Made by a program: the position numbers and the translations under genes. A DNA stretch of 64,000 nucleotides from Lacipirellulaceae bacterium. Lineage in GTDB: Bacteria; Planctomycetota; Planctomycetia; Pirellulales; Lacipirellulaceae. The first letter of the stretch is position 1. The number at the start of each line of letters is the position of its first letter. Location of the stretch: assembly GCA_040218535.1 (NCBI GenBank), contig JAVJRG010000005.1:186001-250000 (forward strand). Direction: 5' to 3'. Under the pieces are notes generated by a model. The model had not been told where the DNA came from and made no database searches. It was given only the letters and a program-made list of their open reading frames with translations. Shown one piece after another: positions 1 to 64,000 of this stretch.

Positions 1-1244
1 TCGAGTCCGTTAAACTGGGCGATGAACAGCACGGCAACCACTTCGTAGAGTGCCGTGCCGTCCATGTTGACGGTTGCCCCAAGCGGCAGCACGAATGAGC
101 CGACGCGGTTGCTGACTTTCGCGCGTTCTTCTACGCAAGTCAGCGTTAGCGGCAAGGTGCCGTTGCTGCTGGCGGAGCTGAATGCCGTGAGCAGCGCGGG
201 ACTCATCGCTTGGGCGTAGGCCCAGGGGCTACGTTGAGCAATGAACCGCACGATCAGTGGTAGCGTGATCAGGGCGTGGACGCCAAGCGCCATCGCGACC
301 GCCAACATGTACCAGCCGAGCGTGCCGAAGATGCCGATCCCTTGCGTTGCAGTGACGGCAAGCATGAGGAAGAACACGCCGATGGGCGCGAGGGCAATGA
401 TGATCGTCGTGAGCTTCATCATCACCGCAAAAACGGCTTCGACCAGTTCGCGAATCCGCTCGGCTGCGGTCCCGCCGACGAGGATCGTGCAAACGCCGAA
501 GAAGATCGTAAAGGCGATGATCGAAAGAAAGTCCCCATTTGCGGCTGAGGCGAACGGGTTGGTGGGGATCATGTTGAGAAGTTGCTCGTAAAGGACTTCT
601 CCTAAGGGTTGGGCTTCGTGCGCCTCAGCTACCACAGGTTCTGCTTCAGGTTTCTCAGCTCCGCCAACTCCTGGCCGGATGAGGTTCACCATGAGCAGGC
701 CGGTCATGATCGCCAGCAAACTGGTTGAAACGTAATATAACAGCGTCCGACCAAACATTTTCCCGAGCCGTTCGGCTTGGCCGAGTCCCGTGACTCCTGA
801 GAGTAACGAGGCGATGATCAAAGGCACGGAGACCATCTTCAACATACGTAAGAAAAGGTCGCCGATCAGCTTGGCCGTATCGCCGCACCAGCGGGCGGTG
901 CTGCGGCCATTTTGGTGAAAGGCTTTGAAAGCTGTTGGGTCCTGCTTCTTGAGCTCCGCCAGTGTCGGGAAGAACTTTGGCCGGGGGGCTGCGTCCACCA
1001 GCGGCGGATTCGGCCAATCGAGCTTCTCTTCTGTTTTCTCGCCGACAACGATCCGCCGAGGCGACTTGCCATCATCAATCGCCAGCAAGATGCGGTCCGG
1101 TGAATCCGCGGACCAAATCTTCGCATTCTTGAGTTCAACCGGTTTCTCAAGTTCGTAAGAACTGGCCCCTGCGTTGAGTACGACACCGATGATGGTGCCA
1201 AGAATCATGGCGATAAGAATCTGCCAGTGGAGAGCTAAGCGCAT
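1..1244 (-). CDS. Dicarboxylate/amino acid:cation symporter (DAACS family), 3' end cut by window edge
   Basis: Inner-membrane secondary transporter that takes up glutamate, aspartate or C4-dicarboxylates with Na+ or H+. About 414 residues are visible; the C-terminus lies beyond base 1. The family signature LPLGATVNMDGTALYE is at the visible end and an SSASSNGTLPLTLT-type hairpin loop precedes it. The first membrane helix begins at residue 1 (MRLALHWQILIAMILG). Helix 1 is followed by about 90 hydrophilic residues (roughly 27-118) before the conserved LFLRMLKMVSVPLI segment, where typical members have only some 15; this would be an extracytoplasmic insert. ATG at 1244 is the start because it sits directly before helix 1. 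Substrate is not determined. Confidence 0.9.
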   Translation of the reverse strand, partial: MRLALHWQILIAMILGTIIGVVLNAGASSYELEKPVELKNAKIWSADSPDRILLAIDDGKSPRRIVVGEKTEEKLDWPNPPLVDAAPRPKFFPTLAELKKQDPTAFKAFHQNGRSTARWCGDTAKLIGDLFLRMLKMVSVPLIIASLLSGVTGLGQAERLGKMFGRTLLYYVSTSLLAIMTGLLMVNLIRPGVGGAEKPEAEPVVAEAHEAQPLGEVLYEQLLNMIPTNPFASAANGDFLSIIAFTIFFGVCTILVGGTAAERIRELVEAVFAVMMKLTTIIIALAPIGVFFLMLAVTATQGIGIFGTLGWYMLAVAMALGVHALITLPLIVRFIAQRSPWAYAQAMSPALLTAFSSASSNGTLPLTLTCVEERAKVSNRVGSFVLPLGATVNMDGTALYEVVAVLFIAQFNGL

Positions 1245-1302
1245 AAGGGCTAGTCGTTTTGAGAGGAGAGTCTTGGTAGTTGGCCATCCCGACGAGTCGG
1301 GA

Positions 1303-1481
1303 CACGGATGACACGGATTTGGGCTGACGAAGAGAGGGGAATCCTAACCCGAAGCGTAAGCGAGGGGGAATGCGTGTTGGCGATTTCTCTCGCTTACGCT
1401 TCGGGTTAGGATCTCGAATGCGATCTGCTCACTACCTGATTCCTGAACGATCCGTGTCATCCGTGATATCCGTGGCCAAAA
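1303..1481. repeat. Nested inverted repeats between symporter and TPR gene
   Basis: Two opposed copies of a repeat with core ATCCGTGTCATCCGTG (1303-1318 on the minus strand and 1450-1481 on the plus strand) flank a perfect 24-bp inverted repeat (1341-1364 with 1389-1412; arm core CCCGAAGCGTAAGCGAG). The outer repeat recurs at 4636-4663 and 28558-28586. The element separates two co-directional genes, so it could act as a processing or attenuation hairpin, but no T-run is present. Confidence 0.8.
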
Positions 1482-1483
1482 AC

Positions 1484-3226
1484 TTATTCAGCCACTGCGG
1501 CATCGGTCGATTCCACAGGCTCAGTTTCAATCGTTTTCGCGGCCTCTTCGAGTTGTTCCTTCAACTGCTCAACCGTCTGTCGTTCGCGCATCGGTTGGTT
1601 TTGCTTGTACTTTTCGAGTTCTTTCTTCAGTTCCTCAAGTTGCTCGGGCTTGCCGACTTCGATCGCTTTGTTCGACCACTCCTTGGCTTTTTCGAAGTCG
1701 CCTGTTTCCGCGTACGCGGCAGCGAGGGTGCTGAGGATGTGCCCGGCTTTGTACTCTTCGATTTCACATGCTTTGGTGGCAAGTTCGATGGCGAGCTTGC
1801 CGTTGCGGACCTCCTCGTCAGGGGAAGTCGCGAGCAGCCAGGCGTAATTGTTTAAGAGGAACGAATCATCCTGCCTTAGCTCATAGGCCTTTTGGAAGTC
1901 GACAACGGCCGAAGCGTGGTCGCCGAGGTTGAGGTGTGCGTCGCCGCGACTGCGGAGCGCCAGATAGTTTTCAGGGAAAGCCTGGAGCACTTCCGTGTAG
2001 GCTTCGATGGCCTGCTTGGGCTTCGCGCTGAGGTAGAAGTAGTTGGCAAGCTGCATTTTCAGTTCGGGCTGATTCGGCGAGGCGGCGATGGCTTGCTGGA
2101 TGATGTCGATGGCTTCGTCAACCTGACGGTTGTTTGCGAGGATCTCCGCCTTGAGTCGGAAAGCTGTCGTTTGGTTGGGGCTTTTCTCGAGTACCGCATC
2201 AACGTCGGCCATCGCTTCGTCAGATTTGCCTTGCGAGAAATAGATTTCCGCACGTTGGATCAGCGTGAATAGCGAATTCGGCTGCAACTCGATGACCTTC
2301 GAGTATTGTCGGAGTGCTTCGTCAAGGTCGTTCATCTGACGGTAGATTTCGCCGCGATTTTGATAGACCAAAGCCAAGTCGGACTTCTGTTCGTCGATCG
2401 CGTCAAAAACGGCCAGCGCCTCCTCATTCTTGTCGAGCCGCCGCAGGACTTCTCCTTGGAAGATCTGGAGTGGAATGTTTTCCTTGTGTTCCTCAAGGAG
2501 TTGCTCAACTGCGTCGAGTGATTCTTGATAGCGTTTCTGCGTGCGCAGAAATGTTGCTCGCGCGACGCCGAAATTGAGATTATCGGGGTCGAGCTTCACC
2601 GCGGCATCGAAGTCTGCCATCGCTTTGCCGGGATCGCGTTGCAAGCTGCCGCGAAGAGCCAGCGCCTCGGCCTTCATCGAATCGGTAATCACTTCCGGTT
2701 CTTCCGGCAGATTGCCGCCTTCGGAACTGTCGACTTGTTCGGTGGTCGGTTCGTCGATCTCAGCGCTCTTGAGAAACTTATCAAGGAGACGTCGCGCTTC
2801 TGCCGGATCGCCGCCAGGGTTGGCCAACAACTTGCCCAACATCAGGCGAGCTTCTTTGGGAGGATCGTCGTACGCCAGCACGGTCCGCAGGTCGGAGATA
2901 GCCATGCGAGCCAACTGTCTGCTTTGCTGCGGATTGACTCTGCCGGAGCCGAGTAATTTCACCAGGACGGTGGCTCGTTCGTACTGAGCACTAGAGAGCA
3001 TCGTCTCAGCGAATTCGGTATTCTCCATGTCGAGCCCTTTATCGAGGGCCGACTGCAAGAGCTCGATCACGCCGTTAAGGTCACGCATCCCCTCGCCGGT
3101 GATGCGAGTGCGTAGGGCCTCGTCAAAGTCGTGTTGCCCGGGGCCTTCAGCAAAGCAGGGGATGGGGAAAAGGAGAAGCGAAACGAACGCGACGGCAAGC
3201 GAAGCGAGTATTGAACGGCGAATCAT
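1484..3226 (-). CDS. Exported tetratricopeptide repeat (TPR) protein
   Basis: A 580-residue protein with an N-terminal signal peptide (MIRRSILASLAVAFVSLLLF, then PCFAEG) followed by a long run of TPR-type helical repeats. Clear repeat segments include AEALALRGSLQRDPGKAMAD, ALVYQNRGEIYRQMNDLDEA and NYLALRSRGDAHLNLGDHAS; the tail (about 520-580) is charged and coiled-coil-like. TPR arrays mediate protein-protein contacts; the partner is unknown. A longer reading begins at 3283, but the ATG at 3226 starts exactly at the signal peptide and is preferred. It follows the exported gene at 3326-4597 on the same strand with about 100 nt between them, so the two may be co-transcribed. Confidence 0.85.
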   Translation of the reverse strand: MIRRSILASLAVAFVSLLLFPIPCFAEGPGQHDFDEALRTRITGEGMRDLNGVIELLQSALDKGLDMENTEFAETMLSSAQYERATVLVKLLGSGRVNPQQSRQLARMAISDLRTVLAYDDPPKEARLMLGKLLANPGGDPAEARRLLDKFLKSAEIDEPTTEQVDSSEGGNLPEEPEVITDSMKAEALALRGSLQRDPGKAMADFDAAVKLDPDNLNFGVARATFLRTQKRYQESLDAVEQLLEEHKENIPLQIFQGEVLRRLDKNEEALAVFDAIDEQKSDLALVYQNRGEIYRQMNDLDEALRQYSKVIELQPNSLFTLIQRAEIYFSQGKSDEAMADVDAVLEKSPNQTTAFRLKAEILANNRQVDEAIDIIQQAIAASPNQPELKMQLANYFYLSAKPKQAIEAYTEVLQAFPENYLALRSRGDAHLNLGDHASAVVDFQKAYELRQDDSFLLNNYAWLLATSPDEEVRNGKLAIELATKACEIEEYKAGHILSTLAAAYAETGDFEKAKEWSNKAIEVGKPEQLEELKKELEKYKQNQPMRERQTVEQLKEQLEEAAKTIETEPVESTDAAVAE

Positions 3227-3325
3227 TTCTGAGCTCACAAGGGAAAACGATGCTAGCAGACCTTCCGTGAAGTCCGCCAGCATTATTGCGTTTTCAGTGA
3301 GCTATGACCACAGGAAGCGGTCTGG

Positions 3326-4597
3326 CTAGTTGATCCAGAACGCGAACCAAGTAAAGCGACCGCCGAAGGTGCGTTGGATGTCTCGCCACATGGCCGGGTC
3401 GGTGATCTCGCCTTCTTCAAGGAACGGTTCTAGTCCGCTGCCTTGAGCCCACAGAACGAGATCGAATTCGGCGGGCTCAGTGAACATTTTCTTGACGTTC
3501 ACGCCCCGCCGATTCTCCTTGCCAGCAGGCTCACGCCAGAAGGGGGCCAGTTTCTCGCCGTTGAGTAGCCGCTCGAACTCGTCGAGTGCTGTGTCCCAGC
3601 CCTTCACCATCTGGCCGGTGATTCGCATCCCAGGGATGACGCAGTTCTCTTGATTCGGCCCGGGAAGCCATTCGCGATCGTCGTCGGTCTCGGCTTGAAT
3701 GGCTTTCCAGTTTTGCCGACTGAGTGCGATGACTTCGAGTAAATGTTTTCTCGCGCTTGCCATGCGATCGGGCTCGGCCACAGGTAGCTTCAGCAGGTGG
3801 ATGAACGCGATTGCGTCGGCAATGTTATTGGGTGTGAATCCGGCACTCGTGCCGGGGCGTTCGTAGCGGTAACGCATCTTTGCGTTCGGGAAGAAAAGGT
3901 GAGCGCAGCTATCGTGTAACTCTTGCGTATCGTACGCCAAATGAGCGTCGCACAGGGCTTGCAGCACATGGCAGTAGCCGCGCAGCCAAATTGCATCGGC
4001 TGTGTCGAAAGCGATCGTAAACTGTTCCGCCTGTTGTTGAGTGATGCCCTGGTTGCGTCGTCCCCGCGTAAAAACGCGATTGAAGATGATCCACAGGGCT
4101 TCCTTCTCGTCAGCCACGCCATCAGAGTTGAAGTCCATCCGAAACATGCCGACCGAGAGCGGCACTTTCACGTTCGCGTCGGTGGGGATCTTCGCGAGTG
4201 TTGCCTCCGCCTCGGCAAGGTCCGCGGAGAAGTCCGCGATCATCTGGCGGAAAGCCTCGTTGGTGAGCGGCACTGGATTGTCATTCTTGGGAACTGGCAA
4301 GCGCACGAAGGGCAGCATCGTTTGCCAAGAGGGGTTTAGCCCGTGCTTGTGGAGCGACTGCATGAGGTCTTCAACGGCGTCGAGTGTCTGGACCGCACCC
4401 AAGGCAAAGCGAGCATTGGCGTCTTCGCCATGTGTTTCAGAATTATCGGCCAATTGAGCTTCGAGCTGCTTTTCCGCGTCGGCGAGCTTGCCCTGCACGA
4501 GCATGGCCTCAACCACGGGAGAAAGAGGTTGCTGGGCGTGGGAAGTCAATGCGAGCAATACCGTGAGAAGCACGAAGAGAAGGATTGAGCGTAGCAT
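3326..4597 (-). CDS. Exported hypothetical protein with an EF-hand-like loop
   Basis: A 423-residue protein with a strong signal peptide (MLRSILLFVLLTVLLALTSH, cleavage near AQQ). I do not recognise a family for the whole protein. Residues about 155-167 (DFNSDGVADEKEA) match the D-x-N-x-D-G-x-x-D-x-x-E pattern of an EF-hand calcium loop. The rest is helical and acidic. The frame stays open upstream to 4828, but that extension runs through the ATCCGTG repeat at 4636-4663 and reads unlike a protein, so the ATG at 4597 directly before the hydrophobic segment is chosen. Likely periplasmic; possibly co-transcribed with the TPR gene downstream. Confidence 0.75.
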   Translation of the reverse strand: MLRSILLFVLLTVLLALTSHAQQPLSPVVEAMLVQGKLADAEKQLEAQLADNSETHGEDANARFALGAVQTLDAVEDLMQSLHKHGLNPSWQTMLPFVRLPVPKNDNPVPLTNEAFRQMIADFSADLAEAEATLAKIPTDANVKVPLSVGMFRMDFNSDGVADEKEALWIIFNRVFTRGRRNQGITQQQAEQFTIAFDTADAIWLRGYCHVLQALCDAHLAYDTQELHDSCAHLFFPNAKMRYRYERPGTSAGFTPNNIADAIAFIHLLKLPVAEPDRMASARKHLLEVIALSRQNWKAIQAETDDDREWLPGPNQENCVIPGMRITGQMVKGWDTALDEFERLLNGEKLAPFWREPAGKENRRGVNVKKMFTEPAEFDLVLWAQGSGLEPFLEEGEITDPAMWRDIQRTFGGRFTWFAFWIN

Positions 4598-4635
4598 AAG
4601 AATTTTCCTTGTTGATTTGGTAAGCGTTATTTTTT

Positions 4636-4663
4636 GGCCACGGATTGCACGGATGACACGGAT
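4636..4663. repeat. Dispersed ATCCGTG-type repeat, single copy
   Basis: Reads GGCCACGGATTGCACGGATG followed by ACACGGAT on the plus strand, the reverse complement of the copies at 1450-1481 and 28558-28586. It lies in the short gap between the glycine-rich repeat gene and the EF-hand-like gene. Confidence 0.75.
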
Positions 4664-4679
4664 TTTGGATTGTTGCGTT

Positions 4680-5216
4680 CTAACCTGGCGGTCGCTTGAT
4701 GATTTCTGTGAGTTGGGGGAACCATTTCTTGAAGAACTCAAAGGCTTCGGGGTCGATATGAGCTCCGCTGACGACGTACTTGCCAAAAGCTCCACCCCCG
4801 AAGGCGTAGTAACCGACTGTACCGCCACCGACCGCGATCAGTCCAACGGCTCCACCACCAACGGCAATCGTCCCTAAGGCGAAGCCCCCGAATGCGAGTA
4901 GCAGTCCGATAGCGCAGCCGCCGATTGCGATTCCGCCAAATGCAACACCACCGAGCGCAATCAACCCGCGGGCGATTCCGCCGAAGGCCGCGACGCCGGT
5001 GGCGATATCGCCAACAGCAAAAATGCCCCGTGCATGCCCACGCATTTCTCCGCTTGCCGGATCGGGACCGAGAGCGATGTCGTAGAGGGGAAGCCCGAAC
5101 AGCGTTGCTTCTGATCGTCGGCGGACGCCGGCTTTTCCGAATGAAGCGTTGAGGCCTTCGACTTGCGATTCGAGTTCGGCGATCCGGTCCACGAGTTGGC
5201 TAGTTTCGTCTTTCAT
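4680..5216 (-). CDS. Glycine/alanine-rich repeat protein coupled to the kinase gene
   Basis: 178 residues. An N-terminal coiled-coil segment (residues 4-25, LVDRIAELESQVEGL) is followed by about 85 residues of short tandem repeats with the pattern G-G-x-A-x-G-x-x-A (for example IALGGVAFGGIAIGGCAIG), then a polar tail ending in IIKRPPG. The repeat is hydrophobic and glycine-rich and could form a membrane-associated or beta-helical stack. No known enzyme motif is present. The ATG overlaps the stop of the upstream kinase gene by four bases (ATGA), which implies translational coupling and a linked role in the same signalling unit. Function is not assignable. Confidence 0.75.
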   Translation of the reverse strand: MKDETSQLVDRIAELESQVEGLNASFGKAGVRRRSEATLFGLPLYDIALGPDPASGEMRGHARGIFAVGDIATGVAAFGGIARGLIALGGVAFGGIAIGGCAIGLLLAFGGFALGTIAVGGGAVGLIAVGGGTVGYYAFGGGAFGKYVVSGAHIDPEAFEFFKKWFPQLTEIIKRPPG

Positions 5217-7924
5217 CGTTTGGCCTCCGCTGATGGACTTCCCGGCATCGGTGCGACGATCACCTCCACATCATTCAGAAAGATGGTGCCCGCCCCTTCA
5301 GTGACAACATTAAGCTTCAGCAGATCAGCCTGCTCGCCCTTTTTCAGGAAGAACGGTGTTTCGTAAGTTGCCCAGTCGTTGGTGCCGCTTACTGCGTGGT
5401 GGAAGCCTTTGGAGAACGCTTCAGGATTCGGGGGGACGCGGACCCACATCTCCAGGTAGGCTTTGCCTTCGAGATCCTTGGTCTTCATTTTCGCGCGGAA
5501 CGTGACGACGCAGTTCTCAACGTTTTCAGGTTTGTTGATTTCGAAAAGCCGTAAAGTGGTTGGCTCAGTAGGATTAAATTGCCACTCGCTGGCGACATAG
5601 CCACCGCCATCCCTTTCTTTCACTACCCGCTTGTGTTCGCTGATCGGTGCGTCAACGATGGGGCTGAATCTCCGAAGTACCCCTGGCTCTTGTCGCTTCA
5701 GAGCTTGCTCGCGTTTTTTGATTTCAACCGCTTGCTTGAGCTGTGAAGCTAGGCGTAGTCCAATTGCATGCGACATTTTGGCAGTACAAATTGGGTTCTT
5801 TCGTTGCTTCGCTTGCGGATAAACCTTCAACTCGAGAGGAAATCGATCAGACTTGTCACTCGACTTCCCGAATGAAAACCAAGCGTCCTCTGGCAGTTGA
5901 ATTCTTCCGATTTCATCTCGTGGTAATTGTTCAACATCCATCGTGGCCGATAGGCGGTGAGGCATGGCTTGCAGCATTCTTTTTTCTGAGACGCTCGCAA
6001 CGACCCCCTGAAATCCACGTGCCTGCTCAAGAGACAGCTTCATGATCATTGGCCAAAAGTTTTTGCTATCGTCCACAAGAGCGATAGTAATTCTCGGATC
6101 GACAACGGGGCCCTGTGGAGTGTTGCCACGATATTCTGACCGCACCTGCCAACGAAGTTTGTCGCCAAGATCGATTGTTTGATTCCCATCGAGTTTGTAC
6201 GCCTTCGTATAGAGCGTACAATCGAGACTCCACTCGCTGCGTTTGGGATCGGCAGTCAAGTCGAGAACGGAGACTTCAGCAGCCTTCACCTGGCGGTTCG
6301 TTGCTTTCTTTCGATCCAGCACGATCCGCACCAGTTCCTGCTCACCGCGCTGGATGGTCACCTGATCTTTGTCGAGCTTCAAATCGTCGCCAGCGTTCTT
6401 CAGCATGATTTCCCAGTTGCCTTCGTCGAGTCGAGCCTCCCACCCTTCCTCGGGATTAAGAACCTTGATTTGATCGCCCTGGCGGACCTCGACTTGCACT
6501 TGATCGCGGGCCTCGGGAGGGACTTCGACCGTGAGTTGGCCCTCGGGGGTTTGGAGCTTTAGCAGCACAACTGCAGCGACTAGGAAGCCAAAGAAGGCGG
6601 CACCGACGAGCCACTTACGGCCGAACCCCGATGGCGGCGAAGACTCAAGCGATGGGGGGACTTTGTCTGTGACGCTTGCGTCTTCGCCGTGTAAGGTCGT
6701 TAACAGATCCTGCACTTTTGTGGCGGAAGCCAAGGGTTCAAGCAACATTGCAACCTCTGCTGCCGTTTGAGGCCTGCGATCAGGGTCTTTCTCTAGCATC
6801 TTCTCGATGAGCTTCACCAGCTTGGTTGGCAAATCCTGACGGTGTGTCGTTACTGGAGGAACCGGGCGTTCTGTCAGTCCTGTGATTTTCTTGGCGAGCG
6901 TGTTGAACTCGCTCCCGGAGTAGGGAGCGTGTCCCGTGAGCAGTTTGTAGAGGGTCGCCCCTAGGCTAAACACATCGCTCCGCGCGTCGACTTTGGCTCC
7001 GGTGCATTGTTCAGGGGCCATGTAGTCGGGCGTGCCCATCACTTGATCCGTGCCCGTCAGGATCGGGTCGAGTGTTTGAAAGTTACTCCCCTCAAGGGAA
7101 TGGCCATCAGAACCGTCAGGGTGCAACTCATCACCCGAGTCGCTCAATAAACGGGCGAGCCCTAAGTCGAGAACCTTCACCGTACCCGTCCGGTCGAGCA
7201 TCAGGTTTGACGGTTTCACATCGCGATGCACCAGACCCTGGTCGTGGGCGTATTGCAAGCCGAGAGCTGCTTGGCGGACGAGCTCACAGGCGATGCCTAC
7301 CGAGAGTTGGCCTTGTTGTTTGGACAATGCCGAAAGATCAATCCCGTCAATGAGCTCCATGGCCAAGAAGTGCTTGCCGTCGATCTCTCCCGCGTCGAAC
7401 GCACGGACGATGTGGGGGTGATCGAGGTTACCGACCGCTTGCATTTCCCGTGCGAAGCGTGCGATGGCTTGGGGCTGACGCATGCGTTCACGCGGCAAGA
7501 CTTTCAGTGCCACCTGTCGACCGAGCCGCTCGTGCTTCGCGCGATACACGGTTCCCATCCCCCCACTGCCGAGCTTTTCTAAGAGTCGATAGTCGCGAAG
7601 GGTTTGCGGGGTGATTGCGTCTTCGGGATCGTTCTGGCCTCGCTGGAAATCAAGCGTTTCTTCCCGTGGTTTTTCCTTGAGCGATTCCAGCACCGCTGCC
7701 AGATCGGCCTCGGACTCGTAGGATGAAGTTTCAAACTCCATCGCAAGTCCGCGAACAAGTGTGTCCTCGCTTGCGAGAGAGGTAAGCGTTTCCTGACAGT
7801 CGTCGCACTGGTCGAGATGCTCGGCGATTCCCTCCAGTTCCGCCTCATCGAGGCGTCCGAGAGCGTAATCGCTGAGTAGTTCGAGGGCGGGATGCGATTT
7901 TGATTGGTAGCGTGCGGCAGTCAT
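5213..7924 (-). CDS. Membrane Ser/Thr protein kinase with N-terminal anti-sigma-type zinc finger
   Basis: 903 residues. Residues 36-43 (HLDQCDDC) form the H-x3-C-x2-C motif of zinc-binding anti-sigma domains. A Hanks-type kinase domain follows (about 111-390): glycine loop GSGGMGTVY, lysine K141 in VALKVL, catalytic HRDVKPSN at 233-240, DLG in place of DFG at 253-255, and GTPDYMAPEQ. One membrane helix lies near 438-456, then an extracytoplasmic C-terminal region of about 445 residues with no family I recognise. The ATG at 7924 is chosen because AAGGAGA lies about 10 bases upstream; the frame stays open further upstream only through a repeat. It lies directly downstream of an ECF sigma gene, so it probably senses an external signal and controls that sigma factor. 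Confidence 0.92.
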   Translation of the reverse strand: MTAARYQSKSHPALELLSDYALGRLDEAELEGIAEHLDQCDDCQETLTSLASEDTLVRGLAMEFETSSYESEADLAAVLESLKEKPREETLDFQRGQNDPEDAITPQTLRDYRLLEKLGSGGMGTVYRAKHERLGRQVALKVLPRERMRQPQAIARFAREMQAVGNLDHPHIVRAFDAGEIDGKHFLAMELIDGIDLSALSKQQGQLSVGIACELVRQAALGLQYAHDQGLVHRDVKPSNLMLDRTGTVKVLDLGLARLLSDSGDELHPDGSDGHSLEGSNFQTLDPILTGTDQVMGTPDYMAPEQCTGAKVDARSDVFSLGATLYKLLTGHAPYSGSEFNTLAKKITGLTERPVPPVTTHRQDLPTKLVKLIEKMLEKDPDRRPQTAAEVAMLLEPLASATKVQDLLTTLHGEDASVTDKVPPSLESSPPSGFGRKWLVGAAFFGFLVAAVVLLKLQTPEGQLTVEVPPEARDQVQVEVRQGDQIKVLNPEEGWEARLDEGNWEIMLKNAGDDLKLDKDQVTIQRGEQELVRIVLDRKKATNRQVKAAEVSVLDLTADPKRSEWSLDCTLYTKAYKLDGNQTIDLGDKLRWQVRSEYRGNTPQGPVVDPRITIALVDDSKNFWPMIMKLSLEQARGFQGVVASVSEKRMLQAMPHRLSATMDVEQLPRDEIGRIQLPEDAWFSFGKSSDKSDRFPLELKVYPQAKQRKNPICTAKMSHAIGLRLASQLKQAVEIKKREQALKRQEPGVLRRFSPIVDAPISEHKRVVKERDGGGYVASEWQFNPTEPTTLRLFEINKPENVENCVVTFRAKMKTKDLEGKAYLEMWVRVPPNPEAFSKGFHHAVSGTNDWATYETPFFLKKGEQADLLKLNVVTEGAGTIFLNDVEVIVAPMPGSPSAEAKR

Positions 7925-8016
7925 CACGATGCATTCTCCTTGATTGGCGTCCTCAACGGCAAGTTTTGCCTTGCCAGGAGAAGAACGTAGGAGTCTGCCA
8001 CCTTTTTTCAGAAAAC

Positions 8017-8085
8017 TGTAGGGAACGCCCTCCGTGGCGTTCCGGTGCCCGAGTTTGCGGAACCCCACGGAGGGCGTTCCCTACA
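8017..8085. repeat. Long hairpin between sigma factor and kinase genes
   Basis: Arms 8017-8044 and 8058-8085 are nearly perfect inverted copies with core TGTAGGGAACGCCCTCCG. A related hairpin lies at 18381-18451. The TAG stop of the sigma gene (8081-8083) is contributed by the arm end (TGTAGGG on the coding strand). Confidence 0.85.
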
Positions 8086-8692
8086 GGAGTCCATCAAGTT
8101 CCTCACGTAATCGCCTCAGAACCTTGCTTTTTGCCTTGTAGACCGCATTCACGGAGATGCCCAGCGACTCAGCGACGTCAGCCGGGACTTGTTGCTCAAC
8201 GGTAGTTCTCAGAAAAGCCTGCCAAGTGTTGGGCTCAAACTCCGCCTGGACGTACTGCAGCGTCCGATGCAAGACGCTGCGTGATTCGACGCTGGCCGTG
8301 CTAAGACCATCGAGACTGGCGTCGGCGTCCCCATCGGGCAAAACATGGTCGGGCAGGTCTTGGACCCGCCTGTTGAACTCGGTCCCACCCCGCACTTGCG
8401 GCCGGTTGGCAACCCGACGGTAGTGGTCGCGGATGCGGTTGCGGGCGATCGTGGTCAGCCAACCGCGAAATGAGTCGCCCGGACGATCTCGGCGGAACTT
8501 CTCCAGGCCGGTTGCCACCGAGCGAAAAACCTCTTGGGTGACATCGGCGGCATCCGCTGAGTTTAATTCCGCCCGCCGACACCAGCCGTAGACGATGGGG
8601 CCGAAGAGCGTCGTTAGGCGCTCCCAAGCATCGGGCTGTTGCTGGCGAAGTCGAACCAGCAAGGTTGAGGAGATAGAATCAGCGGAGGGCAT
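8081..8692 (-). CDS. ECF-type RNA polymerase sigma factor
   Basis: 203 residues. Region 2 is seen in ADVTQEVFRSVATGLEKFR followed by FRGWLTTIARNRIRDHYRR, and region 4 in VPADVAESLGISVNAVYKAK with the helix-turn-helix. It would direct RNA polymerase to a small set of promoters. It is followed after about 155 nt, including a strong hairpin, by a kinase carrying an anti-sigma zinc finger, a pairing well known in Planctomycetes. The stop codon falls inside the arm of that hairpin, so the last residues (ELDGLL) abut repeat DNA. Family assignment is firm; the regulon is unknown. Confidence 0.92.
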   Translation of the reverse strand: MPSADSISSTLLVRLRQQQPDAWERLTTLFGPIVYGWCRRAELNSADAADVTQEVFRSVATGLEKFRRDRPGDSFRGWLTTIARNRIRDHYRRVANRPQVRGGTEFNRRVQDLPDHVLPDGDADASLDGLSTASVESRSVLHRTLQYVQAEFEPNTWQAFLRTTVEQQVPADVAESLGISVNAVYKAKSKVLRRLREELDGLL

Positions 8693-8726
8693 AGCGTATA
8701 GAGAAGGGATGGCGATCGAGAGTACA

Positions 8727-8801
8727 CCGGCGAGCTGTTAGCTCGCGGCTCGCTGGAGAATTGCAGAGTAGCAAGCCAGCCGCAGGCTAACAGCCTGCCG
8801 G
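8727..8801. repeat. Pair of mini-hairpins upstream of the sigma gene
   Basis: Arms 8727-8756 and 8774-8801 are imperfect inverted copies, and each contains its own small palindrome (GAGCTGTTAGCTC and CAGGCTGTTAGCCTG). The bases that differ between the copies change in both halves of each mini-stem, so local pairing is kept. Confidence 0.7.
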
Positions 8802-8830
8802 AGAGGACTCTCTGAGAGAAACCAAGCCGC

Positions 8831-9592
8831 TCAGGCATCTGCCTGACGGCAGTACGCGATCATCTCATCGACACTCATTGAAGCCTTGTCGACTTTCCCG
8901 CCGCTGGGAGCCGCAGCCGCGGGCTCAGGGGCCGCTTCTTCAGCGGATTCCTCAGCGGCTTGCTCTTCCACTTCTGGTTCTGGCTCGTCGGCGGGCGCTT
9001 CTTCTTTGGCCGCAGGTCCCGCGCCACCACGGGCTGCAGCGAGCATATCGGCGACCGACATCTTGGAACGGTCGACTTTCGCTGGCTTGTCGCTTGCGGC
9101 GGGTTTCGCAGGTGCTGAAGCAGCCGGCGCCGCTTTTTTCGCTTTCGGGGCAGCTTCGGTTTCTGCTTTCGCACCGCCTCGTGCCGCGGCGAGAATGTCT
9201 GCTGTCGAGCTGGGCTTGTTCGCCTTGGCGACTGCCTCTTTCCCGGCTGAACCTTGTTGGCGAGCCAGTTCTAACGGTGAGAGTTTCTTCTCGCCGTCAG
9301 CTTTGGGCTTGTCAGCGGCCTTCTTGGGAGCCGCTTTCTTGGCCGCTGGCTTCTTCTCTTCCTTGGGCTTGGGAGCCGGCTTGTCGACGACCTTCAAATA
9401 GTCCAAGTCGATATCGAACCAACCTGTGCTGAGGTTGTAATCGATGAACTCCACCAACGCGCGACCACTCATGTTGACGGTCTTTACTTGGCCGACGAGG
9501 TCCTTGAAGCGTGCCAACTCGGCACGGCTGGGGTCAACGGCGACGTACTTGTCGGTGTACTCAGACTTGATCTTTTCGATTTGGTCGAACAT
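8831..9592 (-). CDS. Hypothetical protein with three repeated C-terminal short motifs
   Basis: 253 residues. The N-terminal part (1-70) is a compact domain (VGQVKTVNMSGRALVEFIDY) that could be a small beta-barrel; this is a guess from strand pattern only. The middle is a lysine/alanine/proline-rich linker. Three copies of a short motif follow: STADILAAARGG, MSVADMLAAARGG and MSVDEMIAYCRQ at the very C-terminus. Repeated short motifs on a flexible tail suggest repeated binding of one partner. No known family recognised. Upstream, DUF1080 is divergently transcribed. Confidence 0.75.
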   Translation of the reverse strand: MFDQIEKIKSEYTDKYVAVDPSRAELARFKDLVGQVKTVNMSGRALVEFIDYNLSTGWFDIDLDYLKVVDKPAPKPKEEKKPAAKKAAPKKAADKPKADGEKKLSPLELARQQGSAGKEAVAKANKPSSTADILAAARGGAKAETEAAPKAKKAAPAASAPAKPAASDKPAKVDRSKMSVADMLAAARGGAGPAAKEEAPADEPEPEVEEQAAEESAEEAAPEPAAAAPSGGKVDKASMSVDEMIAYCRQADA

Positions 9593-9702
9593 CTTGCGCG
9601 AGGGTATAGGAGGCGTCAGTGGCTTAGTGCGAACTGCCTATTTTGACGCACCAATCGCGTCCTGACAATGACCGAAGTGCTGCCGTTTCGCGGGGTGTTT
9701 CT

Positions 9703-9731
9703 TGCGGGTCAGCCTCCTGCGGGCCATAATC
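9703..9731 (+). promoter_or_regulatory. Possible sigma-70-type promoter for the DUF1080 gene
   Basis: TTGCGG at 9703-9708, a 17-base spacer and CATAAT at 9726-9731, about 40 bases before the ATG at 9771. The -10 box is good and the -35 box poor, so this is tentative. Confidence 0.3.
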
Positions 9732-9770
9732 CGAGGACATCAATTCCTTAACCTCGCCCGAAGGCCCCTC

Positions 9771-10862
9771 ATGCTCTCGAAACCGACCCGTTTTACCGTA
9801 TCCGTATTGTTTGCCGTTTGTTTGATCTCAGGAGCGATCTGTTCACTCGCTAACGCGAAGGAATACCTCTCTGGGATTCAATGGGAAGAGCCGAAAATCG
9901 TCACGCCAGGCAAGACGAACGACAGGGCTCCTTCCGACGCCATTGTGCTGTTCGATGGGAAAAACCTCGATGCTTGGAACAACGGCGAGAACTGGAAAAT
10001 CGAGGACGGTGTCGCGACCGTAGGTAAGGGCGGCATCACGACGAAGCAGAAATTCGGCGACTGCCAATTGCACATCGAATGGTCTTCGCCGACGACTTCA
10101 GGCGACGCGAAGAGTCAGCAGCGTGGAAACAGCGGCGTGTTCTTCGGTCGCTACGAGCTGCAAGTTCTTGATTCCTACGAAAACAAGACTTACTTCGATG
10201 GCCAGGCGGGTGGCATCTACAAGCAGACCCCACCTTGGGCGAACGCCATGCGACCACCGGGCGAGTGGAACACTTACGACATCATTTGGACTGCGCCACA
10301 GTTCAACGAGGACGGTTCGCTCAAAAGCCCCGCCTACATCACCGCGATTCACAACGGCGTGGTGGTTCAGAACCACTTTGAGCTACAAGGCGATACGCCT
10401 TATGAAAGGCCGCCTAGCTACAAGCCACATGGAAAGCTGCCGATCTTTCTTCAAGACCACAACAACCCGGTCCGTTATCGCAACATGTGGGTGCGTGAAA
10501 TCAAGCCTCCCGTTGGTGAGCGAGTGCATCCGCCGAGCATCAAGGAAGGTGATAAGTTGGTGCCGGTGGAGAAGGAAAACGAAGTCACTGGGAAAGTAAC
10601 TGTCAATGGGGCGCCCGTTGTCGGTGGCACGATACGCTTTTTTCATGAGATCAAAGATCCCGAAGGTGCTATGCGCGTTTATGAAGTTCCCTTAGATAAG
10701 CAAGGTGGATTCAGACATCGGCTTAAGGCGAGGTCCTATAAAGTGCAACTGGCGGACAACGAGGCGATCCCTAAAAAATATCAACTTAAGCAAACGACAG
10801 GCTTGGTGGTTGAAGTTGTCGACGGTGACAATGTCTTCAACTTTGACCTCGCTTCGAATTAG
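9771..10862 (+). CDS. Exported DUF1080 (3-keto-disaccharide hydrolase-like) protein
   Basis: 363 residues. A signal peptide (MLSKPTRFTVSVLFAVCLIS, ending near LANAKEY) precedes a DUF1080 beta-sandwich of about 190 residues, seen as IVLFDGKNLDAWN, GNSGVFFGRYELQVLDSY, GIYKQTPPWANAMRPPGEWN and LPIFLQDHNNPVRYRNMWVR. Members of this family bind or cleave sugars and are greatly expanded in Planctomycetes. The C-terminal 90 residues (VTGKVTVNGAPVVGGTIRFF) look like a carboxypeptidase-regulatory or transthyretin-type beta domain, which is not part of a minimal DUF1080. The ATG at 9771 starts the signal peptide and is preferred over the in-frame start at 9702. Substrate unknown. Confidence 0.88.
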   Translation: MLSKPTRFTVSVLFAVCLISGAICSLANAKEYLSGIQWEEPKIVTPGKTNDRAPSDAIVLFDGKNLDAWNNGENWKIEDGVATVGKGGITTKQKFGDCQLHIEWSSPTTSGDAKSQQRGNSGVFFGRYELQVLDSYENKTYFDGQAGGIYKQTPPWANAMRPPGEWNTYDIIWTAPQFNEDGSLKSPAYITAIHNGVVVQNHFELQGDTPYERPPSYKPHGKLPIFLQDHNNPVRYRNMWVREIKPPVGERVHPPSIKEGDKLVPVEKENEVTGKVTVNGAPVVGGTIRFFHEIKDPEGAMRVYEVPLDKQGGFRHRLKARSYKVQLADNEAIPKKYQLKQTTGLVVEVVDGDNVFNFDLASN

Positions 10863-10917
10863 GCCTGTAAGGTGCGTGAGCGACAGCGAACGCATCATCG
10901 TGACATTTCCCGGTTCC

Positions 10918-10989
10918 GAGCCGTGATGCGTTAGCACTCGGGTTGAAGCTTTGGCGAAGTGCTACCCGTGAGCTTACGCTTCACGGCTC
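10918..10989. repeat. Inverted repeat spanning the 3' end of the 203-aa gene
   Basis: Arm 10918-10945 (GAGCCGTGATGCGTTAGCAC) pairs with 10963-10989. It belongs to a family also seen at 22728-22798, 34780-34808, 45282-45383 and 53952-54023. The right arm encodes the last residues and TAA stop of the gene on the minus strand. Confidence 0.75.
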
Positions 10990-11585
10990 AGTGAGAGTGT
11001 ATATCGCCACCGCACGGTTGCAGGCAGTTGATCTGGTGGGGCGATCTCTCTACGCACCAACAATTCTTGCTGATGGTAGGCGACTTCAACCGGCGGGGTT
11101 CCCTGAGGTTCATCCTTGAGCGGCAGGGCAGCGATGTCGAGCTTGCCCAGAGGTGTTTTCACGGAGTGAATGGCTTCACCAGACGCGAGTGTCGATTCGT
11201 AGGAGAGCTGGTAGACGCTACTCACCCGCGGGATGGCTGCCTTCATGCGACAGGCGGCGTCGAACAGGATGCCGGGCTTCTGGGGGTCGTTCGAAGGTTC
11301 GACCGTGAGCGACCAATGGCAGGACCCGCTCATGCCGACCAGCGCGGCAAACTTGCGTCCCGCGATTTCTTCCAGGTTAAGATCCTGATAAGCGGGGCTT
11401 TCATGGTTGCTCGAAATTCCAGCCTCGACGGATTCCAGGGCTAGCACGCTCCGTTCGCCCGCGACGAGGTAGATTTTGTGGCAGTAGCGGTCGGCGAGTT
11501 GAAAGAACTCGACGCGGACGCCACGACTGTTCTCATCCAGTGACTCAACCGATTTATTATTAATCACAGAGGACACGGAGAACAC
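10974..11585 (-). CDS. Hypothetical protein whose two ends lie in repeat DNA
   Basis: 203 residues if the GTG at 11585 is used; GTG at 11576 and 11567 are equally possible. All three lie in the CACAGAGGACACGG-type repeat at 11565-11590, and there is no ATG before codon 85. The body (VEFFQLADRYCHKIYLVAGE and LFDAACRMKAAIPRVSSVYQ) reads as a normal soluble beta-rich protein with no signal peptide. The C-terminal SREA and its TAA stop are encoded by another repeat family. No known domain recognised. Next upstream on the same strand is prfB, about 180 nt away. Confidence 0.65.
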   Translation of the reverse strand: MFSVSSVINNKSVESLDENSRGVRVEFFQLADRYCHKIYLVAGERSVLALESVEAGISSNHESPAYQDLNLEEIAGRKFAALVGMSGSCHWSLTVEPSNDPQKPGILFDAACRMKAAIPRVSSVYQLSYESTLASGEAIHSVKTPLGKLDIAALPLKDEPQGTPPVEVAYHQQELLVRREIAPPDQLPATVRWRYTLSLSREA

Positions 11586-11756
11586 GGAGGTTGTTGGAGA
11601 GCCAAAGCTCGAAAGGGTAATTGCAATTCGAAATGTTAGTGTTTTTTGGCGAGAGTATTATGCAGTGAAAGACGATTGATTTCGCTTAATTTCTTGCAGC
11701 TTGTCAGCCTTGCGAGAATTATGCATCGAACCTCCGTGTTCTCCGTGATCTCTGTG
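11565..11756. repeat. Inverted pair of CACAGAGGACACGG-type repeats
   Basis: Copy one at 11565-11590 (core GACACGGAGAACACGGAGG) and its inverted copy at 11731-11756 (CCTCCGTGTTCTCCGTGATC) flank a spacer of about 140 bases between prfB and the 203-aa gene. The copies are almost perfectly complementary and could form a long stem or result from paired insertion. Confidence 0.8.
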
Positions 11757-11766
11757 GTAAAAAAAT

Positions 11767-12886
11767 CTAATCGTCGCCTTCCTCGACAGGCTGCCCTGCC
11801 CTCCAGCGTAAAGTCGACTCGAGAAAACCTTGAATGTCGCCGTCGAGCACTGCGTGGAAGTTACCCATTTGGAACTTCGTGCGGGCATCTTTCACGCGTT
11901 GGTCGGGGTGAAGGAAGTAGTTGCGGATTTGCGAGCCGAAGCCGGTCTTGGCCTGGTTCTGGTATTTGGCAGCGTCCTCTTGCTCGCGTTTTTCTTCCTC
12001 GTGGCGGGCCATTTGGGCGCGGAGCATTTTCCAGGCGGTGGCGCGGTTTTTGTGTTGGCTTCGTTCGTTCTGACATTGCACGACGATGCCGGTTGGCTCG
12101 TGCGTCAAACGCACAGCACTGTCGGTCTTATTGACGTGTTGCCCTCCTGCCCCGCTGGCACGGTAGGTGTCGACACGCACGTCGGACTCGTTGATCTCGA
12201 TCTCGACCGAATCAGAAATCTCCGGCGAGACGTCCACGGCTGCGAAACTGGTCTGTCGTTTTCCTTCCGAATTGAACGGACTGATCCGTACTAATCGATG
12301 GATGCCGGTTTCGCCTTTGAGGTAGCCGTAGGCCATCGGGCCGCGGAGGGCGATCGTGGCGTTGTTGATGCCGGCTTCCTCGTTATCTTGGCGGTCGATG
12401 AGTTCAGCCGAGTATTCGTTCTTCTGCCCCCACTGCAGATACATCCGCAGGAGCATCTCCGCCCAGTCGTTGGCGTCGGTCCCGCCATCGCGGGCGTTGA
12501 TCGTGATGATCGCCCCGGCGGCGTCGTGCGGGCCGCTGAGCAGGGCTTGCAGTTTTAGTTCTTCGACGATTTTTTCCAAACGGACGATTTCGCCCTGAGC
12601 TTCCGTGGCGAAAGCCTCGTCCTCAGCCGCCATTTCGACCATCGCATCGAGGTCATCGCTGGCGGAAAGGGCCTCATCGAGCGGCTTGAGAATTGCCACG
12701 AGGTTACTCCGCTCTTGAACGAGCGGCTGAGCCGTCTCCTGATCGTCCCAGAACGTAGGGGCGGCCATGGCTTGGTCGATTTCGGTGACCCGCTGCTGCT
12801 TGCCTAGGCAGTCAAAGAGAGTCCCGCAGTTGGGTGATTGCTTGGCGAATCGCCTCGGCCCGGTCGAGCCATTCCTTTTCCAACAT
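11767..12886 (-). CDS. prfB: Peptide chain release factor 2, with programmed +1 frameshift
   Basis: RF2 releases finished proteins at UGA and UAA codons. The gene is in two frames: a 24-codon leader from ATG 12886 (MLEKEWLDRAEAIRQAITQL, then RDSL) ends at CTT TGA C, with the TGA at 12812-12814. A +1 shift over the T reads GAC and continues as DCLGKQQRVTEIDQAM into the main frame, which runs to 11767, giving 372 residues (E. coli RF2 has 365). The catalytic GGQ motif is in YRASGAGGQHVNKTDSAVRL and the SPF codon-recognition motif in VRISPFNSEGKRQ. AGGAG lies 10 bases before the leader ATG. This is the classic autoregulatory site: scarce RF2 means slow termination at UGA and more frameshifting. 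Confidence 0.97.
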
Positions 12887-12971
12887 CAGTGCGGGACTCC
12901 TGGTAAGTTTGCATGTAACAAGCGGTATTCTAGCTGAAAGTGTCGAACCGCAAAGGACACAAAGAAACAAT

Positions 12972-13045
12972 GTTTAGCCGCCGAGCTTGCTCGGCGCTCG
13001 GACTAAACGCGGTGCTAACGCCGGGCAAGCTCGGCGGCTAAACGC
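12972..13045. repeat. Inverted repeat (GCCGAGCTTGCTCGGC type) between prfB and mnmA
   Basis: Arms 12972-12996 (GTTTAGCCGCCGAGCTTGCT) and 13022-13045 are inverted copies. Each arm has an internal palindrome CCGAGCTTGCTCGG. Related elements are at 27137-27229 and 41810-41836. It lies between divergent genes. Confidence 0.8.
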
Positions 13046-13080
13046 TTGTTTGCAGAGAATGCGGCTCATAAACTCGGTGT

Positions 13081-14193
13081 ATGGCCAGAGTCGTACTAGC
13101 AATGTCAGGAGGCGTCGATTCGAGTGTCGCTGCGCACTTGCTTCTTGAAGCGGGGCATGAGGTGATCGGGGTGTTCATGCGGCATGGGCACGAGTCGCCA
13201 GTCGCCTGTGCCACTGAGGCGAGCCAAACTTCTTCGCTCGTGGAGTTGCCCGTGGTCAACCGACTCGACCACAAGCAGGGTTGTTGCACGGCGGCGGATG
13301 CTGAGGATGCACGGCGCGTGGCGGATCGGCTTGCGATTCCGTTCTATGCCTTGAACCTCGACCGCGAGTTCAAGCAGATTATCGACTACTTCGTCGATGA
13401 GTACACTGCCGGTCGAACGCCGAATCCGTGCGTTCAGTGCAACAACTGGATCAAATTCGGCAAGCTGTTCGACTACGCGGATAGTGTTGGTGCGCAGTAC
13501 GTGGCGACCGGGCACTATGCGCGGCTGGAAGGCGAAAGACTGCTGCGGGGCATCGATCAAGGCAAAGATCAGTCGTATGTCCTGTTCGGCATCAAGCGAA
13601 AGTACCTCAGTCGAATGCTGCTGCCGGTTGGCGGATTTGAGAAGCCAACCATCCGTCAGATCGCTGGCGAGATGGGGATGAACGTCGCGGAGAAGAAAGA
13701 TAGCCAAGAGATTTGCTTCGTCACACGCGGCCGCTACGATGAGTTCGTTCGCAAAGAGCGAGGAACTGAGCAGCATGTAGATACTTCCGGCGAACTCGTC
13801 ACAACTGAGGGCACGGTCGTTGGCGAGCATCAAGGGATCGAAGGCTTTACGGTAGGACAGAGAAAGGGGCTCGGAGTCGCGCTCGGCGAGCCGAAATTCG
13901 TGGTGCGGATCGAAGCCGATTCTCGCCGGGTGGTGCTTGGGGATCGTGAAGAATTGGGACGTAGCAACCTTACTGCTCGCGATTGTAACTGGCTGGTCGA
14001 CCTCCACTACGTTCCCCAGCGGTGCGAGGTGCAGATCCGTTACAACGCCCCGGCTGCCCCGGCGGAAGTCGAGATTTGCAATGACGGCACGCTAGCGGTG
14101 CTGTTCGACGAGCCCCAGTTTGCCGTTGCTCCTGGGCAGGCAGCCGTGGTGTTTGACGGTGATCGGGTCCTGGGAGGCGGGTGGATTGAGTAG
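13081..14193 (+). CDS. mnmA: tRNA-specific 2-thiouridylase
   Basis: 370 residues. MnmA adds sulfur to U34 of tRNA-Lys, -Glu and -Gln. The PP-loop SGGVDSS is at residues 9-15, the first catalytic cysteine region is RTPNPCVQCNNWIKFG, and the second cysteine is in DSQEICFV. The segment between the PP-loop strand and DARRVADRL is a little longer than usual (HESPVACATEASQTSSLVEL). C-terminal beta-barrel present (GFTVGQRKGLGVALGEP). The ATG at 13081 is directly before the PP-loop strand. Cytoplasmic housekeeping gene; the next gene, floA, follows on the same strand after 85 nt. Confidence 0.96.
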   Translation: MARVVLAMSGGVDSSVAAHLLLEAGHEVIGVFMRHGHESPVACATEASQTSSLVELPVVNRLDHKQGCCTAADAEDARRVADRLAIPFYALNLDREFKQIIDYFVDEYTAGRTPNPCVQCNNWIKFGKLFDYADSVGAQYVATGHYARLEGERLLRGIDQGKDQSYVLFGIKRKYLSRMLLPVGGFEKPTIRQIAGEMGMNVAEKKDSQEICFVTRGRYDEFVRKERGTEQHVDTSGELVTTEGTVVGEHQGIEGFTVGQRKGLGVALGEPKFVVRIEADSRRVVLGDREELGRSNLTARDCNWLVDLHYVPQRCEVQIRYNAPAAPAEVEICNDGTLAVLFDEPQFAVAPGQAAVVFDGDRVLGGGWIE

Positions 14194-14278
14194 TCGGCCT
14201 ACTTCTCTCGACTCCTACGATCGATTATTCTTCAACAAGTAGAGACTTCCGAATCTGATCGAACAATTTAGGAAATCG

Positions 14279-15271
14279 ATGATGTCCGTTCCTCTCCTCC
14301 TTGGAATCGAAACTAGCCAGGTAGTCATTCTTGTTGCCATCGGCTTTGGGCTGTTGATCTGCCTTGTCGTTGTCGGGCTGTTCATCAAGTTTGGGAATCT
14401 CTGGTTGCAGGCTTATACATCCAATGCGCGAGTGAGCATGCTAAGCCTGTTGGGTATGACGCTTCGCCAAGTGAACCCGCGGACGATCGTTGATGCGAAA
14501 ATTCAAGCGATGCAAGCCGGTGTTGGAACCGACGCTCAAACCGGCATCACGACGCAACGACTCGAGGCCCACTATCTGGCTGGTGGTGACGTGCCACGCG
14601 TGATCAACGCGATCATCGCGGCTCAGCGGGCGGACATCGATCTTGATTTCGACCGTGCGGCAGCGATTGACCTCGCGGGGCGTGACGTTCTCGACGCGGT
14701 GCGGACGAGCGTCTATCCCAAAGTGATCGATTGCCCCGACCCTGAGCGTTCCTCGAAGACGACACTCAGCGCGGTCGCCCGCAATGGTGTCGAATTGAAG
14801 ATCCGCGCTCGCGTGACGGTGCGGACGAACTTGCAGCAGTTGATTGGCGGTGCCACCGAGGAAACGATTATCGCTCGTGTGGGTGAAGGCATCATTACCT
14901 CGATCGGCTCCGCGGAGGATCACCTCGAAGTGATGGAGAATCCAGATCGCATCTCCAAGGCAGTATTGGAACGCGGGCTCGACGCACACACGGCATTTGA
15001 AATCGTTTCGATCGATATCGCCGACATCGACATTGGCGAAAACATCGGTGCCCGTTTGCAAGCCGATCAAGCCGAGGCCGATACGCGAATGGCTCAAGCT
15101 CGAGCTGAACAACGCAAGGCGAACGCAATGGCCCGCGAACAAGAGATGAAAGCCGACGTGGCTTTGAATCGGGCTCAGGTCGTCCTCGCTCAGGCAGAAG
15201 TTCCTCAGGCCATGGCCGATGCGTTCCGTCAAGGGAACCTGGCAACGATCGGGAGTAACGGGGCGGGCTAG
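14279..15271 (+). CDS. floA: Flotillin-like membrane scaffold protein FloA
   Basis: 330 residues, the usual length for the family. One N-terminal membrane hairpin (about 12-38, [20 protein letters not shown]) is followed by an SPFH/band-7 domain (ISIIDAK-like [38 protein letters not shown]) and an Ala/Glu-rich coiled coil ([20 protein letters not shown]). FloA organises functional membrane microdomains. Two ATGs are adjacent at 14279 and 14282. Neighbour spoVG is convergent and only 11 bases away. Confidence 0.95.
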
Positions 15272-15282
15272 GCCGCTAGCGG

Positions 15283-15828
15283 CTAGAAGACCCCCTCGCC
15301 GAAGCCGTCGCTTCTCTTTTCGGTGCCCTGCCCTGCTTGTTTTTTCGTTGGGCTCTTCGTCCCGTCGTGAGCTTCGTCGACTCGATGATTTTCGGTTTTT
15401 GGCGTGCGATAGTCGAGGTCGAAGTCGTCGTATCGCGACTTGTAGTTGGGCTGCTTCGCGAGTTCGAGCTCTTCGTAGTAGGCACTGACTACGTGTTCCT
15501 GGATCATCTCGCGGCAGGAAGAGTTGATCGGGTGCGCGATGTCCGCGTAGAGCTTGGCCCGACCATCGTTGTCCGTTGGAAGCCGATCTTGCGGGAGCTT
15601 CACTCCGCACTGATTACAGTGGGGAGCACGCAGATGGTTCTTCATACCGCATTTAGGACAGTGGGCGGTAAGCTTGCGGCTAGGCATGGCGACGAACGGG
15701 CCGCTGGTGCCTTCAATAATCTTTAAATCGCGTACGACGAAGCAATCGTCAAAGGTGATCGAACAGAACGCTTTGAGGCGTTCTCCCGGTTCATCCATGA
15801 GCTTGATGCGTACTTCAGTGATGTCCAC
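15283..15828 (-). CDS. spoVG: SpoVG-family protein with an inserted zinc ribbon
   Basis: 181 residues, about twice the usual size. SpoVG hallmarks are [47 protein letters not shown] and, after a gap, [20 protein letters not shown]. Between MPSRK and YADIAHP lie about 40 extra residues with C57-x2-C60 and C71-x2-C74 (HCPKCGM and HCNQCGV), a zinc ribbon. The C-terminal 60 residues are charged and probably disordered. SpoVG proteins bind nucleic acid and regulate gene expression. The start is GTG at 15828, with GGGAG eight bases upstream. It lies just downstream of ispE, as in Firmicutes where the two genes are also near each other. Confidence 0.9.
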
Positions 15829-15861
15829 GGTGGTCTCCCTGCGTGCTTCCTGCCAAGCACG

Positions 15862-16860
15862 CTAATGGCAAGTCGATGTCGTCCAAACCGTCCCGTGTGT
15901 CCTGTCATGTGCTCCGCCAACAGCAGTTTCAGAAACAGTCCCTCGCTGATTGCTACCCTGCATCCAGTCTAAATTACTTCTCAATCTCCCTGCAACGTGA
16001 TTCGCATGACTCGCACTTCGGCAAAGGCAAAAGAACGCAGAGCCGCTGCCGGTCATCATGCCCCCCCAGGGGTTGGTCTCATTGAGTCTTTGCACAAGAC
16101 GCTGGAGACTAGGCTCAATTTGGCAAATGACGTCTTGGAAAGAGTTTCGCATCTGACTAGCGGCTTTGTGGAGGCGGCCTCCCCGCAGCAACCCGATGAG
16201 TGATTCCAACGCGGTTGTTTTCTTCGCTGTTTCGGGATCGTCGTAGGGCACAGCTTGAAGCGCGGAGAAAGCTTCACGTGTTGAAACCGTTTCCGTCGGC
16301 TTAACAACGACAAAGTGAAGCTTTTGTAAACCTCGGACAGCTTGCGTTCGTTCACCCCGTCCTTGGCAGACGGCGGGACCTCCCGCGAGGAAGAAGGGGA
16401 CGTCGCTGCCGAGTTTTGCGGCTAAGCGGGCGAGCCGCTGGTTTGGGTAGTTAAGTCCCCAAGCACGGTTCGCCAGCATCAAGGCCGCTGCGGCGTCGCT
16501 GCTGCCGCCACCCATTCCCGCTTGCGTGGGGATGCGTTTCGTCAGAGTGAAAACGCCCTGAGGAGCGGTGCCAGCCTCTTTGGCGAGCAACTCAACCGCT
16601 CGGACAACGAGGTTCGTTTGGTCTGCTGGCGTGTCGCCGGAAGTAGGATTTGTAAGGCGAAAACTAAACGGGGAACTCTCTTTCGATGCAGTGGGTGTCC
16701 ATGAGAGCGTATCAAACAGGCGAACGGGAACCATCAGGGTTTCCAATTCGTGGAACCCATCGTCACGCTTACCCAGTACCTCAAGAGAAAGATTCAGCTT
16801 GGCCGGGGCTAGTGCGGTCCAGTTTTCGGGGCTCTTCGTGAGAGTTCGCGAGACAAGCAT
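15862..16860 (-). CDS. ispE: 4-diphosphocytidyl-2-C-methyl-D-erythritol kinase
   Basis: 332 residues. IspE phosphorylates CDP-ME in the MEP isoprenoid pathway. The GHMP-kinase glycine-rich motif is PTQAGMGGGSSDAAAALMLA; the N-terminal substrate motif is APAKLNLSLEVLGKRDDGFH; the C-terminal GHMP motif is WGGMMTGSGSAFFCL. The tail after about residue 300 (MQGSNQRGTVSETAVGGAHD) is longer than usual and not conserved-looking. spoVG follows 33 nt downstream and is likely in the same operon. Confidence 0.95.
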   Translation of the reverse strand: MLVSRTLTKSPENWTALAPAKLNLSLEVLGKRDDGFHELETLMVPVRLFDTLSWTPTASKESSPFSFRLTNPTSGDTPADQTNLVVRAVELLAKEAGTAPQGVFTLTKRIPTQAGMGGGSSDAAAALMLANRAWGLNYPNQRLARLAAKLGSDVPFFLAGGPAVCQGRGERTQAVRGLQKLHFVVVKPTETVSTREAFSALQAVPYDDPETAKKTTALESLIGLLRGGRLHKAASQMRNSFQDVICQIEPSLQRLVQRLNETNPWGGMMTGSGSAFFCLCRSASHANHVAGRLRSNLDWMQGSNQRGTVSETAVGGAHDRTHGTVWTTSTCH

Positions 16861-17434
16861 GGGGTTGGTCGAAGTTGTGAATCAGCGCAAGGTTCGTTGC
16901 GAAAAGCGTAGCAGCTAACGCGGCTACAAGTTACCTTCTTTGAACGGTCGTGCCCCCACTACCGTCATCTGCTACTGCCCGACTCTTCATTCAACCGAAG
17001 ATAACAGCCGCGTCACAACCTTAATTCGCTAGATTCGGCGAAGAGGCAGGTCGGGACTAGAATGACGCTTCGTTCTCTAAGGTTGTTCGGATTCACGCGT
17101 TGAGACCCAGTCAGTCTCGACGGAAAGCTCCGCGACGATTCAAGGCACCACTCCAGGGCAAGCAATAATTTGCTCGCCTTCTGAGGCGACCACCGTTGGA
17201 ATCGATCACGACTCTGTCGAATCCACAGGGTTGCAGAATAAGGCGTTTCAGATACCGGGTCAACTTAATCTGACGTGCTTAGATGGACATTAACCCGCAA
17301 AATCAGGAGATTTGCGCAGAACATTGTTCCGTAGTACATTATCTGAGAAAGTGAGCGCAATCGTGGCTTAGAGTTTAAGAAAGACGTTCACTGAATTTCC
17401 AGATGAACAAGTCGAAGTCTAGGAGCAGTCGAGT
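16861..17434. other. Intergenic region with no recognised gene (574 bp)
   Basis: The gap between divergent ispE and the DUF368 gene. No convincing ORF, tRNA or known RNA fold is apparent. A weak promoter-like pair (TTGCGC, then TACATT 17 bases on) is near 17310-17340. The only clear signal is AGGAG at 17421-17425, the ribosome binding site of the next gene. It is long enough for a small RNA, but I see no specific evidence for one. Confidence 0.5.
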
Positions 17435-18376
17435 TTGAGCAAATCAATTTCTGAAACAGTTGCATTGTTCGCCAAAGGCTTGCTGATGGGCAGTGCGGAC
17501 ATCGTCCCGGGGGTCTCTGGAGGGACCATCGCGCTAATTGTCGGGATCTACGAAAGATTAGTTACCGCGATCAGTCGGTTTGATGCTCAGCTAGTGAAGC
17601 TGATTGTTGGAAGGCAATGGAAGGAGGCCGCGGAGCGGGTCGATCTTCGCTTCCTAGTAACGCTCGGCGCGGGGATACTTACTGGTGTGGCCGCTTTGGC
17701 AACCTTGATGCATTATTTACTTGAGCATCAACGCAGTCCCACTCTGGCGGTGTTCTTCGGGCTGATTCTCGCTTCGGCACTTTTGGTTGGGCGAATGGTA
17801 AAGCCGAAGGACTCGGGACAGGCGCTGCTCTGTGTTGTCGCAGGAATTCTTGGTGCCGCATTTGCCTTCTGGTTGGTCGGGCTCGAAGCAATTCAAGCTT
17901 CCGAAAATCTTGGTTATTTCTTCCTCTGCGGGATGGTCGCGATCTGCGCAATGATCCTGCCCGGGATCAGTGGTGCGTTCATTCTGCTGATCCTGGGAGC
18001 CTACGAATCGGTTACCAAGATCATCAAGGACCTGACGCACCTAGAATTCACCACTGCCGGATTGATGCAGTTGGGAGTTTTCGCTGCTGGTTGCGCGATC
18101 GGCCTGATCGGGTTCGCCAAGCTGTTGCGTTGGCTACTGGAACACTATCACAACTTAACGATGGCCGTGTTGTGCGGCTTCATGATCGGTTCACTGAAGA
18201 GAATCTGGCCCTTTCAGGTTGATACGACTCCTGAAGTTGAGCGACTATCTCTGAAGAAGTTTGAGATCGTTATGCCGGATTCCTGGAACGCACAGTGCAC
18301 AACCTGCTTGTTGTTGGCAGTCGTGGCGTTTGTCGCGGTGTTGGCGGTGGAGCGTTTGGCCAAAGTGAAAGAATGA
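17435..18376 (+). CDS. DUF368 membrane protein, polyprenyl-phosphate transporter type
   Basis: 313 residues, strongly hydrophobic with about eight to ten membrane helices. The DUF368 signature is at the start: GLLMGSADIVPGVSGGTIAL, and an inverted-repeat second copy appears as GMVAICAMILPGISGAFILL. Members (PopT/DUF368) have been shown in other bacteria to recycle undecaprenyl phosphate across the inner membrane. The start is TTG at 17435, decided by AGGAG nine bases upstream; no nearby ATG fits. Convergent with tmk, separated by a long hairpin. Confidence 0.93.
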   Translation: MSKSISETVALFAKGLLMGSADIVPGVSGGTIALIVGIYERLVTAISRFDAQLVKLIVGRQWKEAAERVDLRFLVTLGAGILTGVAALATLMHYLLEHQRSPTLAVFFGLILASALLVGRMVKPKDSGQALLCVVAGILGAAFAFWLVGLEAIQASENLGYFFLCGMVAICAMILPGISGAFILLILGAYESVTKIIKDLTHLEFTTAGLMQLGVFAAGCAIGLIGFAKLLRWLLEHYHNLTMAVLCGFMIGSLKRIWPFQVDTTPEVERLSLKKFEIVMPDSWNAQCTTCLLLAVVAFVAVLAVERLAKVKE

Positions 18377-18380
18377 TGAC

Positions 18381-18451
18381 TGTAGGGAACGCTCTCCGCG
18401 GCGTTCCGTAAGTCCAAGGCTAGCGGAACGCCGCGGAGGGAGCTCCCTACA
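18381..18451. repeat. Long hairpin between convergent DUF368 and tmk genes
   Basis: Arms 18381-18408 (TGTAGGGAACGCTCTCCGCG) and 18424-18451 are inverted copies of the family also at 8017-8085. It may serve as a two-way terminator. The TAG stop of tmk (18447-18449) is part of the right arm. Confidence 0.85.
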
Positions 18452-19052
18452 GAGAGCTTGCCGCGATCGCTTGAATCTCTGCCTGAATCACCTCCGGCTC
18501 GCGATCCGCATCAATGACGTGCAAGCTCTTGCCCATCACTTTGGCTTCAGCCAGAAAGCCCGCGCGAAGTTGGTTGCGATAGTCGTCGCCACGGCTTTCG
18601 ACGCGGTCGAGTTCGCGATTCAATCGTTGTAGTGCCTTGGCGGGATCCATATCGAGTAAGAAAGTACAGTCGGGTGAAATGCCATCGGTGGCAACTTTGC
18701 CTACCGTGCGAACCTCTTCGACCGACAGACCTCCCGCATAGCCTTGGTAGACGATATTGGCCAGCAGGAACCGATCTGAGACGACGGTCTTTCCTTGCGA
18801 CAAAGCAGGTTTGATGATTTCCTCAACCAGTTGCGCTCGGGCCGCCATATAAAGGAGCATCTCGCTCCGAGCGGAGATCGTCGTTTCTTCACCGCTATTG
18901 AGAACAATCTCGCGAAGCTTTTCGCCCAGCAGCGTCGTGCCCGGATCGCGACAGAAAACGACTTCCCTGCCCTGCCCTTGCAACCAATCGCAAAACTGCT
19001 CGATCTGAGTCGTCTTGCCGACACCGTCGATACCATCGAAAGAGACAAACAT
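18447..19052 (-). CDS. tmk: Thymidylate kinase
   Basis: 201 residues. It converts dTMP to dTDP in the cytoplasm. P-loop FDGIDGVGKTTQ is at residues 4-15, the DRx motif is in VVSDRFLLANIVYQGYAGGL, and a LID-like arginine-rich region is LNRELDRVESRGDDYRNQ. The stop codon lies inside a repeat arm, so the C-terminal residues (AIAASSL) run up to inserted-looking DNA. Downstream of the WYL regulator on the same strand, 49 nt apart. Confidence 0.95.
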   Translation of the reverse strand: MFVSFDGIDGVGKTTQIEQFCDWLQGQGREVVFCRDPGTTLLGEKLREIVLNSGEETTISARSEMLLYMAARAQLVEEIIKPALSQGKTVVSDRFLLANIVYQGYAGGLSVEEVRTVGKVATDGISPDCTFLLDMDPAKALQRLNRELDRVESRGDDYRNQLRAGFLAEAKVMGKSLHVIDADREPEVIQAEIQAIAASSL

Positions 19053-19101
19053 AGCGTGCTTAGTCTACTGAGTTTGTCGCTATGACGATACCAGCGTGGT
19101 C

Positions 19102-20088
19102 TCAGGTTGCCTCTGCTCCGTTGTATCTTTCGTGCATCCGGTTGATTCGACCCGCGACAAGCTTTCGGAGTTTCGTTGGTTTGAGGACCTCTGCCTGATC
19201 GCCGTAGCCAAGGATCCACCAAGCGATTTCATGCAGCCCTGAGACCTGGACCCTAAAGTCGAGACTGCCGTTAGGGAGTTGCTTCGTGCGTTGCGTTTTG
19301 TGCCAGCGGACTTCGGCCACGTTGCGAGCGACAAGCGGATCGAAACGGATGTGGACTTGCTGATCTCGGCCCGACTCTGGCATGATCCGCCAGGCATTTC
19401 CCAAGTACTTTTCCAGCGAGAACGCTTTGGGAATCGAGTAGTCTGTGTTGCTAGGTGTTAGCAAGCTAATGCGATTGACACGAAAAGTTCGCACTTCCCG
19501 ATGTAGCGAGCTGCGTCCGATGACATACCAACTGTGCTGGCTGAATAGCAGTTGGTAGGGGCGCAGGCGTGTCTTGATCTGTTCCCACTCGGTGAGGCTC
19601 TCATACTCGATTGCGACGACCTTACCAGTCTTCAGTGCCGTCTGTAGGTCGCGGAACGTTTGGCGATGTCCTGCGATTTGACTCACAGCGCCCAAGCGGA
19701 TGTCGAGTGATCCGGCGACGGTGCGAACTTCTTCCCGCAACGGTTCTGGGAGCATGCTCTCCAGCTTCATCGCCGCTCGGCGTGCCGGCTCTCCGAAGGG
19801 GAGTTGCCCTTTGCCGTTGCCTAGATTATCCGCCAAGGCAATCAGTGAGAGCGCTTCTTCGGCGGTGAAATTGGTTGGCGGCAGAAAGAAGTCGTCGTCG
19901 ATCCAGTAGGCGTCCCGCTGGCGGTCGAACTTCAGGGGGACACCCGCTTCGCGAAGTGTTTCCAGGTCTCGAAAGATAGTTCGTCGACTGACACTGCAGG
20001 CTTTGGCAAGGCCTGCTGCGTTCTCGTGGTTACCTGCCTGCAGGGTTTCCAGCAGCTTGAGGAGTCGCGTGATTCGCTTCGAATTCAT
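19102..20088 (-). CDS. HTH and WYL-domain transcriptional regulator (YafY type)
   Basis: 328 residues. An N-terminal winged HTH (MNSKRITRLLKLLETLQAGN, then SVSRRTIFRDLETLREAGVP) is followed by a WYL domain with QHSWYVIGRSSLHREVRTFR and a C-terminal WCX-like extension. Such proteins sense small ligands or nucleic acids and regulate nearby genes. The ATG at 20088 is taken because the HTH starts there; the frame is open further to 20169. This start lies 59 nt inside the 3' end of the upstream TolC-family gene in another frame, so the two are probably co-expressed. Confidence 0.88.
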   Translation of the reverse strand: MNSKRITRLLKLLETLQAGNHENAAGLAKACSVSRRTIFRDLETLREAGVPLKFDRQRDAYWIDDDFFLPPTNFTAEEALSLIALADNLGNGKGQLPFGEPARRAAMKLESMLPEPLREEVRTVAGSLDIRLGAVSQIAGHRQTFRDLQTALKTGKVVAIEYESLTEWEQIKTRLRPYQLLFSQHSWYVIGRSSLHREVRTFRVNRISLLTPSNTDYSIPKAFSLEKYLGNAWRIMPESGRDQQVHIRFDPLVARNVAEVRWHKTQRTKQLPNGSLDFRVQVSGLHEIAWWILGYGDQAEVLKPTKLRKLVAGRINRMHERYNGAEAT

Positions 20089-22489
20089 CTTGAGGGGCAA
20101 GCGTCGTGAAGGCGGAATTCTGAGGCGGCTGACTCGCTGGCGGTTGAGTGTTGTTAGAGAGCCAACCACTCAGGCCGTTCGCGGGCGACGAGGTGTAGAT
20201 TATATCTTGTGGAATCCTCTGCGCCGAATTGCCGCCTCCAGTTTGCGGCAAGGGCTGCAGATGGGTGGCTTGCAGCACTTGGCCGACTCGATTGGGCATC
20301 TGCGGCCAGGCTTGGGCGCTCGGATCGGGTAACGGTGCTGGGATGTTTTCCTGCTGCACGGCAGGGTCTTCCGTTTGCAGATTGCTACCTTCGGGTCCTT
20401 GCTCGGTTGCCGGAATCGGATCGACGGTCGTCTGAGGGAGTGCCTCGACGGGCTGCATCATCGGCATTGCCATTTGAGCCTGTGGACCACGGCTAATCAC
20501 GTTTGGTCTTGTGTAGCCGTAGTCGAGATACTTGCTCGCGTCACGCTGACGAGCACGCCACAGGGCGTCGAACTTCGCCTTGTTCGGCCACGGCCCTTCT
20601 GCCAGGTAGACACCGTTGTATTCCAGGAGCGTCCCTTTGCGGAAATGAACTCGCATGATCGCTCGGTTGAAATCGACGAGCGAACGATAGTAGGCACTCT
20701 CCGCCTCCGCACGACGACGTTGTGCGTCGAGCAGGACATCCAGTGTGACGGTTCCCGAGTCGTAAATAGCATTGAACGCGTCGACCTCATCTTGGCTGGC
20801 AACACGACGCATGAAGTTGGTCTTCACCACTCCAAAGTTATGATCGACGTCACGGATAGCATCGCCAAGCTGGTGGGAGACTTCCAGTTCCAAGTCTTGG
20901 AGGACTGCTCTCTCGCGAGCGAGTAACAACTGGTGATGTCTGACGCCACTGAGAGCCCTTCGGAAGCCGATCGGCAGGGTGAATTGGAGATCGATTTGCC
21001 ATTCCTGATAATCACCGCCGGTGAGGACCTCGAAGGCGTTTGAGCCATCCAAGAAGGGGTCGATTCCGTTGCGGTCGGAGCGAAGGAGTTGGTCGCCCGC
21101 ACCGAGCCAACGATAGCGTCCGCCCAAATCTAAACGCGGCAGGAGGTGATTGCGGGAAGCAATCAATTCCAATTCACGGCGTTTTACCTGCCACTTTTGG
21201 CGACGGAGTTCAGCACGACCTGTGAGGGCCTCGCCATGGATCGCTGCCCAATCGAAATGCACCTGAGCCGTGGTTGGCTCGTCAATCGGTCGGAAGAGCC
21301 GTCCGTCGGAGTGGCTGAGCCCCATGATGTAGCGTAGTCGGTTCTCGACGCGGAAGAGGTTTGTCAGTGCCGTCTCGACTTGGGAGCGGAACAAGTAGTA
21401 TTGGGAGCGAGCCTGGGCTTCCTTGTCCGCCTCGCCCCCTTCACCGCCTGCTTCCTGCAGGGCTTTGATTTTTCGCCACGTTTCCAAGGCACTGTCCCGT
21501 CCGATCTTCCGTGCGTCGAGGTCGCGATAGGCGAAGTAGAGTTCCCAGTAAGCGTCCTCGACGTCACGCATCAGGTTGCGGACGCCAATCTCGAAGTCGG
21601 CGAGCGTCACATCGTGACGAATCCGTGCGATGATCACACCGTCGATGTTGTTGACGAAGCCGCTGGCGGCTTGTTGGAACGTTTGCACGCCGGCGATCCG
21701 GTTGTATTGCGTGCCCCGGCCTTGCAACAAAGGATGTGTAAACGCAGCTTCGAAGTTGGTGGTCCAATCACTGGCTTGCGTACGGCTGCCGTTGTTGTTT
21801 TGCTCGTAGTTCGTATTGTTGCGAAATTCGAAGGTACTACCGTCGGCAGTGGCTTTTGTGATGCCGATCGTGCCTATGCCTAGGTCTTGGCGGAATTGCG
21901 GAGCGAAGAAGTCAGGTGCGGCAGCGAGACCGAAGTTTTGGGGGCGGTCGTTGTAGTTCCAGGTGATGCTACTATCTAACTGAGCATCGAACTCGGCGAG
22001 CGCGGCCTCGACACCGGTGCCGCTAAAGGCACTCCCTGTGCCCGTGCCGTTGCCACTCTCGACGAGTGCCGCATCATAAGTCGTGGTGATGTTCGCGCCG
22101 TTGCTTGCAGAAATCGTTTCCGGTGTCGTGGCTGAGATATTTTGTCCGCCGTCAGCAATCCGCCCGCCAAGCTGACGCATCACATTGCTGTTTTCCAAAG
22201 TGATGCGAGTGACTTGTTCCAGGGTGATGTCTTGAACCTCGAAATTCTCAGAATTCGCGAGCGTTAACGGTGCCCCCGCTGCGGTCACTTCTTCGAGCGG
22301 CTGTTCGCAGACGTCCGGGTACTCGATGTCCGTCGCGAGATCCATGTAATGAGAGAGATCGCCGTCTTCACGGAAGAAGATCGGTTGCACCGGCTGGCAG
22401 CCAGTGGCAAATGTCAGAACGCACAGGAGAAGTACCAAGGACTCCTTGGCCTGGTTGCGTGTTGTCGCGGTGAGTCGGAGGGGAGGCAT
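20030..22489 (-). CDS. TolC-family outer-membrane efflux lipoprotein
   Basis: 819 residues. A lipoprotein signal ends at C31 (LTFATGC). The body has the TolC duplicated helical hairpins and barrel strands: ITLEQVTRITLENSNVMRQL, NVMRQ, VEDAYWELYFAYRDLDARKI, LRRQKWQVKRRELELIASRN and ARERAVLQDLELEVSHQLGD. The central insertion (residues about 90-200) and a proline/glutamine-rich tail of about 150 residues (TTVDPIPATEQGPEGSNL) make it nearly twice a standard TolC. It would form the outer-membrane channel of an efflux or type I secretion system, but no inner-membrane pump or periplasmic adaptor is adjacent. The 3' end overlaps the WYL gene. Confidence 0.88.
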   Translation of the reverse strand: MPPLRLTATTRNQAKESLVLLLCVLTFATGCQPVQPIFFREDGDLSHYMDLATDIEYPDVCEQPLEEVTAAGAPLTLANSENFEVQDITLEQVTRITLENSNVMRQLGGRIADGGQNISATTPETISASNGANITTTYDAALVESGNGTGTGSAFSGTGVEAALAEFDAQLDSSITWNYNDRPQNFGLAAAPDFFAPQFRQDLGIGTIGITKATADGSTFEFRNNTNYEQNNNGSRTQASDWTTNFEAAFTHPLLQGRGTQYNRIAGVQTFQQAASGFVNNIDGVIIARIRHDVTLADFEIGVRNLMRDVEDAYWELYFAYRDLDARKIGRDSALETWRKIKALQEAGGEGGEADKEAQARSQYYLFRSQVETALTNLFRVENRLRYIMGLSHSDGRLFRPIDEPTTAQVHFDWAAIHGEALTGRAELRRQKWQVKRRELELIASRNHLLPRLDLGGRYRWLGAGDQLLRSDRNGIDPFLDGSNAFEVLTGGDYQEWQIDLQFTLPIGFRRALSGVRHHQLLLARERAVLQDLELEVSHQLGDAIRDVDHNFGVVKTNFMRRVASQDEVDAFNAIYDSGTVTLDVLLDAQRRRAEAESAYYRSLVDFNRAIMRVHFRKGTLLEYNGVYLAEGPWPNKAKFDALWRARQRDASKYLDYGYTRPNVISRGPQAQMAMPMMQPVEALPQTTVDPIPATEQGPEGSNLQTEDPAVQQENIPAPLPDPSAQAWPQMPNRVGQVLQATHLQPLPQTGGGNSAQRIPQDIIYTSSPANGLSGWLSNNTQPPASQPPQNSAFTTLAPQDEFEANHATPQAAGNPAGR

Positions 22490-22819
22490 GTGCTGGTTTT
22501 CCTAGCCTTGGTTCGCCCTAGAGCGAACACGTCGATACCCCGACTGGCAGTTTGCCAATCGGCTTGCCCCCCCGGGCAGGACTGCTCAGAGTCAGCCGCG
22601 CGAAATCCAGCGCGCAGCCGAGACGTTAGAGCCGTCATAAACGGTATCGGCGGCCTAATCGGCAAACTTTCACAGCAGTTGCCGGAATTGCGAAGAAGTG
22701 GTGCTAGCAGTGCTTGCAACGGTCTCCGAGCCGTCAGGCGTAAGCCGGCGGGTAGTGGCTTGAGAGAGTTTCACCCGTCGGGTTACGCCTGACAGCTCAG
22801 GAGGGAAACCAGCGTAGTA
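22490..22819. other. Intergenic region (330 bp) with one repeat
   Basis: Upstream of the TolC-family gene and downstream of the 755-aa gene, same strand. It contains the inverted repeat at 22728-22798 and no convincing ORF. The promoter of the TolC gene is presumably here, but no strong -35/-10 pair stands out. Confidence 0.5.
22728..22798. repeat. Inverted repeat (GCCGTCAGGCGTAAGCC type)
   Basis: Arms 22728-22753 (GAGCCGTCAGGCGTAAGCCG) and 22773-22798 are imperfect inverted copies. Same family as 53952-54023 and related to 10918-10989 and 45282-45383. Confidence 0.8.
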
Positions 22820-25087
22820 TTAGGGCAAGCCCCAGCCGACCGTGAGCCAACCGCTATCACTCTCTAGCTGGCGCAGAGTGAGTTCCCCCAGGTCGGGGAT
22901 ACGCAGCGCCGGGATGGGAATCTCTTTGGGGATCCCCTCGCCTCGCTCAGCCCGGTCGTTCATGTTCTTTGCTAGCGTACTGCGAAAGCCACTCTTGGCG
23001 GTGGACATCTTTTTGTCCCATGCGGGATCGAATCCGGTGGGCAAGACTTCGATCTTTCCAACTCGTCTCAAGAGAATGCCATTGCCGTCTTTGAGGATTT
23101 CATAAGTGACCACGAAGTCCCAATTTTTGAACTCTCGCTCCTCAGAAGTCAATTGCGAGGCCCTCATCCGGATGGCAACCTTACCGTCCTTAAACGCAAC
23201 ACTTGCCGGGAAGTCATTGTTGAGCGTGATCGACCATGGCTGGAAGTTGCTCTCCTGATCGCCTTGGTCGGGATTGGTTTCGCCGGTGGGATCAGCCAAG
23301 ACCGGTTCAGCGACAACTTCGGCCACTTCTTTCACCTTGCGGCGAGATTGCTGAACCTTCTTCAGCCACTTCGGGGCGTCGCCAGAAACCTGCTGGGGTT
23401 GGTCCGCATCGTCCTGCGAGAGGGTCACTCCTGACAGCACAAGTGGCAAGTAATTGTTGACCGCCGACTCGTGCAATTGGAAATAAAGATCGTGGCCCAA
23501 GCGTACGGGCGTTGGTGGGACCGACGCACCTAGCTGCGTCGAGCGAGCAATCGTTGCTTCAACACCCAGGTCGTGACTCGTCGAGTTCCAGCGGAAGTAC
23601 TCGGGGACTAAGTCTCGACGCGTGAGCGGCGTAACAACGCGATCCAAGTACCGCTTTCTGCCGTTGACCATGAGGGCATTCACTTCTTCATCAAAGCCGG
23701 TGGCAACCTTGACCTCGGCATGTTGGGCGGCGATACGCTCAGCCTGATGCTTGCTCTCGCCGACGCGTTTCCAGGCAATTTTTTCAACGATCCGTCTTCC
23801 GAATTTGCCGCCAGTTTTACGAATGGCGTTCGTGCGGGTCTTGGTACGTGCTGTTGCATCGGCGGTGTTCACGAAGAAGGCGTCGTCGCTGAAGAGGAGT
23901 TGCTTCGTCGAAGTGAATGTTGTCTGACCCGTGCTGTAGATTTTCACTGGTTTGTTGTAGCCCACGGTCCGCGACGAAGTTCTTCCCGTGAAAACTGTCT
24001 GGAGTACGATTTGGCTGTCCGACGGCTCCGTGCGAAACGTCACGGTCCCCTGGGTACAGGCGGTGCCCCGGATACTGGTTCCCAGGATGCAATCCACCAC
24101 CGGCTGCTGGTTGGTGACGGGGCGTTGTGCTGTCCGATTGAGGAAATTCAACGAGACGCGAGCCACGACGTTCGGCTTCGAGAGCCGACCTTTGATTGCG
24201 GAGACTAAAGAAGGAGAATCCCCAAGCTGCTTGGCAAGCCGGTAGACGTTGGTAATCTTCCAATGGGTTTCACTCGTTGGTTTCTCGCTGTGGCGCTCAA
24301 GTTGCTGCTCCAGCCCCTTGAGAAGTCCGTCGAATGCGGCACTGGCGTCACGAACCTTGGCGGTCGTTGCCCAAGTTACCGTAGGAATAAAGCTCTCTAG
24401 GTTGTCTGCAACGCCACGGAAGACATCAAGCTCGAGCCCCGGTTCATTCCTGCGGAAGCGAGCGAGCACTTTCCCTAAGTTGCTAAGCGATTCTCGTGTC
24501 AGCTTATGATCGTCCTCAAGTTGAGGCTCGAGTAGGTCCCAGTGCAGGTAGTCTTTCCACGTTGCCGCTAAGGATGAGCCGAGGTCGAGCGTTTGCTCCA
24601 AATTTCTCGCCGACTGGCGAAGCTGAGCACGGGCTTCGGCGAGTTGCGACTCAGTGATGGGCGAATGATCGCCGCGGGCCGCTGCTGCGTAGTCGGATAG
24701 CTTGCCGCTGTCTGGTGTTTTTAGTTCGCGGGACCAGTTAGTCAGCGCGTTCCGTGCCTCAACGAAGCGTCTCATCCGCAGTCCGTCAGCTTCGCTGCGA
24801 AACTTCCGCAGGGAACGCATCACGACTGCGGGGTCGGGCTCGTCGGACTCAAGTTCGCCGCGAAGATCCTCAAGAAACAGGTAGCGTCGCCAACGCTCCA
24901 GCTTCGGGCTTTCCTCTTCGCCCTTGGCAATCCAAGACTCCAACTCGTCGAGTTTCGATTCGACTCGCTGTGCAGACAGAGACTTCGCCGCCTCGTCCTC
25001 ATTCGCTCTTAAGGGGGACAATGGAAGTAGGGCAAAGCCGAGAAGGACGAAAAGTAATTGCTTCCTGCGATAGTAGATTCCTGGCAT
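22820..25087 (-). CDS. Large exported protein of unknown function
   Basis: 755 residues with a signal peptide (MPGIYYRRKQLLFVLLGFAL, then SPLRANE). The N-terminal third is helical and charged (VESKLDELESWIAKGEEESP), the middle is beta-rich (VTFRTEPSDSQIVLQTVFTG and GYNKPVKIYSTGQTTF), and the C-terminal part is a mixed domain ending GWLTVGWGLP. No enzyme motif or known family recognised. The start at 25087 is supported by GGGGAGG about six bases upstream; the in-frame TTG at 25102 would sit on top of that site. It probably works in the periplasm or at the outer membrane. dnaX is upstream on the same strand, about 130 nt away. Confidence 0.8.
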   Translation of the reverse strand: MPGIYYRRKQLLFVLLGFALLPLSPLRANEDEAAKSLSAQRVESKLDELESWIAKGEEESPKLERWRRYLFLEDLRGELESDEPDPAVVMRSLRKFRSEADGLRMRRFVEARNALTNWSRELKTPDSGKLSDYAAAARGDHSPITESQLAEARAQLRQSARNLEQTLDLGSSLAATWKDYLHWDLLEPQLEDDHKLTRESLSNLGKVLARFRRNEPGLELDVFRGVADNLESFIPTVTWATTAKVRDASAAFDGLLKGLEQQLERHSEKPTSETHWKITNVYRLAKQLGDSPSLVSAIKGRLSKPNVVARVSLNFLNRTAQRPVTNQQPVVDCILGTSIRGTACTQGTVTFRTEPSDSQIVLQTVFTGRTSSRTVGYNKPVKIYSTGQTTFTSTKQLLFSDDAFFVNTADATARTKTRTNAIRKTGGKFGRRIVEKIAWKRVGESKHQAERIAAQHAEVKVATGFDEEVNALMVNGRKRYLDRVVTPLTRRDLVPEYFRWNSTSHDLGVEATIARSTQLGASVPPTPVRLGHDLYFQLHESAVNNYLPLVLSGVTLSQDDADQPQQVSGDAPKWLKKVQQSRRKVKEVAEVVAEPVLADPTGETNPDQGDQESNFQPWSITLNNDFPASVAFKDGKVAIRMRASQLTSEEREFKNWDFVVTYEILKDGNGILLRRVGKIEVLPTGFDPAWDKKMSTAKSGFRSTLAKNMNDRAERGEGIPKEIPIPALRIPDLGELTLRQLESDSGWLTVGWGLP

Positions 25088-25219
25088 CAACCGCCTCCCC
25101 AAAAGTCGTTCAGTTCATCCTCTATTCTAATTGGCCCGTAGAGTTTGCGTAAATCCCCTGGTTTGCGGGGAGAATGCTGCAAATGGAGCCTTGAAGCAAG
25201 AAGACGCTCAGACGGAGAT

Positions 25220-27115
25220 TCAGTCTTGCTGAGGCGGAACGTAGCGGAGTCGTCCTGGATCGCCCTCGAAGAGCTCCATTGCCTTTTGAACGAAAGGTTG
25301 GGCTGCCGCCTCAGACTGTTCGCGGCGTCTTCGTTCGACCACGCTCTCGGTGGGCTGGGCTGCGGCGTTGGGGTCGTCGTGCGTCCCCAGAATTAGCTTC
25401 ACGGGCCGTCCTGCCGCCTTCGCTAGCGCCGCTTCGAGCCGGTTACGATTGGCCGGTCGCTCGCAAGCATCGCGGTGAAATTGCTGGTGGTCGGGAAAAC
25501 TGGCTAGCACGCGGCCTTGGGAATCGATCGAGATGCGATTCGCGAACGAAGCGCTGTCGGCGGTCATCCCTTCGATAGAAGCGAGAGCCTGCGCCCAGAT
25601 CGCTTCGATCTGCATTGGGTCAAGTGCCTCATCAGCCGCTGGGGTCTCAGCAGGCTTCGGTGGTGTTGCCACAGCGACAGCAGGCTCAGTTTCTTGGGTT
25701 GCCACCGCGTTTGGAGCGGCAGCCGAGTCCGGGGGAGACTCCTGCGGGCGAACTTCAGCCACGGTAGCCGCAATGACTTCCGGGGGCGTTGGCAACTTTG
25801 AAGTCGCCGAAGAACTTGGCTCGGCTTGAGACGGCTCTGCTGGTTGGACTGCGGGGTGCTCAGTGTCGTTTTTTTTTGAGTCTGTTACTTGAGATCTCGA
25901 CGCTTGAGAGCCCGCGGCCTGAGAGTTTGACGCTACTTCGACCGGACTACCGGCGGCAACACGGGCTGCGAGTGCCGCGAGCTCGTCGAGGTTCTCTAAG
26001 TGGCAGATTCTGACGATTGCCATTTCTGCAAGCGTGCGTGTCTGGGTGCTTACCCGGAGTCGCGCAGCGGTTTGGTCTAAGACTTGGGAAATCGCCAACA
26101 AATTCTGCACACCGAGTTTTTCAGCGAAGCCCTGCATTTCGTCCCGTTGGCCAGGCAGGGCGTAGAGCAGTTGGTTCTCGTCGCAGCCGACGGCTTGAGT
26201 CATGACATCTCGGAAATAGCCAAGCAATTGATCGATGAGTTGTCCGACTTCCGCCCCTTCGTTGATGGCGGCGTCGAGTTCAGAGAGGGCTTGGGACGCG
26301 TTACGGGCGACGAGTGGCTCAATGAGGCGGCTAAGTCGCGAAGCGGGGGCGATGCCTAGCAGTTCAGTCACGTCAGTCGTCGTGATCTGGGTGCTGCCGG
26401 TCGAGAGAAGTTGCTCAAGCAATGATTGGCTATCACGCATCGAACCGGCGGCCCGCATCGCGAGGATTTGCAAGGCATCATCCTCAACTTCAACGCGCTC
26501 GGCGGCGGCGATCTGAGCGAGGCGGTTCTGGATCGACGTGGTTTCGATCCCAGCGAAATCGTAACGCTGACACCGAGAGAGGATCGTGATCGGGATCTTG
26601 TTCGGCTCAGTTGTCGCGAAGATGAACTTCACGTGCTCTGGCGGTTCTTCCAACGTCTTGAGAAGCGCGTTGAACGCTTCTTTCGTCAGCATGTGGACTT
26701 CATCAATGATGTAGATCTTGAAGCGAGCACGGCTGGGCCGCACGGCGACGTTCTGGCGGAGCTGGCGAATCTCGTCGATACCACGATTGCTGGCACCGTC
26801 GATTTCCAGGACATCGACATCATCGCCGCTGGAGACGCTTTCGCAGATTTCGCACTCGTTGCAGGGCTGCTGTGCCGGGCCTTGGACGCAGTTGAGCGCC
26901 TTGGCCAAGATCCGCGCCGCAGAAGTCTTGCCAACTCCACGAGCTCCAGTGAAGAGATAGGCGTGGCCGACGCGATCGCTGGCAATCGCTCCAGTAAGAG
27001 CCTTGGCGACGTGCTGCTGGCCAATGAGCTCCTCAAACGCCTGTGGCCGATACCGCCGTGCCACGACGACGTAATCGCCATCGTTTATCGCATTTGGGGC
27101 GGTGGTGTCGCTCAT
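25220..27115 (-). CDS. dnaX: DNA polymerase III subunit gamma/tau
   Basis: 631 residues. The clamp-loader ATPase of the replisome. Walker A FTGARGVGKTSAARILA near residues 56-72, zinc-binding cysteines in CNECEICESV, DEVHMLTKEAFNALLKTLEE (Walker B and following), sensor FIFATTEPNKIPITILSRCQ. The clamp-loader region is followed by a 130-residue Pro/Ala/Glu-rich linker and a C-terminal domain (IEAIWAQALASIEGMTADSA) that would contact the polymerase or helicase as in tau. ATG 27115 precedes the conserved VVARRYRPQAFEELIGQ. The SRP RNA gene lies just upstream. Confidence 0.96.
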   Translation of the reverse strand: MSDTTAPNAINDGDYVVVARRYRPQAFEELIGQQHVAKALTGAIASDRVGHAYLFTGARGVGKTSAARILAKALNCVQGPAQQPCNECEICESVSSGDDVDVLEIDGASNRGIDEIRQLRQNVAVRPSRARFKIYIIDEVHMLTKEAFNALLKTLEEPPEHVKFIFATTEPNKIPITILSRCQRYDFAGIETTSIQNRLAQIAAAERVEVEDDALQILAMRAAGSMRDSQSLLEQLLSTGSTQITTTDVTELLGIAPASRLSRLIEPLVARNASQALSELDAAINEGAEVGQLIDQLLGYFRDVMTQAVGCDENQLLYALPGQRDEMQGFAEKLGVQNLLAISQVLDQTAARLRVSTQTRTLAEMAIVRICHLENLDELAALAARVAAGSPVEVASNSQAAGSQASRSQVTDSKKNDTEHPAVQPAEPSQAEPSSSATSKLPTPPEVIAATVAEVRPQESPPDSAAAPNAVATQETEPAVAVATPPKPAETPAADEALDPMQIEAIWAQALASIEGMTADSASFANRISIDSQGRVLASFPDHQQFHRDACERPANRNRLEAALAKAAGRPVKLILGTHDDPNAAAQPTESVVERRRREQSEAAAQPFVQKAMELFEGDPGRLRYVPPQQD

Positions 27116-27136
27116 GGAAGGAAACTTGCGCAAAAA

Positions 27137-27229
27137 ATGTTTCGCCGCCGGGCTTGCTCGGCGTTGGGCTCACCGGCAAGGATTTGGCTTTGCAGGAGTG
27201 CCATCGCTGAGCAAGCTCAGCGGCGAAAT
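27137..27229. repeat. Inverted repeat (GCCGGGCTTGCTCGGC type) between ffs and dnaX
   Basis: Arm 27137-27166 (TTCGCCGCCGGGCTTGCTCG) and inverted arm 27205-27229 (CGCTGAGCAAGCTCAGCGGC) resemble the pair at 12972-13045. Located between the SRP RNA gene and dnaX, it may end the RNA transcript. Confidence 0.75.
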
Positions 27230-27272
27230 GAAGATGCTGAGTCAAACGCGAATTCTAGGAGAGAACGTCGAT

Positions 27273-27376
27273 CGTCGGCGAGAGGCCCCCACACAAAGAA
27301 GCTCAAACTTATGGCTGCTGCGTTTCCACCCTGACCAGGTTCGTAAGGCCCCCATTGCAGGGACCCCTCGCCGACG
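27273..27376 (-). ncRNA. ffs: Signal recognition particle RNA, small bacterial type
   Basis: About 104 nt on the minus strand. The conserved apical domain reads ACCTGGTCAGGGTGGAAACG followed by CAGCAGCC, matching the Ffh-binding loop of 4.5S RNA (GGAA tetraloop replaced by the closely related GGAAAC context). The ends pair perfectly: CGTCGGCGAG at the 5' end with CTCGCCGACG at 27273-27282. A strong promoter lies immediately upstream. Placement beside dnaX is seen in many bacteria. Exact ends are inferred from the terminal stem. Confidence 0.93.
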
Positions 27377-27391
27377 ACCGTCGTAACGCTT

Positions 27392-27420
27392 ATCGTAGGT
27401 CACGTGCCGAGGAGAGTCAA
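27392..27420 (-). promoter_or_regulatory. Promoter of the SRP RNA gene
   Basis: On the minus strand TTGACT (27415-27420) is followed by a 17-base spacer and TACGAT (27392-27397), placing transcription start a few bases before the terminal stem of the RNA. The -35 box matches the housekeeping consensus at five of six bases. Confidence 0.65.
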
Positions 27421-27545
27421 AGGGGCACGTTTTCATCGCAGAAACAGGAAATAATCCCGCGCGGAGGGCGCGGAGGTCCCCAATTCAGTCCGGAAGGTTT
27501 ACGTCTCCGCGCCTCTGAGTGAGGCCAGAAAGCCGAAGTAGTTGA

Positions 27546-28508
27546 TTGTCAAGCTCCGTCGATCCACCGTCTGACGCTATACGCATACGCGCCGAGCTGG
27601 GTGACCTTTTCCCGTTCGCTTCGCACTGGCACGAATCGCCGAAGGGGCGGCTGCACTACCTCGATGAGGGCCCGCGAGACGCCCCCGTGTTGCTGTTTGT
27701 CCATGGCAATCCGACCTGGTCGTTTCATTGGCGCGAGCTTATCAAGGCATTTTCAGATCGATTCCGTTGCGTTGCGCCTGACCACCTAGGCTGCGGCTTG
27801 AGCGATCTGCAGCCGTCTCCGCAGGGCCTGGCTGATCATATCGATAACCTTGCTGGTCTGGTCGAATCGTTAGACTTAAGCAGCGTTACCCTCGTCGCTC
27901 AAGACTGGGGAGGCGCAATTGGACTCGGGACTGCGTTAAGGTTGAAGGAGCGGTTCGAGCGGATTGTACTGCTCAACACGGGGGCCTTCCCGCCTTGGTT
28001 TATCCCGTGGCGGATTCGCGTTTGTCGTTGGCCTCTGGTAGGTAAGCTCATGCTCCAAGGGGCGAATGCCTTTTCGCGAGCGGCCCTCACCATGACTGTC
28101 AACCAGACAACGCTCACCTCGGAAATCGCCCACGGCTACCTCGCTCCCTACCACAATTGGCAACGTCGCGCGGCCGTGTTTCAGTTTGTGAAAGACATTC
28201 CGCTTTCAGCAAGCCACCCCACCTGGCAAACCCTCGCCGATATCGAAGCAGGATTGCCGACGTTGAAAGACGTGCCGAAGCTGCTCGTTTGGGGCGAGCA
28301 GGATTGGTGCTTTACAACCGAATGCCTCGACAAGTTTGTTGAGATTTGGCCAGGGGCAGAAGTGCTACGCATCGCCGACGGCGGGCACTGGATTGTCGAA
28401 GACGCCACAGAAGAAGTCATCAATCGCATGGAACGCTTTCTCACCAGTGACGCGCAGCCGATTCATGTTGACCTTCCCGAAGATACCAAAGGAACGCGGA
28501 CCATTTAG
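27546..28508 (+). CDS. Alpha/beta hydrolase, haloalkane-dehalogenase-like
   Basis: 320 residues. Oxyanion motif HGNPTWSFHW near 53-62, nucleophile elbow VAQDWGGAIG with Asp120 as nucleophile, and histidine in GGHWIVED (H281). An aspartate nucleophile followed by tryptophan is typical of haloalkane dehalogenases and the related OleB beta-lactone decarboxylases, not esterases. An acid residue is likely near VWGEQDW. The start is TTG at 27546; no upstream ATG or good ribosome site was found. No Ole cluster partners are adjacent. Cytoplasmic; substrate unknown. Confidence 0.85.
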   Translation: MSSSVDPPSDAIRIRAELGDLFPFASHWHESPKGRLHYLDEGPRDAPVLLFVHGNPTWSFHWRELIKAFSDRFRCVAPDHLGCGLSDLQPSPQGLADHIDNLAGLVESLDLSSVTLVAQDWGGAIGLGTALRLKERFERIVLLNTGAFPPWFIPWRIRVCRWPLVGKLMLQGANAFSRAALTMTVNQTTLTSEIAHGYLAPYHNWQRRAAVFQFVKDIPLSASHPTWQTLADIEAGLPTLKDVPKLLVWGEQDWCFTTECLDKFVEIWPGAEVLRIADGGHWIVEDATEEVINRMERFLTSDAQPIHVDLPEDTKGTRTI

Positions 28509-28543
28509 AAGAACGAATCGGTGGGCTCGTACCCAGCCATCCG

Positions 28544-29452
28544 TTGAATGAACAGCTATCCGTGTCATCCGTGAAATTCGTGTCCCAAACTAACGTCTCC
28601 AATCCGCTACCCATTGGCCAATGTGCAACGCTTGCGTGCATTTGGGAAGCCACTGCGGCCAAGCCGGGAAATGTTTATCGAGGCGCGGACTTTGAAGACT
28701 TAACTTACGTCGATTTCCTGAACAGTGCAGCAGTCATCGGGCCGATCCTTGAGAACACCCCGCAGGAGCGAGTCGGTCGAGTTGTACGTGACGCGGTCCA
28801 AGCGACTCAGCAAGCAGTTGGCACCAACACGAATCTGGGCATCCTCTTACTCATTGCGCCATTGGCGGCACAGGGTCTGGGCGATGAGCAAATCGAGCTT
28901 GAGAGAGTTCTTGATTCACTTACAAGCGACGATACGGAAAATGTCTACGAGGCGATTCGCTTGGCTAACCCCGGTGGGTTGGGTGAAGTCAATTCCGCTG
29001 ATGTCAATGAGAAAGACGTTCCCAAGATCACATTAGTTGAAGCAATGGAACTGGCTGCAGACCGCGATTTGGTTGCGCGGCAATATGCCAATGGATTTTC
29101 AGAAGTGCATTGGTTGGCTGATCGAATCGAGGAGTTTTATGGGGGCGGGGACTCACTGAACGATGCGATCGTTCGTGGTTTCCTAGAACTGCTGGGTCGT
29201 GAGCCGGACAGTCTGATTGCGCGGAAATGTGGGGTTGAGTTTGCGCGTAAGGTTTCGGCTCGTGGGGCCGCCGTGCTGAAGTACCATGGCCAGCGGAGCA
29301 ATGAATATCAGGGGGCACTGGCTGATCTTGATTTTTATCTGCGTAGTGACGGGCATCGTTTGAATCCTGGCACCAGTGCCGACATGGTAGCCGCGGCACT
29401 GTTTGTTTTGCTTAGAGATGGTCGCCTGCGCTTGCCTGTGCGATATTATTGA
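28544..29452 (+). CDS. CitG/triphosphoribosyl-dephospho-CoA synthase family protein
   Basis: Up to 302 residues. Family motifs: EATAAKPGNVYRGADFEDL, GTNTNLGILLLIAPL, RLANPGGLGE and, near the end, HRLNPGTSADMVAAALFVLL. Classic members make the prosthetic group precursor of citrate lyase or malonate decarboxylase, but no lyase genes are near. Relatives in methylotrophs and planctomycetes sit with tetrahydromethanopterin-linked C1 genes, and here the next gene is PTPS-like, so a pterin/C1 cofactor role is more likely (inference). The start is unclear: TTG 28544 and GTG 28562, 28571 and 28580 are all within or at the edge of an ATCCGTG repeat. Confidence 0.82.
   Translation: MNEQLSVSSVKFVSQTNVSNPLPIGQCATLACIWEATAAKPGNVYRGADFEDLTYVDFLNSAAVIGPILENTPQERVGRVVRDAVQATQQAVGTNTNLGILLLIAPLAAQGLGDEQIELERVLDSLTSDDTENVYEAIRLANPGGLGEVNSADVNEKDVPKITLVEAMELAADRDLVARQYANGFSEVHWLADRIEEFYGGGDSLNDAIVRGFLELLGREPDSLIARKCGVEFARKVSARGAAVLKYHGQRSNEYQGALADLDFYLRSDGHRLNPGTSADMVAAALFVLLRDGRLRLPVRYY
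28558..28586. repeat. ATCCGTG-type repeat at the 5' end of the CitG-like gene
   Basis: ATCCGTGTCATCCGTGAAAT then TCGTGTCCC. The in-frame GTG codons inside the repeat are among the only candidate start codons of the gene. Confidence 0.75.
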
Positions 29453-29492
29453 TCAGATAGCGAGCTAGAATCCGGCAGCGAGTATTCACGAC

Positions 29493-29984
29493 ATGAACGA
29501 ATCCTACCGTGTGAAAATCGAGAAAGAACGGCTTGTTTTCTCTGCTGCGCACTTCATCACTTACAACGGCGATGTTTGTGAGCCACTGCATGGCCACAAT
29601 TACCATGTTCGTGCGGAAGTTGCCGGGCCTTTGGATGAGAATCATTACGTCATCGACTTCATTGCATTGCGTGATAGCTTGCAGAAGATCGTTGACGGCC
29701 TTGATCACCGCATGATCTTGCCAACCGAGCATCAGACGATCTCTGTGAAGAGCGAGAACAACGAGATTATCGTTCGCCATGGCGAGCGTCGCTGGGTCTT
29801 CCCAGAGCAAGATTGCGTACTCTTACCCGTCGCCAACACCACGGCGGAACTTCTCGCACGCTGGATCGGTGGGCAGCTTCTCTCTGCCTTTGAGGAAAAG
29901 TCGCTCCCGCGTCCTGAAGTATTAGTGATCGAAGTGGACGAGTGCGACGGGCAGTGGGCAGTTTGGCAGATATCTGACGCTTGA
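29493..29984 (+). CDS. 6-pyruvoyl-tetrahydropterin synthase/QueD family protein
   Basis: 163 residues. Zinc ligands H20 (FSAAHF), H33 and H35 (LHGHNYHV), with the catalytic cysteine C29 in GDVCEPLHGHNY, and DHRMI further on. Members act on dihydroneopterin triphosphate in queuosine, folate-bypass or methanopterin-like pterin routes. A 20-residue insert (IIVRHGERRWVFPEQDCVLL) sits before the conserved PVANTTAELLARWI. It starts 40 nt after the CitG-like gene, so they likely form one operon. Which pterin it makes cannot be told from sequence alone. Confidence 0.88.
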   Translation: MNESYRVKIEKERLVFSAAHFITYNGDVCEPLHGHNYHVRAEVAGPLDENHYVIDFIALRDSLQKIVDGLDHRMILPTEHQTISVKSENNEIIVRHGERRWVFPEQDCVLLPVANTTAELLARWIGGQLLSAFEEKSLPRPEVLVIEVDECDGQWAVWQISDA

Positions 29985-30116
29985 TCTGTCGGCAAAGTCG
30001 ACTTAAGTTTCCCAGTCTTGCCGACCGATACACTCAAGTAGGTCCATGGAGACCGCTGCGCGCATTTGATTTTGCCGCACTATTCTCGTTATCTGCTAAG
30101 AGTGTGTTCGCCTGCC

Positions 30117-31106
30117 ATGTCCGATCTCCATCGCGCTGCCATCTTGCTGACAACGCTTCCTGAAGAAGAAGCGGCTGCCGTGATGTCGCGGCTGGAGCCA
30201 AAGCAGGTGGAAGATGTGTCGATCGAGATTGCGCGGCTGAAAAACGTCTCCGGGATTGAGCAGGAGCAGGTCATCCGCGCCTTTGCCGACTCGAACCCTT
30301 CGATGGGTACTGACTCGGGCGGGCTTGATCGGGCGAAAGGGCTGATTCAGAAAGCTCTCGGCCAGAATGCCAGTGCTGCGATCGACAACGTGCGACAGTC
30401 AATCGAAGCGGTTCCGTTTTCGTTCTTGCGAACCGTTGATAATCAAAACATCCTCACCTACATCGTCGACGAGCATCCGCAGACGATTGCGTTGATCCTT
30501 TCGCATCTGCCACCGGCGACGAGTTCGGAAATCCTCGGCGGGTTGGATCCGGAGAGGCAGATTTCAGTCGTTCAGCGGATCGCCAACATGGAGCAGACGA
30601 ACCCTGATATTATCGCCGAGGTGGAAAAGGGTCTGGAGCGACGCATGGCAAGCGTCATGAGCCAGAGCTTCGAGAACGCCGGCGGCGTCGACGCTGTTGC
30701 AGAGATTCTGAATGTTTCCGACCGCTCGACCGAGAAAGCGATCCTAGAAACGATGTCTCAAGAGGACCCAGAGCTCGTGGAAGAGATTCGCCGGCTGATG
30801 TTCATCTTCGAGGACATTGGAAAATTTGGCGACAAGGAAATCCAGACGGTACTCAAGCATGTCGAGACCTCGCAGTGGTCGTTGGCACTCAAGTCGGCCA
30901 GTGGCGAGTTGCGTGAAAAGATCTTCAACAACATGTCACAACGAGCCGCCGACATGTTGCGCGAGGAGATGGAATTCATGGGCGCGGTCAAACTATCTGC
31001 CGTCGAATCAAAACAGCAGGAGATCGTCGACGTCATCCGCCGCCTGGAGGACACCGGTGAAATCGAAATCAACGCCGGTGGCGAAGCGGAACAACTCGTG
31101 TCCTGA
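30117..31106 (+). CDS. fliG: Flagellar motor switch protein FliG
   Basis: 329 residues, the usual length. FliG is part of the C-ring that couples stator force to rotor switching. Seen: N-terminal RAAILLTTLPEEEAAAVMSR, the hallmark EHPQTIALILSHLPPATSSE in the middle domain, and a C-terminal domain with charged torque helix (SGELREKIFNNMSQRAADML). ATG at 30117 begins the conserved MSDLHRAAILL; the frame stays open to 30066 without homology. No other flagellar gene is in the window, so fliG is isolated here. Confidence 0.95.
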   Translation: MSDLHRAAILLTTLPEEEAAAVMSRLEPKQVEDVSIEIARLKNVSGIEQEQVIRAFADSNPSMGTDSGGLDRAKGLIQKALGQNASAAIDNVRQSIEAVPFSFLRTVDNQNILTYIVDEHPQTIALILSHLPPATSSEILGGLDPERQISVVQRIANMEQTNPDIIAEVEKGLERRMASVMSQSFENAGGVDAVAEILNVSDRSTEKAILETMSQEDPELVEEIRRLMFIFEDIGKFGDKEIQTVLKHVETSQWSLALKSASGELREKIFNNMSQRAADMLREEMEFMGAVKLSAVESKQQEIVDVIRRLEDTGEIEINAGGEAEQLVS

Positions 31107-31154
31107 GCTGAGTTGCATTAGCACTCGGTGCCACTCCGCGCTCGTCTCGCTCGC

Positions 31155-31182
31155 TAGACAGCATGAGCCGACGCTCTATAAT
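31155..31182 (+). promoter_or_regulatory. Promoter of tRNA-Ala
   Basis: TAGACA at 31155-31160, a 16-base spacer and a perfect TATAAT at 31177-31182, fifteen bases upstream of the mature tRNA 5' end at 31197. Confidence 0.7.
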
Positions 31183-31196
31183 CGTCCTGAGAACTT

Positions 31197-31269
31197 GGGG
31201 CGGTAGCTCAGTTGGGAGAGCGCTGCGTTCGCAATGCAGAGGTCGGGAGTTCGAATCTCCTTCGCTCCA
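31197..31269 (+). tRNA. tRNA-Ala (anticodon CGC)
   Basis: 73 nt. Acceptor GGGGCGG pairs with TCGCTCC and includes the G3:U70 pair that defines alanine tRNAs. D arm GCTCAGTTGGGAGAGC, anticodon arm CTGCG-TTCGCAA-TGCAG with anticodon CGC, T arm with GTTCGAATC. CCA is not encoded. The end of the sulfatase gene overlaps it on the opposite strand. Confidence 0.95.
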
Positions 31270-34237
31270 CTTGAGTCTCTCCTCCGCTACGTCTCGACAA
31301 GTAGAGCATCACGGCAACTGCCAATAAGATCGCAGCCGACGGTTCGGGAACAGCCTCTGCAGACGACACGCCAAGTCCAAACTGACGCTGCCAGCTCAAG
31401 AGATCTTGTCCGGTGAGCAATCCGTAGGTGTTCTCCCAATGTGCTAAGTCGTCCGAATCGACGCGTCCATTGAGGTCGAAGTCCGCCGAGTAGGTTGCGA
31501 CGAGTGTTACTCGATCGAAATGATAATCGATGAACCAGACCATATCGTTGGACAAGGTCGGGGCGATGAGCGTATCGAAGGTGCCCGTCAGTTTTCCGCC
31601 AACGGTAAGAAGGTCGAAAGAGTCGCCTGGACTTGGGTCGAACAGGCTGCCGCCTAGGTTTTCGAGCATAAGCTCGAGTGTGCCGTTAAGGGAGGCATCG
31701 CCGGTGACGACAAGCTGGTCGTGCTGGGTATCAGGAAGCGTCCCGCCGATGCCCATTTGAAGCGTCCCGTCGGCGAGTTGAATGTAGTTGCCATCAAGAG
31801 TGAGTCTGCCTACAGGACTGCCCGTGGTCTCACCAAAGCTGTTCGCAACTCCGGAGAGGGCGAAGGTGGCCTCCATTGATACTGCTGGAATGTGCGTATT
31901 CGCTAGGCCATCGTTGGCGTTCCAGCCGTAGAAACGGATTTCCACCGGGCCGGTTGTGACTTGCCCGCCGTTATAGTGTGCGGTGAATGTTTGCCGAGAG
32001 GATGCACCCGCGGACGTGACATTGTTGAGTTGTGCGAGCTCGCTGCCCGCGGTGAATCCACCAAGACTCGTCAGAATCGCATAATCGTTGGCCGCATTGC
32101 CACCATTTCGCCAGAGATCGAAACTGACACTGTCGAGGGTCATCTCGAACCCGGCGACTGGCTGTACGGTATACGTCAGGAAATCTTGGGCAGCGATCGA
32201 GGCCGCCAGCGAATTTGTATCGAAACCGCCGACGTTGAATTCGTTACCGGCGTCGGTTGTCGTAATGCCATTGGGCCCGGCACTACGTGGGCTAACACCC
32301 AGGCCGAAATCGAGTCCACTGACCAGCGTCAGGCTCGGATCAAGGGATGACGTCTGAGTCAGTGGTGCATCGTCTTGGATGCCAGCGAAATCGAAGACTA
32401 AAGCGCTCTGGGGAGGAGGAGGGGGAGGTGAAGAGGCCATGCTGTCGGGTGAGATCACGCCTGAGTTGACCGTATCACCGTGTACCGTACCACGACCTGT
32501 TAGCGCACCACCGTAAAGTTCGAGTCTTCGTGCCGTGGAGGCGGTCGCCTGCTCAAGCCGGAGGATTGAACCCACCCTGACGCGGATACCGTTTGCTGCG
32601 TCGACTGATTGCGCTCCTAGGACCACCAATCTCGTCGGTGCTGGACCATTGCCGATGTCTAGAGCAAGAACGTTAACGGGAAGCTGAGCAAAGAGGTCTC
32701 GCGCTTCGCTCCCGCCGCCCGCAAGCGTAGCGATCGAGTTCGCGCCTGGCACCACGTTGCCTGTCCAGCCCGCGGCGTCTTGGAACGAATCGCTACCCGT
32801 CCAGGTTTGGTACTCAATGAGTCCGCCGTCCTGAGCGGCGGCAATGTCGATCATCTCTTGAGCTAGCGATTGATTTTGAGTAAAGACGTTGTTGCTCTCG
32901 TTTGGGTCCGTCAGCAGGTTGTACAATTCGATTTGTCCGTTGTTGAACTCGATCGCTTTCCAGCCGTCGCGGATGAGAGCACGACGTGGCGGGACGCTTG
33001 GTAGACCGTTGAGCGAGCCCGCTCATTCGAAGTACTGAAAGTCACGCTGGAAATCGGTCTCGTCGGTGGTGCCCGTGAGCACATGGGCGTAAGATTCGCC
33101 ATCAATTCCGATCGGGATCTCCGCGCCCGCTAATTCCGCAACTGTGGGGAGGAAGTCAGCGAAATCCCCAAAGTGCGAGTCGTTCTCTTGCCCCGGAGCG
33201 ATGGTGCCCGCCCAACGAGCGATAAACGGCGTTTTGATTCCCCCGTCGTAAACGTCGCGCTTCCAGCCACGGTACTGACCGTTGCTGTCAAAGAACTCAG
33301 GATCGTGCGCATCGTCGCTGAAGACGCCTAGGTTGGGCCCGTGATTCCCTTTGCAGCAGGCGGCCGGTTCGATGTGCGTGCCGTTGTCGCTGGCAAAGAC
33401 GATCAGCGTGTTGGCGGCAATGCTATCGGAGGTATCGCCATCGTTGTTGGGATCGTCGACGGCATTGAGCACATCACCCACCATCCGATCAAGCCGCGTA
33501 ATCATCGAGCCGTAAATCTTGCGAGCCAACGGCCAAGATTGACCCTCAGTGAAAGGTTCCAGCTCGGGCACTTCCAGGTCGAAGTGAGCGAGCTGTAAGT
33601 TCAGCTGCGTGTAGAAGGGCTGGCCTGTTTGGGCTTTCGCTCGGATGTACTGCGATGCCTCGTCTGTGAACAGATCGCCCGTGTAGCGAGGGTTACCGTT
33701 GTCGAAATTATTTGCGACCGGGATGACCGTACTGGGCGAGGCACTTGTGTTTCTTTGCAAGTTCGGTTGGTAGTGGTCCCAAGAGTCGACTGCGCCAAGG
33801 ATTCCAAAGTATTCGTCGAAGCCTTGTCGCGCCGGCAGCGAGGCACCGCTTCCGCCCAGATGCCACTTGCCAAACGCCGCCGTCTGGTACCCAGCAGACT
33901 TCAGAGTCTCGGCTACCGTGACGTTACTGTCACGCAAGTTGACACCATTGCCATTGTTAAACCGCCCATTATGCAGCCCCGTCATCAGTACCGCGCGGGA
34001 AGGCGAACAGACCGACGCCCCCGAGTACATCTGCGAGTACTTGATTCCCTCGGCAGCCATTTGGTCTAAGTTGGGCGTCGGGATCGTTTGCTGCCCGTAG
34101 GTGCCAATGTCGCCGATGCCTACGTCGTCGGCCAGAATAAAGATCACATTGGGTTTGGGCGGCTGGGCGAAAGAAGCAACCGTCGAGCAGTAGCTGCAGA
34201 GCACTGCGGTGATTAGTCCAAACGCGTGAAATCGCAT
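31208..34237 (-). pseudogene. Exported PEP-CTERM sulfatase interrupted by an in-frame TGA
   Basis: One continuous minus-strand frame of 1010 codons from ATG 34237, broken only by TGA at 33023-33025 (codon 405). Before the stop: signal peptide (AVLCSYCSTVASFAQ), sulfatase start NVIFILADDVGIGDIGTYGQ, and formylglycine site CSPSR with C77. After the stop, the same frame continues with the normal sulfatase end (ALIRDGWKAIEF, IELYNLLTDPNE), a beta-rich region, a Pro-rich spacer, a dockerin-like segment (DFDLNGRVDSDDLAHWENTY) and a PEP-CTERM anchor (VPEPSAAILLAVAVMLY). There is no stop after the anchor, so the frame runs antisense into tRNA-Ala. It may be a recent pseudogene, a readthrough gene or a sequencing error; the 404-residue first part could still be made but would lack the sulfatase C-terminal subdomain. 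Confidence 0.85.
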
Positions 34238-34573
34238 TTCTTTTCCGTTCCGCGAGACCAAGCCAGATAGTCGGACGCCACTGAACCGCGAGTAGGGTCA
34301 CCCGCAGTCCTTCTATCCTATTCAAATTTGTTGCTTCAAGCGAGCAACAGTGAATATCGAATTCAAGTAGGATGTCGCATGTATGTCTCAAGGTCTTCCG
34401 CCTTGCGTCGTCTGTGATCGCCACTAGTGAGTGAGACTGAAATTGGACGAGACTCCCGAAGATAAGAGGCTGCTGTTTACAGGTGCCGTTCCCAGTCTCT
34501 AGAATGCCGGCACTTCGTGAGAAGTCCCTTGCTCAAGTCCTTCCATTTCACCACTTTGCCAGAGCGATTTGCC
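34238..34573. other. Intergenic region between sulfatase and 62-aa gene
   Basis: 336 bp between divergent genes. It contains a promoter for the plus-strand gene (34476-34505). No other gene or RNA signal was recognised; the minus-strand promoter of the sulfatase is not obvious. Confidence 0.5.
34476..34505 (+). promoter_or_regulatory. Promoter for the 62-aa basic protein
   Basis: TTTACA at 34476-34481, an 18-base spacer and TAGAAT at 34500-34505. The start codon is at 34574, giving a leader of about 60 nt. Confidence 0.55.
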
Positions 34574-34762
34574 ATGAACTTAAGCCAGTTTTACAACGAA
34601 GTTGCCCGTAAAGCCGACACCAAGGGAACTTCAATCAGCGCTGCTGAAACGAAGCGGGTGCTATCGGAAATGTTCTTGCTGCTGGCGAAGATGGACGCGA
34701 CTGATGCAACCGCGATCTTGTCGAAGGGGCTGACGGCGGCGAAGAAGAAGGGCAAGAAGTAG
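34574..34762 (+). CDS. Small basic protein, possibly HU-like N-terminal fold
   Basis: 62 residues ending in a lysine tail (AAKKKGKK). The first half (MNLSQFYNEVARKADTKGTS, then ETKRVLSEMFLLL) has the spacing of the first two helices of HU/IHF proteins (INAVAEKADLSKKDATKAVD-like), but the beta-arm half is missing. It might bind nucleic acid through the lysine tail; this is inference. The ATG at 34574 follows a plausible promoter; the in-frame extension from 34517 looks non-coding. A family-D repeat arm follows the gene. Confidence 0.7.
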   Translation: MNLSQFYNEVARKADTKGTSISAAETKRVLSEMFLLLAKMDATDATAILSKGLTAAKKKGKK

Positions 34763-34779
34763 CCGTTTGTCTCGGAGTT

Positions 34780-34808
34780 ACCCGAGAGCTGACGCTGCTC
34801 GGCTCAGG
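34780..34808. repeat. Single arm of the ACCCGAGAGC repeat family
   Basis: ACCCGAGAGCTGACGCTGCT then CGGCTCAGG lies between the 62-aa gene and hemW. It matches the right-hand arm of the element inside the penicillin-acylase gene (45355-45383) over the ACCCGAGAGCT part. Confidence 0.65.
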
Positions 34809-34818
34809 GTATTCGTTC

Positions 34819-35943
34819 ATGACCGAGCCACGTGCCGCTTATCTACACACGCCGTTTTGCCGTCATCACTGCGGCTACTGTAATTTTACGGTCGTTGCAG
34901 GTCGTGAGGATCTCGTTGGTGACTTTCTTCGCGCGATTGAGTTAGAGCTACAACAACTCGACCAACCGCGAGAAGTCGACACGCTCTACTTTGGCGGAGG
35001 CACACCAACGCACCTTTCGCCTCCAGAAATACAACGGCTCTGCGAACTGGCCAAACAATGGCATCCGCTTGGCAATGGATATGAGTGGACGGTCGAGGCG
35101 AACCCCGGCGATTTAGATGCGGAACGCATTGGCGTTCTCTCGTCGGTAGGCGTCAATCGGGTAAGCCTGGGCGTTCAATCGCTCGACGACGGGAAGCTTA
35201 CGCGTCTCGAACGAGATCACTCGGCAGACGACGTCGCGCGGGTAATCGAACTTCTTGGTGATGTGGGAATCGCTGTCTCTCTTGATCTGATCTTCGCGGC
35301 TCCTGAAGAAACGCTCGCCGATTGGCAGGCGGATGTGGAGGCGGCATTGGAATTCCATCCCCAGCACTTGTCTGTCTACGGATTGACCTACGAGCAGGGG
35401 ACGACCTTCTGGAACCGCAAGCTGAAGGGCGAGTTGTCTGAAGTTGATGAGGAGCTTCAGCGCGAAATGTACCTCTGGGCGATCGACCGCTTAGCAGAAG
35501 TGGGAATCGAGCAGTATGAGGTTTCCAACTTTGCCCGACCTGGACACCGCAGTCGGCACAATCAAGTTTACTGGGCGGCCAAAGAGTACTATGCGGCAGG
35601 TCCGGGGGCAGCTCGTTATCTTGCCGGCGTCCGGGAAACGAATCACCGTAGCACGACGACCTACATCAAGCGGGTCTTGGCAGGAGAGTCACCAGTCTCT
35701 GAACGGGAAGTGTTAACCGACGAGCAGCGTCACCGCGAGCGCTTGGTTCTTGGCCTGCGTCGAATCGAGGGGGTGAAACATTTGGAATTCGAATCCGCTA
35801 CTGGCAAGACCATCTCGGACTTGGCAGGGGACGAGATTAAAAAGTTCGTCGAAGTCGGATTACTTCAAGACGACGGGGTGGGTGTGAAGCTCACGCGAGA
35901 AGGTTTGCTGGTAAGCGACAGCCTCTGGCCGGAGTTGTTGTAG
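34819..35943 (+). CDS. hemW: Radical SAM heme chaperone HemW
   Basis: 374 residues. Radical-SAM cluster C14-x3-C18-x2-C21 in FCRHHCGYCNF, then TLYFGGGTPTHL, WTVEANPGDLDAERI and SLGVQSLDD; the HemW C-terminal domain shows YEVSNFARPGHRSRHNQVYW. HemW (often mis-annotated as coproporphyrinogen III dehydrogenase) inserts heme into target proteins; true HemN has a further cysteine after the cluster that is absent here (CxxxCxxCNF). The TAG stop at 35941-35943 is the first triplet of a palindromic repeat. Confidence 0.93.
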   Translation: MTEPRAAYLHTPFCRHHCGYCNFTVVAGREDLVGDFLRAIELELQQLDQPREVDTLYFGGGTPTHLSPPEIQRLCELAKQWHPLGNGYEWTVEANPGDLDAERIGVLSSVGVNRVSLGVQSLDDGKLTRLERDHSADDVARVIELLGDVGIAVSLDLIFAAPEETLADWQADVEAALEFHPQHLSVYGLTYEQGTTFWNRKLKGELSEVDEELQREMYLWAIDRLAEVGIEQYEVSNFARPGHRSRHNQVYWAAKEYYAAGPGAARYLAGVRETNHRSTTTYIKRVLAGESPVSEREVLTDEQRHRERLVLGLRRIEGVKHLEFESATGKTISDLAGDEIKKFVEVGLLQDDGVGVKLTREGLLVSDSLWPELL

Positions 35944-36006
35944 CTCGGGCCTCCAGGACTGAGTCATCTTCTTAAAGCATCTCCTCAGGCCTGGAGGCCC
36001 GAGCTA
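35941..36006. repeat. Hairpin between hemW and a convergent hypothetical gene
   Basis: Perfect 17-bp arms: TAGCTCGGGCCTCCAGG at 35941-35957 and its complement at 35990-36006, with a 32-base loop. It could act as a two-way terminator. Its first three bases are the stop of hemW. Confidence 0.85.
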
Positions 36007-36011
36007 CTGCT

Positions 36012-36581
36012 CTACATCGGCGCCCTTGGCAACTCTCGTGGATAAGGCGGGTCAGCAATTTCGGGAGGCTCTTCGTCCATTTCATCCGCCCAGACTTGCC
36101 GTTCTTCGTTACTGGCGTAGTACTTGAGCCAAACTTCCGGGTCGCCGTTGGTGTTCGCGCAGTCCCAATGCAGGTAATTGTTCTTCCGTTGCAGCATCTT
36201 TTCTGGCGAAGGGAGAATGTCGCGGTAGACCAAGCAGTAGAGTTGGCGGTCGGTCAAGTGATCGGTGAAATCGAGGACGACGTGCTTTTCGAAAAGCTGG
36301 CCGATCGTTCGATAGAGAACCTGGCGGAGGGCTTGGTCCTCGAGATCATCAGGATGAGGGAGCTTTAGCTTCGGTTCGAACCAATCGCTGATCGGAAGGA
36401 TGGGAGCACGTTCCCACTCAAGCATCGATTCGAGAAATTCATTCTCCGTCGATGTGCTCATCACACCCGCATTGACGCGGCCTATCGATTCGTCGAATAG
36501 CGGTTCAAGCGCATCACGCAGTTGGGCGTTGCGGAGCAGGTGGTCGACTTCTTCGGAGCGTGGTGAATTCGGGTAGATCAT
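36012..36581 (-). CDS. Hypothetical protein
   Basis: 189 residues, acidic, no signal peptide or membrane helix. It has tryptophan- and tyrosine-rich stretches (NNYLHWDCANTNGDPEVWLK and ADPPYPRELPRAP). No family recognised, but codon usage and the long coherent frame support a real gene. Starts at ATG 36581. It stands alone between the hemW hairpin and a 507-bp gap. Confidence 0.75.
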   Translation of the reverse strand: MIYPNSPRSEEVDHLLRNAQLRDALEPLFDESIGRVNAGVMSTSTENEFLESMLEWERAPILPISDWFEPKLKLPHPDDLEDQALRQVLYRTIGQLFEKHVVLDFTDHLTDRQLYCLVYRDILPSPEKMLQRKNNYLHWDCANTNGDPEVWLKYYASNEERQVWADEMDEEPPEIADPPYPRELPRAPM

Positions 36582-37088
36582 AGTAGCGGATGCTGGAACT
36601 GGGTTTTTACCCGTCGCAACTGACGGGTCTTTGTTTCTCGTCTCGACAGCCTGCCCCTAGCTGCCCCGGGTCTGAAGTCCGGCGGACGAACTTGCTGCGC
36701 CATGCTTGGTGCAACCTCGCGACGATTCGACTGACCATGCCATGCCCTTGGCATGTTGCAAAATCGCCTCGCCAGTCTCGACTTTATCAAGCCCGTCGAG
36801 CAGTGAGAACAGATTTGAGCCTGTTCTCTAGGTAGTTCTCAAAATGGCCAGAACACGACCGTTACGACCGGTAATCTCACCCCAGGCTGCCGCCTTACAG
36901 CTAGCACCGGCAGCAAAGCTTCGCATCCTTCATTTGCGGAGTTACTGTTGCCAGATGCCAAAGATCACGGGTGTCTGGGGACAGCTTGAGGCTGCCCCCA
37001 GTCGTCAGAGAACTGGGCCATGTTTCTGAGAACTTGGGCTCCACTCGTCGCCAGCCACCCGATGCATTGTTGTGAAAGACATCCCCAG
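36582..37088. other. Intergenic region (507 bp) with small hairpins
   Basis: No convincing gene. Hairpins are seen at 36805-36828 (GAGAACAG with CTGTTCTC) and 36975-37001 (CTGGGGACAGC with GCTGCCCCCAG). The sequence between is GC-rich and unstructured to the eye. A small RNA cannot be excluded. Confidence 0.5.
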
Positions 37089-37904
37089 TCATTCCACTGG
37101 CGTGCCCATTTCCCTCATCAGGAATTTCATATCCTCCCAGCAGTCTTTTTTCGCACCGGGATTCCTGAGCAAATACGCGGGGTGGTACGTGCAAACCACT
37201 TTGATGCCACGGTAATCGTGGAGCTTGCCTCGCAGACGTCCGATCGAGGTGGTCGTCTCCAGGAGATTCTGAGCTGCCACGGCTCCCAGGCAACAGATGA
37301 ACTCCGGCTCGATGAGTTGAAGTTGTCGAATAAGGAATTGACGGCAGTTATCAGATTCACTCGTCGTGGGATTGCGATTGCCTGGAGGGCGGCACTTCAG
37401 GATGTTCAAGATGTAAACGTCGTCGCGGGCCAAGTTGCACGCACCGAGAATCTTCGTCAGCAATTGCCCCGATCGTCCGACAAACGGTTCGCCCTGGGCA
37501 TCCTCGTCCGCACCGGGCGCTTCGCCAAGCATGCAGAGCCTGGCGTTGGGATTCCCCACACCGAAGACGGTCTGCTTGCGCGTCGAGGCGAGCTCATCGC
37601 AGAGCGTGCAAGCGGCGACTTCCTGGGCTAGCACGGGTAGCGAAGCTGCGGTTGAAACAAGGGGCTTGTCTTCAACGTCCGCGATCAATTCCGTTTGCCG
37701 CGACGCTTGCGGCTTAGCTGTGGGTGGCTTTTTTTCTTGTGGAACTCTCGCAGTCGGTTCGGCTAAGCCGCGAGCGGCTGGCTTTTCGGAGGATCGAGCG
37801 GGGGGCGTGTACTCCACGTGCGGCAAATGCTGGACGCCTGCCGCTGATAGCGAAGCAAGCTGCTGGTCCAGGGCTCGCTGCACATTGAGTTTCTGCTCGC
37901 TCAT
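37089..37904 (-). CDS. Uracil-DNA glycosylase, family 4 (iron-sulfur)
   Basis: 271 residues. It removes uracil from DNA. The catalytic domain begins near residue 90: iron-sulfur cysteines C99 and C102 (CTLC), C171 (LKCRPPGNRNP) and C187; motif 1 GEAPGADEDAQGEPFVGRSG; motif 2 TYHPAYLLRNP. An N-terminal extension of about 90 residues, rich in Pro, Lys and Ala and probably disordered, is not part of the minimal family. Start ATG 37904; der is divergent. Confidence 0.92.
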   Translation of the reverse strand: MSEQKLNVQRALDQQLASLSAAGVQHLPHVEYTPPARSSEKPAARGLAEPTARVPQEKKPPTAKPQASRQTELIADVEDKPLVSTAASLPVLAQEVAACTLCDELASTRKQTVFGVGNPNARLCMLGEAPGADEDAQGEPFVGRSGQLLTKILGACNLARDDVYILNILKCRPPGNRNPTTSESDNCRQFLIRQLQLIEPEFICCLGAVAAQNLLETTTSIGRLRGKLHDYRGIKVVCTYHPAYLLRNPGAKKDCWEDMKFLMREMGTPVE

Positions 37905-38121
37905 TTGCTCAGCTTACGATGAACCAAGAGCCCTCAGCTACCGTCTATTGGTTCAAGCAACGCCACTTCGGTCAATCTGAGTCCAAAGATTTCGTCGAAG
38001 TGAGCAAGAACTTCCACGGAAAATCGAATTCCGTGCATATGCGCTGGGCTTCTCGGTTGACTATGATAGAAGGTCCCCTCGGCAAGCGATTCCTGACTCG
38101 CCAAACTCCCCGAATTGTTCA

Positions 38122-39507
38122 ATGGCTGTTCCTAAAGTTGTCATCGTCGGTCGCCCCAATGTGGGCAAGAGCAGCCTGTTCAACTGGCTCGCCGGGCGGC
38201 GTGTTGCCATTGTTGAAGATCGTCCCGGGGTGACGCGTGACCGGGTTGACTACCTGATGTCGCACAACGAGCGGTTCTTCGAACTGGTAGACACCGGCGG
38301 GATGGGGATCCAGGACGAGGACGACCTCACGCAGCATATTGAGGACCAGATCACCACGGCTGTGCAGTCGGCTGACGTCATACTTTTTGTCGTTGACGTG
38401 AAGGAGGGGCTGACAACGCTCGACGAAGAAGTGGGCCGTCGACTGAGGAACATCGACGTGCCTATCCTTTGCCTGGCGAACAAAGCCGATGCTGAAAAGC
38501 ACGATGAGCTGGCAAACGAATTCTACCGGCTCGGTCGCGGCAAGATCGTGCCTGTGAGCACCAAGGAGAATCGCAACCGTAGCGTATTGCTCAACCTCAT
38601 TTTGGAGCGGCTGCCGGCGGAAGAGATTGAAGAAGAGAAGGCTGGCGAAGAGCCCGAAATGAAAGTAGCGATCGTGGGGCGTCGCAACGTTGGCAAAAGT
38701 ACCTTCGTCAACACGCTCTCGCAGACCAAGCGGATGATCGTCAGCGAAGTTGCCGGAACGACACGTGACAGCGTAGACGTCCGCTTCGAGCTGGATGACA
38801 AAGCTTTCGTCGCGATCGATACGCCCGGTTTACGTCGCAGGGCAAGCCGTGGGGCGTCGATTGATTTTTACGGTGCCCACCGAGCCGAGCGGAGTGTCCG
38901 CCGTGCGGATGTTGTTTTGCTGTTTCTCGATCCTACGCAGCGAGTCAGCAAAGTCGATAAGCAGCTTTGCGATTACATCAGCAAAGAGTACAAGCCGTGC
39001 ATTTTCGTTGTGAATAAATGGGACTTGATGGTCGACTCGATGCCGACAGAGAAATGGGTGCGGTATCTTTATGACACGTTCCGCACCATGCGCTACGCAC
39101 CGATTGCGTTTATCACTGGCGAGACGGGCAAGAACGTGAAGGCACTGCTGAATCATGCCCAGAACTTATTCAAACAATCACGGCTAAGAGTGCCCACGGG
39201 GCAACTTAACCGTCTGCTGCGTGATGCGGTGCGACGCAACCCGCCGCCGATGTATCAAAACCGTCGCCCCAAGATTTACTACGGCACGCAAGTGGGCATC
39301 CAGCCCCCGACAATCGTGCTTTTCTGTAACGACCCGGCGGCAATCTCACGACCTTACCAGCGTTACTTGCTGGGGGCAGTTCGCGATCAACTTCACTTTG
39401 AAGAAGTGCCGATCAAGCTCTACCTGAGGAAACGCCAGCAGAACGACATTCGCGACGATGTTGCCGTCGATGATGAGCCAGCGGCTGAAGAGGCTGCGAC
39501 CGAGTAA
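38122..39507 (+). CDS. der: Ribosome-biogenesis GTPase Der (EngA)
   Basis: 461 residues with two tandem G domains. First: GRPNVGKSSLFNWLAGRRVA, DTGG, NKAD. Second: GRRNVGKSTFVNTLSQTKRM, DTPGLRRR, NKWD. A KH-like C-terminal domain follows (RPKIYYGTQVGIQPPTIVLF), then an acidic tail. It is essential for maturation of the 50S subunit. Start ATG 38122. Confidence 0.97.
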   Translation: MAVPKVVIVGRPNVGKSSLFNWLAGRRVAIVEDRPGVTRDRVDYLMSHNERFFELVDTGGMGIQDEDDLTQHIEDQITTAVQSADVILFVVDVKEGLTTLDEEVGRRLRNIDVPILCLANKADAEKHDELANEFYRLGRGKIVPVSTKENRNRSVLLNLILERLPAEEIEEEKAGEEPEMKVAIVGRRNVGKSTFVNTLSQTKRMIVSEVAGTTRDSVDVRFELDDKAFVAIDTPGLRRRASRGASIDFYGAHRAERSVRRADVVLLFLDPTQRVSKVDKQLCDYISKEYKPCIFVVNKWDLMVDSMPTEKWVRYLYDTFRTMRYAPIAFITGETGKNVKALLNHAQNLFKQSRLRVPTGQLNRLLRDAVRRNPPPMYQNRRPKIYYGTQVGIQPPTIVLFCNDPAAISRPYQRYLLGAVRDQLHFEEVPIKLYLRKRQQNDIRDDVAVDDEPAAEEAATE

Positions 39508-39521
39508 AAGCCTAGACGTTT

Positions 39522-39686
39522 CTACTCGTACGAAACGTCGTTCGCAGACTCAGCGGGAGCGACCGACGCGCTGCGAGCTTCTTGCGGCGCATCGGAACTC
39601 GCAGCACCAATGGTGGCAAGTAACCCAGCGGTCCATGCTGCTAGAAAACAAAAGAGTTCGCCGTAGGCGACCAATTGACGTCGCAT
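39522..39686 (-). CDS. Possible small membrane protein
   Basis: 54 residues from ATG 39686. A single hydrophobic segment (GELFCFLAAWTAGLLATIGA) is followed by a small polar tail. There is no strong ribosome binding site and no recognised family, so it may be chance. It is convergent with der. Confidence 0.35.
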   Translation of the reverse strand: MRRQLVAYGELFCFLAAWTAGLLATIGAASSDAPQEARSASVAPAESANDVSYE

Positions 39687-39981
39687 CTTATCCGTTTGCC
39701 TGAAAAAACTTGCTGTCGCGAGCCTTCGTGAGGAGCTTCGGCACAACCTTGTGCACGGGCCGCAATCTAAAATTGCGGAGAACCGACCTTTGGCTGCGAC
39801 GGCATCCCAGCAATAGAGCGGAGGTAATTTGGGTTATCAAGACCAATCAGGGCCGCTCAGAACGATTTTTCCAGACATTTGCCCGTCATTTGGTCCCCAC
39901 CAAGCCGATGCTAGCACTACCCACCGCCGGCGCCGTGGGGTAAACTGGCGAGTCTGCTGTGGGCAAGCCCACGGTAGCTGA

Positions 39982-40055
39982 GGGCGATTAGCTCAGTTGG
40001 CTAGAGCACCAGCTCGACAAGCTGGGGGTCACAGGTTCGAGCCCTGTATCGCCCA
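39982..40055 (+). tRNA. tRNA-Val (anticodon GAC) with C at position 33
   Basis: 74 nt. Acceptor GGGCGAT pairs with ATCGCCC, D arm GCTCAGTTGGCTAGAGC, anticodon arm CCAGC-TCGACAA-GCTGG, T arm ACAGG-TTCGAGC-CCTGT. The anticodon is GAC (valine). The base before the anticodon is C instead of the near-universal U33. CCA is not encoded. Confidence 0.9.
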
Positions 40056-40284
40056 CTCGCAGTGTTTATTGGGGCAAGCTGGAATATTTCTGTTGGCGGC
40101 CGCGCTTCCGAGCGGGGCATGAGTTAACAGGCCACAGAAAATCCATTTGCCCCGTTTTCGCAGAGCGGTTGGAATGAGCGGTTCATTCCGCAATCCGCTA
40201 TCCCACTTCCGCAATTCAACCTAAAGGTCGAATGACGCACGACGAGCGTGCAGGAATCAACAACTTAACTCTGGAGCATTTCCC

Positions 40285-40374
40285 TTGGGAACTAAGAAAT
40301 CAGGTAAAGGTCGCCGTAAACAGGGCCGAAAGAAACGTCGCATGAGAGCGAAGATTCGCCATCGCAAGAAATAG
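40285..40374 (+). CDS. 29-aa highly basic peptide, ribosome-associated type
   Basis: MGTKKSGKGRRKQGRKKRRM followed by RAKIRHRKK: 20 of 29 residues are K, R or H. TTG start at 40285 with GGAG eight bases upstream (40273-40276), stop TAG at 40372. Very short, very basic peptides of this kind (AURKAIP1/COX24-like, bTHX-like) bind ribosomal RNA. I infer a ribosomal or ribosome-assembly role. It is between tRNA-Val and an EF-Tu-domain-like gene. Confidence 0.75.
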   Translation: MGTKKSGKGRRKQGRKKRRMRAKIRHRKK

Positions 40375-40498
40375 TTTTTCTGCAGTAGGGCTCGCTAAGG
40401 TAGAGATGCTCAGAGAAGGTTCGCCAGCCGGGCGGTTCGTGAGAACTGTGCCGGCTGTTTTTAGCTACAGCTTCTGGGTTTGAGTTGAAAAAAGTGTA

Positions 40499-40876
40499 AT
40501 GACTTCAGAATTTACACACGTAATCGCCAAAGTAACATTTCTAAAGACTGAGGAGGGGGGCCGGCAGAAGGCACCTGCTTTTCGAACGAGCCATAAGTAC
40601 TTTCCCCATGTCGTCGTTCAATCTCCAGATGCTAGAGAGGCTACCCGTGACGAAAACGGCTACCTTGTCGAAGACTACTTGGGGGTTCAGTTTATCGATG
40701 ATCCAAACGACTATGAACTTGGTCAGACGGCTGAAGTCAAACTGCTGCTTTTCTATCACCCAAGAGTTGACTATTCCAAACTAGTTCCTGACGCTACTTT
40801 CACGATCCGCGAAGGTGGCAAGATTGTGGGATTTGGCGCTGTCCAGTCACGTCATAGGGCTAGTGATGAGACGTAG
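40499..40876 (+). CDS. Stand-alone EF-Tu domain-3-like protein
   Basis: 125 residues. The sequence FLKTEEGGRQKAPAFRTSHK, then VEVKLLLFYHP-like and FTIREGGKIVGFGAVQS, follows the EF-Tu C-terminal beta-barrel (FLKEEGGRHTPF...FAIREGGRTVGAGVV). There is no GTPase domain. In EF-Tu this barrel contacts the tRNA T arm and EF-Ts. Domain-only relatives occur in several bacteria without known function. Starts at ATG 40499. Confidence 0.78.
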   Translation: MTSEFTHVIAKVTFLKTEEGGRQKAPAFRTSHKYFPHVVVQSPDAREATRDENGYLVEDYLGVQFIDDPNDYELGQTAEVKLLLFYHPRVDYSKLVPDATFTIREGGKIVGFGAVQSRHRASDET

Positions 40877-40906
40877 CCGTCCCTCTCATTAGGAGGTCTT
40901 GGCTCG

Positions 40907-41755
40907 CTACCCCTTCAACCCCGTTGTCGCAATCCCTCGCAGAAACAACTTCTGAGCCAAGAAAAACGCAACCACAATGGGCAGAGTGAACAGCACCGCC
41001 GCGGCTATCAGCAAGTGCGTTTGGCTCGAATGCGAACTGACGAACCGTTCCAGCCCGTAGGCCAACGGAAAGTGTTGCGGGTCGCTCAGGTATAAGAGTG
41101 GGCCGCCATAGTCATTCCACGCGGCGACGAACTGCAATAGGGCGACCGTTGCCAACGCAGGGCGGGCCAGTGGTAGAGCGACGCGCCAGAGGATACCGAG
41201 CTCGCTGGCACCGTCGATGCGGGCCGCTTCGATCATTTCTTCGGGGATCGTGAGGAAGAATTGCCGGAGGAGGAAAATGTAGAACGCATTGCCCAGGAAT
41301 GTTGGCACGATCAGGGCGGCCAGCGAGTCGTAGAGGCCCAGTTCGCGGATCAGCAGAAACCGCGGGGTCATCGTCACTTGCCAAGGGAGCAGCATCGTCG
41401 CGATCAGGACCGCGAAAAGCAGATTGCGACCCGGCCAGCGCAGCCGAGCGAACGCCCACGCTGCCAGCGTGCAGGAGAACAACGTCCCTGCGACACTACC
41501 CACACAAAGCAGCAGCGTGTTCAGCAGGTATCGCAGAAACGGCATTGAGCGTACCGCTTCGCCGTAATTCTCCCACCGCCACGGGCCCGGCCACCAGGAG
41601 TACGGATGCTTAGCAATCTGCTCGGGGCTCTTTAGTGAAGTTAGGACCATCCAGGCAAGCGGAATCGCGAATAGAGCCGTGGCTGCAATCACGAGGATCT
41701 TTCCGACTAGAGTCGATCGTGCCTGTGCTTCGTTGGTAGTGCTGGGAAAACTCAT
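40907..41755 (-). CDS. Sugar ABC transporter permease (MalG type)
   Basis: 282 residues with six membrane helices. The permease EAA loop is EMIEAARIDGASELGILWRV, ending LPLARPALATVALL. It forms the channel with the MalF-type permease encoded upstream (43282-44187), with the binding protein between them. The start at ATG 41755 is preferred over the in-frame codon at 41818 because the upstream part is not membrane-like. No ATPase gene is nearby. Confidence 0.92.
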   Translation of the reverse strand: MSFPSTTNEAQARSTLVGKILVIAATALFAIPLAWMVLTSLKSPEQIAKHPYSWWPGPWRWENYGEAVRSMPFLRYLLNTLLLCVGSVAGTLFSCTLAAWAFARLRWPGRNLLFAVLIATMLLPWQVTMTPRFLLIRELGLYDSLAALIVPTFLGNAFYIFLLRQFFLTIPEEMIEAARIDGASELGILWRVALPLARPALATVALLQFVAAWNDYGGPLLYLSDPQHFPLAYGLERFVSSHSSQTHLLIAAAVLFTLPIVVAFFLAQKLFLRGIATTGLKG

Positions 41756-41809
41756 CGGTTCGTTTTTTCTCACTCGTAACGGATTCGCAAACATTCGTGG
41801 GGTATGAGC

Positions 41810-41836
41810 ACTGAGCAAGCTCGGCGGCTAAACAAC
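41810..41836. repeat. Unpaired GAGCAAGCTCGGCGGC repeat
   Basis: CTGAGCAAGCTCGGCGGCTA matches one arm of the pairs at 12972-13045 and 27137-27229, without a partner nearby. It lies between the permease and the binding-protein gene. Confidence 0.6.
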
Positions 41837-41867
41837 ATATCAATGATTTTAACATTCCCGTATTCCA

Positions 41868-43226
41868 TCATTCCTCTTCTCCTAGCACCTCCTTGAGCCG
41901 ACGCGTTACTCGCTCAGAAACCGCCCGCAGTAACGCTTGCGGTTTCGCCGTACCGTCCGTATACATCACGTCCTGCGCTGCCCGATTCACCTGCTGAACG
42001 TAGTACGACGCAACGGGCAGCGGTGGGGTAGGGCGTTGGTTTTCGCTGCTGGCAAGCTCGACGAAAACCTTCAGCAACGGCTGTTCTTCGAGTACTTTTT
42101 GGTAGGCTGGTGCGTCCACCACTTGTTGCGAAACAGGAATCCAACCGCCGTCCGCACAAGCCCGGGCGGCACGTGCTTCGTTATTCACTCCGGCCCAGAA
42201 CTTCATAAACGCCCACGCTCCTTCGGGGCATTTCGAGGCTTTGGGGACGACGAAAAAGTTTCCATTGACCCAGCCGGCGTTTTTTCTTCCGTTCGGTGCC
42301 AAATCTTGGGTTGGTGGCGGTAAGGGTACGACCGTGAACTGGTCGGACTGTTTCGCGGTCGCGATGTCACGGAGTCGCCATTGGCCGTCCATCATCACGG
42401 CGTAGCGGCGGTCGACCAGCATCGGAAACGTGGTCCCGGTGAGTGCCTGCTCGCCTGAGCGAAACGCTCCTACGACGCTCGGCCCGTAACGATCGCTGTA
42501 CTTGGCCATCCACTCCAAGGCTGCGACGTTTGCCGGATGTTCGGCAGTAATGAACTGGTCAGCGTTCTCGGCATCCGGGTTCCAGAATTGCCCCCCAAAC
42601 ACAACGCCCCAAGCCCACAAACGATCAGGGTTGGGTAAGAAACCCATCCGGCGGTACTCGCTTCGTCCGGGTGGCGAAACCGTCTCGGCGATCTGGTCTA
42701 AATCCGCAATCGTCTCAGGTAATGGCAAGTCGTACTCGTCGAGCATAGTCTGGTTACAGTACAACGCCCGCATATCGAGCCCATTGGCCAGCCCATAGAG
42801 CTTGCCGTCGTACGTGCCCAGCTCCTTCGCTGCCGGAAAGAGCCAAGTATCGAGCAGTTTCAATTCATCGGCGGCAGCAAGCTCGTCGAGCGGCATTAGC
42901 ACGTCGCGGTGGGCCCAGTCGGCGATTACTGGATCATCTTGGTTCAACAGGTCGGGCGGATCGCCTCCGGCGACGCTGAGAAAGAACTTCAAGTCGAGGT
43001 TGTTCCCAGGCATCGCAATCGCCCGCACGCGATACTTGTCTTGCGAAGCGTTGAAGTCCTCAACGATCGAATCAACGATGGGTCGATCTTCCCCGCCCCA
43101 AAAGTGCCAGAAGAGGACCTGTTGGCGGTTTGACGCTTGCTCATTTCGTGACGCTTCTTGGCAGCCTAGCGCGAGTACCAGTAGCAGCAGTAATGATGAG
43201 TGGTGAATGATGAGCGATGACTCCAA
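41868..43226 (-). CDS. Sugar ABC transporter substrate-binding lipoprotein
   Basis: 452 residues from TTG 43226: signal peptide MESSLIIHHSSLLLLLVLAL with lipobox ending at C22. The binding-protein fold is seen in VLFWHFWGGEDRPIVDSIVE and NQDDPVIADWAHRDVLMPLD, with hinge segments WVNGNFFVVPKASKCPEGAW and AFMKFWAGVNNEARA. It delivers sugar to the two permeases. The frame also runs open to GTG 43271, which lies in a TTTTCAGTGTTCAG repeat, so the start is uncertain. Confidence 0.9.
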   Translation of the reverse strand: MESSLIIHHSSLLLLLVLALGCQEASRNEQASNRQQVLFWHFWGGEDRPIVDSIVEDFNASQDKYRVRAIAMPGNNLDLKFFLSVAGGDPPDLLNQDDPVIADWAHRDVLMPLDELAAADELKLLDTWLFPAAKELGTYDGKLYGLANGLDMRALYCNQTMLDEYDLPLPETIADLDQIAETVSPPGRSEYRRMGFLPNPDRLWAWGVVFGGQFWNPDAENADQFITAEHPANVAALEWMAKYSDRYGPSVVGAFRSGEQALTGTTFPMLVDRRYAVMMDGQWRLRDIATAKQSDQFTVVPLPPPTQDLAPNGRKNAGWVNGNFFVVPKASKCPEGAWAFMKFWAGVNNEARAARACADGGWIPVSQQVVDAPAYQKVLEEQPLLKVFVELASSENQRPTPPLPVASYYVQQVNRAAQDVMYTDGTAKPQALLRAVSERVTRRLKEVLGEEE

Positions 43227-43249
43227 GCGGATCAGTAGCTGGCGAAATG

Positions 43250-43280
43250 CTGAACACTGAAAACTGAGCACTGAAAACTC
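43250..43280. repeat. TTTTCAGTGTTCAG-type repeat
   Basis: Tandem copies of CTGAACACTGAAAACTGAGC and CACTGAAAACTC between two ABC genes. Same family as 44221-44368, 51094-51240 and 53913-54052. It contains a possible GTG start of the binding-protein gene. Confidence 0.75.
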
Positions 43281-43281
43281 C

Positions 43282-44187
43282 CTACCGATGCACCCACCGC
43301 TTCGAGCTGCGGAACAACCACCACGTTGCCAACGCCACGATTACAAACAACAGCCAAGCCATTGCCGAGGCGTAGCCCATGTCGAGGTCTTTGAATGTGG
43401 TGAGGAACAAGTACAGCGAGACGGTCATCGTTGCCCCCGCGGGGTCGCCTTGGCCGTTACTTACGAGGTACACATCGGTGAAAGCCTGCACCGATTGGAT
43501 CAGGCCCATCACCACGTTGAAAAAGATCACGGGGGTGAGCATCGGGAGCGTGACGTGCCAGAATTTCCGCAGCGGGCTGGCGCCGTCGATTTCTGCCGCT
43601 TCGTACAACGACTTGGGGATATCACCGATTGCTGCCAGATAGATCACAAGTAGGTTGCCAATTCCCCAAACGCTCATCAGTACAAGCCCATCCTTCGAGC
43701 CGAAGATTCGTCCCGCGGCATCCGCAGGCCAGCTCGTTGGCCAGGCCGCTGAGGAGGTTCCCTTGAACCAGTTCTGTGCTGGAATCCCAACTGCGGAGAG
43801 TGTTTGGTTGACCAACCCCGCTTGTGGATCGAGCAACCACATCCACAGAACTGCCGCGGCAACCGTGGGAACGACGGCTGGTAGGAAGCAGACTGTTCGT
43901 AGAAACGCGCGACTACGTAGCGTTTGTGAAAGCAAAGTTGCCAGTGTGACGCCCACAATGACCGAAAGCGAGACGCTCATCACAGCGTAGTAGGCGGTGT
44001 TGGCCAACGCTTGCAAGAATTCCCCGTCACTGGCGATGTCCTTGGCCAAACGCGTGTAGTTGTCTCCGCCCACCCAGCGAGGCTCTGCAAGCAAGTCGTA
44101 CTCGCAGAAGCTCCAGTAAAGCGACGCCGCGAATGGAAAGAGCGTGAGCGTCAGCAAGCCAACGATCCACGGCCCGGCCATCGTCAA
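43282..44187 (-). CDS. Sugar ABC transporter permease (MalF type)
   Basis: 301 residues; TTG 44187 or ATG 44181. Six membrane helices and the EAA loop SLYEAAEIDGASPLRKFWHV, then LPMLTPVIFFN. Partner of the MalG-type permease. The N-terminus lacks the usual basic cytoplasmic segment; the frame is open for about 16 more codons upstream (SLKRTELVAGL) without a start codon, so the 5' end may have been altered by the repeat at 44221. First gene of the three-gene transporter set. Confidence 0.9.
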   Translation of the reverse strand: MTMAGPWIVGLLTLTLFPFAASLYWSFCEYDLLAEPRWVGGDNYTRLAKDIASDGEFLQALANTAYYAVMSVSLSVIVGVTLATLLSQTLRSRAFLRTVCFLPAVVPTVAAAVLWMWLLDPQAGLVNQTLSAVGIPAQNWFKGTSSAAWPTSWPADAAGRIFGSKDGLVLMSVWGIGNLLVIYLAAIGDIPKSLYEAAEIDGASPLRKFWHVTLPMLTPVIFFNVVMGLIQSVQAFTDVYLVSNGQGDPAGATMTVSLYLFLTTFKDLDMGYASAMAWLLFVIVALATWWLFRSSKRWVHR

Positions 44188-44220
44188 GCCAGCAACTAGT
44201 TCAGTGCGTTTGAGGGAAGT

Positions 44221-44368
44221 AGTTTTCAGTGTTCAGTTTTCAGTGTTCAGTCTTGTGGCAGCGTGCCAACGCAGCACCGTGCGACTCCAGACCTCGGGCT
44301 TCGGACTTCCGGTCTCTTACGGTAACATGACGAGCACTGAAAACTGAACACTGAAATCTAAAAACTCA
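44221..44368. repeat. Inverted pair of TTTTCAGTGTTCAG repeats
   Basis: Two tandem copies at 44221-44251 (AGTTTTCAGTGTTCAGTTTT) and inverted copies at 44333-44368 (GAGCACTGAAAACTGAACAC) flank about 80 bases between the divergent permease and acylase genes. Confidence 0.8.
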
Positions 44369-44372
44369 GCGC

Positions 44373-46691
44373 ATGGAAGTCATCCCCACCAAATCCGCCA
44401 AGTGCCAGTTCAAGGCAGTTCGAGACGAGCATGGCACGCCCCATGTGACGGCTCCCACTTGGCGGGAAGCGATTTACGCGCTGGGCTTTTTGCACGCGAC
44501 GGATCGGCCCACGCAGATTTTCTTTTCCCGCACCGTTGCGAGCGGTCAGGCGGCCGAACGGATTGCGGACAAGCCGGAACTCGTCGAGACGGACCGTTTT
44601 TTTCGTCGGGCAGGGCTGCATCTTGGAATTGAACGGGATGCGGACCTTTTGCGTCCCGACGTTCGCCAGCAACTCGATTGGTACTGCGAAGGGGTGAATG
44701 ATGCTTTGCAGGATTCAAGCCGTTCGCTGCCGATGTTGGTGACTGGCTTTCGCCCGCGGCCTTGGAGCCCGAGTTCTGTCCTTCTGATCGGAAACCTGCT
44801 CAGCTTTGCAGGCTTAGCCGTCGGCGAACAAGAGAATGAACGTCTGCTGGTTGATCTCGTGCAAACTGGAGTGAAGCCGGAACTCTTGCGAGAGTTGTTC
44901 GGCCCCTATCTCGCAGACGTTGACCTGGATGTTCTCAAGGAAGTGACGATGGAGCGGCGACTCTCTGACGATGCTCTTGAAATGCTCACTGACTTACCGC
45001 GCCTGGCCGGTAGCAACGCCTGGGCGGTGAGTCCCCGTCGCAGCGCGACCGGCGGCGCGTTGTTGGCTTCAGATCCGCATCTGGAAATCAATCGTCTTCC
45101 CGCCATTTGGTACGAAGTGGCTTTGCATTGGGGAGAAGAGGGCAGCGAGCAGTACGCCATGGGCGCGACGCTGCCCGGTTGCCCCTTAATGGCGGTGGGA
45201 AGAACGGAAAAACTTGCTTGGGGCGTGACTTACCTGCACGCGGACACGAGCGACTTTTTTATCGAAGATGTTAGGAAGCAATCTGAGTCGAGTAGCGTAA
45301 GCTCCCTTGAGCCGAGAAGCGTCAGCTCTCGGGTTGAAGCGGAACCGAGCGAACAACCCGAGAGCTTACGCACCTCGACTCAGGATTTGGTACACGAAAA
45401 GTGGCAGTACCGACGTGGCGAAACCTGGTACGACTTCCGACTTCGAGAAGAGCCGATTCATTGCAAAGGGGGCAAAACGCTTCTCTATCGCGTCTTCGAG
45501 AACGACCAAGGCACACTAGGCCGCGATCTTACGGGCGGAGCTGATGGGAAGTACCTTGCGGCTAAGTGGGTTGGCACGGGCGAAGGGGCAGGGGATTCGA
45601 TTGGATGCTGGTTAGATGTGATTCATTCACCCACGACGAAGGAAGCCATGGATGTCGTGCGTGAGAATTCCCATCCAACCCTTGTCTGGGTGTTCGCCGA
45701 TTGCGAAGGTCATATCGGACGGCAAGCGAGTGGTTGGTTACCCAAGCGAGCCGAGGGGCATCTTGGAGTTGTGCCCGTCCCCGCTTGGGAGAAAAAGAAT
45801 CATTGGCAAGGCGTACAAACGAGTGAACTGCTGCCCTCCCTCTATGATCCTCCTGAGGGATACTTGGCGAGCGCGAACGAAGATTTGAATCGGGCCTTCG
45901 ATTGGACGATCAACACGCACCGGTTGGTTGAGTATCGCAAGCGTCGCATTGTTGAAGTGCTGCATGAGAATCACGCGGCAACCATCGAGGACATGCAAGC
46001 CCTGCAGTACGACGTACTTAGCCTCCAGGCCCGCGATCTGTTGCCGGTCTTCCTACCACACGTGCCAGAGGGTGAGTTCAAGGAATTGCTCGTCACTTGG
46101 GACCTTCGCTACACACCCGAAAGCATCGCCGCCACGGCCTTTCAAATCCTCTATCGGCATGTGCTATTGGAAATCTTCGGGCATAAGGAGGGCATCGGCT
46201 GGCAGCGGATGTTTTACTTGGCCACGCGAATCGGGTACTCATCGATGGTCCTCACAGCGATTGATTCATTGCTGCTACGGGAAGATTCTCATTGGTGGTC
46301 GGGACGGGATAAGTCGCAACTCCTTGGCCAAGCCGCTTCAGCAGCTTTGGCTGAAGAGTTGAAACCGTGGGGCGAAGTGAATTCGTTTCATTTTGCAAAT
46401 CGCTACTTCGAGCAAAGTCGTGTGGGTCGACTTCTAGGCTTTCACACGGACCGGATGCCGATGCCGGGTTGCGGGGCGACGCCGTTCCAAGGGCACCTCT
46501 TGCAGACGGCCACGCGTGAGTCGAGCTTCGCCCCGAGCTATCACTTCGTTACGGATATGAGCACCGACGAGGCGTGGGCGAATCTCCCCGGCGGCCCAAG
46601 CGAAAGCCGCTTTAGCAAGTGGTACAAAAGCGATATCGTCCGCTGGGCTGAGGGCGAATACCGGCGGTTGACCGGATCGTCTGTCGGCTAA
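44373..46691 (+). CDS. Penicillin acylase-family Ntn hydrolase with in-frame palindrome
   Basis: 772 residues. Nucleophile region: LAGSNAWAVSPRR, where Ser214 would become the new N-terminus after self-cleavage; SDPHLEINRLPAIWYEV follows, as in the family. The N-terminal segment VRDEHGTPHVTAPTWREAIY and GFLHATDRPTQIF matches the alpha subunit. Typical targets are acyl-homoserine lactones, acylated antibiotics or other amides. No signal peptide is visible, which is unusual. Residues about 304-337 (SESSSVSSLEPRSVSSRVEA and on) are encoded by a palindromic repeat and look low-complexity, yet the frame is intact. Confidence 0.88.
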   Translation: MEVIPTKSAKCQFKAVRDEHGTPHVTAPTWREAIYALGFLHATDRPTQIFFSRTVASGQAAERIADKPELVETDRFFRRAGLHLGIERDADLLRPDVRQQLDWYCEGVNDALQDSSRSLPMLVTGFRPRPWSPSSVLLIGNLLSFAGLAVGEQENERLLVDLVQTGVKPELLRELFGPYLADVDLDVLKEVTMERRLSDDALEMLTDLPRLAGSNAWAVSPRRSATGGALLASDPHLEINRLPAIWYEVALHWGEEGSEQYAMGATLPGCPLMAVGRTEKLAWGVTYLHADTSDFFIEDVRKQSESSSVSSLEPRSVSSRVEAEPSEQPESLRTSTQDLVHEKWQYRRGETWYDFRLREEPIHCKGGKTLLYRVFENDQGTLGRDLTGGADGKYLAAKWVGTGEGAGDSIGCWLDVIHSPTTKEAMDVVRENSHPTLVWVFADCEGHIGRQASGWLPKRAEGHLGVVPVPAWEKKNHWQGVQTSELLPSLYDPPEGYLASANEDLNRAFDWTINTHRLVEYRKRRIVEVLHENHAATIEDMQALQYDVLSLQARDLLPVFLPHVPEGEFKELLVTWDLRYTPESIAATAFQILYRHVLLEIFGHKEGIGWQRMFYLATRIGYSSMVLTAIDSLLLREDSHWWSGRDKSQLLGQAASAALAEELKPWGEVNSFHFANRYFEQSRVGRLLGFHTDRMPMPGCGATPFQGHLLQTATRESSFAPSYHFVTDMSTDEAWANLPGGPSESRFSKWYKSDIVRWAEGEYRRLTGSSVG
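45282..45383. repeat. In-frame palindromic element inside the acylase gene
   Basis: Outer arms 45282-45303 (CTGAGTCGAGTAGCGTAAGC) and 45362-45383 pair at 20 of 22 bases; inner arm GCGTCAGCTCTCGGGTT (45320-45336) pairs with 45355-45371. About 102 bp or 34 codons, in frame. It matches the intergenic elements at 34780, 53952 and 10918. Confidence 0.8.
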
Positions 46692-46923
46692 ACGACACAT
46701 ATAGAGGGGTTTGATGAATTCTCTTAGCATTCGATGCAGTTAGTCGATATGCTAGAGGCTAGGAACGGAACTGCTGGCGAGCTATGGGGATTCTGGGATT
46801 TGGGGCGCTCGCTGTCGAGTTGGGTCCTGCACGTGCAGGAACTGCTTGAGATGTCGAGGCATAGCGGGATCGCCTCGAAAGCTCTCGTTCCTTGGATTGC
46901 ACGGAACAGATAGAGAGCCATTC

Positions 46924-49900
46924 ATGTCGCGCCCGAACGTATTCAGTCGCCGCCTACGCGAAGGTTTTGCGCTGCTTTTAGGTCTCGTCGCTAGCTTCAG
47001 CTTCGCGAATGATTCGCCGAACATCATTCTGATCTTCACCGACGATCAGGCCTGGAACGGTACCTCCGTAGCAATGGATCCGAATAATCCAGATTCGAAA
47101 AGCGACTTTTATCAGACACCTAGTCTCGAGCGACTCGCATCAGAGGGAATGAGGTTCAGTAACGCCTACTCGGCAGCGGCAGTTTGCTCGCCGACACGAG
47201 CCGCTTTGGTAACTGGGAAAAGCCCAGGGCAGATCAATTATCAGGATCTGTACTACGTGGACTCAGTCCGGGGAGGTCTGAGACATCCCCTCACGCCCCC
47301 GCAGGTGTTGCAGTTAGATCGCCACCAGGAAGGCATTGCAGACCGGGTAAAGCAGGCGAATGCCGATTATGCGACTCACCTAATCGGGAAGTGGCATATC
47401 TCGGGCGCGACACCCCAAGATCTCGGCTTTGACTCTTACGACGAATTGCGCAGAGACACTACGCCAGAGGATCCCAAGGGGATCATGGCACGCAGCAACG
47501 CAGCGGTGTCCTTCGTCGAACAGCAAGTAGCAGCTGAGAAGCCCTTTTTCCTTCAGCTTTCAGAGTTCGCTCTTCATCAGCCCATCCGACCCACTCCAGA
47601 AAATGTTGCTAAGTATGAGAACTTGCCTCCGGGTAGTCGTCACACCTCCGTCGAGTACGCGGCATACACTGAGGATCTTGATACGGGTATCGGAAACTTA
47701 TTAGATCGCGTCGATGCTCTCGGGATTCGCGACAACACTTATGTGATTTTTGCATCTGATAATGGATCTTCGACAAACGATAGCCGTTCGACGCCTTTGT
47801 TCAGCGGCAAGAAGTCGATCTTCGAGGGTGGAATACGATCGCCGCTCATTATTAGCGGTCCAGGGATCGACGCAAATTCCCATAGTGCGGTGCCAGTCAC
47901 GACGATGGACCTCTATTCGACCGTTAGTGATTTGGTCGGCAATGCAACGCCGTTTGACGTTGATGTCGAGGGGGCAAGCCTGAAGGCACTTTTAGAGAAT
48001 GGTGGACAACTGCCTGATGGGACTGAATATCTCCAAAGGGCGCATGCTGAGCAGGGGGCTCTTTACTTTATTTCGCCCTCGAACATTGCTAGTGGCAGTA
48101 CCTATCGCCTACGGCCTATGGCAGCGGTTCGACAAGGCGATTACAAGCTCGTCAGGATTTTCGGCGAGAATGGGAATCCCGATGAGGATCTTCTGTTTAA
48201 CATGAGCGCTTCCGTAGAGGAAACCGAGACGGTATCACACGCGCTCAACTTGGCTCGTATTGAGCCAGAGGTCGCCAGCGAGCTTGGCCAGCGGCTGGAC
48301 AATTGGATTGATTCTGCTGACGTTCCGCTGCCTTACAATGTGGCGTCAGATGTCACCGTTCAGTGGCTTGCCGATCAGAGGAATGGACATCGTGATGTGG
48401 TCGTCAGTAATGAGTGGCGAGCGACGACCGACATCAAACAAAAGTTTCGAGAAACTTGGTATCAGTCGACGAGTCCTCAAGCAACTCCTCGCCGGACTTC
48501 CGCCGAAAGTTATCAACGCTCTTTGCCTACGGAAGCTTTTACGTTCGATGGCGATGATCGGATGTCGCATCAATACTTCCATGTGTCAGACGAGGTTGAA
48601 CGGATTTCCAACCGTGCCTTTCCGACCGGTGAAGAGGACTACGATCGCTCCGTCAGCTACGAATTCTGGGTTCGATTACAGGATCTGACCAACGATCATA
48701 TCCTCTTCGAGTCTGGCAGCCCTGATCGCGGACTCTCCGTGACTCTGGGGGACGCGAACAATGACGGGCTTCATCGCGAAGCGCGCTTTCGCGTTGTCGG
48801 TGCTAATGGCGAGTCAATCGCTGTCACGGGCGATATTGGTCGCTATGCGGATCCCACGAAGGACCTCGTCCATCTGGCTGTGGTCTACAGCGACGACCCC
48901 AACGATCGGTACGCACAGATTTTCGCTAACGGTCACCCGGTAGCTCGCACCCAAGGACTTTCTGGAACGGAGAACTCGCTTCATTGGGACTCGTTCGAGC
49001 AAGGCTTTGAAAATGCTTCTTTGGGAAACGCCAGTGCCGCAGAACTTGGTGCCGCCGGTGGAACTGGAGACTTGCCCTTCACGGCAGCCGGCCTAAGAGG
49101 TGAGGTCGCAGTGGTTCGATATCACAACCATTCGATCAGTGCTCAGGAAGTGCTGGCGAACTACAATGATGTTCTTGACCCCGTGGGCATTGGTGTGGAT
49201 ACACTTGCCGGCGACTTGCGACTTCCTGCTAGTCGCCCCTCCTCAGTCGGTTTGGGAGACTTCGAATCAGACGAGGTCATGGTCTTCGAGGAACGTCGCG
49301 ACCAGTTAGCCGAAGATCTCCCTGTGGACTTCCTAACTGCTGCTGATGGGGCCGGTGTTTTGCCGGCCGAGAATCTGTTTACCAGTTATCTGTTCCATTT
49401 CGATCCGGAAGGATCAGATCCGTTGAGCACCGAATTGGTAAGTGGTTTTGCGATTTTCGAGAAGCCGATCCTCGGAGTGATTTTTGATTCGGCATCTTTG
49501 GCCAGTACGGACTCGATCTTGGGCAGCGTTGGAAATTATGGTGAAGAGACGGATCGGGGGCTCACCCTCGACGAGGAAAACTTCTTTGCTATTTCTGGCG
49601 AAGGGAACAGCCTGTTTTTCGACTTTGCCGTTTCTGGTGAGGAGATGATCCAGTTCCGTGTGCTCACTGAGAAAGCAACCCTACATCCTGCGGACCTCAA
49701 CTTTGATGCGAAGGTAGATTTCCAGGATTTAGCTATCTGGCAGGAAGCTTATGGCATGGACGATGGGGGGGATATCAATGCTGACGGGTTTAGCGACGGT
49801 ACAGACTTTCTCGCTTTCCAAAGACCGTTTGTTGAGGGCATCGCGGTTCCGATTAGCGCGGACTTCGACGACGACGGCGACATCGATGAAGACGATTTGG

Positions 49901-50268
49901 CACTATGGAAAGCAGCCTTTGGGGTTTCAAGAGACGCCGATGCCGACTTGGATGGGGTTTCGTTGGGATCAGATTTCTTGATTTGGCAACGACAAAGACT
50001 CTCGAACCCAGACTTCAACGGCGACACCGTGATTGATGGCGATGATTTAGCAATGTGGAAAAACGCCTACGGTGTGAATTCCGAAGCGGATGCGAACTCG
50101 GATACACTTACTGACGCTGAAGACTTCCTTGCTTGGCAAATTCGGGCAAGTGCCGAAGGCCAGTCTGGTTTTGGCTCTGTGCCCGAGCCTACGAGCATGG
50201 TACTCGGCATGTCACTCATTGCGTGCTTACTTTGGAGACGCGAGCGAGTTTATTCGCAAACGGCCTAA
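46924..50268 (+). CDS. Exported sulfatase with LamG-like region, three dockerin-like repeats and PEP-CTERM
   Basis: 1114 residues from ATG 46924. Signal peptide (RRLREGFALLLGLVASFSFA); sulfatase domain about 30-500 with formylglycine site CSPTR (C88), NIILIFTDDQAWNG, IGKWHISG and FASDNGSS; then a LamG/concanavalin-like region (QYFHVSDEVERIS, YDRSVSYEFWVRLQDLTNDH). Three dockerin-type-I-like repeats follow: DLNFDAKVDFQDLAIWQEAY, DFDDDGDIDEDDLALWKAAF and DFNGDTVIDGDDLAMWKNAY, each with a partner helix. The tail VPEPTSMVLGMSLIACLLW plus RRER is a PEP-CTERM sorting signal. It probably removes sulfate from a polysaccharide outside the cell. The upstream gap (46692-46923) shows no gene. Confidence 0.93.
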   Translation: MSRPNVFSRRLREGFALLLGLVASFSFANDSPNIILIFTDDQAWNGTSVAMDPNNPDSKSDFYQTPSLERLASEGMRFSNAYSAAAVCSPTRAALVTGKSPGQINYQDLYYVDSVRGGLRHPLTPPQVLQLDRHQEGIADRVKQANADYATHLIGKWHISGATPQDLGFDSYDELRRDTTPEDPKGIMARSNAAVSFVEQQVAAEKPFFLQLSEFALHQPIRPTPENVAKYENLPPGSRHTSVEYAAYTEDLDTGIGNLLDRVDALGIRDNTYVIFASDNGSSTNDSRSTPLFSGKKSIFEGGIRSPLIISGPGIDANSHSAVPVTTMDLYSTVSDLVGNATPFDVDVEGASLKALLENGGQLPDGTEYLQRAHAEQGALYFISPSNIASGSTYRLRPMAAVRQGDYKLVRIFGENGNPDEDLLFNMSASVEETETVSHALNLARIEPEVASELGQRLDNWIDSADVPLPYNVASDVTVQWLADQRNGHRDVVVSNEWRATTDIKQKFRETWYQSTSPQATPRRTSAESYQRSLPTEAFTFDGDDRMSHQYFHVSDEVERISNRAFPTGEEDYDRSVSYEFWVRLQDLTNDHILFESGSPDRGLSVTLGDANNDGLHREARFRVVGANGESIAVTGDIGRYADPTKDLVHLAVVYSDDPNDRYAQIFANGHPVARTQGLSGTENSLHWDSFEQGFENASLGNASAAELGAAGGTGDLPFTAAGLRGEVAVVRYHNHSISAQEVLANYNDVLDPVGIGVDTLAGDLRLPASRPSSVGLGDFESDEVMVFEERRDQLAEDLPVDFLTAADGAGVLPAENLFTSYLFHFDPEGSDPLSTELVSGFAIFEKPILGVIFDSASLASTDSILGSVGNYGEETDRGLTLDEENFFAISGEGNSLFFDFAVSGEEMIQFRVLTEKATLHPADLNFDAKVDFQDLAIWQEAYGMDDGGDINADGFSDGTDFLAFQRPFVEGIAVPISADFDDDGDIDEDDLALWKAAFGVSRDADADLDGVSLGSDFLIWQRQRLSNPDFNGDTVIDGDDLAMWKNAYGVNSEADANSDTLTDAEDFLAWQIRASAEGQSGFGSVPEPTSMVLGMSLIACLLWRRERVYSQTA

Positions 50269-50298
50269 GACCCCAAGATTGCGTCGAGGTCGAATCGG

Positions 50299-51090
50299 TC
50301 ACAGCGACCGTAGGTACTTCACCGCGTTGGAGCAATCTCCCAGCAGATTGGGTGAATCGTTTCTCTGGACCGTTACCCAGCCCCGGTAGTTGTGTTCTTC
50401 CAACATCCCGAGCAATGCAGGCACGTCGGCGGTGCCGCGGCCCAGTTCAACATCTGTGCTGCCGCTACCACCAAAGCCTTGAACAGCATCATTGGCGTAG
50501 ATATGTCGGATATGTGCGCCGTGAGACTCCGCGTACTCTTGCGGGCTATGGCCGTGTGCAATCAGCTCAGCCGGATTCAGGTCGAGTCCGCAGGTGCCTT
50601 CCGGCAGGGCGTTCATGAGGGCTTCCAGCTCTGTATTCGTGGCCTTGGGAGCATGACCTGCAATGCTGACCCCTAAGCGATTGCCTTGACTTCCGAGGGT
50701 TTCTAGCACGTCGACAAGCATTGAGAACCGTGGGCTTTCCAGCTCAGGCACTTCGCCGAAAAGCAAGATGATCGTTCTCGCTTTCAACTCTGAAGCGAGC
50801 TTCATTGCTTCCAGCGTGGCCTGCACACGGCGATCAAGGTCCGCGGGGTCCCCGTAGCCCCGACGCGTTGGAAACGTCACGGATCCAACCCGCAAATTCA
50901 GATCATCCAGCATCTTCCGAAACTGTCGCAGACCGGTTGCGGATAATTCGGACGGGAGGAGTTCGCGGCGTGTGTCGATTTGCACGCCGTCGTACTCCAG
51001 TTGAGCTGCAGTGTGCAATGCTTTCTTGATGCTTTTGTTGCCCATTGTGTGGGGCGCAAGGCACGAGGTCTGCAGGGCGATGGGAAGCAT
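50299..51090 (-). CDS. Sugar phosphate isomerase/epimerase-like TIM barrel protein
   Basis: 263 residues. AP-endonuclease-2-type TIM barrel: YDGVQIDTRRELLPSELSAT, LASELKARTIILLFGEVPEL, CGLDLNPAELIAHGHSPQEY, IRHIYANDAVQGFGGSGSTD and ELGRGTADVPALLGMLEEHN. Members isomerise or epimerise sugars and depend on a divalent metal. The exact reaction is unknown. Convergent with the 1114-aa sulfatase, 30 nt apart; part of the carbohydrate block. Confidence 0.87.
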   Translation of the reverse strand: MLPIALQTSCLAPHTMGNKSIKKALHTAAQLEYDGVQIDTRRELLPSELSATGLRQFRKMLDDLNLRVGSVTFPTRRGYGDPADLDRRVQATLEAMKLASELKARTIILLFGEVPELESPRFSMLVDVLETLGSQGNRLGVSIAGHAPKATNTELEALMNALPEGTCGLDLNPAELIAHGHSPQEYAESHGAHIRHIYANDAVQGFGGSGSTDVELGRGTADVPALLGMLEEHNYRGWVTVQRNDSPNLLGDCSNAVKYLRSL

Positions 51091-51093
51091 GCG

Positions 51094-51240
51094 GTTTTCA
51101 GTTGTCAGTGTTCAATTTTCAGTTCACGGCTGCTGGTGCTTCCGAGCAGTGTGAAGTGCTCTGAGTTACCGGCCTATTCTCAACTTTGTCGTTGGTTTCA
51201 ATCAAGCACTGAACTCTGAAAACTGCTAACTGAAAACTCA
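51094..51240. repeat. Inverted pair of TTTTCAGTGTTCAG repeats
   Basis: GTTTTCAGTTGTCAGTGTTC at 51094-51124 and inverted copies at 51206-51240 (GCACTGAACTCTGAAAACTG) flank about 80 bases between two divergent genes. Confidence 0.78.
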
Positions 51241-51249
51241 TAGCTCCCC

Positions 51250-53904
51250 ATGTTTTCTCTGGTCAAACTTGTGATCGCACTTGCCTTGGCGACCCCTACT
51301 TCGGGCGACCAAGTCGATCTGCATGGCCGACAGACCGATGCGGTACCGGTTTTCTACTGCGACTTTGGGAAAGCTTGGGATGTGAACTTCGATCGTTGGC
51401 CTGATCGATGGACACGCGTGACAGGCCCCAAACTGCCCCACTATGTTGAAGCCGATCTGGTGAAAGACAGCTTCGCCAAGGCAGCGCGTACTTTGACGAT
51501 TCGTGCCAATGGGGGCGACGTGCGGATTGAAAGTCCGTTGATCGCAGTTTCTTCAAAATTTGGCTACGTGGGAGAAGCCAACCTCCAAGTTGAGGGAATC
51601 CAGCACGGACGAGCCCGGGTTTGTATTGAGTTTTGCGATGGAGAGCAAAAAGTCATCCAGACAACCCACGGTGACTGGATTCGTCGGACACATGGATGGC
51701 AACTGAGCACCCTAGGCCCCGTCAATCCGCAGGATGTACGAGTCGAATACGCTCGCTTCGTGCTTGAGTTTCAGCAAGGCAAGCGAGCTGATCTGACAGG
51801 GACAGTTTCCCTGGACGACACATGGTTGGCCCGGATGCCGAAGATGGTTGTCCGCACAAACAGTCCCTCGAATGTATATACAGATCCGAAAAATGTTGAG
51901 ATCACCTGCGAGCTTTCCGGAATTCGCGAGCAGGACCCAGATATTCTCTTCGAATTACTAGATGCCAGTAGCTTGAAGCTCGGTAACAATCGGGTGCAAC
52001 TCGATGGGCGATTGATTACCGATGAAATCCATAAAGCTTCCGAGTTTCTCGAACCCTCGAAGTTTGACGGAGCACGCAGCGAGCCCGAAGCGAGCTATAT
52101 GGGAACAACCTCATGGAAGCCTGATATCACCGACTATGGCTTCTACCGGGTTCGTGTCACGATGAAGACCAAACGCGGCCCTCTGAAGAAGCACGAAGTC
52201 AATCTGGCAATTGTACCCCCCCTCGAACGAAAAGCCGTGGGTGAATTTGGCTGGTCATTGGCGAACGGAGAGACACCGCTTGACTATGAGGAACTGGGGC
52301 TTCTGTTACCAAATGTGGCTATCAATTGGCTGAAGCTACCCGTCTGGAATAATTCAACAGCTCCCAATGCCATCGAAGAACTGGTGATCTTTACGGAGCA
52401 ACTCTCGGCAAAAGACATCGAAACCGTTGCGGTCGTTGATCGTCCGCCAGCAGGAACAGAGCTCTCGCAAGAAATCGCCGATAAGACAGCCATTGCAGAT
52501 GCGCTCTCTAGCGACCCCTCTGCTTGGCTACCCTCGCTCGACCCGATTTTAACGAGGCTTTCCTTACGCGTGCGTTGGTGGCAACTCGGGAACGACCACG
52601 ATTGGAGTTTTACCGGATTGCCTGACCTAGAAGAGGAATTGGCAGCTTTACGCAAAGCACTCTTTCGCTTTGGGCAAGATGTCAAGCTAGGGATTGGCTG
52701 GAAATGGATGATCGCCCAGGGAAGTAGCAAGCTGCCGACATGGGAGTTCGTTCAATTTGCTGCGGACCCACCACTAACAGGTGAGGAAATCGGGGCTTAC
52801 TTAGACTTGCCCAGCCGCCCAGGGGTCAATCGTTGGGTACTTATCGAACCGCTCTCTGCCGACGAGTACGATCTTGAAACACGTGCTCGAGACCTCGTTG
52901 AGCAAATGTTGGCTGCAAAGATGCACGGCGCGCACGCGGCCTTTGCTGCACATCCGTTTGATGATCAACGCGGACTGATGACCTCGCATGGCACTCCCGG
53001 TGTTTTATTATTGCCGTGGCGAACAACTGCTTCGCTTCTGTCAGGTGCCAAGTACTTGGGGCAGATCCAGTTACCAAGCGGTAGCGAGAATCGAGTTTTT
53101 CGGACTGCTGACGACGATGTCATTATGGTTGTCTGGAACGAGTATCCCGTGGAGGAAGTCATTCACTTAGGAGAAGACGCTCGCGAAGTGGATGTCTGGG
53201 GCAGAGAACGTGTTCCTGAACTGCGAGAGCATCGTCAGGTCATCCACGCAGGGACTCTTCCTAAATTCGTCACTGGCTTGAACCCGGCGATCGCTCGCTG
53301 GCGGATGTCCGTCAAGTTTGCGAAGTTTCATGTGCCGAGTGTGTTTGGCAAAGCGCATGAAAACCGTGTTGAGTTTCGCAACTTCTTTCGCCAAGGGGTT
53401 GGTGGAGTGCTCACGATGGCCACGCCTGAGGGATGGACCGTTGGTCCGTACGAACTTCCTTTCAAACTTGGGGCGGGTGGTCGAGAACGTAAAGACTTTG
53501 ATTTGACTTTGCCTTTTGATGCCAACAACGGAAATTCCCCCATTCGCCTCGATTTCGTTGTTACCAGTGACAAAGATTACAAGTTCAGTGTCTATCGCGA
53601 GCTTGACGTTGGGGACGGTCGCATCGTCTTGGACGTGACCAGTAGGCTCGATCAAGAAGGAAATCTCATTATCGAGCAGCGAATGGTTAATCGAGGCGAG
53701 CAACTGACGGACTTCAAATGTCTGTTATTCGCTCCTGGGCACCGCAGGCAGCGGACACACGTTTTCCAATTGGGCGGTTCGGTTAATTTGCAGACGTATC
53801 GCTTGAAATACGGTGAGCAACTCCTCGGTAAGGAAATCTGGTTGCGAGCGGAGGAGGTTGATGGGGCCCGAGTACTCAACCATCGATTCGTAGCGGAACA
53901 ATAG
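51250..53904 (+). CDS. Large exported protein, possible new glycosidase
   Basis: 884 residues with a short signal peptide (MFSLVKLVIALALATPTSG). Residues 30-190 look like a jelly-roll carbohydrate-binding module (VFYCDFGKAWDVNFDRWPDR, YVGEANLQVEGIQHGRARVC). A central part (about 330-640) has TIM-barrel-like features with WWQLGNDHDWSFTGLPDLEE (a WxxGNExD-like glycosidase motif), KLGIGWKWM and VVWNEYPVEEVI. The end looks like a beta-sandwich (VLTMATPEGWTVGPYELPFK). The motif GNDHDW resembles the acid/base segment of clan-A glycosidases with D replacing E. No family assigned. Confidence 0.78.
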   Translation: MFSLVKLVIALALATPTSGDQVDLHGRQTDAVPVFYCDFGKAWDVNFDRWPDRWTRVTGPKLPHYVEADLVKDSFAKAARTLTIRANGGDVRIESPLIAVSSKFGYVGEANLQVEGIQHGRARVCIEFCDGEQKVIQTTHGDWIRRTHGWQLSTLGPVNPQDVRVEYARFVLEFQQGKRADLTGTVSLDDTWLARMPKMVVRTNSPSNVYTDPKNVEITCELSGIREQDPDILFELLDASSLKLGNNRVQLDGRLITDEIHKASEFLEPSKFDGARSEPEASYMGTTSWKPDITDYGFYRVRVTMKTKRGPLKKHEVNLAIVPPLERKAVGEFGWSLANGETPLDYEELGLLLPNVAINWLKLPVWNNSTAPNAIEELVIFTEQLSAKDIETVAVVDRPPAGTELSQEIADKTAIADALSSDPSAWLPSLDPILTRLSLRVRWWQLGNDHDWSFTGLPDLEEELAALRKALFRFGQDVKLGIGWKWMIAQGSSKLPTWEFVQFAADPPLTGEEIGAYLDLPSRPGVNRWVLIEPLSADEYDLETRARDLVEQMLAAKMHGAHAAFAAHPFDDQRGLMTSHGTPGVLLLPWRTTASLLSGAKYLGQIQLPSGSENRVFRTADDDVIMVVWNEYPVEEVIHLGEDAREVDVWGRERVPELREHRQVIHAGTLPKFVTGLNPAIARWRMSVKFAKFHVPSVFGKAHENRVEFRNFFRQGVGGVLTMATPEGWTVGPYELPFKLGAGGRERKDFDLTLPFDANNGNSPIRLDFVVTSDKDYKFSVYRELDVGDGRIVLDVTSRLDQEGNLIIEQRMVNRGEQLTDFKCLLFAPGHRRQRTHVFQLGGSVNLQTYRLKYGEQLLGKEIWLRAEEVDGARVLNHRFVAEQ

Positions 53905-53912
53905 AGGTTCGT

Positions 53913-54052
53913 TTTCAGTTGGCGGTTTTCAGGTTTCAGTGCTTGATCGATGAGCAGAGAAGCGTAAGCTCTCGGGATACGCAGAGAATCAACGTAAACC
54001 CGACGGCTTACGCCTGACGGCTCCTCCTAAACTGAATACTGAAAACTGTTCT
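53913..54052. repeat. Composite repeat: nested family C and family D elements
   Basis: Outer inverted copies of the TTTTCAGT family (53913-53943 and 54031-54052) enclose an imperfect palindrome (53952-53976, GAGCAGAGAAGCGTAAGCTC, with 53999-54023). The ATG of the Nif3-family gene follows one base after the last arm. Confidence 0.75.
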
Positions 54053-54844
54053 ATGCCCCAACTCAGCGATATCACTTCGATTCTCGAAACCTACGCCCCG
54101 CTGGAATTGGCGGAAGACTGGGACAACGTCGGTTTGCTTGTGGGTGATCCGGACTGGTCTGTGCAGCGTCTTATGACTTGCCTCACCATAACCCCCGCGA
54201 CAGTCCGAGAAGCCGTCGAAGGGCAAGCAAATTTGATTGTCGCGCACCATCCGCTTCCCTTTCATCCTTTGAAAGCCATTACCACTTCGACAACTGCCGG
54301 CAAGATGCTTCTTGAACTGATTGCCCATCGAATCGCTGTGTACAGTCCACACACGGCATTCGATTCGGCCCAGGCGGGGATCAACCAACATTTAGCCATT
54401 GGACTTGGCCTGCGTGAGATTCAGCCGCTTGAGCCTGCTTCTGACGAGGAGCCAGAGGTGGGTGCCGGTCGCAGCGGGATCGCTGGGGAGCCACTGACCC
54501 TGAGCGAGCTAGCCAATCGACTTGCTAGTTTTTTGAAATCTGAGCGAGTTCAAATCGTCGGGTCCGCTTCGCAGGAAGTTTCGCGAATTGGCGTCGCTTG
54601 CGGTAGCGGCGGTTCGTTTCTTGAAAAGGCGATTCAAGCTGGATGCGATGCGCTCGTTACCGGCGAGACGAATTACCACACGTGCCTGGAAGCCGAGGCA
54701 CAAGGCGTTGGTCTCGTCCTGGCGGGACACTTCGCCAGCGAGCGATTCGCACTCTTGACGTTAGCAGACTACCTTTCGGATCAAATGAATGATGTCGAAG
54801 TTTGGGCCAGCCGCACTGATCGCGATCCGGTAAGCAGCCTCTAG
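54053..54844 (+). CDS. Nif3-like dinuclear metal center protein (NIF3/YbgI family)
   Basis: 263 residues. Metal-binding histidines and aspartates: LIVAHHPLPFHPLKAI, YSPHTAFDSAQAGINQHLAI and, near the end, LAGHFASERFALLTLADYL. LAEDWDNVGLLVGDP is the N-terminal hallmark. It forms a ring-shaped hexamer; the enzymatic role is not firmly known. The start is directly after a repeat arm. Confidence 0.93.
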   Translation: MPQLSDITSILETYAPLELAEDWDNVGLLVGDPDWSVQRLMTCLTITPATVREAVEGQANLIVAHHPLPFHPLKAITTSTTAGKMLLELIAHRIAVYSPHTAFDSAQAGINQHLAIGLGLREIQPLEPASDEEPEVGAGRSGIAGEPLTLSELANRLASFLKSERVQIVGSASQEVSRIGVACGSGGSFLEKAIQAGCDALVTGETNYHTCLEAEAQGVGLVLAGHFASERFALLTLADYLSDQMNDVEVWASRTDRDPVSSL

Positions 54845-54985
54845 CGATTCCATCGCTTTCTATTCGCTTTTCGCGTTGCGTAGCGGCTTTCTGCAAGAAG
54901 ATTTGACCCAGATAACCAAGGTGCCAATAATGCCGTGAACCAATAAGCACCAAATGCCACACGTCAACGTGAAATCTTATCTGCA

Positions 54986-55819
54986 ATGAATCAATCCGAA
55001 CTCGATCTGGAAGAACCTGGCTTTCGCTTCTTAACAGCGTTGCCAGTCTTCAATGAAGAGAGTCACGTTGACGAAGTTCTCGACAAAGTACGGAACTATG
55101 CTTCGGACATTCTCGTTGTGAATGACGGCTCGTCCGACGGTACGGGCGAAAGGCTTGCTGCTCGTAACGACATTGCAGTGGTTACCCACGAAACCAACCA
55201 AGGCTACGGTGCGGCTCTGAAGACGGCCTTCGAATACGCCATTGTGCATCGCTACGACGTGCTGGTCACGATCGATTGCGATGGACAGCACGAACCCCAG
55301 CGAATTCAGGCGTTGGTCAACGCTTGCGACCCCACGGTGAGCGAGCCAGTCGACATTGTCTCGGGAAGTCGCTATCTCGATCCGGCTGCGAAGAAGAAAA
55401 GCGCTCCGCGTGATCGAAGACGAATCAATTTACAGATCACCGAGGAGATGAATTGCCGTTTCGGTTTGAATCTCACCGATTCGTTTTGTGGGTTCAAAGC
55501 CTATCGGGTTCAATCCTTAGCGAAGCTCGACCTCAAGGAAACGGGCTATGCCATGCCGTTGGAACTGTGGGTGCAAGCGGCGGCCCATCAGTTACGCATC
55601 GTCGAACGGTCCGTACCGTTGATCTATCTTGAAGAGGAGCGAACCTTTGGCGGTGCCCTGGATGAGAGCGACACGCGGCTTCGCTACTATCACGAAGTGA
55701 TGGATCGAGCGATGGAATCGACCCGCTCGCTCTTTGCCGCTCAACGTGATAGCTCTGCCCAGGACGACGATTGTCGCCCCTGTCCCGAAGAAGACACCTC
55801 GGTTGCTTCCGGCTCGTAA
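54986..55819 (+). CDS. Glycosyltransferase family 2
   Basis: 277 residues. GT-A fold with LPVFNEESHVDEVLDKVRNY, VVNDGSSDGTGERLAARND, NQGYGAALKTAFEYAIVHRY and the metal-binding DxD-like CDGQHEPQRIQAL. No membrane helices in the C-terminus, so it is a soluble transferase; the acceptor may be a polyprenyl phosphate or a lipid. Followed 10 nt later by a possibly BshC-like gene, then a GNAT and a rhomboid, all on the plus strand. Confidence 0.9.
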   Translation: MNQSELDLEEPGFRFLTALPVFNEESHVDEVLDKVRNYASDILVVNDGSSDGTGERLAARNDIAVVTHETNQGYGAALKTAFEYAIVHRYDVLVTIDCDGQHEPQRIQALVNACDPTVSEPVDIVSGSRYLDPAAKKKSAPRDRRRINLQITEEMNCRFGLNLTDSFCGFKAYRVQSLAKLDLKETGYAMPLELWVQAAAHQLRIVERSVPLIYLEEERTFGGALDESDTRLRYYHEVMDRAMESTRSLFAAQRDSSAQDDDCRPCPEEDTSVASGS

Positions 55820-55829
55820 CACGTGGACG

Positions 55830-57488
55830 ATGGCCCTTAAAATAAAACCAATGGCCAACGAACTATCGAGCGAGAACCCTACAAGCTTCCCGAATGCTCG
55901 GTATCGTGCACCGGAAGCTTCTGGTCAGTACTTCTGTCTACCTGAATGGTCACTCCTGCCTGAGATTGCACAAAGCAATCGGGATCTCTTCTCGAAATCA
56001 AGCCAGCAGCTTTTTGGTCTTGAGTTGAATTTACTGAGAACCCGTGCCCGCCGAGAATGTTTGCAGGCCGCGGCCTTACATACTCGTGCCTATGCAGACG
56101 TTGCTGATCCCGATGCGGAAGCGACGCTTATCGTGACCGGGCATCAGCCCGCGCTCGTTCACCCTGGAGTGTGGCTGAAAAGCTTTGCCGCTTCGCAACT
56201 CGCCGAAGCGGCAGGCTCGTTGGCACTGAATCTGGTCATCGATAGCGACCTCTGCCCTGCCCCATCGATCCGGGTTCCAACAGGCACGATTGATCAGCCG
56301 AGAATCGAGTATGTTCCCTGGGACAAAGCCACAGAACTTATTCCTTTTGAAGAGCGGGAGGTGACTGAGGCGACTCTATGGAACTCGTTTCCCGACCGCA
56401 CGATGGAAACTATTGCGCCATTCGTCGAGGAGCCGATCGTAAGTACCTGGTGGCCAAGACTTCCAGCCTCGTCAGATTCTCGAAACGTGGGAACGCTGGT
56501 CTCGCAAGCCAGACATCGCATGGAGCTTGATTGGGGTTTGCAGATACTCGACTTGCCGCAAAGCGCTGTTTGCCAGACGGAAGTCTTCCGCACGTTTTTC
56601 GTTCGTCTCATTGAAAATCTGCCAGTATTCACCGAAGCCTACAACGGTGCACTTACCGACTATCGACGAGCGCATCGGCTGCGGAACCACGCCCAGCCCC
56701 TGCCAAATCTTCAGCGTGAAGGGGATTGGCTGGAGTGTCCTTTTTGGGTTTGGTCACGCGACGATCCCCAGAGAAGACCGCTATTCGCTTGTCAGCAAGA
56801 GGACGGTTGGCAGCTGACGGATCAACGGGGGTGGGCCGAGATGCTTCCGTCCTCAGAGGAGGGGGATTTCAGTCTCTCGTTGGAGGCGCTCCAGCGATGG
56901 GAAACTGTCGGAGTGAAGCTTCGCTCTCGGGCTCTGACCACGACTCTCTTCGCCCGCTGGTTCTTGGCAGACCTGTTTCTGCACGGAATCGGTGGCGGGA
57001 AATACGACCAAGTCACAGACGAGATAGCACGCCGTTTATCAGAAGCAGAAGCTCCGCAGTACGCGGTGCTGTCAGGAACGCTTCATCTGCCAGTGGATCA
57101 TCCCGCAGTTAGCGAAGTCGAGCTGCGCGAGCAGAGGAAATTCCTGCGAGACATTGAGTTCCACGGCGAAACGCTCATCGATCCTCGCGAGTTGTCGGAT
57201 GATCAGCGTGCTAATTTCATGCAGGCACAAAAGCAGAAGCTTGCGGCAATTGATTCCTCAGTCACCTTCAACAGTCCCCGAGAGCGTCATTTTGAGATTT
57301 CGGACGCAAATAGAACCTTTGAAAATCTACTCGCCGAGCAAAGGCGACGCGCTGAGCGTGAACTTGGCGAAATGCGGAAGCAACATCAGGCGAACCGCAC
57401 TCTTGATTCGCGAGAATACGCGTTTTGCCTATTTCCTCGCGAGGATCTGCGGAAGTTTTTACTAGATTTTCGCACGTCAATATCTTAG
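55830..57488 (+). CDS. Conserved hypothetical protein, distant similarity to BshC
   Basis: 552 residues from ATG 55830. The stretch ATLIVTGHQPALVHPGVWLK followed by SFAASQLAEAAGSLALNLVI has the layout of the TGQQ-x-G nucleotide region of BshC, the putative cysteine ligase of bacillithiol synthesis, with H and P changes; length is similar (BshC is about 540). The C-terminal part (MQAQKQKLAAIDSSVTFNSP and on) is coiled-coil-like. No other bacillithiol gene is clear. This match is weak and by eye. Confidence 0.6.
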   Translation: MALKIKPMANELSSENPTSFPNARYRAPEASGQYFCLPEWSLLPEIAQSNRDLFSKSSQQLFGLELNLLRTRARRECLQAAALHTRAYADVADPDAEATLIVTGHQPALVHPGVWLKSFAASQLAEAAGSLALNLVIDSDLCPAPSIRVPTGTIDQPRIEYVPWDKATELIPFEEREVTEATLWNSFPDRTMETIAPFVEEPIVSTWWPRLPASSDSRNVGTLVSQARHRMELDWGLQILDLPQSAVCQTEVFRTFFVRLIENLPVFTEAYNGALTDYRRAHRLRNHAQPLPNLQREGDWLECPFWVWSRDDPQRRPLFACQQEDGWQLTDQRGWAEMLPSSEEGDFSLSLEALQRWETVGVKLRSRALTTTLFARWFLADLFLHGIGGGKYDQVTDEIARRLSEAEAPQYAVLSGTLHLPVDHPAVSEVELREQRKFLRDIEFHGETLIDPRELSDDQRANFMQAQKQKLAAIDSSVTFNSPRERHFEISDANRTFENLLAEQRRRAERELGEMRKQHQANRTLDSREYAFCLFPREDLRKFLLDFRTSIS

Positions 57489-57629
57489 GCTCATTTGTGT
57501 CACATCTGAACGCTTCGTTTGCTTGGGGAGAGCGGCGTCGCGCGTGGAGCCTGACATTTTGTCTTGGAAGACAAGTGCTCAGATTCGCGAGGATGGACGA
57601 CCCTCCTCAAACCCAAAGTGAGCCACCCG

Positions 57630-59156
57630 ATGCCGACCCCCGCTGAGTCGAGGTCGCAAGTCGATGCCGGAGAAGTCGATGCCGCACAAGTCGGTAAGGC
57701 GGCAGCGACTCCGTTTCGCGTCCCATCGAACAATGATACGAATCAAGGCATTCACAGAAGCTCTCCTTCTGCACCCGATTGTCTAAAGCAGATCGATGCC
57801 GCGACGCGCATCGTTGCCTGCAATCAAGGAGATCACCCGCTTGTCTCGGAGTTCCTTTCCCGGGTTCAGCAGATCTCGTTGCAGGCCGATTTTCAAAGCC
57901 GGCTCGACTATCCTAACTATCAGGCCAGTGATCGACTGATCGTCAAGAAGAGTCAGGAGATCGTTGCCCACTTAAGGGTTAGCCATAAGGCCGGATGGTT
58001 CGCAGGAGAGCGGCTACCGATCGTAGACTTTACCGAGCTTGAGACTTTCCCCGAGTTCGCCAACAGCGGCTACTGCCAGGAATTACTAGAAACAGCAGAA
58101 CAACTTGCCACTGCCGAGGGGGCCGTTGTCGCTTTCCTGCGATCGAACCAGCAAGAACAGCTCGGTAGGCAGGGTTGGACTCGACTAAGGAACCAGGGGC
58201 ACACCCGCGCGAATACAAGATCTGTGCTCTCGCACCTAGAAGCACAAGAAGTAACGCAACGTCGTCGAAAGCCACGGCTTGAGGTTGCAAGTTGGCGCCA
58301 TTTTCAGTTGGACAGTATTCGTCATTTGTATGAAAAGGTCGCTGCTCAGGGTTGGGGAACACTTGGCCGTAGTGAGGCTCACTGGCAATGGCTTGCGAAT
58401 CGAAAAGCGCACGATCACATACTCGTTGTCTACGACCATCGGCTAGGTAAGCCGGCTGGCAAATCTTCGCGATTCGATTCGCCTAGTCATTCGGTCTCAG
58501 TCGATGATTCTTCAGCGGTAGCAGTCGACTCGGAGGACGGAGTCGACAAGACCGTTGGGTACGCTGTGTTGCGTGATTCTTGCATTGTCGAACTCTTCAC
58601 CTTGCCAGGCTATGAATCGGCGAGTGCTTTACTCCTCAGACGCGCTTGCCAGGACGCGATCGACCGCGACCATCGTTTTGTCGCCGTTCATACTTCTCCG
58701 TCCGATCCGCTCCACGAGCTGCTTGTCACAGCAGGTGGGGAGTGGATACGCGATGCGACGACACCGGGCGGGGCTTGGATGGCAAAGCTGCTCTCGCCAC
58801 AGAAGTGGGTGGAAAAGCACTACGCCTTTTTTCATGCACAAGCCCGCTCAGCAGAAGTACCGCGTCCTGTGGAGATTGACTTCCGTTTGAGCGAACCGCA
58901 GAACGACGTCCTCGGACTTCGGCTAAAACTCACTCGACGCAGCGCACGCATTGAGCCAATTGCCGAACCTTCGCCCAATGCCATCGTGGCGACTTGGCAA
59001 GAGTTGCAAGATCTTCTCCTGTTGAATCGTCGCTGGCCCGATGAAATTTCAGAAACATTAGAAGCAGGTACCGGCGGTGAACTTGCAGGCACTCTGAAGG
59101 CGCTGTTTCCCAACCAGCTTTTCTGGCGGTCGCCGTTCGAGTCGATTATGCTGTGA
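57630..59156 (+). CDS. GNAT-type acetyltransferase protein
   Basis: 508 residues from ATG 57630. A first GNAT-like half: RLIVKKSQEIVAHLRVSHKA, then YCQELLETAEQLATAEGAVV. A second half: VGYAVLRDSCIVELFTLPGY, ASALLLRRACQDAIDRDHRF. A C-terminal SCP2-like segment (IEIDFRLSEP-type, LSEPQNDVLGLRLKLTRRSA) ends the protein. The order double GNAT plus SCP2-like resembles Eis acetyltransferases. Substrate unknown. Confidence 0.7.
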   Translation: MPTPAESRSQVDAGEVDAAQVGKAAATPFRVPSNNDTNQGIHRSSPSAPDCLKQIDAATRIVACNQGDHPLVSEFLSRVQQISLQADFQSRLDYPNYQASDRLIVKKSQEIVAHLRVSHKAGWFAGERLPIVDFTELETFPEFANSGYCQELLETAEQLATAEGAVVAFLRSNQQEQLGRQGWTRLRNQGHTRANTRSVLSHLEAQEVTQRRRKPRLEVASWRHFQLDSIRHLYEKVAAQGWGTLGRSEAHWQWLANRKAHDHILVVYDHRLGKPAGKSSRFDSPSHSVSVDDSSAVAVDSEDGVDKTVGYAVLRDSCIVELFTLPGYESASALLLRRACQDAIDRDHRFVAVHTSPSDPLHELLVTAGGEWIRDATTPGGAWMAKLLSPQKWVEKHYAFFHAQARSAEVPRPVEIDFRLSEPQNDVLGLRLKLTRRSARIEPIAEPSPNAIVATWQELQDLLLLNRRWPDEISETLEAGTGGELAGTLKALFPNQLFWRSPFESIML

Positions 59157-59195
59157 GCTCGCAGGTACTCATCGCCCGCTCTCGGCAGTTATTCG

Positions 59196-60359
59196 ATGAT
59201 CTTTCCCTACTCGGTTGACGCTCCGCTCTATCACTTGCCGTTCGCCACCGTCGGATTGATTGTGGCGAATGTCGTCTTGTTTCTTTGTGCGGCCTTTGGG
59301 CCTATCTATGTGGACGATGGTTGGCTTCTGGAATACGGCACGGGAGTTCATCCCGTCCAATGGTTCACTTCGCGATTCATGCATGCTGACCTCGGCCACT
59401 TGCTAGGCAACATGTTCTTTTTGTGGGTCTTCGGTTTGATTGTCGAAGGGAAGCTTGGCTGGCTTCGCTTTCTCTGTGTCTATTTCGCCATCGCGATCGG
59501 ACAAGCCGCATTGGAACAGGTCGTGATGAGCGGTTACTCAGGTGTCACCCCCGGCTCATTAGGTGCCTCCGCCGGTATTTTTGGCTTGATGGTCATTTCT
59601 TGCATCTGGGCTCCCGTGAACAATATCAACGTACTCGTTTGGTTTGCATTTCTCATTGTCTTCACGTTTGAAGTGATGGTCGGCGTGTTCGCTGCGTTTT
59701 TTGTCGGTCTTGATATCACGATGTGGCTCATTTTTGGCGGCTACGCTGGTAGTTCGATTCTGCACTTGATGGGTGGTTTTCTAGGGGGAATCCTCGGCGT
59801 GGTCATGCTGAAACGCAACATGGTCGATTGCGAAGATTACGATCTCTTCTCGTATTGGAGCGGCGAATACGGCGCTGAGAAGCAAAAGAAACGTCAAGCA
59901 GCAAAGGAAGCTGATCCGGCGCGACTTGCCGCGGTGCAACATAGCAAGAGACTTGAAGCGGAAAAAAAGTTAGAAGCGTATCTCCATATCGGCCAGCCGG
60001 AGCAGGCCATCGCGCTGCGCCGCCGCATGATTGATCAAGGCATGTCGTTGGACATCAGTCGTGAACAGCTTCTCGCGCTGATCGTCGGCCTTCACAAGAA
60101 GCAAGAATGGGCCAAGTCGGCTCCAGTGATGGCAGAGCTGCTCGAGCGTTTTCCGGAAGATTCCCAGGCAGTTCGACTGAAACTCGCACAGATTTGCCTG
60201 ATGGAGCTGGAGAAGCCAAATCGTGCATTGGAACTACTACAACCACTCAACAAGAACAGCCTAGCCGAGCCGCATCAGAAGCTCTTCAAAAAGATCGTAG
60301 TAGCCGCCAAGCACCAGATCGAGCAAGGGGTCGTCGAAATCGATAACGACGATTGGTGA
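59196..60359 (+). CDS. Rhomboid intramembrane serine protease with cytoplasmic helical tail
   Basis: 387 residues. Rhomboid domain 15-210 with the GxSxG-like GASAGIFG (Ser125), the second catalytic residue His190 in SSILHLMGGFLGG, HADLGHLLGNMFFLWVFG (oxyanion and fold) and several membrane helices. A charged helical tail (about 235-387) shows TPR-like helices (KLEAYLHIGQPEQAIALRRR, ELEKPNRALELLQPL). It cleaves membrane proteins inside the bilayer. Convergent with the anti-sigma gene, separated by a large hairpin. Confidence 0.93.
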   Translation: MIFPYSVDAPLYHLPFATVGLIVANVVLFLCAAFGPIYVDDGWLLEYGTGVHPVQWFTSRFMHADLGHLLGNMFFLWVFGLIVEGKLGWLRFLCVYFAIAIGQAALEQVVMSGYSGVTPGSLGASAGIFGLMVISCIWAPVNNINVLVWFAFLIVFTFEVMVGVFAAFFVGLDITMWLIFGGYAGSSILHLMGGFLGGILGVVMLKRNMVDCEDYDLFSYWSGEYGAEKQKKRQAAKEADPARLAAVQHSKRLEAEKKLEAYLHIGQPEQAIALRRRMIDQGMSLDISREQLLALIVGLHKKQEWAKSAPVMAELLERFPEDSQAVRLKLAQICLMELEKPNRALELLQPLNKNSLAEPHQKLFKKIVVAAKHQIEQGVVEIDNDDW

Positions 60360-60367
60360 GAAAGTTC

Positions 60368-60486
60368 GTAGTTCCGCCTTTAGGCGGCTGTTGTTCGAAG
60401 CTGGTAGCCCGCGAGCCCCATGATATTGGGGCTGGCTCGCGCGGCTTGTTGATTTTTTACGTTGAGCCGCCTCAAGGCGGAACTAC
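60368..60486. repeat. Large nested hairpin between rhomboid and anti-sigma genes
   Basis: Outer arms 60368-60389 (GTAGTTCCGCCTTTAGGCGG) and 60465-60486 are perfect complements apart from loop bases. An inner hairpin (60406-60446, around GCCCGCGAGCCCCATGATAT) nests inside. Probably a two-way terminator. Confidence 0.82.
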
Positions 60487-60489
60487 CAA

Positions 60490-60906
60490 CTACTCCTCAC
60501 GACTCAAATAACCAGCACTCGTCTCGAAGTATTTCCGACGGCGCTTATCGGCGTCTTTCGAGTTCGCGGTTGCTTGCTGTTCTTTCAAATCGGCAACGCT
60601 GGCTTGGCAGCGACGGCAATGGACGGTCTCGACATGGAAGGCAACATAGGCAGCTTCCTCCTTCGGCAGGACGCCCATCAGGAAGCTTCCCAATTGTTCG
60701 CGACTGGGGCAACTCAATCGGTGCCGTCGCCAAATGGCCCCTAGTGTGTGAAGACCAGCGTCTCTACGACCTGCTGTTTCCGCAACTCGTTTGGCCAGCG
60801 TCGCGTCAGAAGCGATTGCCTGCTCAATGGAGTCCATCTGTTCCGCGGCAAGACCTTCGTCAAGAAAGGCATCGAGTTCTGCGTCGGTGTAGCTCATGTC
60901 GGTCAC
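60490..60906 (-). CDS. Zinc-finger anti-sigma-type regulator
   Basis: 138 residues. The start GTG at 60906 overlaps the sigma-factor stop by four bases (GTGA), so translation is coupled. Cysteine/histidine motif HVETVHCRRCQ (about 88-100) with an upstream SCPSREQLGSF resembles zinc-binding anti-sigma domains. No membrane helix is evident, so it would be cytoplasmic. It would bind and hold the ECF sigma factor encoded by the upstream gene. Confidence 0.8.
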   Translation of the reverse strand: MTDMSYTDAELDAFLDEGLAAEQMDSIEQAIASDATLAKRVAETAGRRDAGLHTLGAIWRRHRLSCPSREQLGSFLMGVLPKEEAAYVAFHVETVHCRRCQASVADLKEQQATANSKDADKRRRKYFETSAGYLSREE

Positions 60907-61547
60907 TTGCTGGCAAGTTCAGGGAAAACATCGAGATTCAATCGCTCCGTACGAATGAATTTTCGTAGTCGCTCCAAAAAATCGTACTTAAAGTTCGCCA
61001 CCTGCTGTTCGCTTAAGCTGAGCGCTTCAGCGACCTCCTTATTTCCGCGTCCGACGACGAACAGCATCTCCATGCATTTCACTTTTTCCCAATCACCCTG
61101 CTCTCTCCATTTATTGAGTTGGGCTTCGATGCCGTCGGCGAGGACCTCGTCTTCAAGTCGTCGGCGTTCGGCACTTCGTGCGATGCTGCTCGCGTGACGT
61201 GCTCTACCCTCGGGTTCCCAATTGCCGCTGGAGCCGTCGGCAGAGGAGAAAGGCACCGCGGGACGACGCCCTTCGCGACGCAGATAGTCGGTCAGTTTGT
61301 GGGCGGCGATCGTGAACAGCCAGCTTTCCAGCGGGCGACGGACGTCGTAGTTAGGAAGGCTCGTCAAGAAGCCAATGAACGTATCTTGGACGACATCCTC
61401 GCTGGCAGCACGGCGGCGGAGACGGCTCTCGACAAATGCCAGCAGGCGCCCCTCGTACTGCCCGATCAAGCGAGTCCAAGCGTCGGGTTTTCCAGCGCGA
61501 ATCGCCTCGACCAGTAGGGCGTCAGGATTCGCAGGAGACGTGGTCAT
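60903..61547 (-). CDS. ECF-type RNA polymerase sigma factor
   Basis: 214 residues. Region 2: SEDVVQDTFIGFLTSLPNYD and PLESWLFTIAAHKLTDYLRR; region 4: GRGNKEVAEALSLSEQQVAN, FKYDFLERLRKFI. It directs transcription of a small regulon and is paired by overlap with the zinc-finger gene. Start ATG 61547. Upstream is a hairpin at 61570-61629 and the two membrane-protein genes. Confidence 0.92.
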   Translation of the reverse strand: MTTSPANPDALLVEAIRAGKPDAWTRLIGQYEGRLLAFVESRLRRRAASEDVVQDTFIGFLTSLPNYDVRRPLESWLFTIAAHKLTDYLRREGRRPAVPFSSADGSSGNWEPEGRARHASSIARSAERRRLEDEVLADGIEAQLNKWREQGDWEKVKCMEMLFVVGRGNKEVAEALSLSEQQVANFKYDFLERLRKFIRTERLNLDVFPELASK

Positions 61548-61569
61548 GAAAGTTCAGCTTATACAGTCG

Positions 61570-61629
61570 TTTAGCCCGTTGCCGAAGGCGAGGTTTTCAG
61601 CGTGTCTCGCCTTCGGCAGCGGGCGAAAC
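61570..61629. repeat. Hairpin upstream of the second sigma gene
   Basis: Arms 61570-61592 (TTTAGCCCGTTGCCGAAGGC) and 61606-61629 are imperfect inverted copies. It lies between the membrane-protein gene and the sigma gene and may end transcription of the former. Confidence 0.78.
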
Positions 61630-61642
61630 ATAGCTAGAAGAA

Positions 61643-63100
61643 TTACATGTTCTCAGCGATGAGCCCGATCAGACAGATGCCTCCGATTATCGCCGCTGGA
61701 ACGCCTAGGAACAAGCGCTTCGTGTAATAGCCACGTGTAAAAGTATCGAGCCAAAGAAGCCCCCACACGCCTGCGATGATGGCTAAGGTCAATCCTGCGA
61801 AGGCAGTGACTCCAAAGATGCGATCGAGACGCTCGTAGTCTCGCCACTGGTTAAGCAGAAAGGCGTTTTGCTCAGGACCAAACTCCATTAAAACGTGCAG
61901 CGTTTTCATTTCCCCCACCGAGGTGTCCAAAACCTCGATATATTCCCCATCAGGAGGACATAAAACGCGGAGAATTGTTTGTGGAGTGATGTTGTACCGC
62001 CTGAGGTTGGAAACGTGCCCCTGGTTGAAGGCGGGCTGAGAACGGACCAGTTCTTGAAGGTGGACGACGACTGCTTCCTCAAGCTTTCTTTCAATCTGGC
62101 GGTAGCAGTCAGACGTCGTCTTAAAGGGCCCTGCAGAGACCACGCGTCTCGTCACGTTGCCAGTGCGTTTGGGAGGATTTGTTACCCAGCTTGGAGGAGC
62201 CGCTGGTGGCTCGGCCGTGACCGGCTGATCTTCTTCGTCAGTTTTTTTGGCATTCGGGGCAGTTTCCGCGGCGGATGCTTCCTCCGCTTTGTCATTCGCT
62301 TTGTCATTGGGTTCCTCGAGCTGGATACGCGGTTTCGTAAGCTCTTCATGCAGCTCATCAATGCTCGCAACGGCGGCTGCACCCTGTGCCTGAGCAGCTC
62401 GAGCAGTTGCCATTTGAGTGTCAGCCACCGCTCGCGCTTCCTGAACCACTCGCTGGCTCGTTCGGGAAGCACTGAGCCAGAAAAATACACTGCCGATGAG
62501 CAACAACCCCAGTACTGAACCCACGGTTCCCCATGCGGATGGGCGATCGTCTGCGTGTTCCTCTTCTTTTCCAAAGTGCCGCCACAACGCGAACAGGACG
62601 ATCAGGGCGAGGGGGAACAGCAACAGAAACCCAAAGCTAAAGCGTGTGCTGGTCGAAACATAGGTCGGTGCAGCACCTGCCGCATTGGAATAGGTAACGG
62701 CAGCTTCTTCGTCCTCCGCGGGGGCGATTTCGACGTTCGACTTCTGAAGCGGATCGTCCTGCGCCGCGATGACGGTCGATGGATTGACGAGGACCTCATT
62801 GTAAATCTGTGCCATCTCAGCAGTGTTCGTGAGTGGCCTTGATTGACGCTTGACGCCCGCAGAGGTTGCCCCGTGATACTCACCGCTGAAGTACCATAGT
62901 CCTGAAGTGCCAACAATGGCAGACATACCAAGTGCTGCAGCGGCGATTCTCCCGAGTACTCCCGCTGACATCGGCGTGCCTGTCAGCCAACGAAGCACAT
63001 GGTAAAGAATCGCAACGCCCAACAGGATAAATACCAACGGCATTAGAATTGTGGCAGCAGTCATCAAGTAGGAAGGTGAGCTAAGTGCCTGAGCGACCAT
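61643..63100 (-). CDS. Membrane protein of unknown function
   Basis: 485 residues. Hydrophobic helices near 15-35, 50-70, about 155-175, 192-210 and at the C-terminus (420-485). The loop between 70 and 150 and the region 225-320 (a Glu/Ala/Lys-rich linker, KANDKAEEASAAETAPNAKK) are polar. A conserved-looking beta-rich patch is NITPQTILRVLCPPDGEYIE. No family recognised. The ATG follows the previous stop directly (TAAATG), so the two are one operon. Confidence 0.78.
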   Translation of the reverse strand: MVAQALSSPSYLMTAATILMPLVFILLGVAILYHVLRWLTGTPMSAGVLGRIAAAALGMSAIVGTSGLWYFSGEYHGATSAGVKRQSRPLTNTAEMAQIYNEVLVNPSTVIAAQDDPLQKSNVEIAPAEDEEAAVTYSNAAGAAPTYVSTSTRFSFGFLLLFPLALIVLFALWRHFGKEEEHADDRPSAWGTVGSVLGLLLIGSVFFWLSASRTSQRVVQEARAVADTQMATARAAQAQGAAAVASIDELHEELTKPRIQLEEPNDKANDKAEEASAAETAPNAKKTDEEDQPVTAEPPAAPPSWVTNPPKRTGNVTRRVVSAGPFKTTSDCYRQIERKLEEAVVVHLQELVRSQPAFNQGHVSNLRRYNITPQTILRVLCPPDGEYIEVLDTSVGEMKTLHVLMEFGPEQNAFLLNQWRDYERLDRIFGVTAFAGLTLAIIAGVWGLLWLDTFTRGYYTKRLFLGVPAAIIGGICLIGLIAENM

Positions 63101-64000
63101 TTAGACCACCTCTCCCGCCAGCTCACGCCGGCGACTGGGTGGCATCCAGTGAGAGGTGAGCTGCACTGTGAACGCAGTGGCCATCACGACGATCATCCCC
63201 ACGGGTTGCGGGAACCAGGTGATGAGGCTCAGACCCCAGCTCGCAGCACCGCAGACCGCGATCGACCACACGCTGACGCGGCTATTGCGGGTGTAGTCGG
63301 CATGGCGCCACCACCGCAGGCCCACCATCAGGATGGTGAAGTACGAGGCGAACATGGCTAACGGCAGTGAAACGGCACCTCGGTCGAAGTAGCCCTGCTT
63401 CAACTCGGGGCTCGTCCAACCAAGCAGACCTGCAAATAAAGTGTCGTGAGGGCCGGGAACGAAGTTACGATTCACAGGCAAATCGAGCATGAGGGTTTGG
63501 GCAAGCACATAGGCAGACAATCCAAGCAAAGCTCCTGAGAATAGCATGATGAATCGCATTGGCGCCTGGTCCTCGAACCGTCCCTCGGTCAACTTAGCTG
63601 GCACGATCACAGCCCAACTAGCCAGTATGGTTGTCAAGACCGTCCAAATGGACAGCTCCAGCGACGCATGGCTAGCACCAGAGAAAATGCAGGCGACGAG
63701 TGCCGTCACTGATGCGACGATGGCAGAGCTCAACAGCGCGCCGAACAAGCTACTTGCTCGTTGGCGGAGCGTGCGGTCCGCCAGTTCGCGATACGCAGCA
63801 TGACGCCAACCTTGGTTCTTCCGTTTTCTCCAAGGTGACTTTGTGTAGGTGGGTTGCTTGGGCTTTGAGGGTGCTTCCGCTCCGAGGAACGACTCGACAC
63901 TCTGCGGCTCGAAGCTCGAGATGCTTCCTGGCTCGCCGCCGGGTTCACGGTGACTGGTGAACTCGCGTTGCCCAGCAGGGTGTGATCTTGGTCGGTCGCG
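63101..64000 (-). CDS. Membrane protein, 5' part beyond the window
   Basis: The frame is open from 63101 to the window edge, giving 299 visible residues. The N-terminal visible part is polar and Pro/Ser-rich (SFEPQSVESFLGAEAPSKPK, then YTKSPWRKRKNQGWRHAAYR). From about residue 85 on there are six to seven hydrophobic helices (SSAIVASVTALVACIFSGAS and others). In Planctomycetes this arrangement can follow a kinase domain, but nothing in the visible part shows one. The next gene starts right after its stop. Confidence 0.75.
   Translation of the reverse strand, partial: RDRPRSHPAGQREFTSHREPGGEPGSISSFEPQSVESFLGAEAPSKPKQPTYTKSPWRKRKNQGWRHAAYRELADRTLRQRASSLFGALLSSAIVASVTALVACIFSGASHASLELSIWTVLTTILASWAVIVPAKLTEGRFEDQAPMRFIMLFSGALLGLSAYVLAQTLMLDLPVNRNFVPGPHDTLFAGLLGWTSPELKQGYFDRGAVSLPLAMFASYFTILMVGLRWWRHADYTRNSRVSVWSIAVCGAASWGLSLITWFPQPVGMIVVMATAFTVQLTSHWMPPSRRRELAGEVV

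Follow-up and report, generated by a model that had tools for sequence, protein, structure and literature searches.

A gene of the penicillin-amidase family in a bacterium of the Lacipirellulaceae contains a palindrome of 102 nt that leaves the reading frame open, which raises the question of what this palindrome is, how it may have entered a conserved coding sequence and what it means for the encoded enzyme. The gene lies in a stretch of 64,000 nucleotides, referred to below as the window, with the following features.

44373–46691, + strand: intact penicillin-amidase family (Ntn-hydrolase) gene, 772 aa, carrying the element (PF01804, ORF, dN/dS)
45282–45383, + strand: whole in-frame palindromic element, 102 nt, 34 codons, residues 304–337, SESSSVSSLEPRSVSSRVEAEPSEQPESLRTSTQ
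45285–45305, + strand: REP unit A, truncated on its 3' side, outer palindrome partner of unit C (identical to the latter at 18 of 21 positions)
45309–45334, + strand: REP unit B, 0 mismatches to the family pattern GAGCCGNNNRGCGTNAGCYNNCGGGT
45335–45355, + strand: spacer of 21 nt separating the inverted REP units B and C
45356–45381, − strand: inverted REP unit C, differing from the family pattern at 2 positions
10917–10991, + strand: other REPIN of the family, overlapping the end of a called gene by 15 nt
22726–22799, − strand: other REPIN of the family, intergenic
34753–34807, + strand: partial REPIN or single REP from this family, overlapping a short called gene by 7 nt
53950–54024, − strand: other REPIN of the family, intergenic

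The palindrome, its repeat family and a candidate transposase

The palindrome in the acylase gene is a REPIN, consisting of two inverted REP hairpins and a truncated third one. The doublet of units B and C, which are identical at 22 of 26 positions, is preceded by the truncated unit A, and this composite arrangement recurs, according to a pattern scan, at two further places (L110 and L123). Folded as single-stranded DNA, the palindrome reached z-scores of −5.7 in a context of 162 nt and of −6.6 by itself, with 0 of 200 shuffles as good in either case. An initial annotation had described the palindrome with a position, frame and residue range that proved exact, and had assigned it to a family of intergenic repeats, in agreement with the four further copies that the window contains and with the REP units found genome-wide.

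The REP unit GAGCCGNNNRGCGTNAGCYNNCGGGT forms a bulged hairpin with a GTNA loop. Allowing up to 2 mismatches, its pattern was found 144 times in the 5.36-Mb genome (73 and 71 units on the two strands), and the reversed pattern gave no match on either strand under the same conditions. BLAST of the acylase element against its own genome yielded 50 matches, and a covariance model constructed on 15 copies, including the one in the acylase gene, gave at least 150 hits, with 150 of 3012 first-look candidates scored; merged by place and strand, these hits make up at least 81 places. The hairpin is backed by covariation: among 43 distinct perfect units, the pairs 7-21, 8-20 and 10-19 are formed in 35, 41 and 41 units, compared to shuffle means of 19, 20 and 32, and none of 5000 shuffles reached the observed value for any of them; the R and Y in the pattern favour pairing at 10-19, and pair 7-21 is absent from 8 of the 43 units. 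Within the fetched stretches, which cover 131 of the 144 units at up to 2 mismatches, 135 units at up to 3 mismatches gave 43 pairs of close neighbours; the orientation is inverted (+−) in 41, and in 35 of these 41 the spacer measures 16–21 nt. The family thus has the build of REP doublets (REPINs or BIMEs), with imperfect palindromes within the 20–40 nt expected of a REP unit, in many copies and mostly intergenic, and with inverted pairs separated by a short spacer, units B and C among them.

Other repeats were observed alongside this family. A second, related family of REP doublets consists of CCGNNGGGCGTTAGCCCCCGG and inverted CCGGAACGCGTTAGCGTCCGG with a spacer of 12–13 nt (L208–L225, e.g. 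L211:2501-2554). Its pattern matched 36 times in 20 stretches, drawn from 100 of the 146 matches listed with later places on C12 and C13 left out; 4 of the 36 belong to the first family, and the remaining 32, including two weak look-alikes (L226 and L227), comprise 30 intergenic matches, one over the 3' end of a gene and one inside a called gene (L226). The window also contains the dispersed repeats CTGAACACTGAAAACTGA, in both orientations (43247–43279, 44220–44262, 44327–44373, 51198–51238 and 53911–53950), and ATCCGTGTCATCCGTG, with some inverted pairs (1303–1482, 4631–4668, 11557–11764 and 28558–28589).

The Y1_Tnp domain (PF01797) was matched at eleven places in the genome, ten of them over the curated cut-off. 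One of the eleven carries REP doublets of the family directly on both sides, as is characteristic of a cognate RAYT gene:

L146:2632-3246: RAYT-like Y1/HUH transposase gene, 204 aa from the listed start (PF01797 E 4e-9, NHVH motif)

No REP at up to 4 mismatches was found within 1.5 kb on each side of the other 10 places. The L146 protein contains the motifs NHVH, WT and YVARQE and scores 35.2 bits against the NCBIfam model for REP-associated tyrosine transposases, below the cut-off of 80, and we therefore regard it as a divergent RAYT candidate. Judged by its domain and its flanking repeats, this RAYT-like transposase is the likely mover of the REPINs.

The acylase and its homologs

The acylase ORF matches PF01804 with an E value of 4e-130 and 436 bits, compared to a curated cut-off of 21.3, and penicillin G acylases of known structure were matched by the acylase profile with a best E value of 6.5e-29. 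In the two alignments with solved acylases that were examined, the region of the insert is covered and nothing of comparable length is inserted there. Homologs at E ≤ 1e-20 were present in 29 of the 39 genomes searched, the own genome included, and one locus per genome was aligned for 28 of these 29, excluding the distant G026 match (L069) and any second paralogs. The closest named relative found was Adhaeretor mobilis HG15A2 (80 percent), which belongs to the same genus as the window genome (Lacipirellulaceae, Pirellulales, Planctomycetota).

The conserved ED and the WQYRR-type motif are separated by 44 residues in the window protein, by 37 in A. mobilis and by 7–13 in the 26 others (the count for L043 was taken from the alignment, as the regular expression missed this locus). 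The element accounts for 34 of the 36 residues beyond the commonest length, which is 8. The initial annotation had predicted a gap of 34 residues in homologs, and indeed the segment is absent from all 26 aligned homologs outside the genus. In a second set of 8 named acylase loci from a contig search, two of which (L202 and L207) are the G004 and G010 loci already counted, 7 are without the segment and the eighth is A. mobilis. The acylase of L207/G010 has an insertion of its own, which spans about 58 alignment columns and lies about 45 residues downstream of the REPIN position, so the acylase domain accepts several insertions.

The gene itself is under strong purifying selection. With the insert left out, comparison with A. 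mobilis gave a dN of 0.122 and a dS of 1.886, and no change was found at the 128 columns that are invariant across the 26 other homologs. Amino-acid changes polarised by the agreement of at least 4 of 6 outgroups numbered 22 on the branch of the window gene and 16 on that of A. mobilis, which gives no sign of decay of the acylase. Given this selection and the retained invariant residues, the insertion is probably tolerated. An AlphaFold model from a 9-sequence alignment was too poor for placing the segment in the fold (pLDDT 44.4) and predicted coil at residues 303–343 between two predicted strands. Since the length of the stretch varies in the alignment, the Ser/Glu-rich segment encoded by the REPIN probably lies in a surface loop.

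The stretch of 37 residues that A. mobilis has at the REPIN position is unrelated in sequence and non-palindromic, and its DNA shows no folding beyond that of shuffled sequences (z 0.24). Homology between the two inserts was rejected, as the score of their local DNA alignment was reached by 345 of 500 forward shuffles and by 449 of 500 reverse-complement shuffles. Hence, no homolog was found that carries the same segment with non-palindromic DNA, the observation named in the initial annotation as speaking against an inserted element; the stretch in A. mobilis has another sequence altogether. Because it is also long, the acylase stretch may have been enlarged before the REPIN arrived, and from the near-intact palindrome at a dS of about 1.9 we infer that the REPIN was inserted after the split from A. 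mobilis.

A purine-rich dispersed repeat, GGAAGGSGGAAGGCGGAAGG, which occurs as inverted pairs in places, resembles the stretch in the A. mobilis acylase (L042/L200) at the REPIN position. Compared to its own genome, the A. mobilis insert gave weak matches to this repeat, the best other one with an E value of 1.1e-4. At up to 2 mismatches, the purine-rich pattern matched 11 times in A. mobilis (10 besides the insert, two of them overlapping) and 8 times in the window genome; the reversed control pattern was nearly as frequent, with 10 and 6 matches, respectively, so the likeness is only a hint.

REP copies inside other genes

In order to place the acylase case among the other copies of the family, 89 places were examined, namely the 81 places of the covariance model and 8 more with a perfect REP. 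Genes were called with a simple hexamer-based method, for which 24 long window ORFs, the acylase among them, served as the training set. Of the 89 places, 61 proved intergenic, 20 overlap the end of a gene and 8 lie within a called gene. As coding DNA makes up 0.81 of the fetched loci and 0.85 of the window, random insertion would be expected to place some 72–76 of the 89 in genes, which argues that REP copies in coding DNA are avoided or purged. The search of other coding sequences suggested in the initial annotation thus left the acylase as the sole gene with a complete REPIN inside a conserved coding domain among these 89 places.

Four of the 8 intragenic cases (L098, L134, L154 and L164) lie close to the end of a gene, belong to a gene whose start is doubtful or fall within an ORF of 66 aa. 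Two others are possible cases, kept as such because their REPs occupy variable linkers. A gene for a GDSL hydrolase (PF13472) contains a single REP in frame (L150:2501-2526, encoding EPRGVSPRV) in a variable C-terminal stretch, which is 6 residues longer than in the nearest homolog and not longer than in another homolog; a Pro/Glu-rich protein (L151:2078-3685) has a linker with the REP-like peptides EPSGVSRPV and NPTADAGRL. In a UbiD-family gene on the − strand (L165:2052-3974), a perfect 26-nt REP lies in frame at L165:2501-2526 (C12:1490970-1490995). Insertion was rejected for this copy, as no length change was detected relative to the 21 homologs covering the stretch, and the alignment points to replacement or convergence instead.

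Origin, alternatives and precedents

We consider it highly probable that the REPIN entered the acylase gene by copying or relocation, with the RAYT-like Y1/HUH transposase as the most likely agent, and that it is translated and tolerated in a permissive stretch of the protein. According to this scenario, a RAYT acting on single-stranded DNA would have moved or copied the REPIN into the gene, to a place in the acylase beta chain where relatives have a short, variable stretch. The 34 REPIN codons would then be translated, adding a Ser/Glu-rich segment that the enzyme would tolerate. Translation is suggested by the 34 whole codons being free of stops in the acylase frame, and being in frame, open and in a permissive stretch would explain why the REPIN was not removed by selection. 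Among 15 aligned doublets read in six frames, 3 have one stop-free frame, 9 have two and 3 have three, so survival of an in-frame REPIN requires luck with the frame in addition to a permissive site. Neutral tolerance, with no new function of the segment, is taken as the default.

An extension of this scenario, which we rate as possible though rather doubtful, is that the acylase stretch is a recurrent landing site that received the REPIN here and a piece of the dispersed purine-rich repeat in A. mobilis, independently and in frame in both cases, with the bolder addition that the REP in the UbiD-family gene overwrote native codons. If true, mobile short repeats would repeatedly supply new sequence to one enzyme.

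An explanation that we find improbable is that the insertion has been retained for a benefit, the segment altering substrate access, stability or interaction of the acylase as a domesticated loop. The stretch is indeed long in both Adhaeretor-level sequences and short in the 26 others, and both long stretches are hydrophilic by eye, but the two are unrelated to each other and the relatives have only 7–13 residues there. Even less probable is an action at the level of RNA, by pausing, mRNA processing or translational bypass, which would leave some or all of the protein without the 34 residues; in its favour, the hairpin potential is strong as DNA, and the codon before the insert is CAA (Gln) and the last insert codon CAG, but the frame is open throughout, so that no bypass is needed. 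Finally, a chance resemblance of an ordinary variable loop to the repeat, for which the variability of the stretch within the genus could be cited, is refuted by the repeat statistics, i.e. the perfect 26-nt REP with a second inverted unit in family geometry, the empty reversed-pattern control on both strands of the 5.36-Mb genome and the covariance score (E 1.9e-15, though the sequence is among the 15 members of the model).

The REPIN in the acylase gene and its family resemble the REPIN/BIME and RAYT (TnpA_REP) systems in the inverted REP doublet with a spacer of about 20 nt, the bulged and covarying hairpins, the dispersed and mostly intergenic copies and the single Y1 transposase gene flanked by REPs. 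They differ in that the L146 candidate is under the cut-off of the NCBIfam model and in that the family is not tagged by GTAG. The GTAG REP superfamily is described as having a GTAG (or GTRG) tetranucleotide at the foot of the hairpin (PMC3733652), whereas the stem is preceded here by nGAG, with n being T in 31 of 76 perfect units and GAG being part of our search pattern. Class 3 TnpA_Y1 proteins are reported mainly from Planctomycetes, Acidobacteria and Proteobacteria, with the motifs NHVH, W[TA] and YV[VI][AENY]EQ and flanking hairpins with a CnGA foot (PMC6006769). Our case shares with these REPtrons the phylum, NHVH, the W-T motif and gene-flanking hairpins in many copies, but has YVARQE instead of YV[VI][AENY]EQ; a CnGA foot is present in 38 of the 76 perfect units and in 67 of the 135 units at up to 3 mismatches.

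The initial annotation had named the palindromic elements (RPE) of Rickettsia as the precedent. By description, the likeness holds for palindromic repeats translated in frame within unrelated genes: RPE are given as about 150 bp long, in ten families and with nearly half of the copies in genes (review PMC10969869), and the acylase element, of 102 nt compared to these about 150 bp, likewise lies in an intact conserved gene, keeps the frame and is lacking from homologs outside the genus. As the sole precedent, RPE are too narrow, since in-frame REPs have already been published (PMC3733652, PMC6006769). Intragenic in-frame REPs were catalogued in many species in 2013 (BMC Genomics, PMC3733652), with most GTAG cases in the verrucomicrobium Opitutus terrae of the PVC superphylum; for the species baltica, the same paper describes more than one REP family together with numerous genes of tyrosine transposases that are flanked by repeats. 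Its intragenic REPs share with ours the doublets and groups within genes and the inserts of 20–30 residues and more; REP family, phylum and host gene are different, and its main text does not contain the word acylase. A later study reports that REP insertions inside transposase genes of subclass 2.4 stay in frame, and discusses REP insertions in loops or linkers, of which those in loops may be harmless (PMC6006769, 2018). That there is no described equivalent in this group holds in so far as our literature search, with supplementary tables outside its scope, found no planctomycete case of an in-frame REP, but O. terrae belongs to the same PVC superphylum (PMC3733652).

In-frame REP insertion is therefore an already documented kind of event with an ordinary mechanism, to which a case in a planctomycete acylase is added, together with a candidate transposase and relatives lacking the element. 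The case indicates that a conserved hydrolase is able to absorb a peptide of 34 residues from a mobile element, and offers a clean system for studying the neutral versus functional fate of such inserts.
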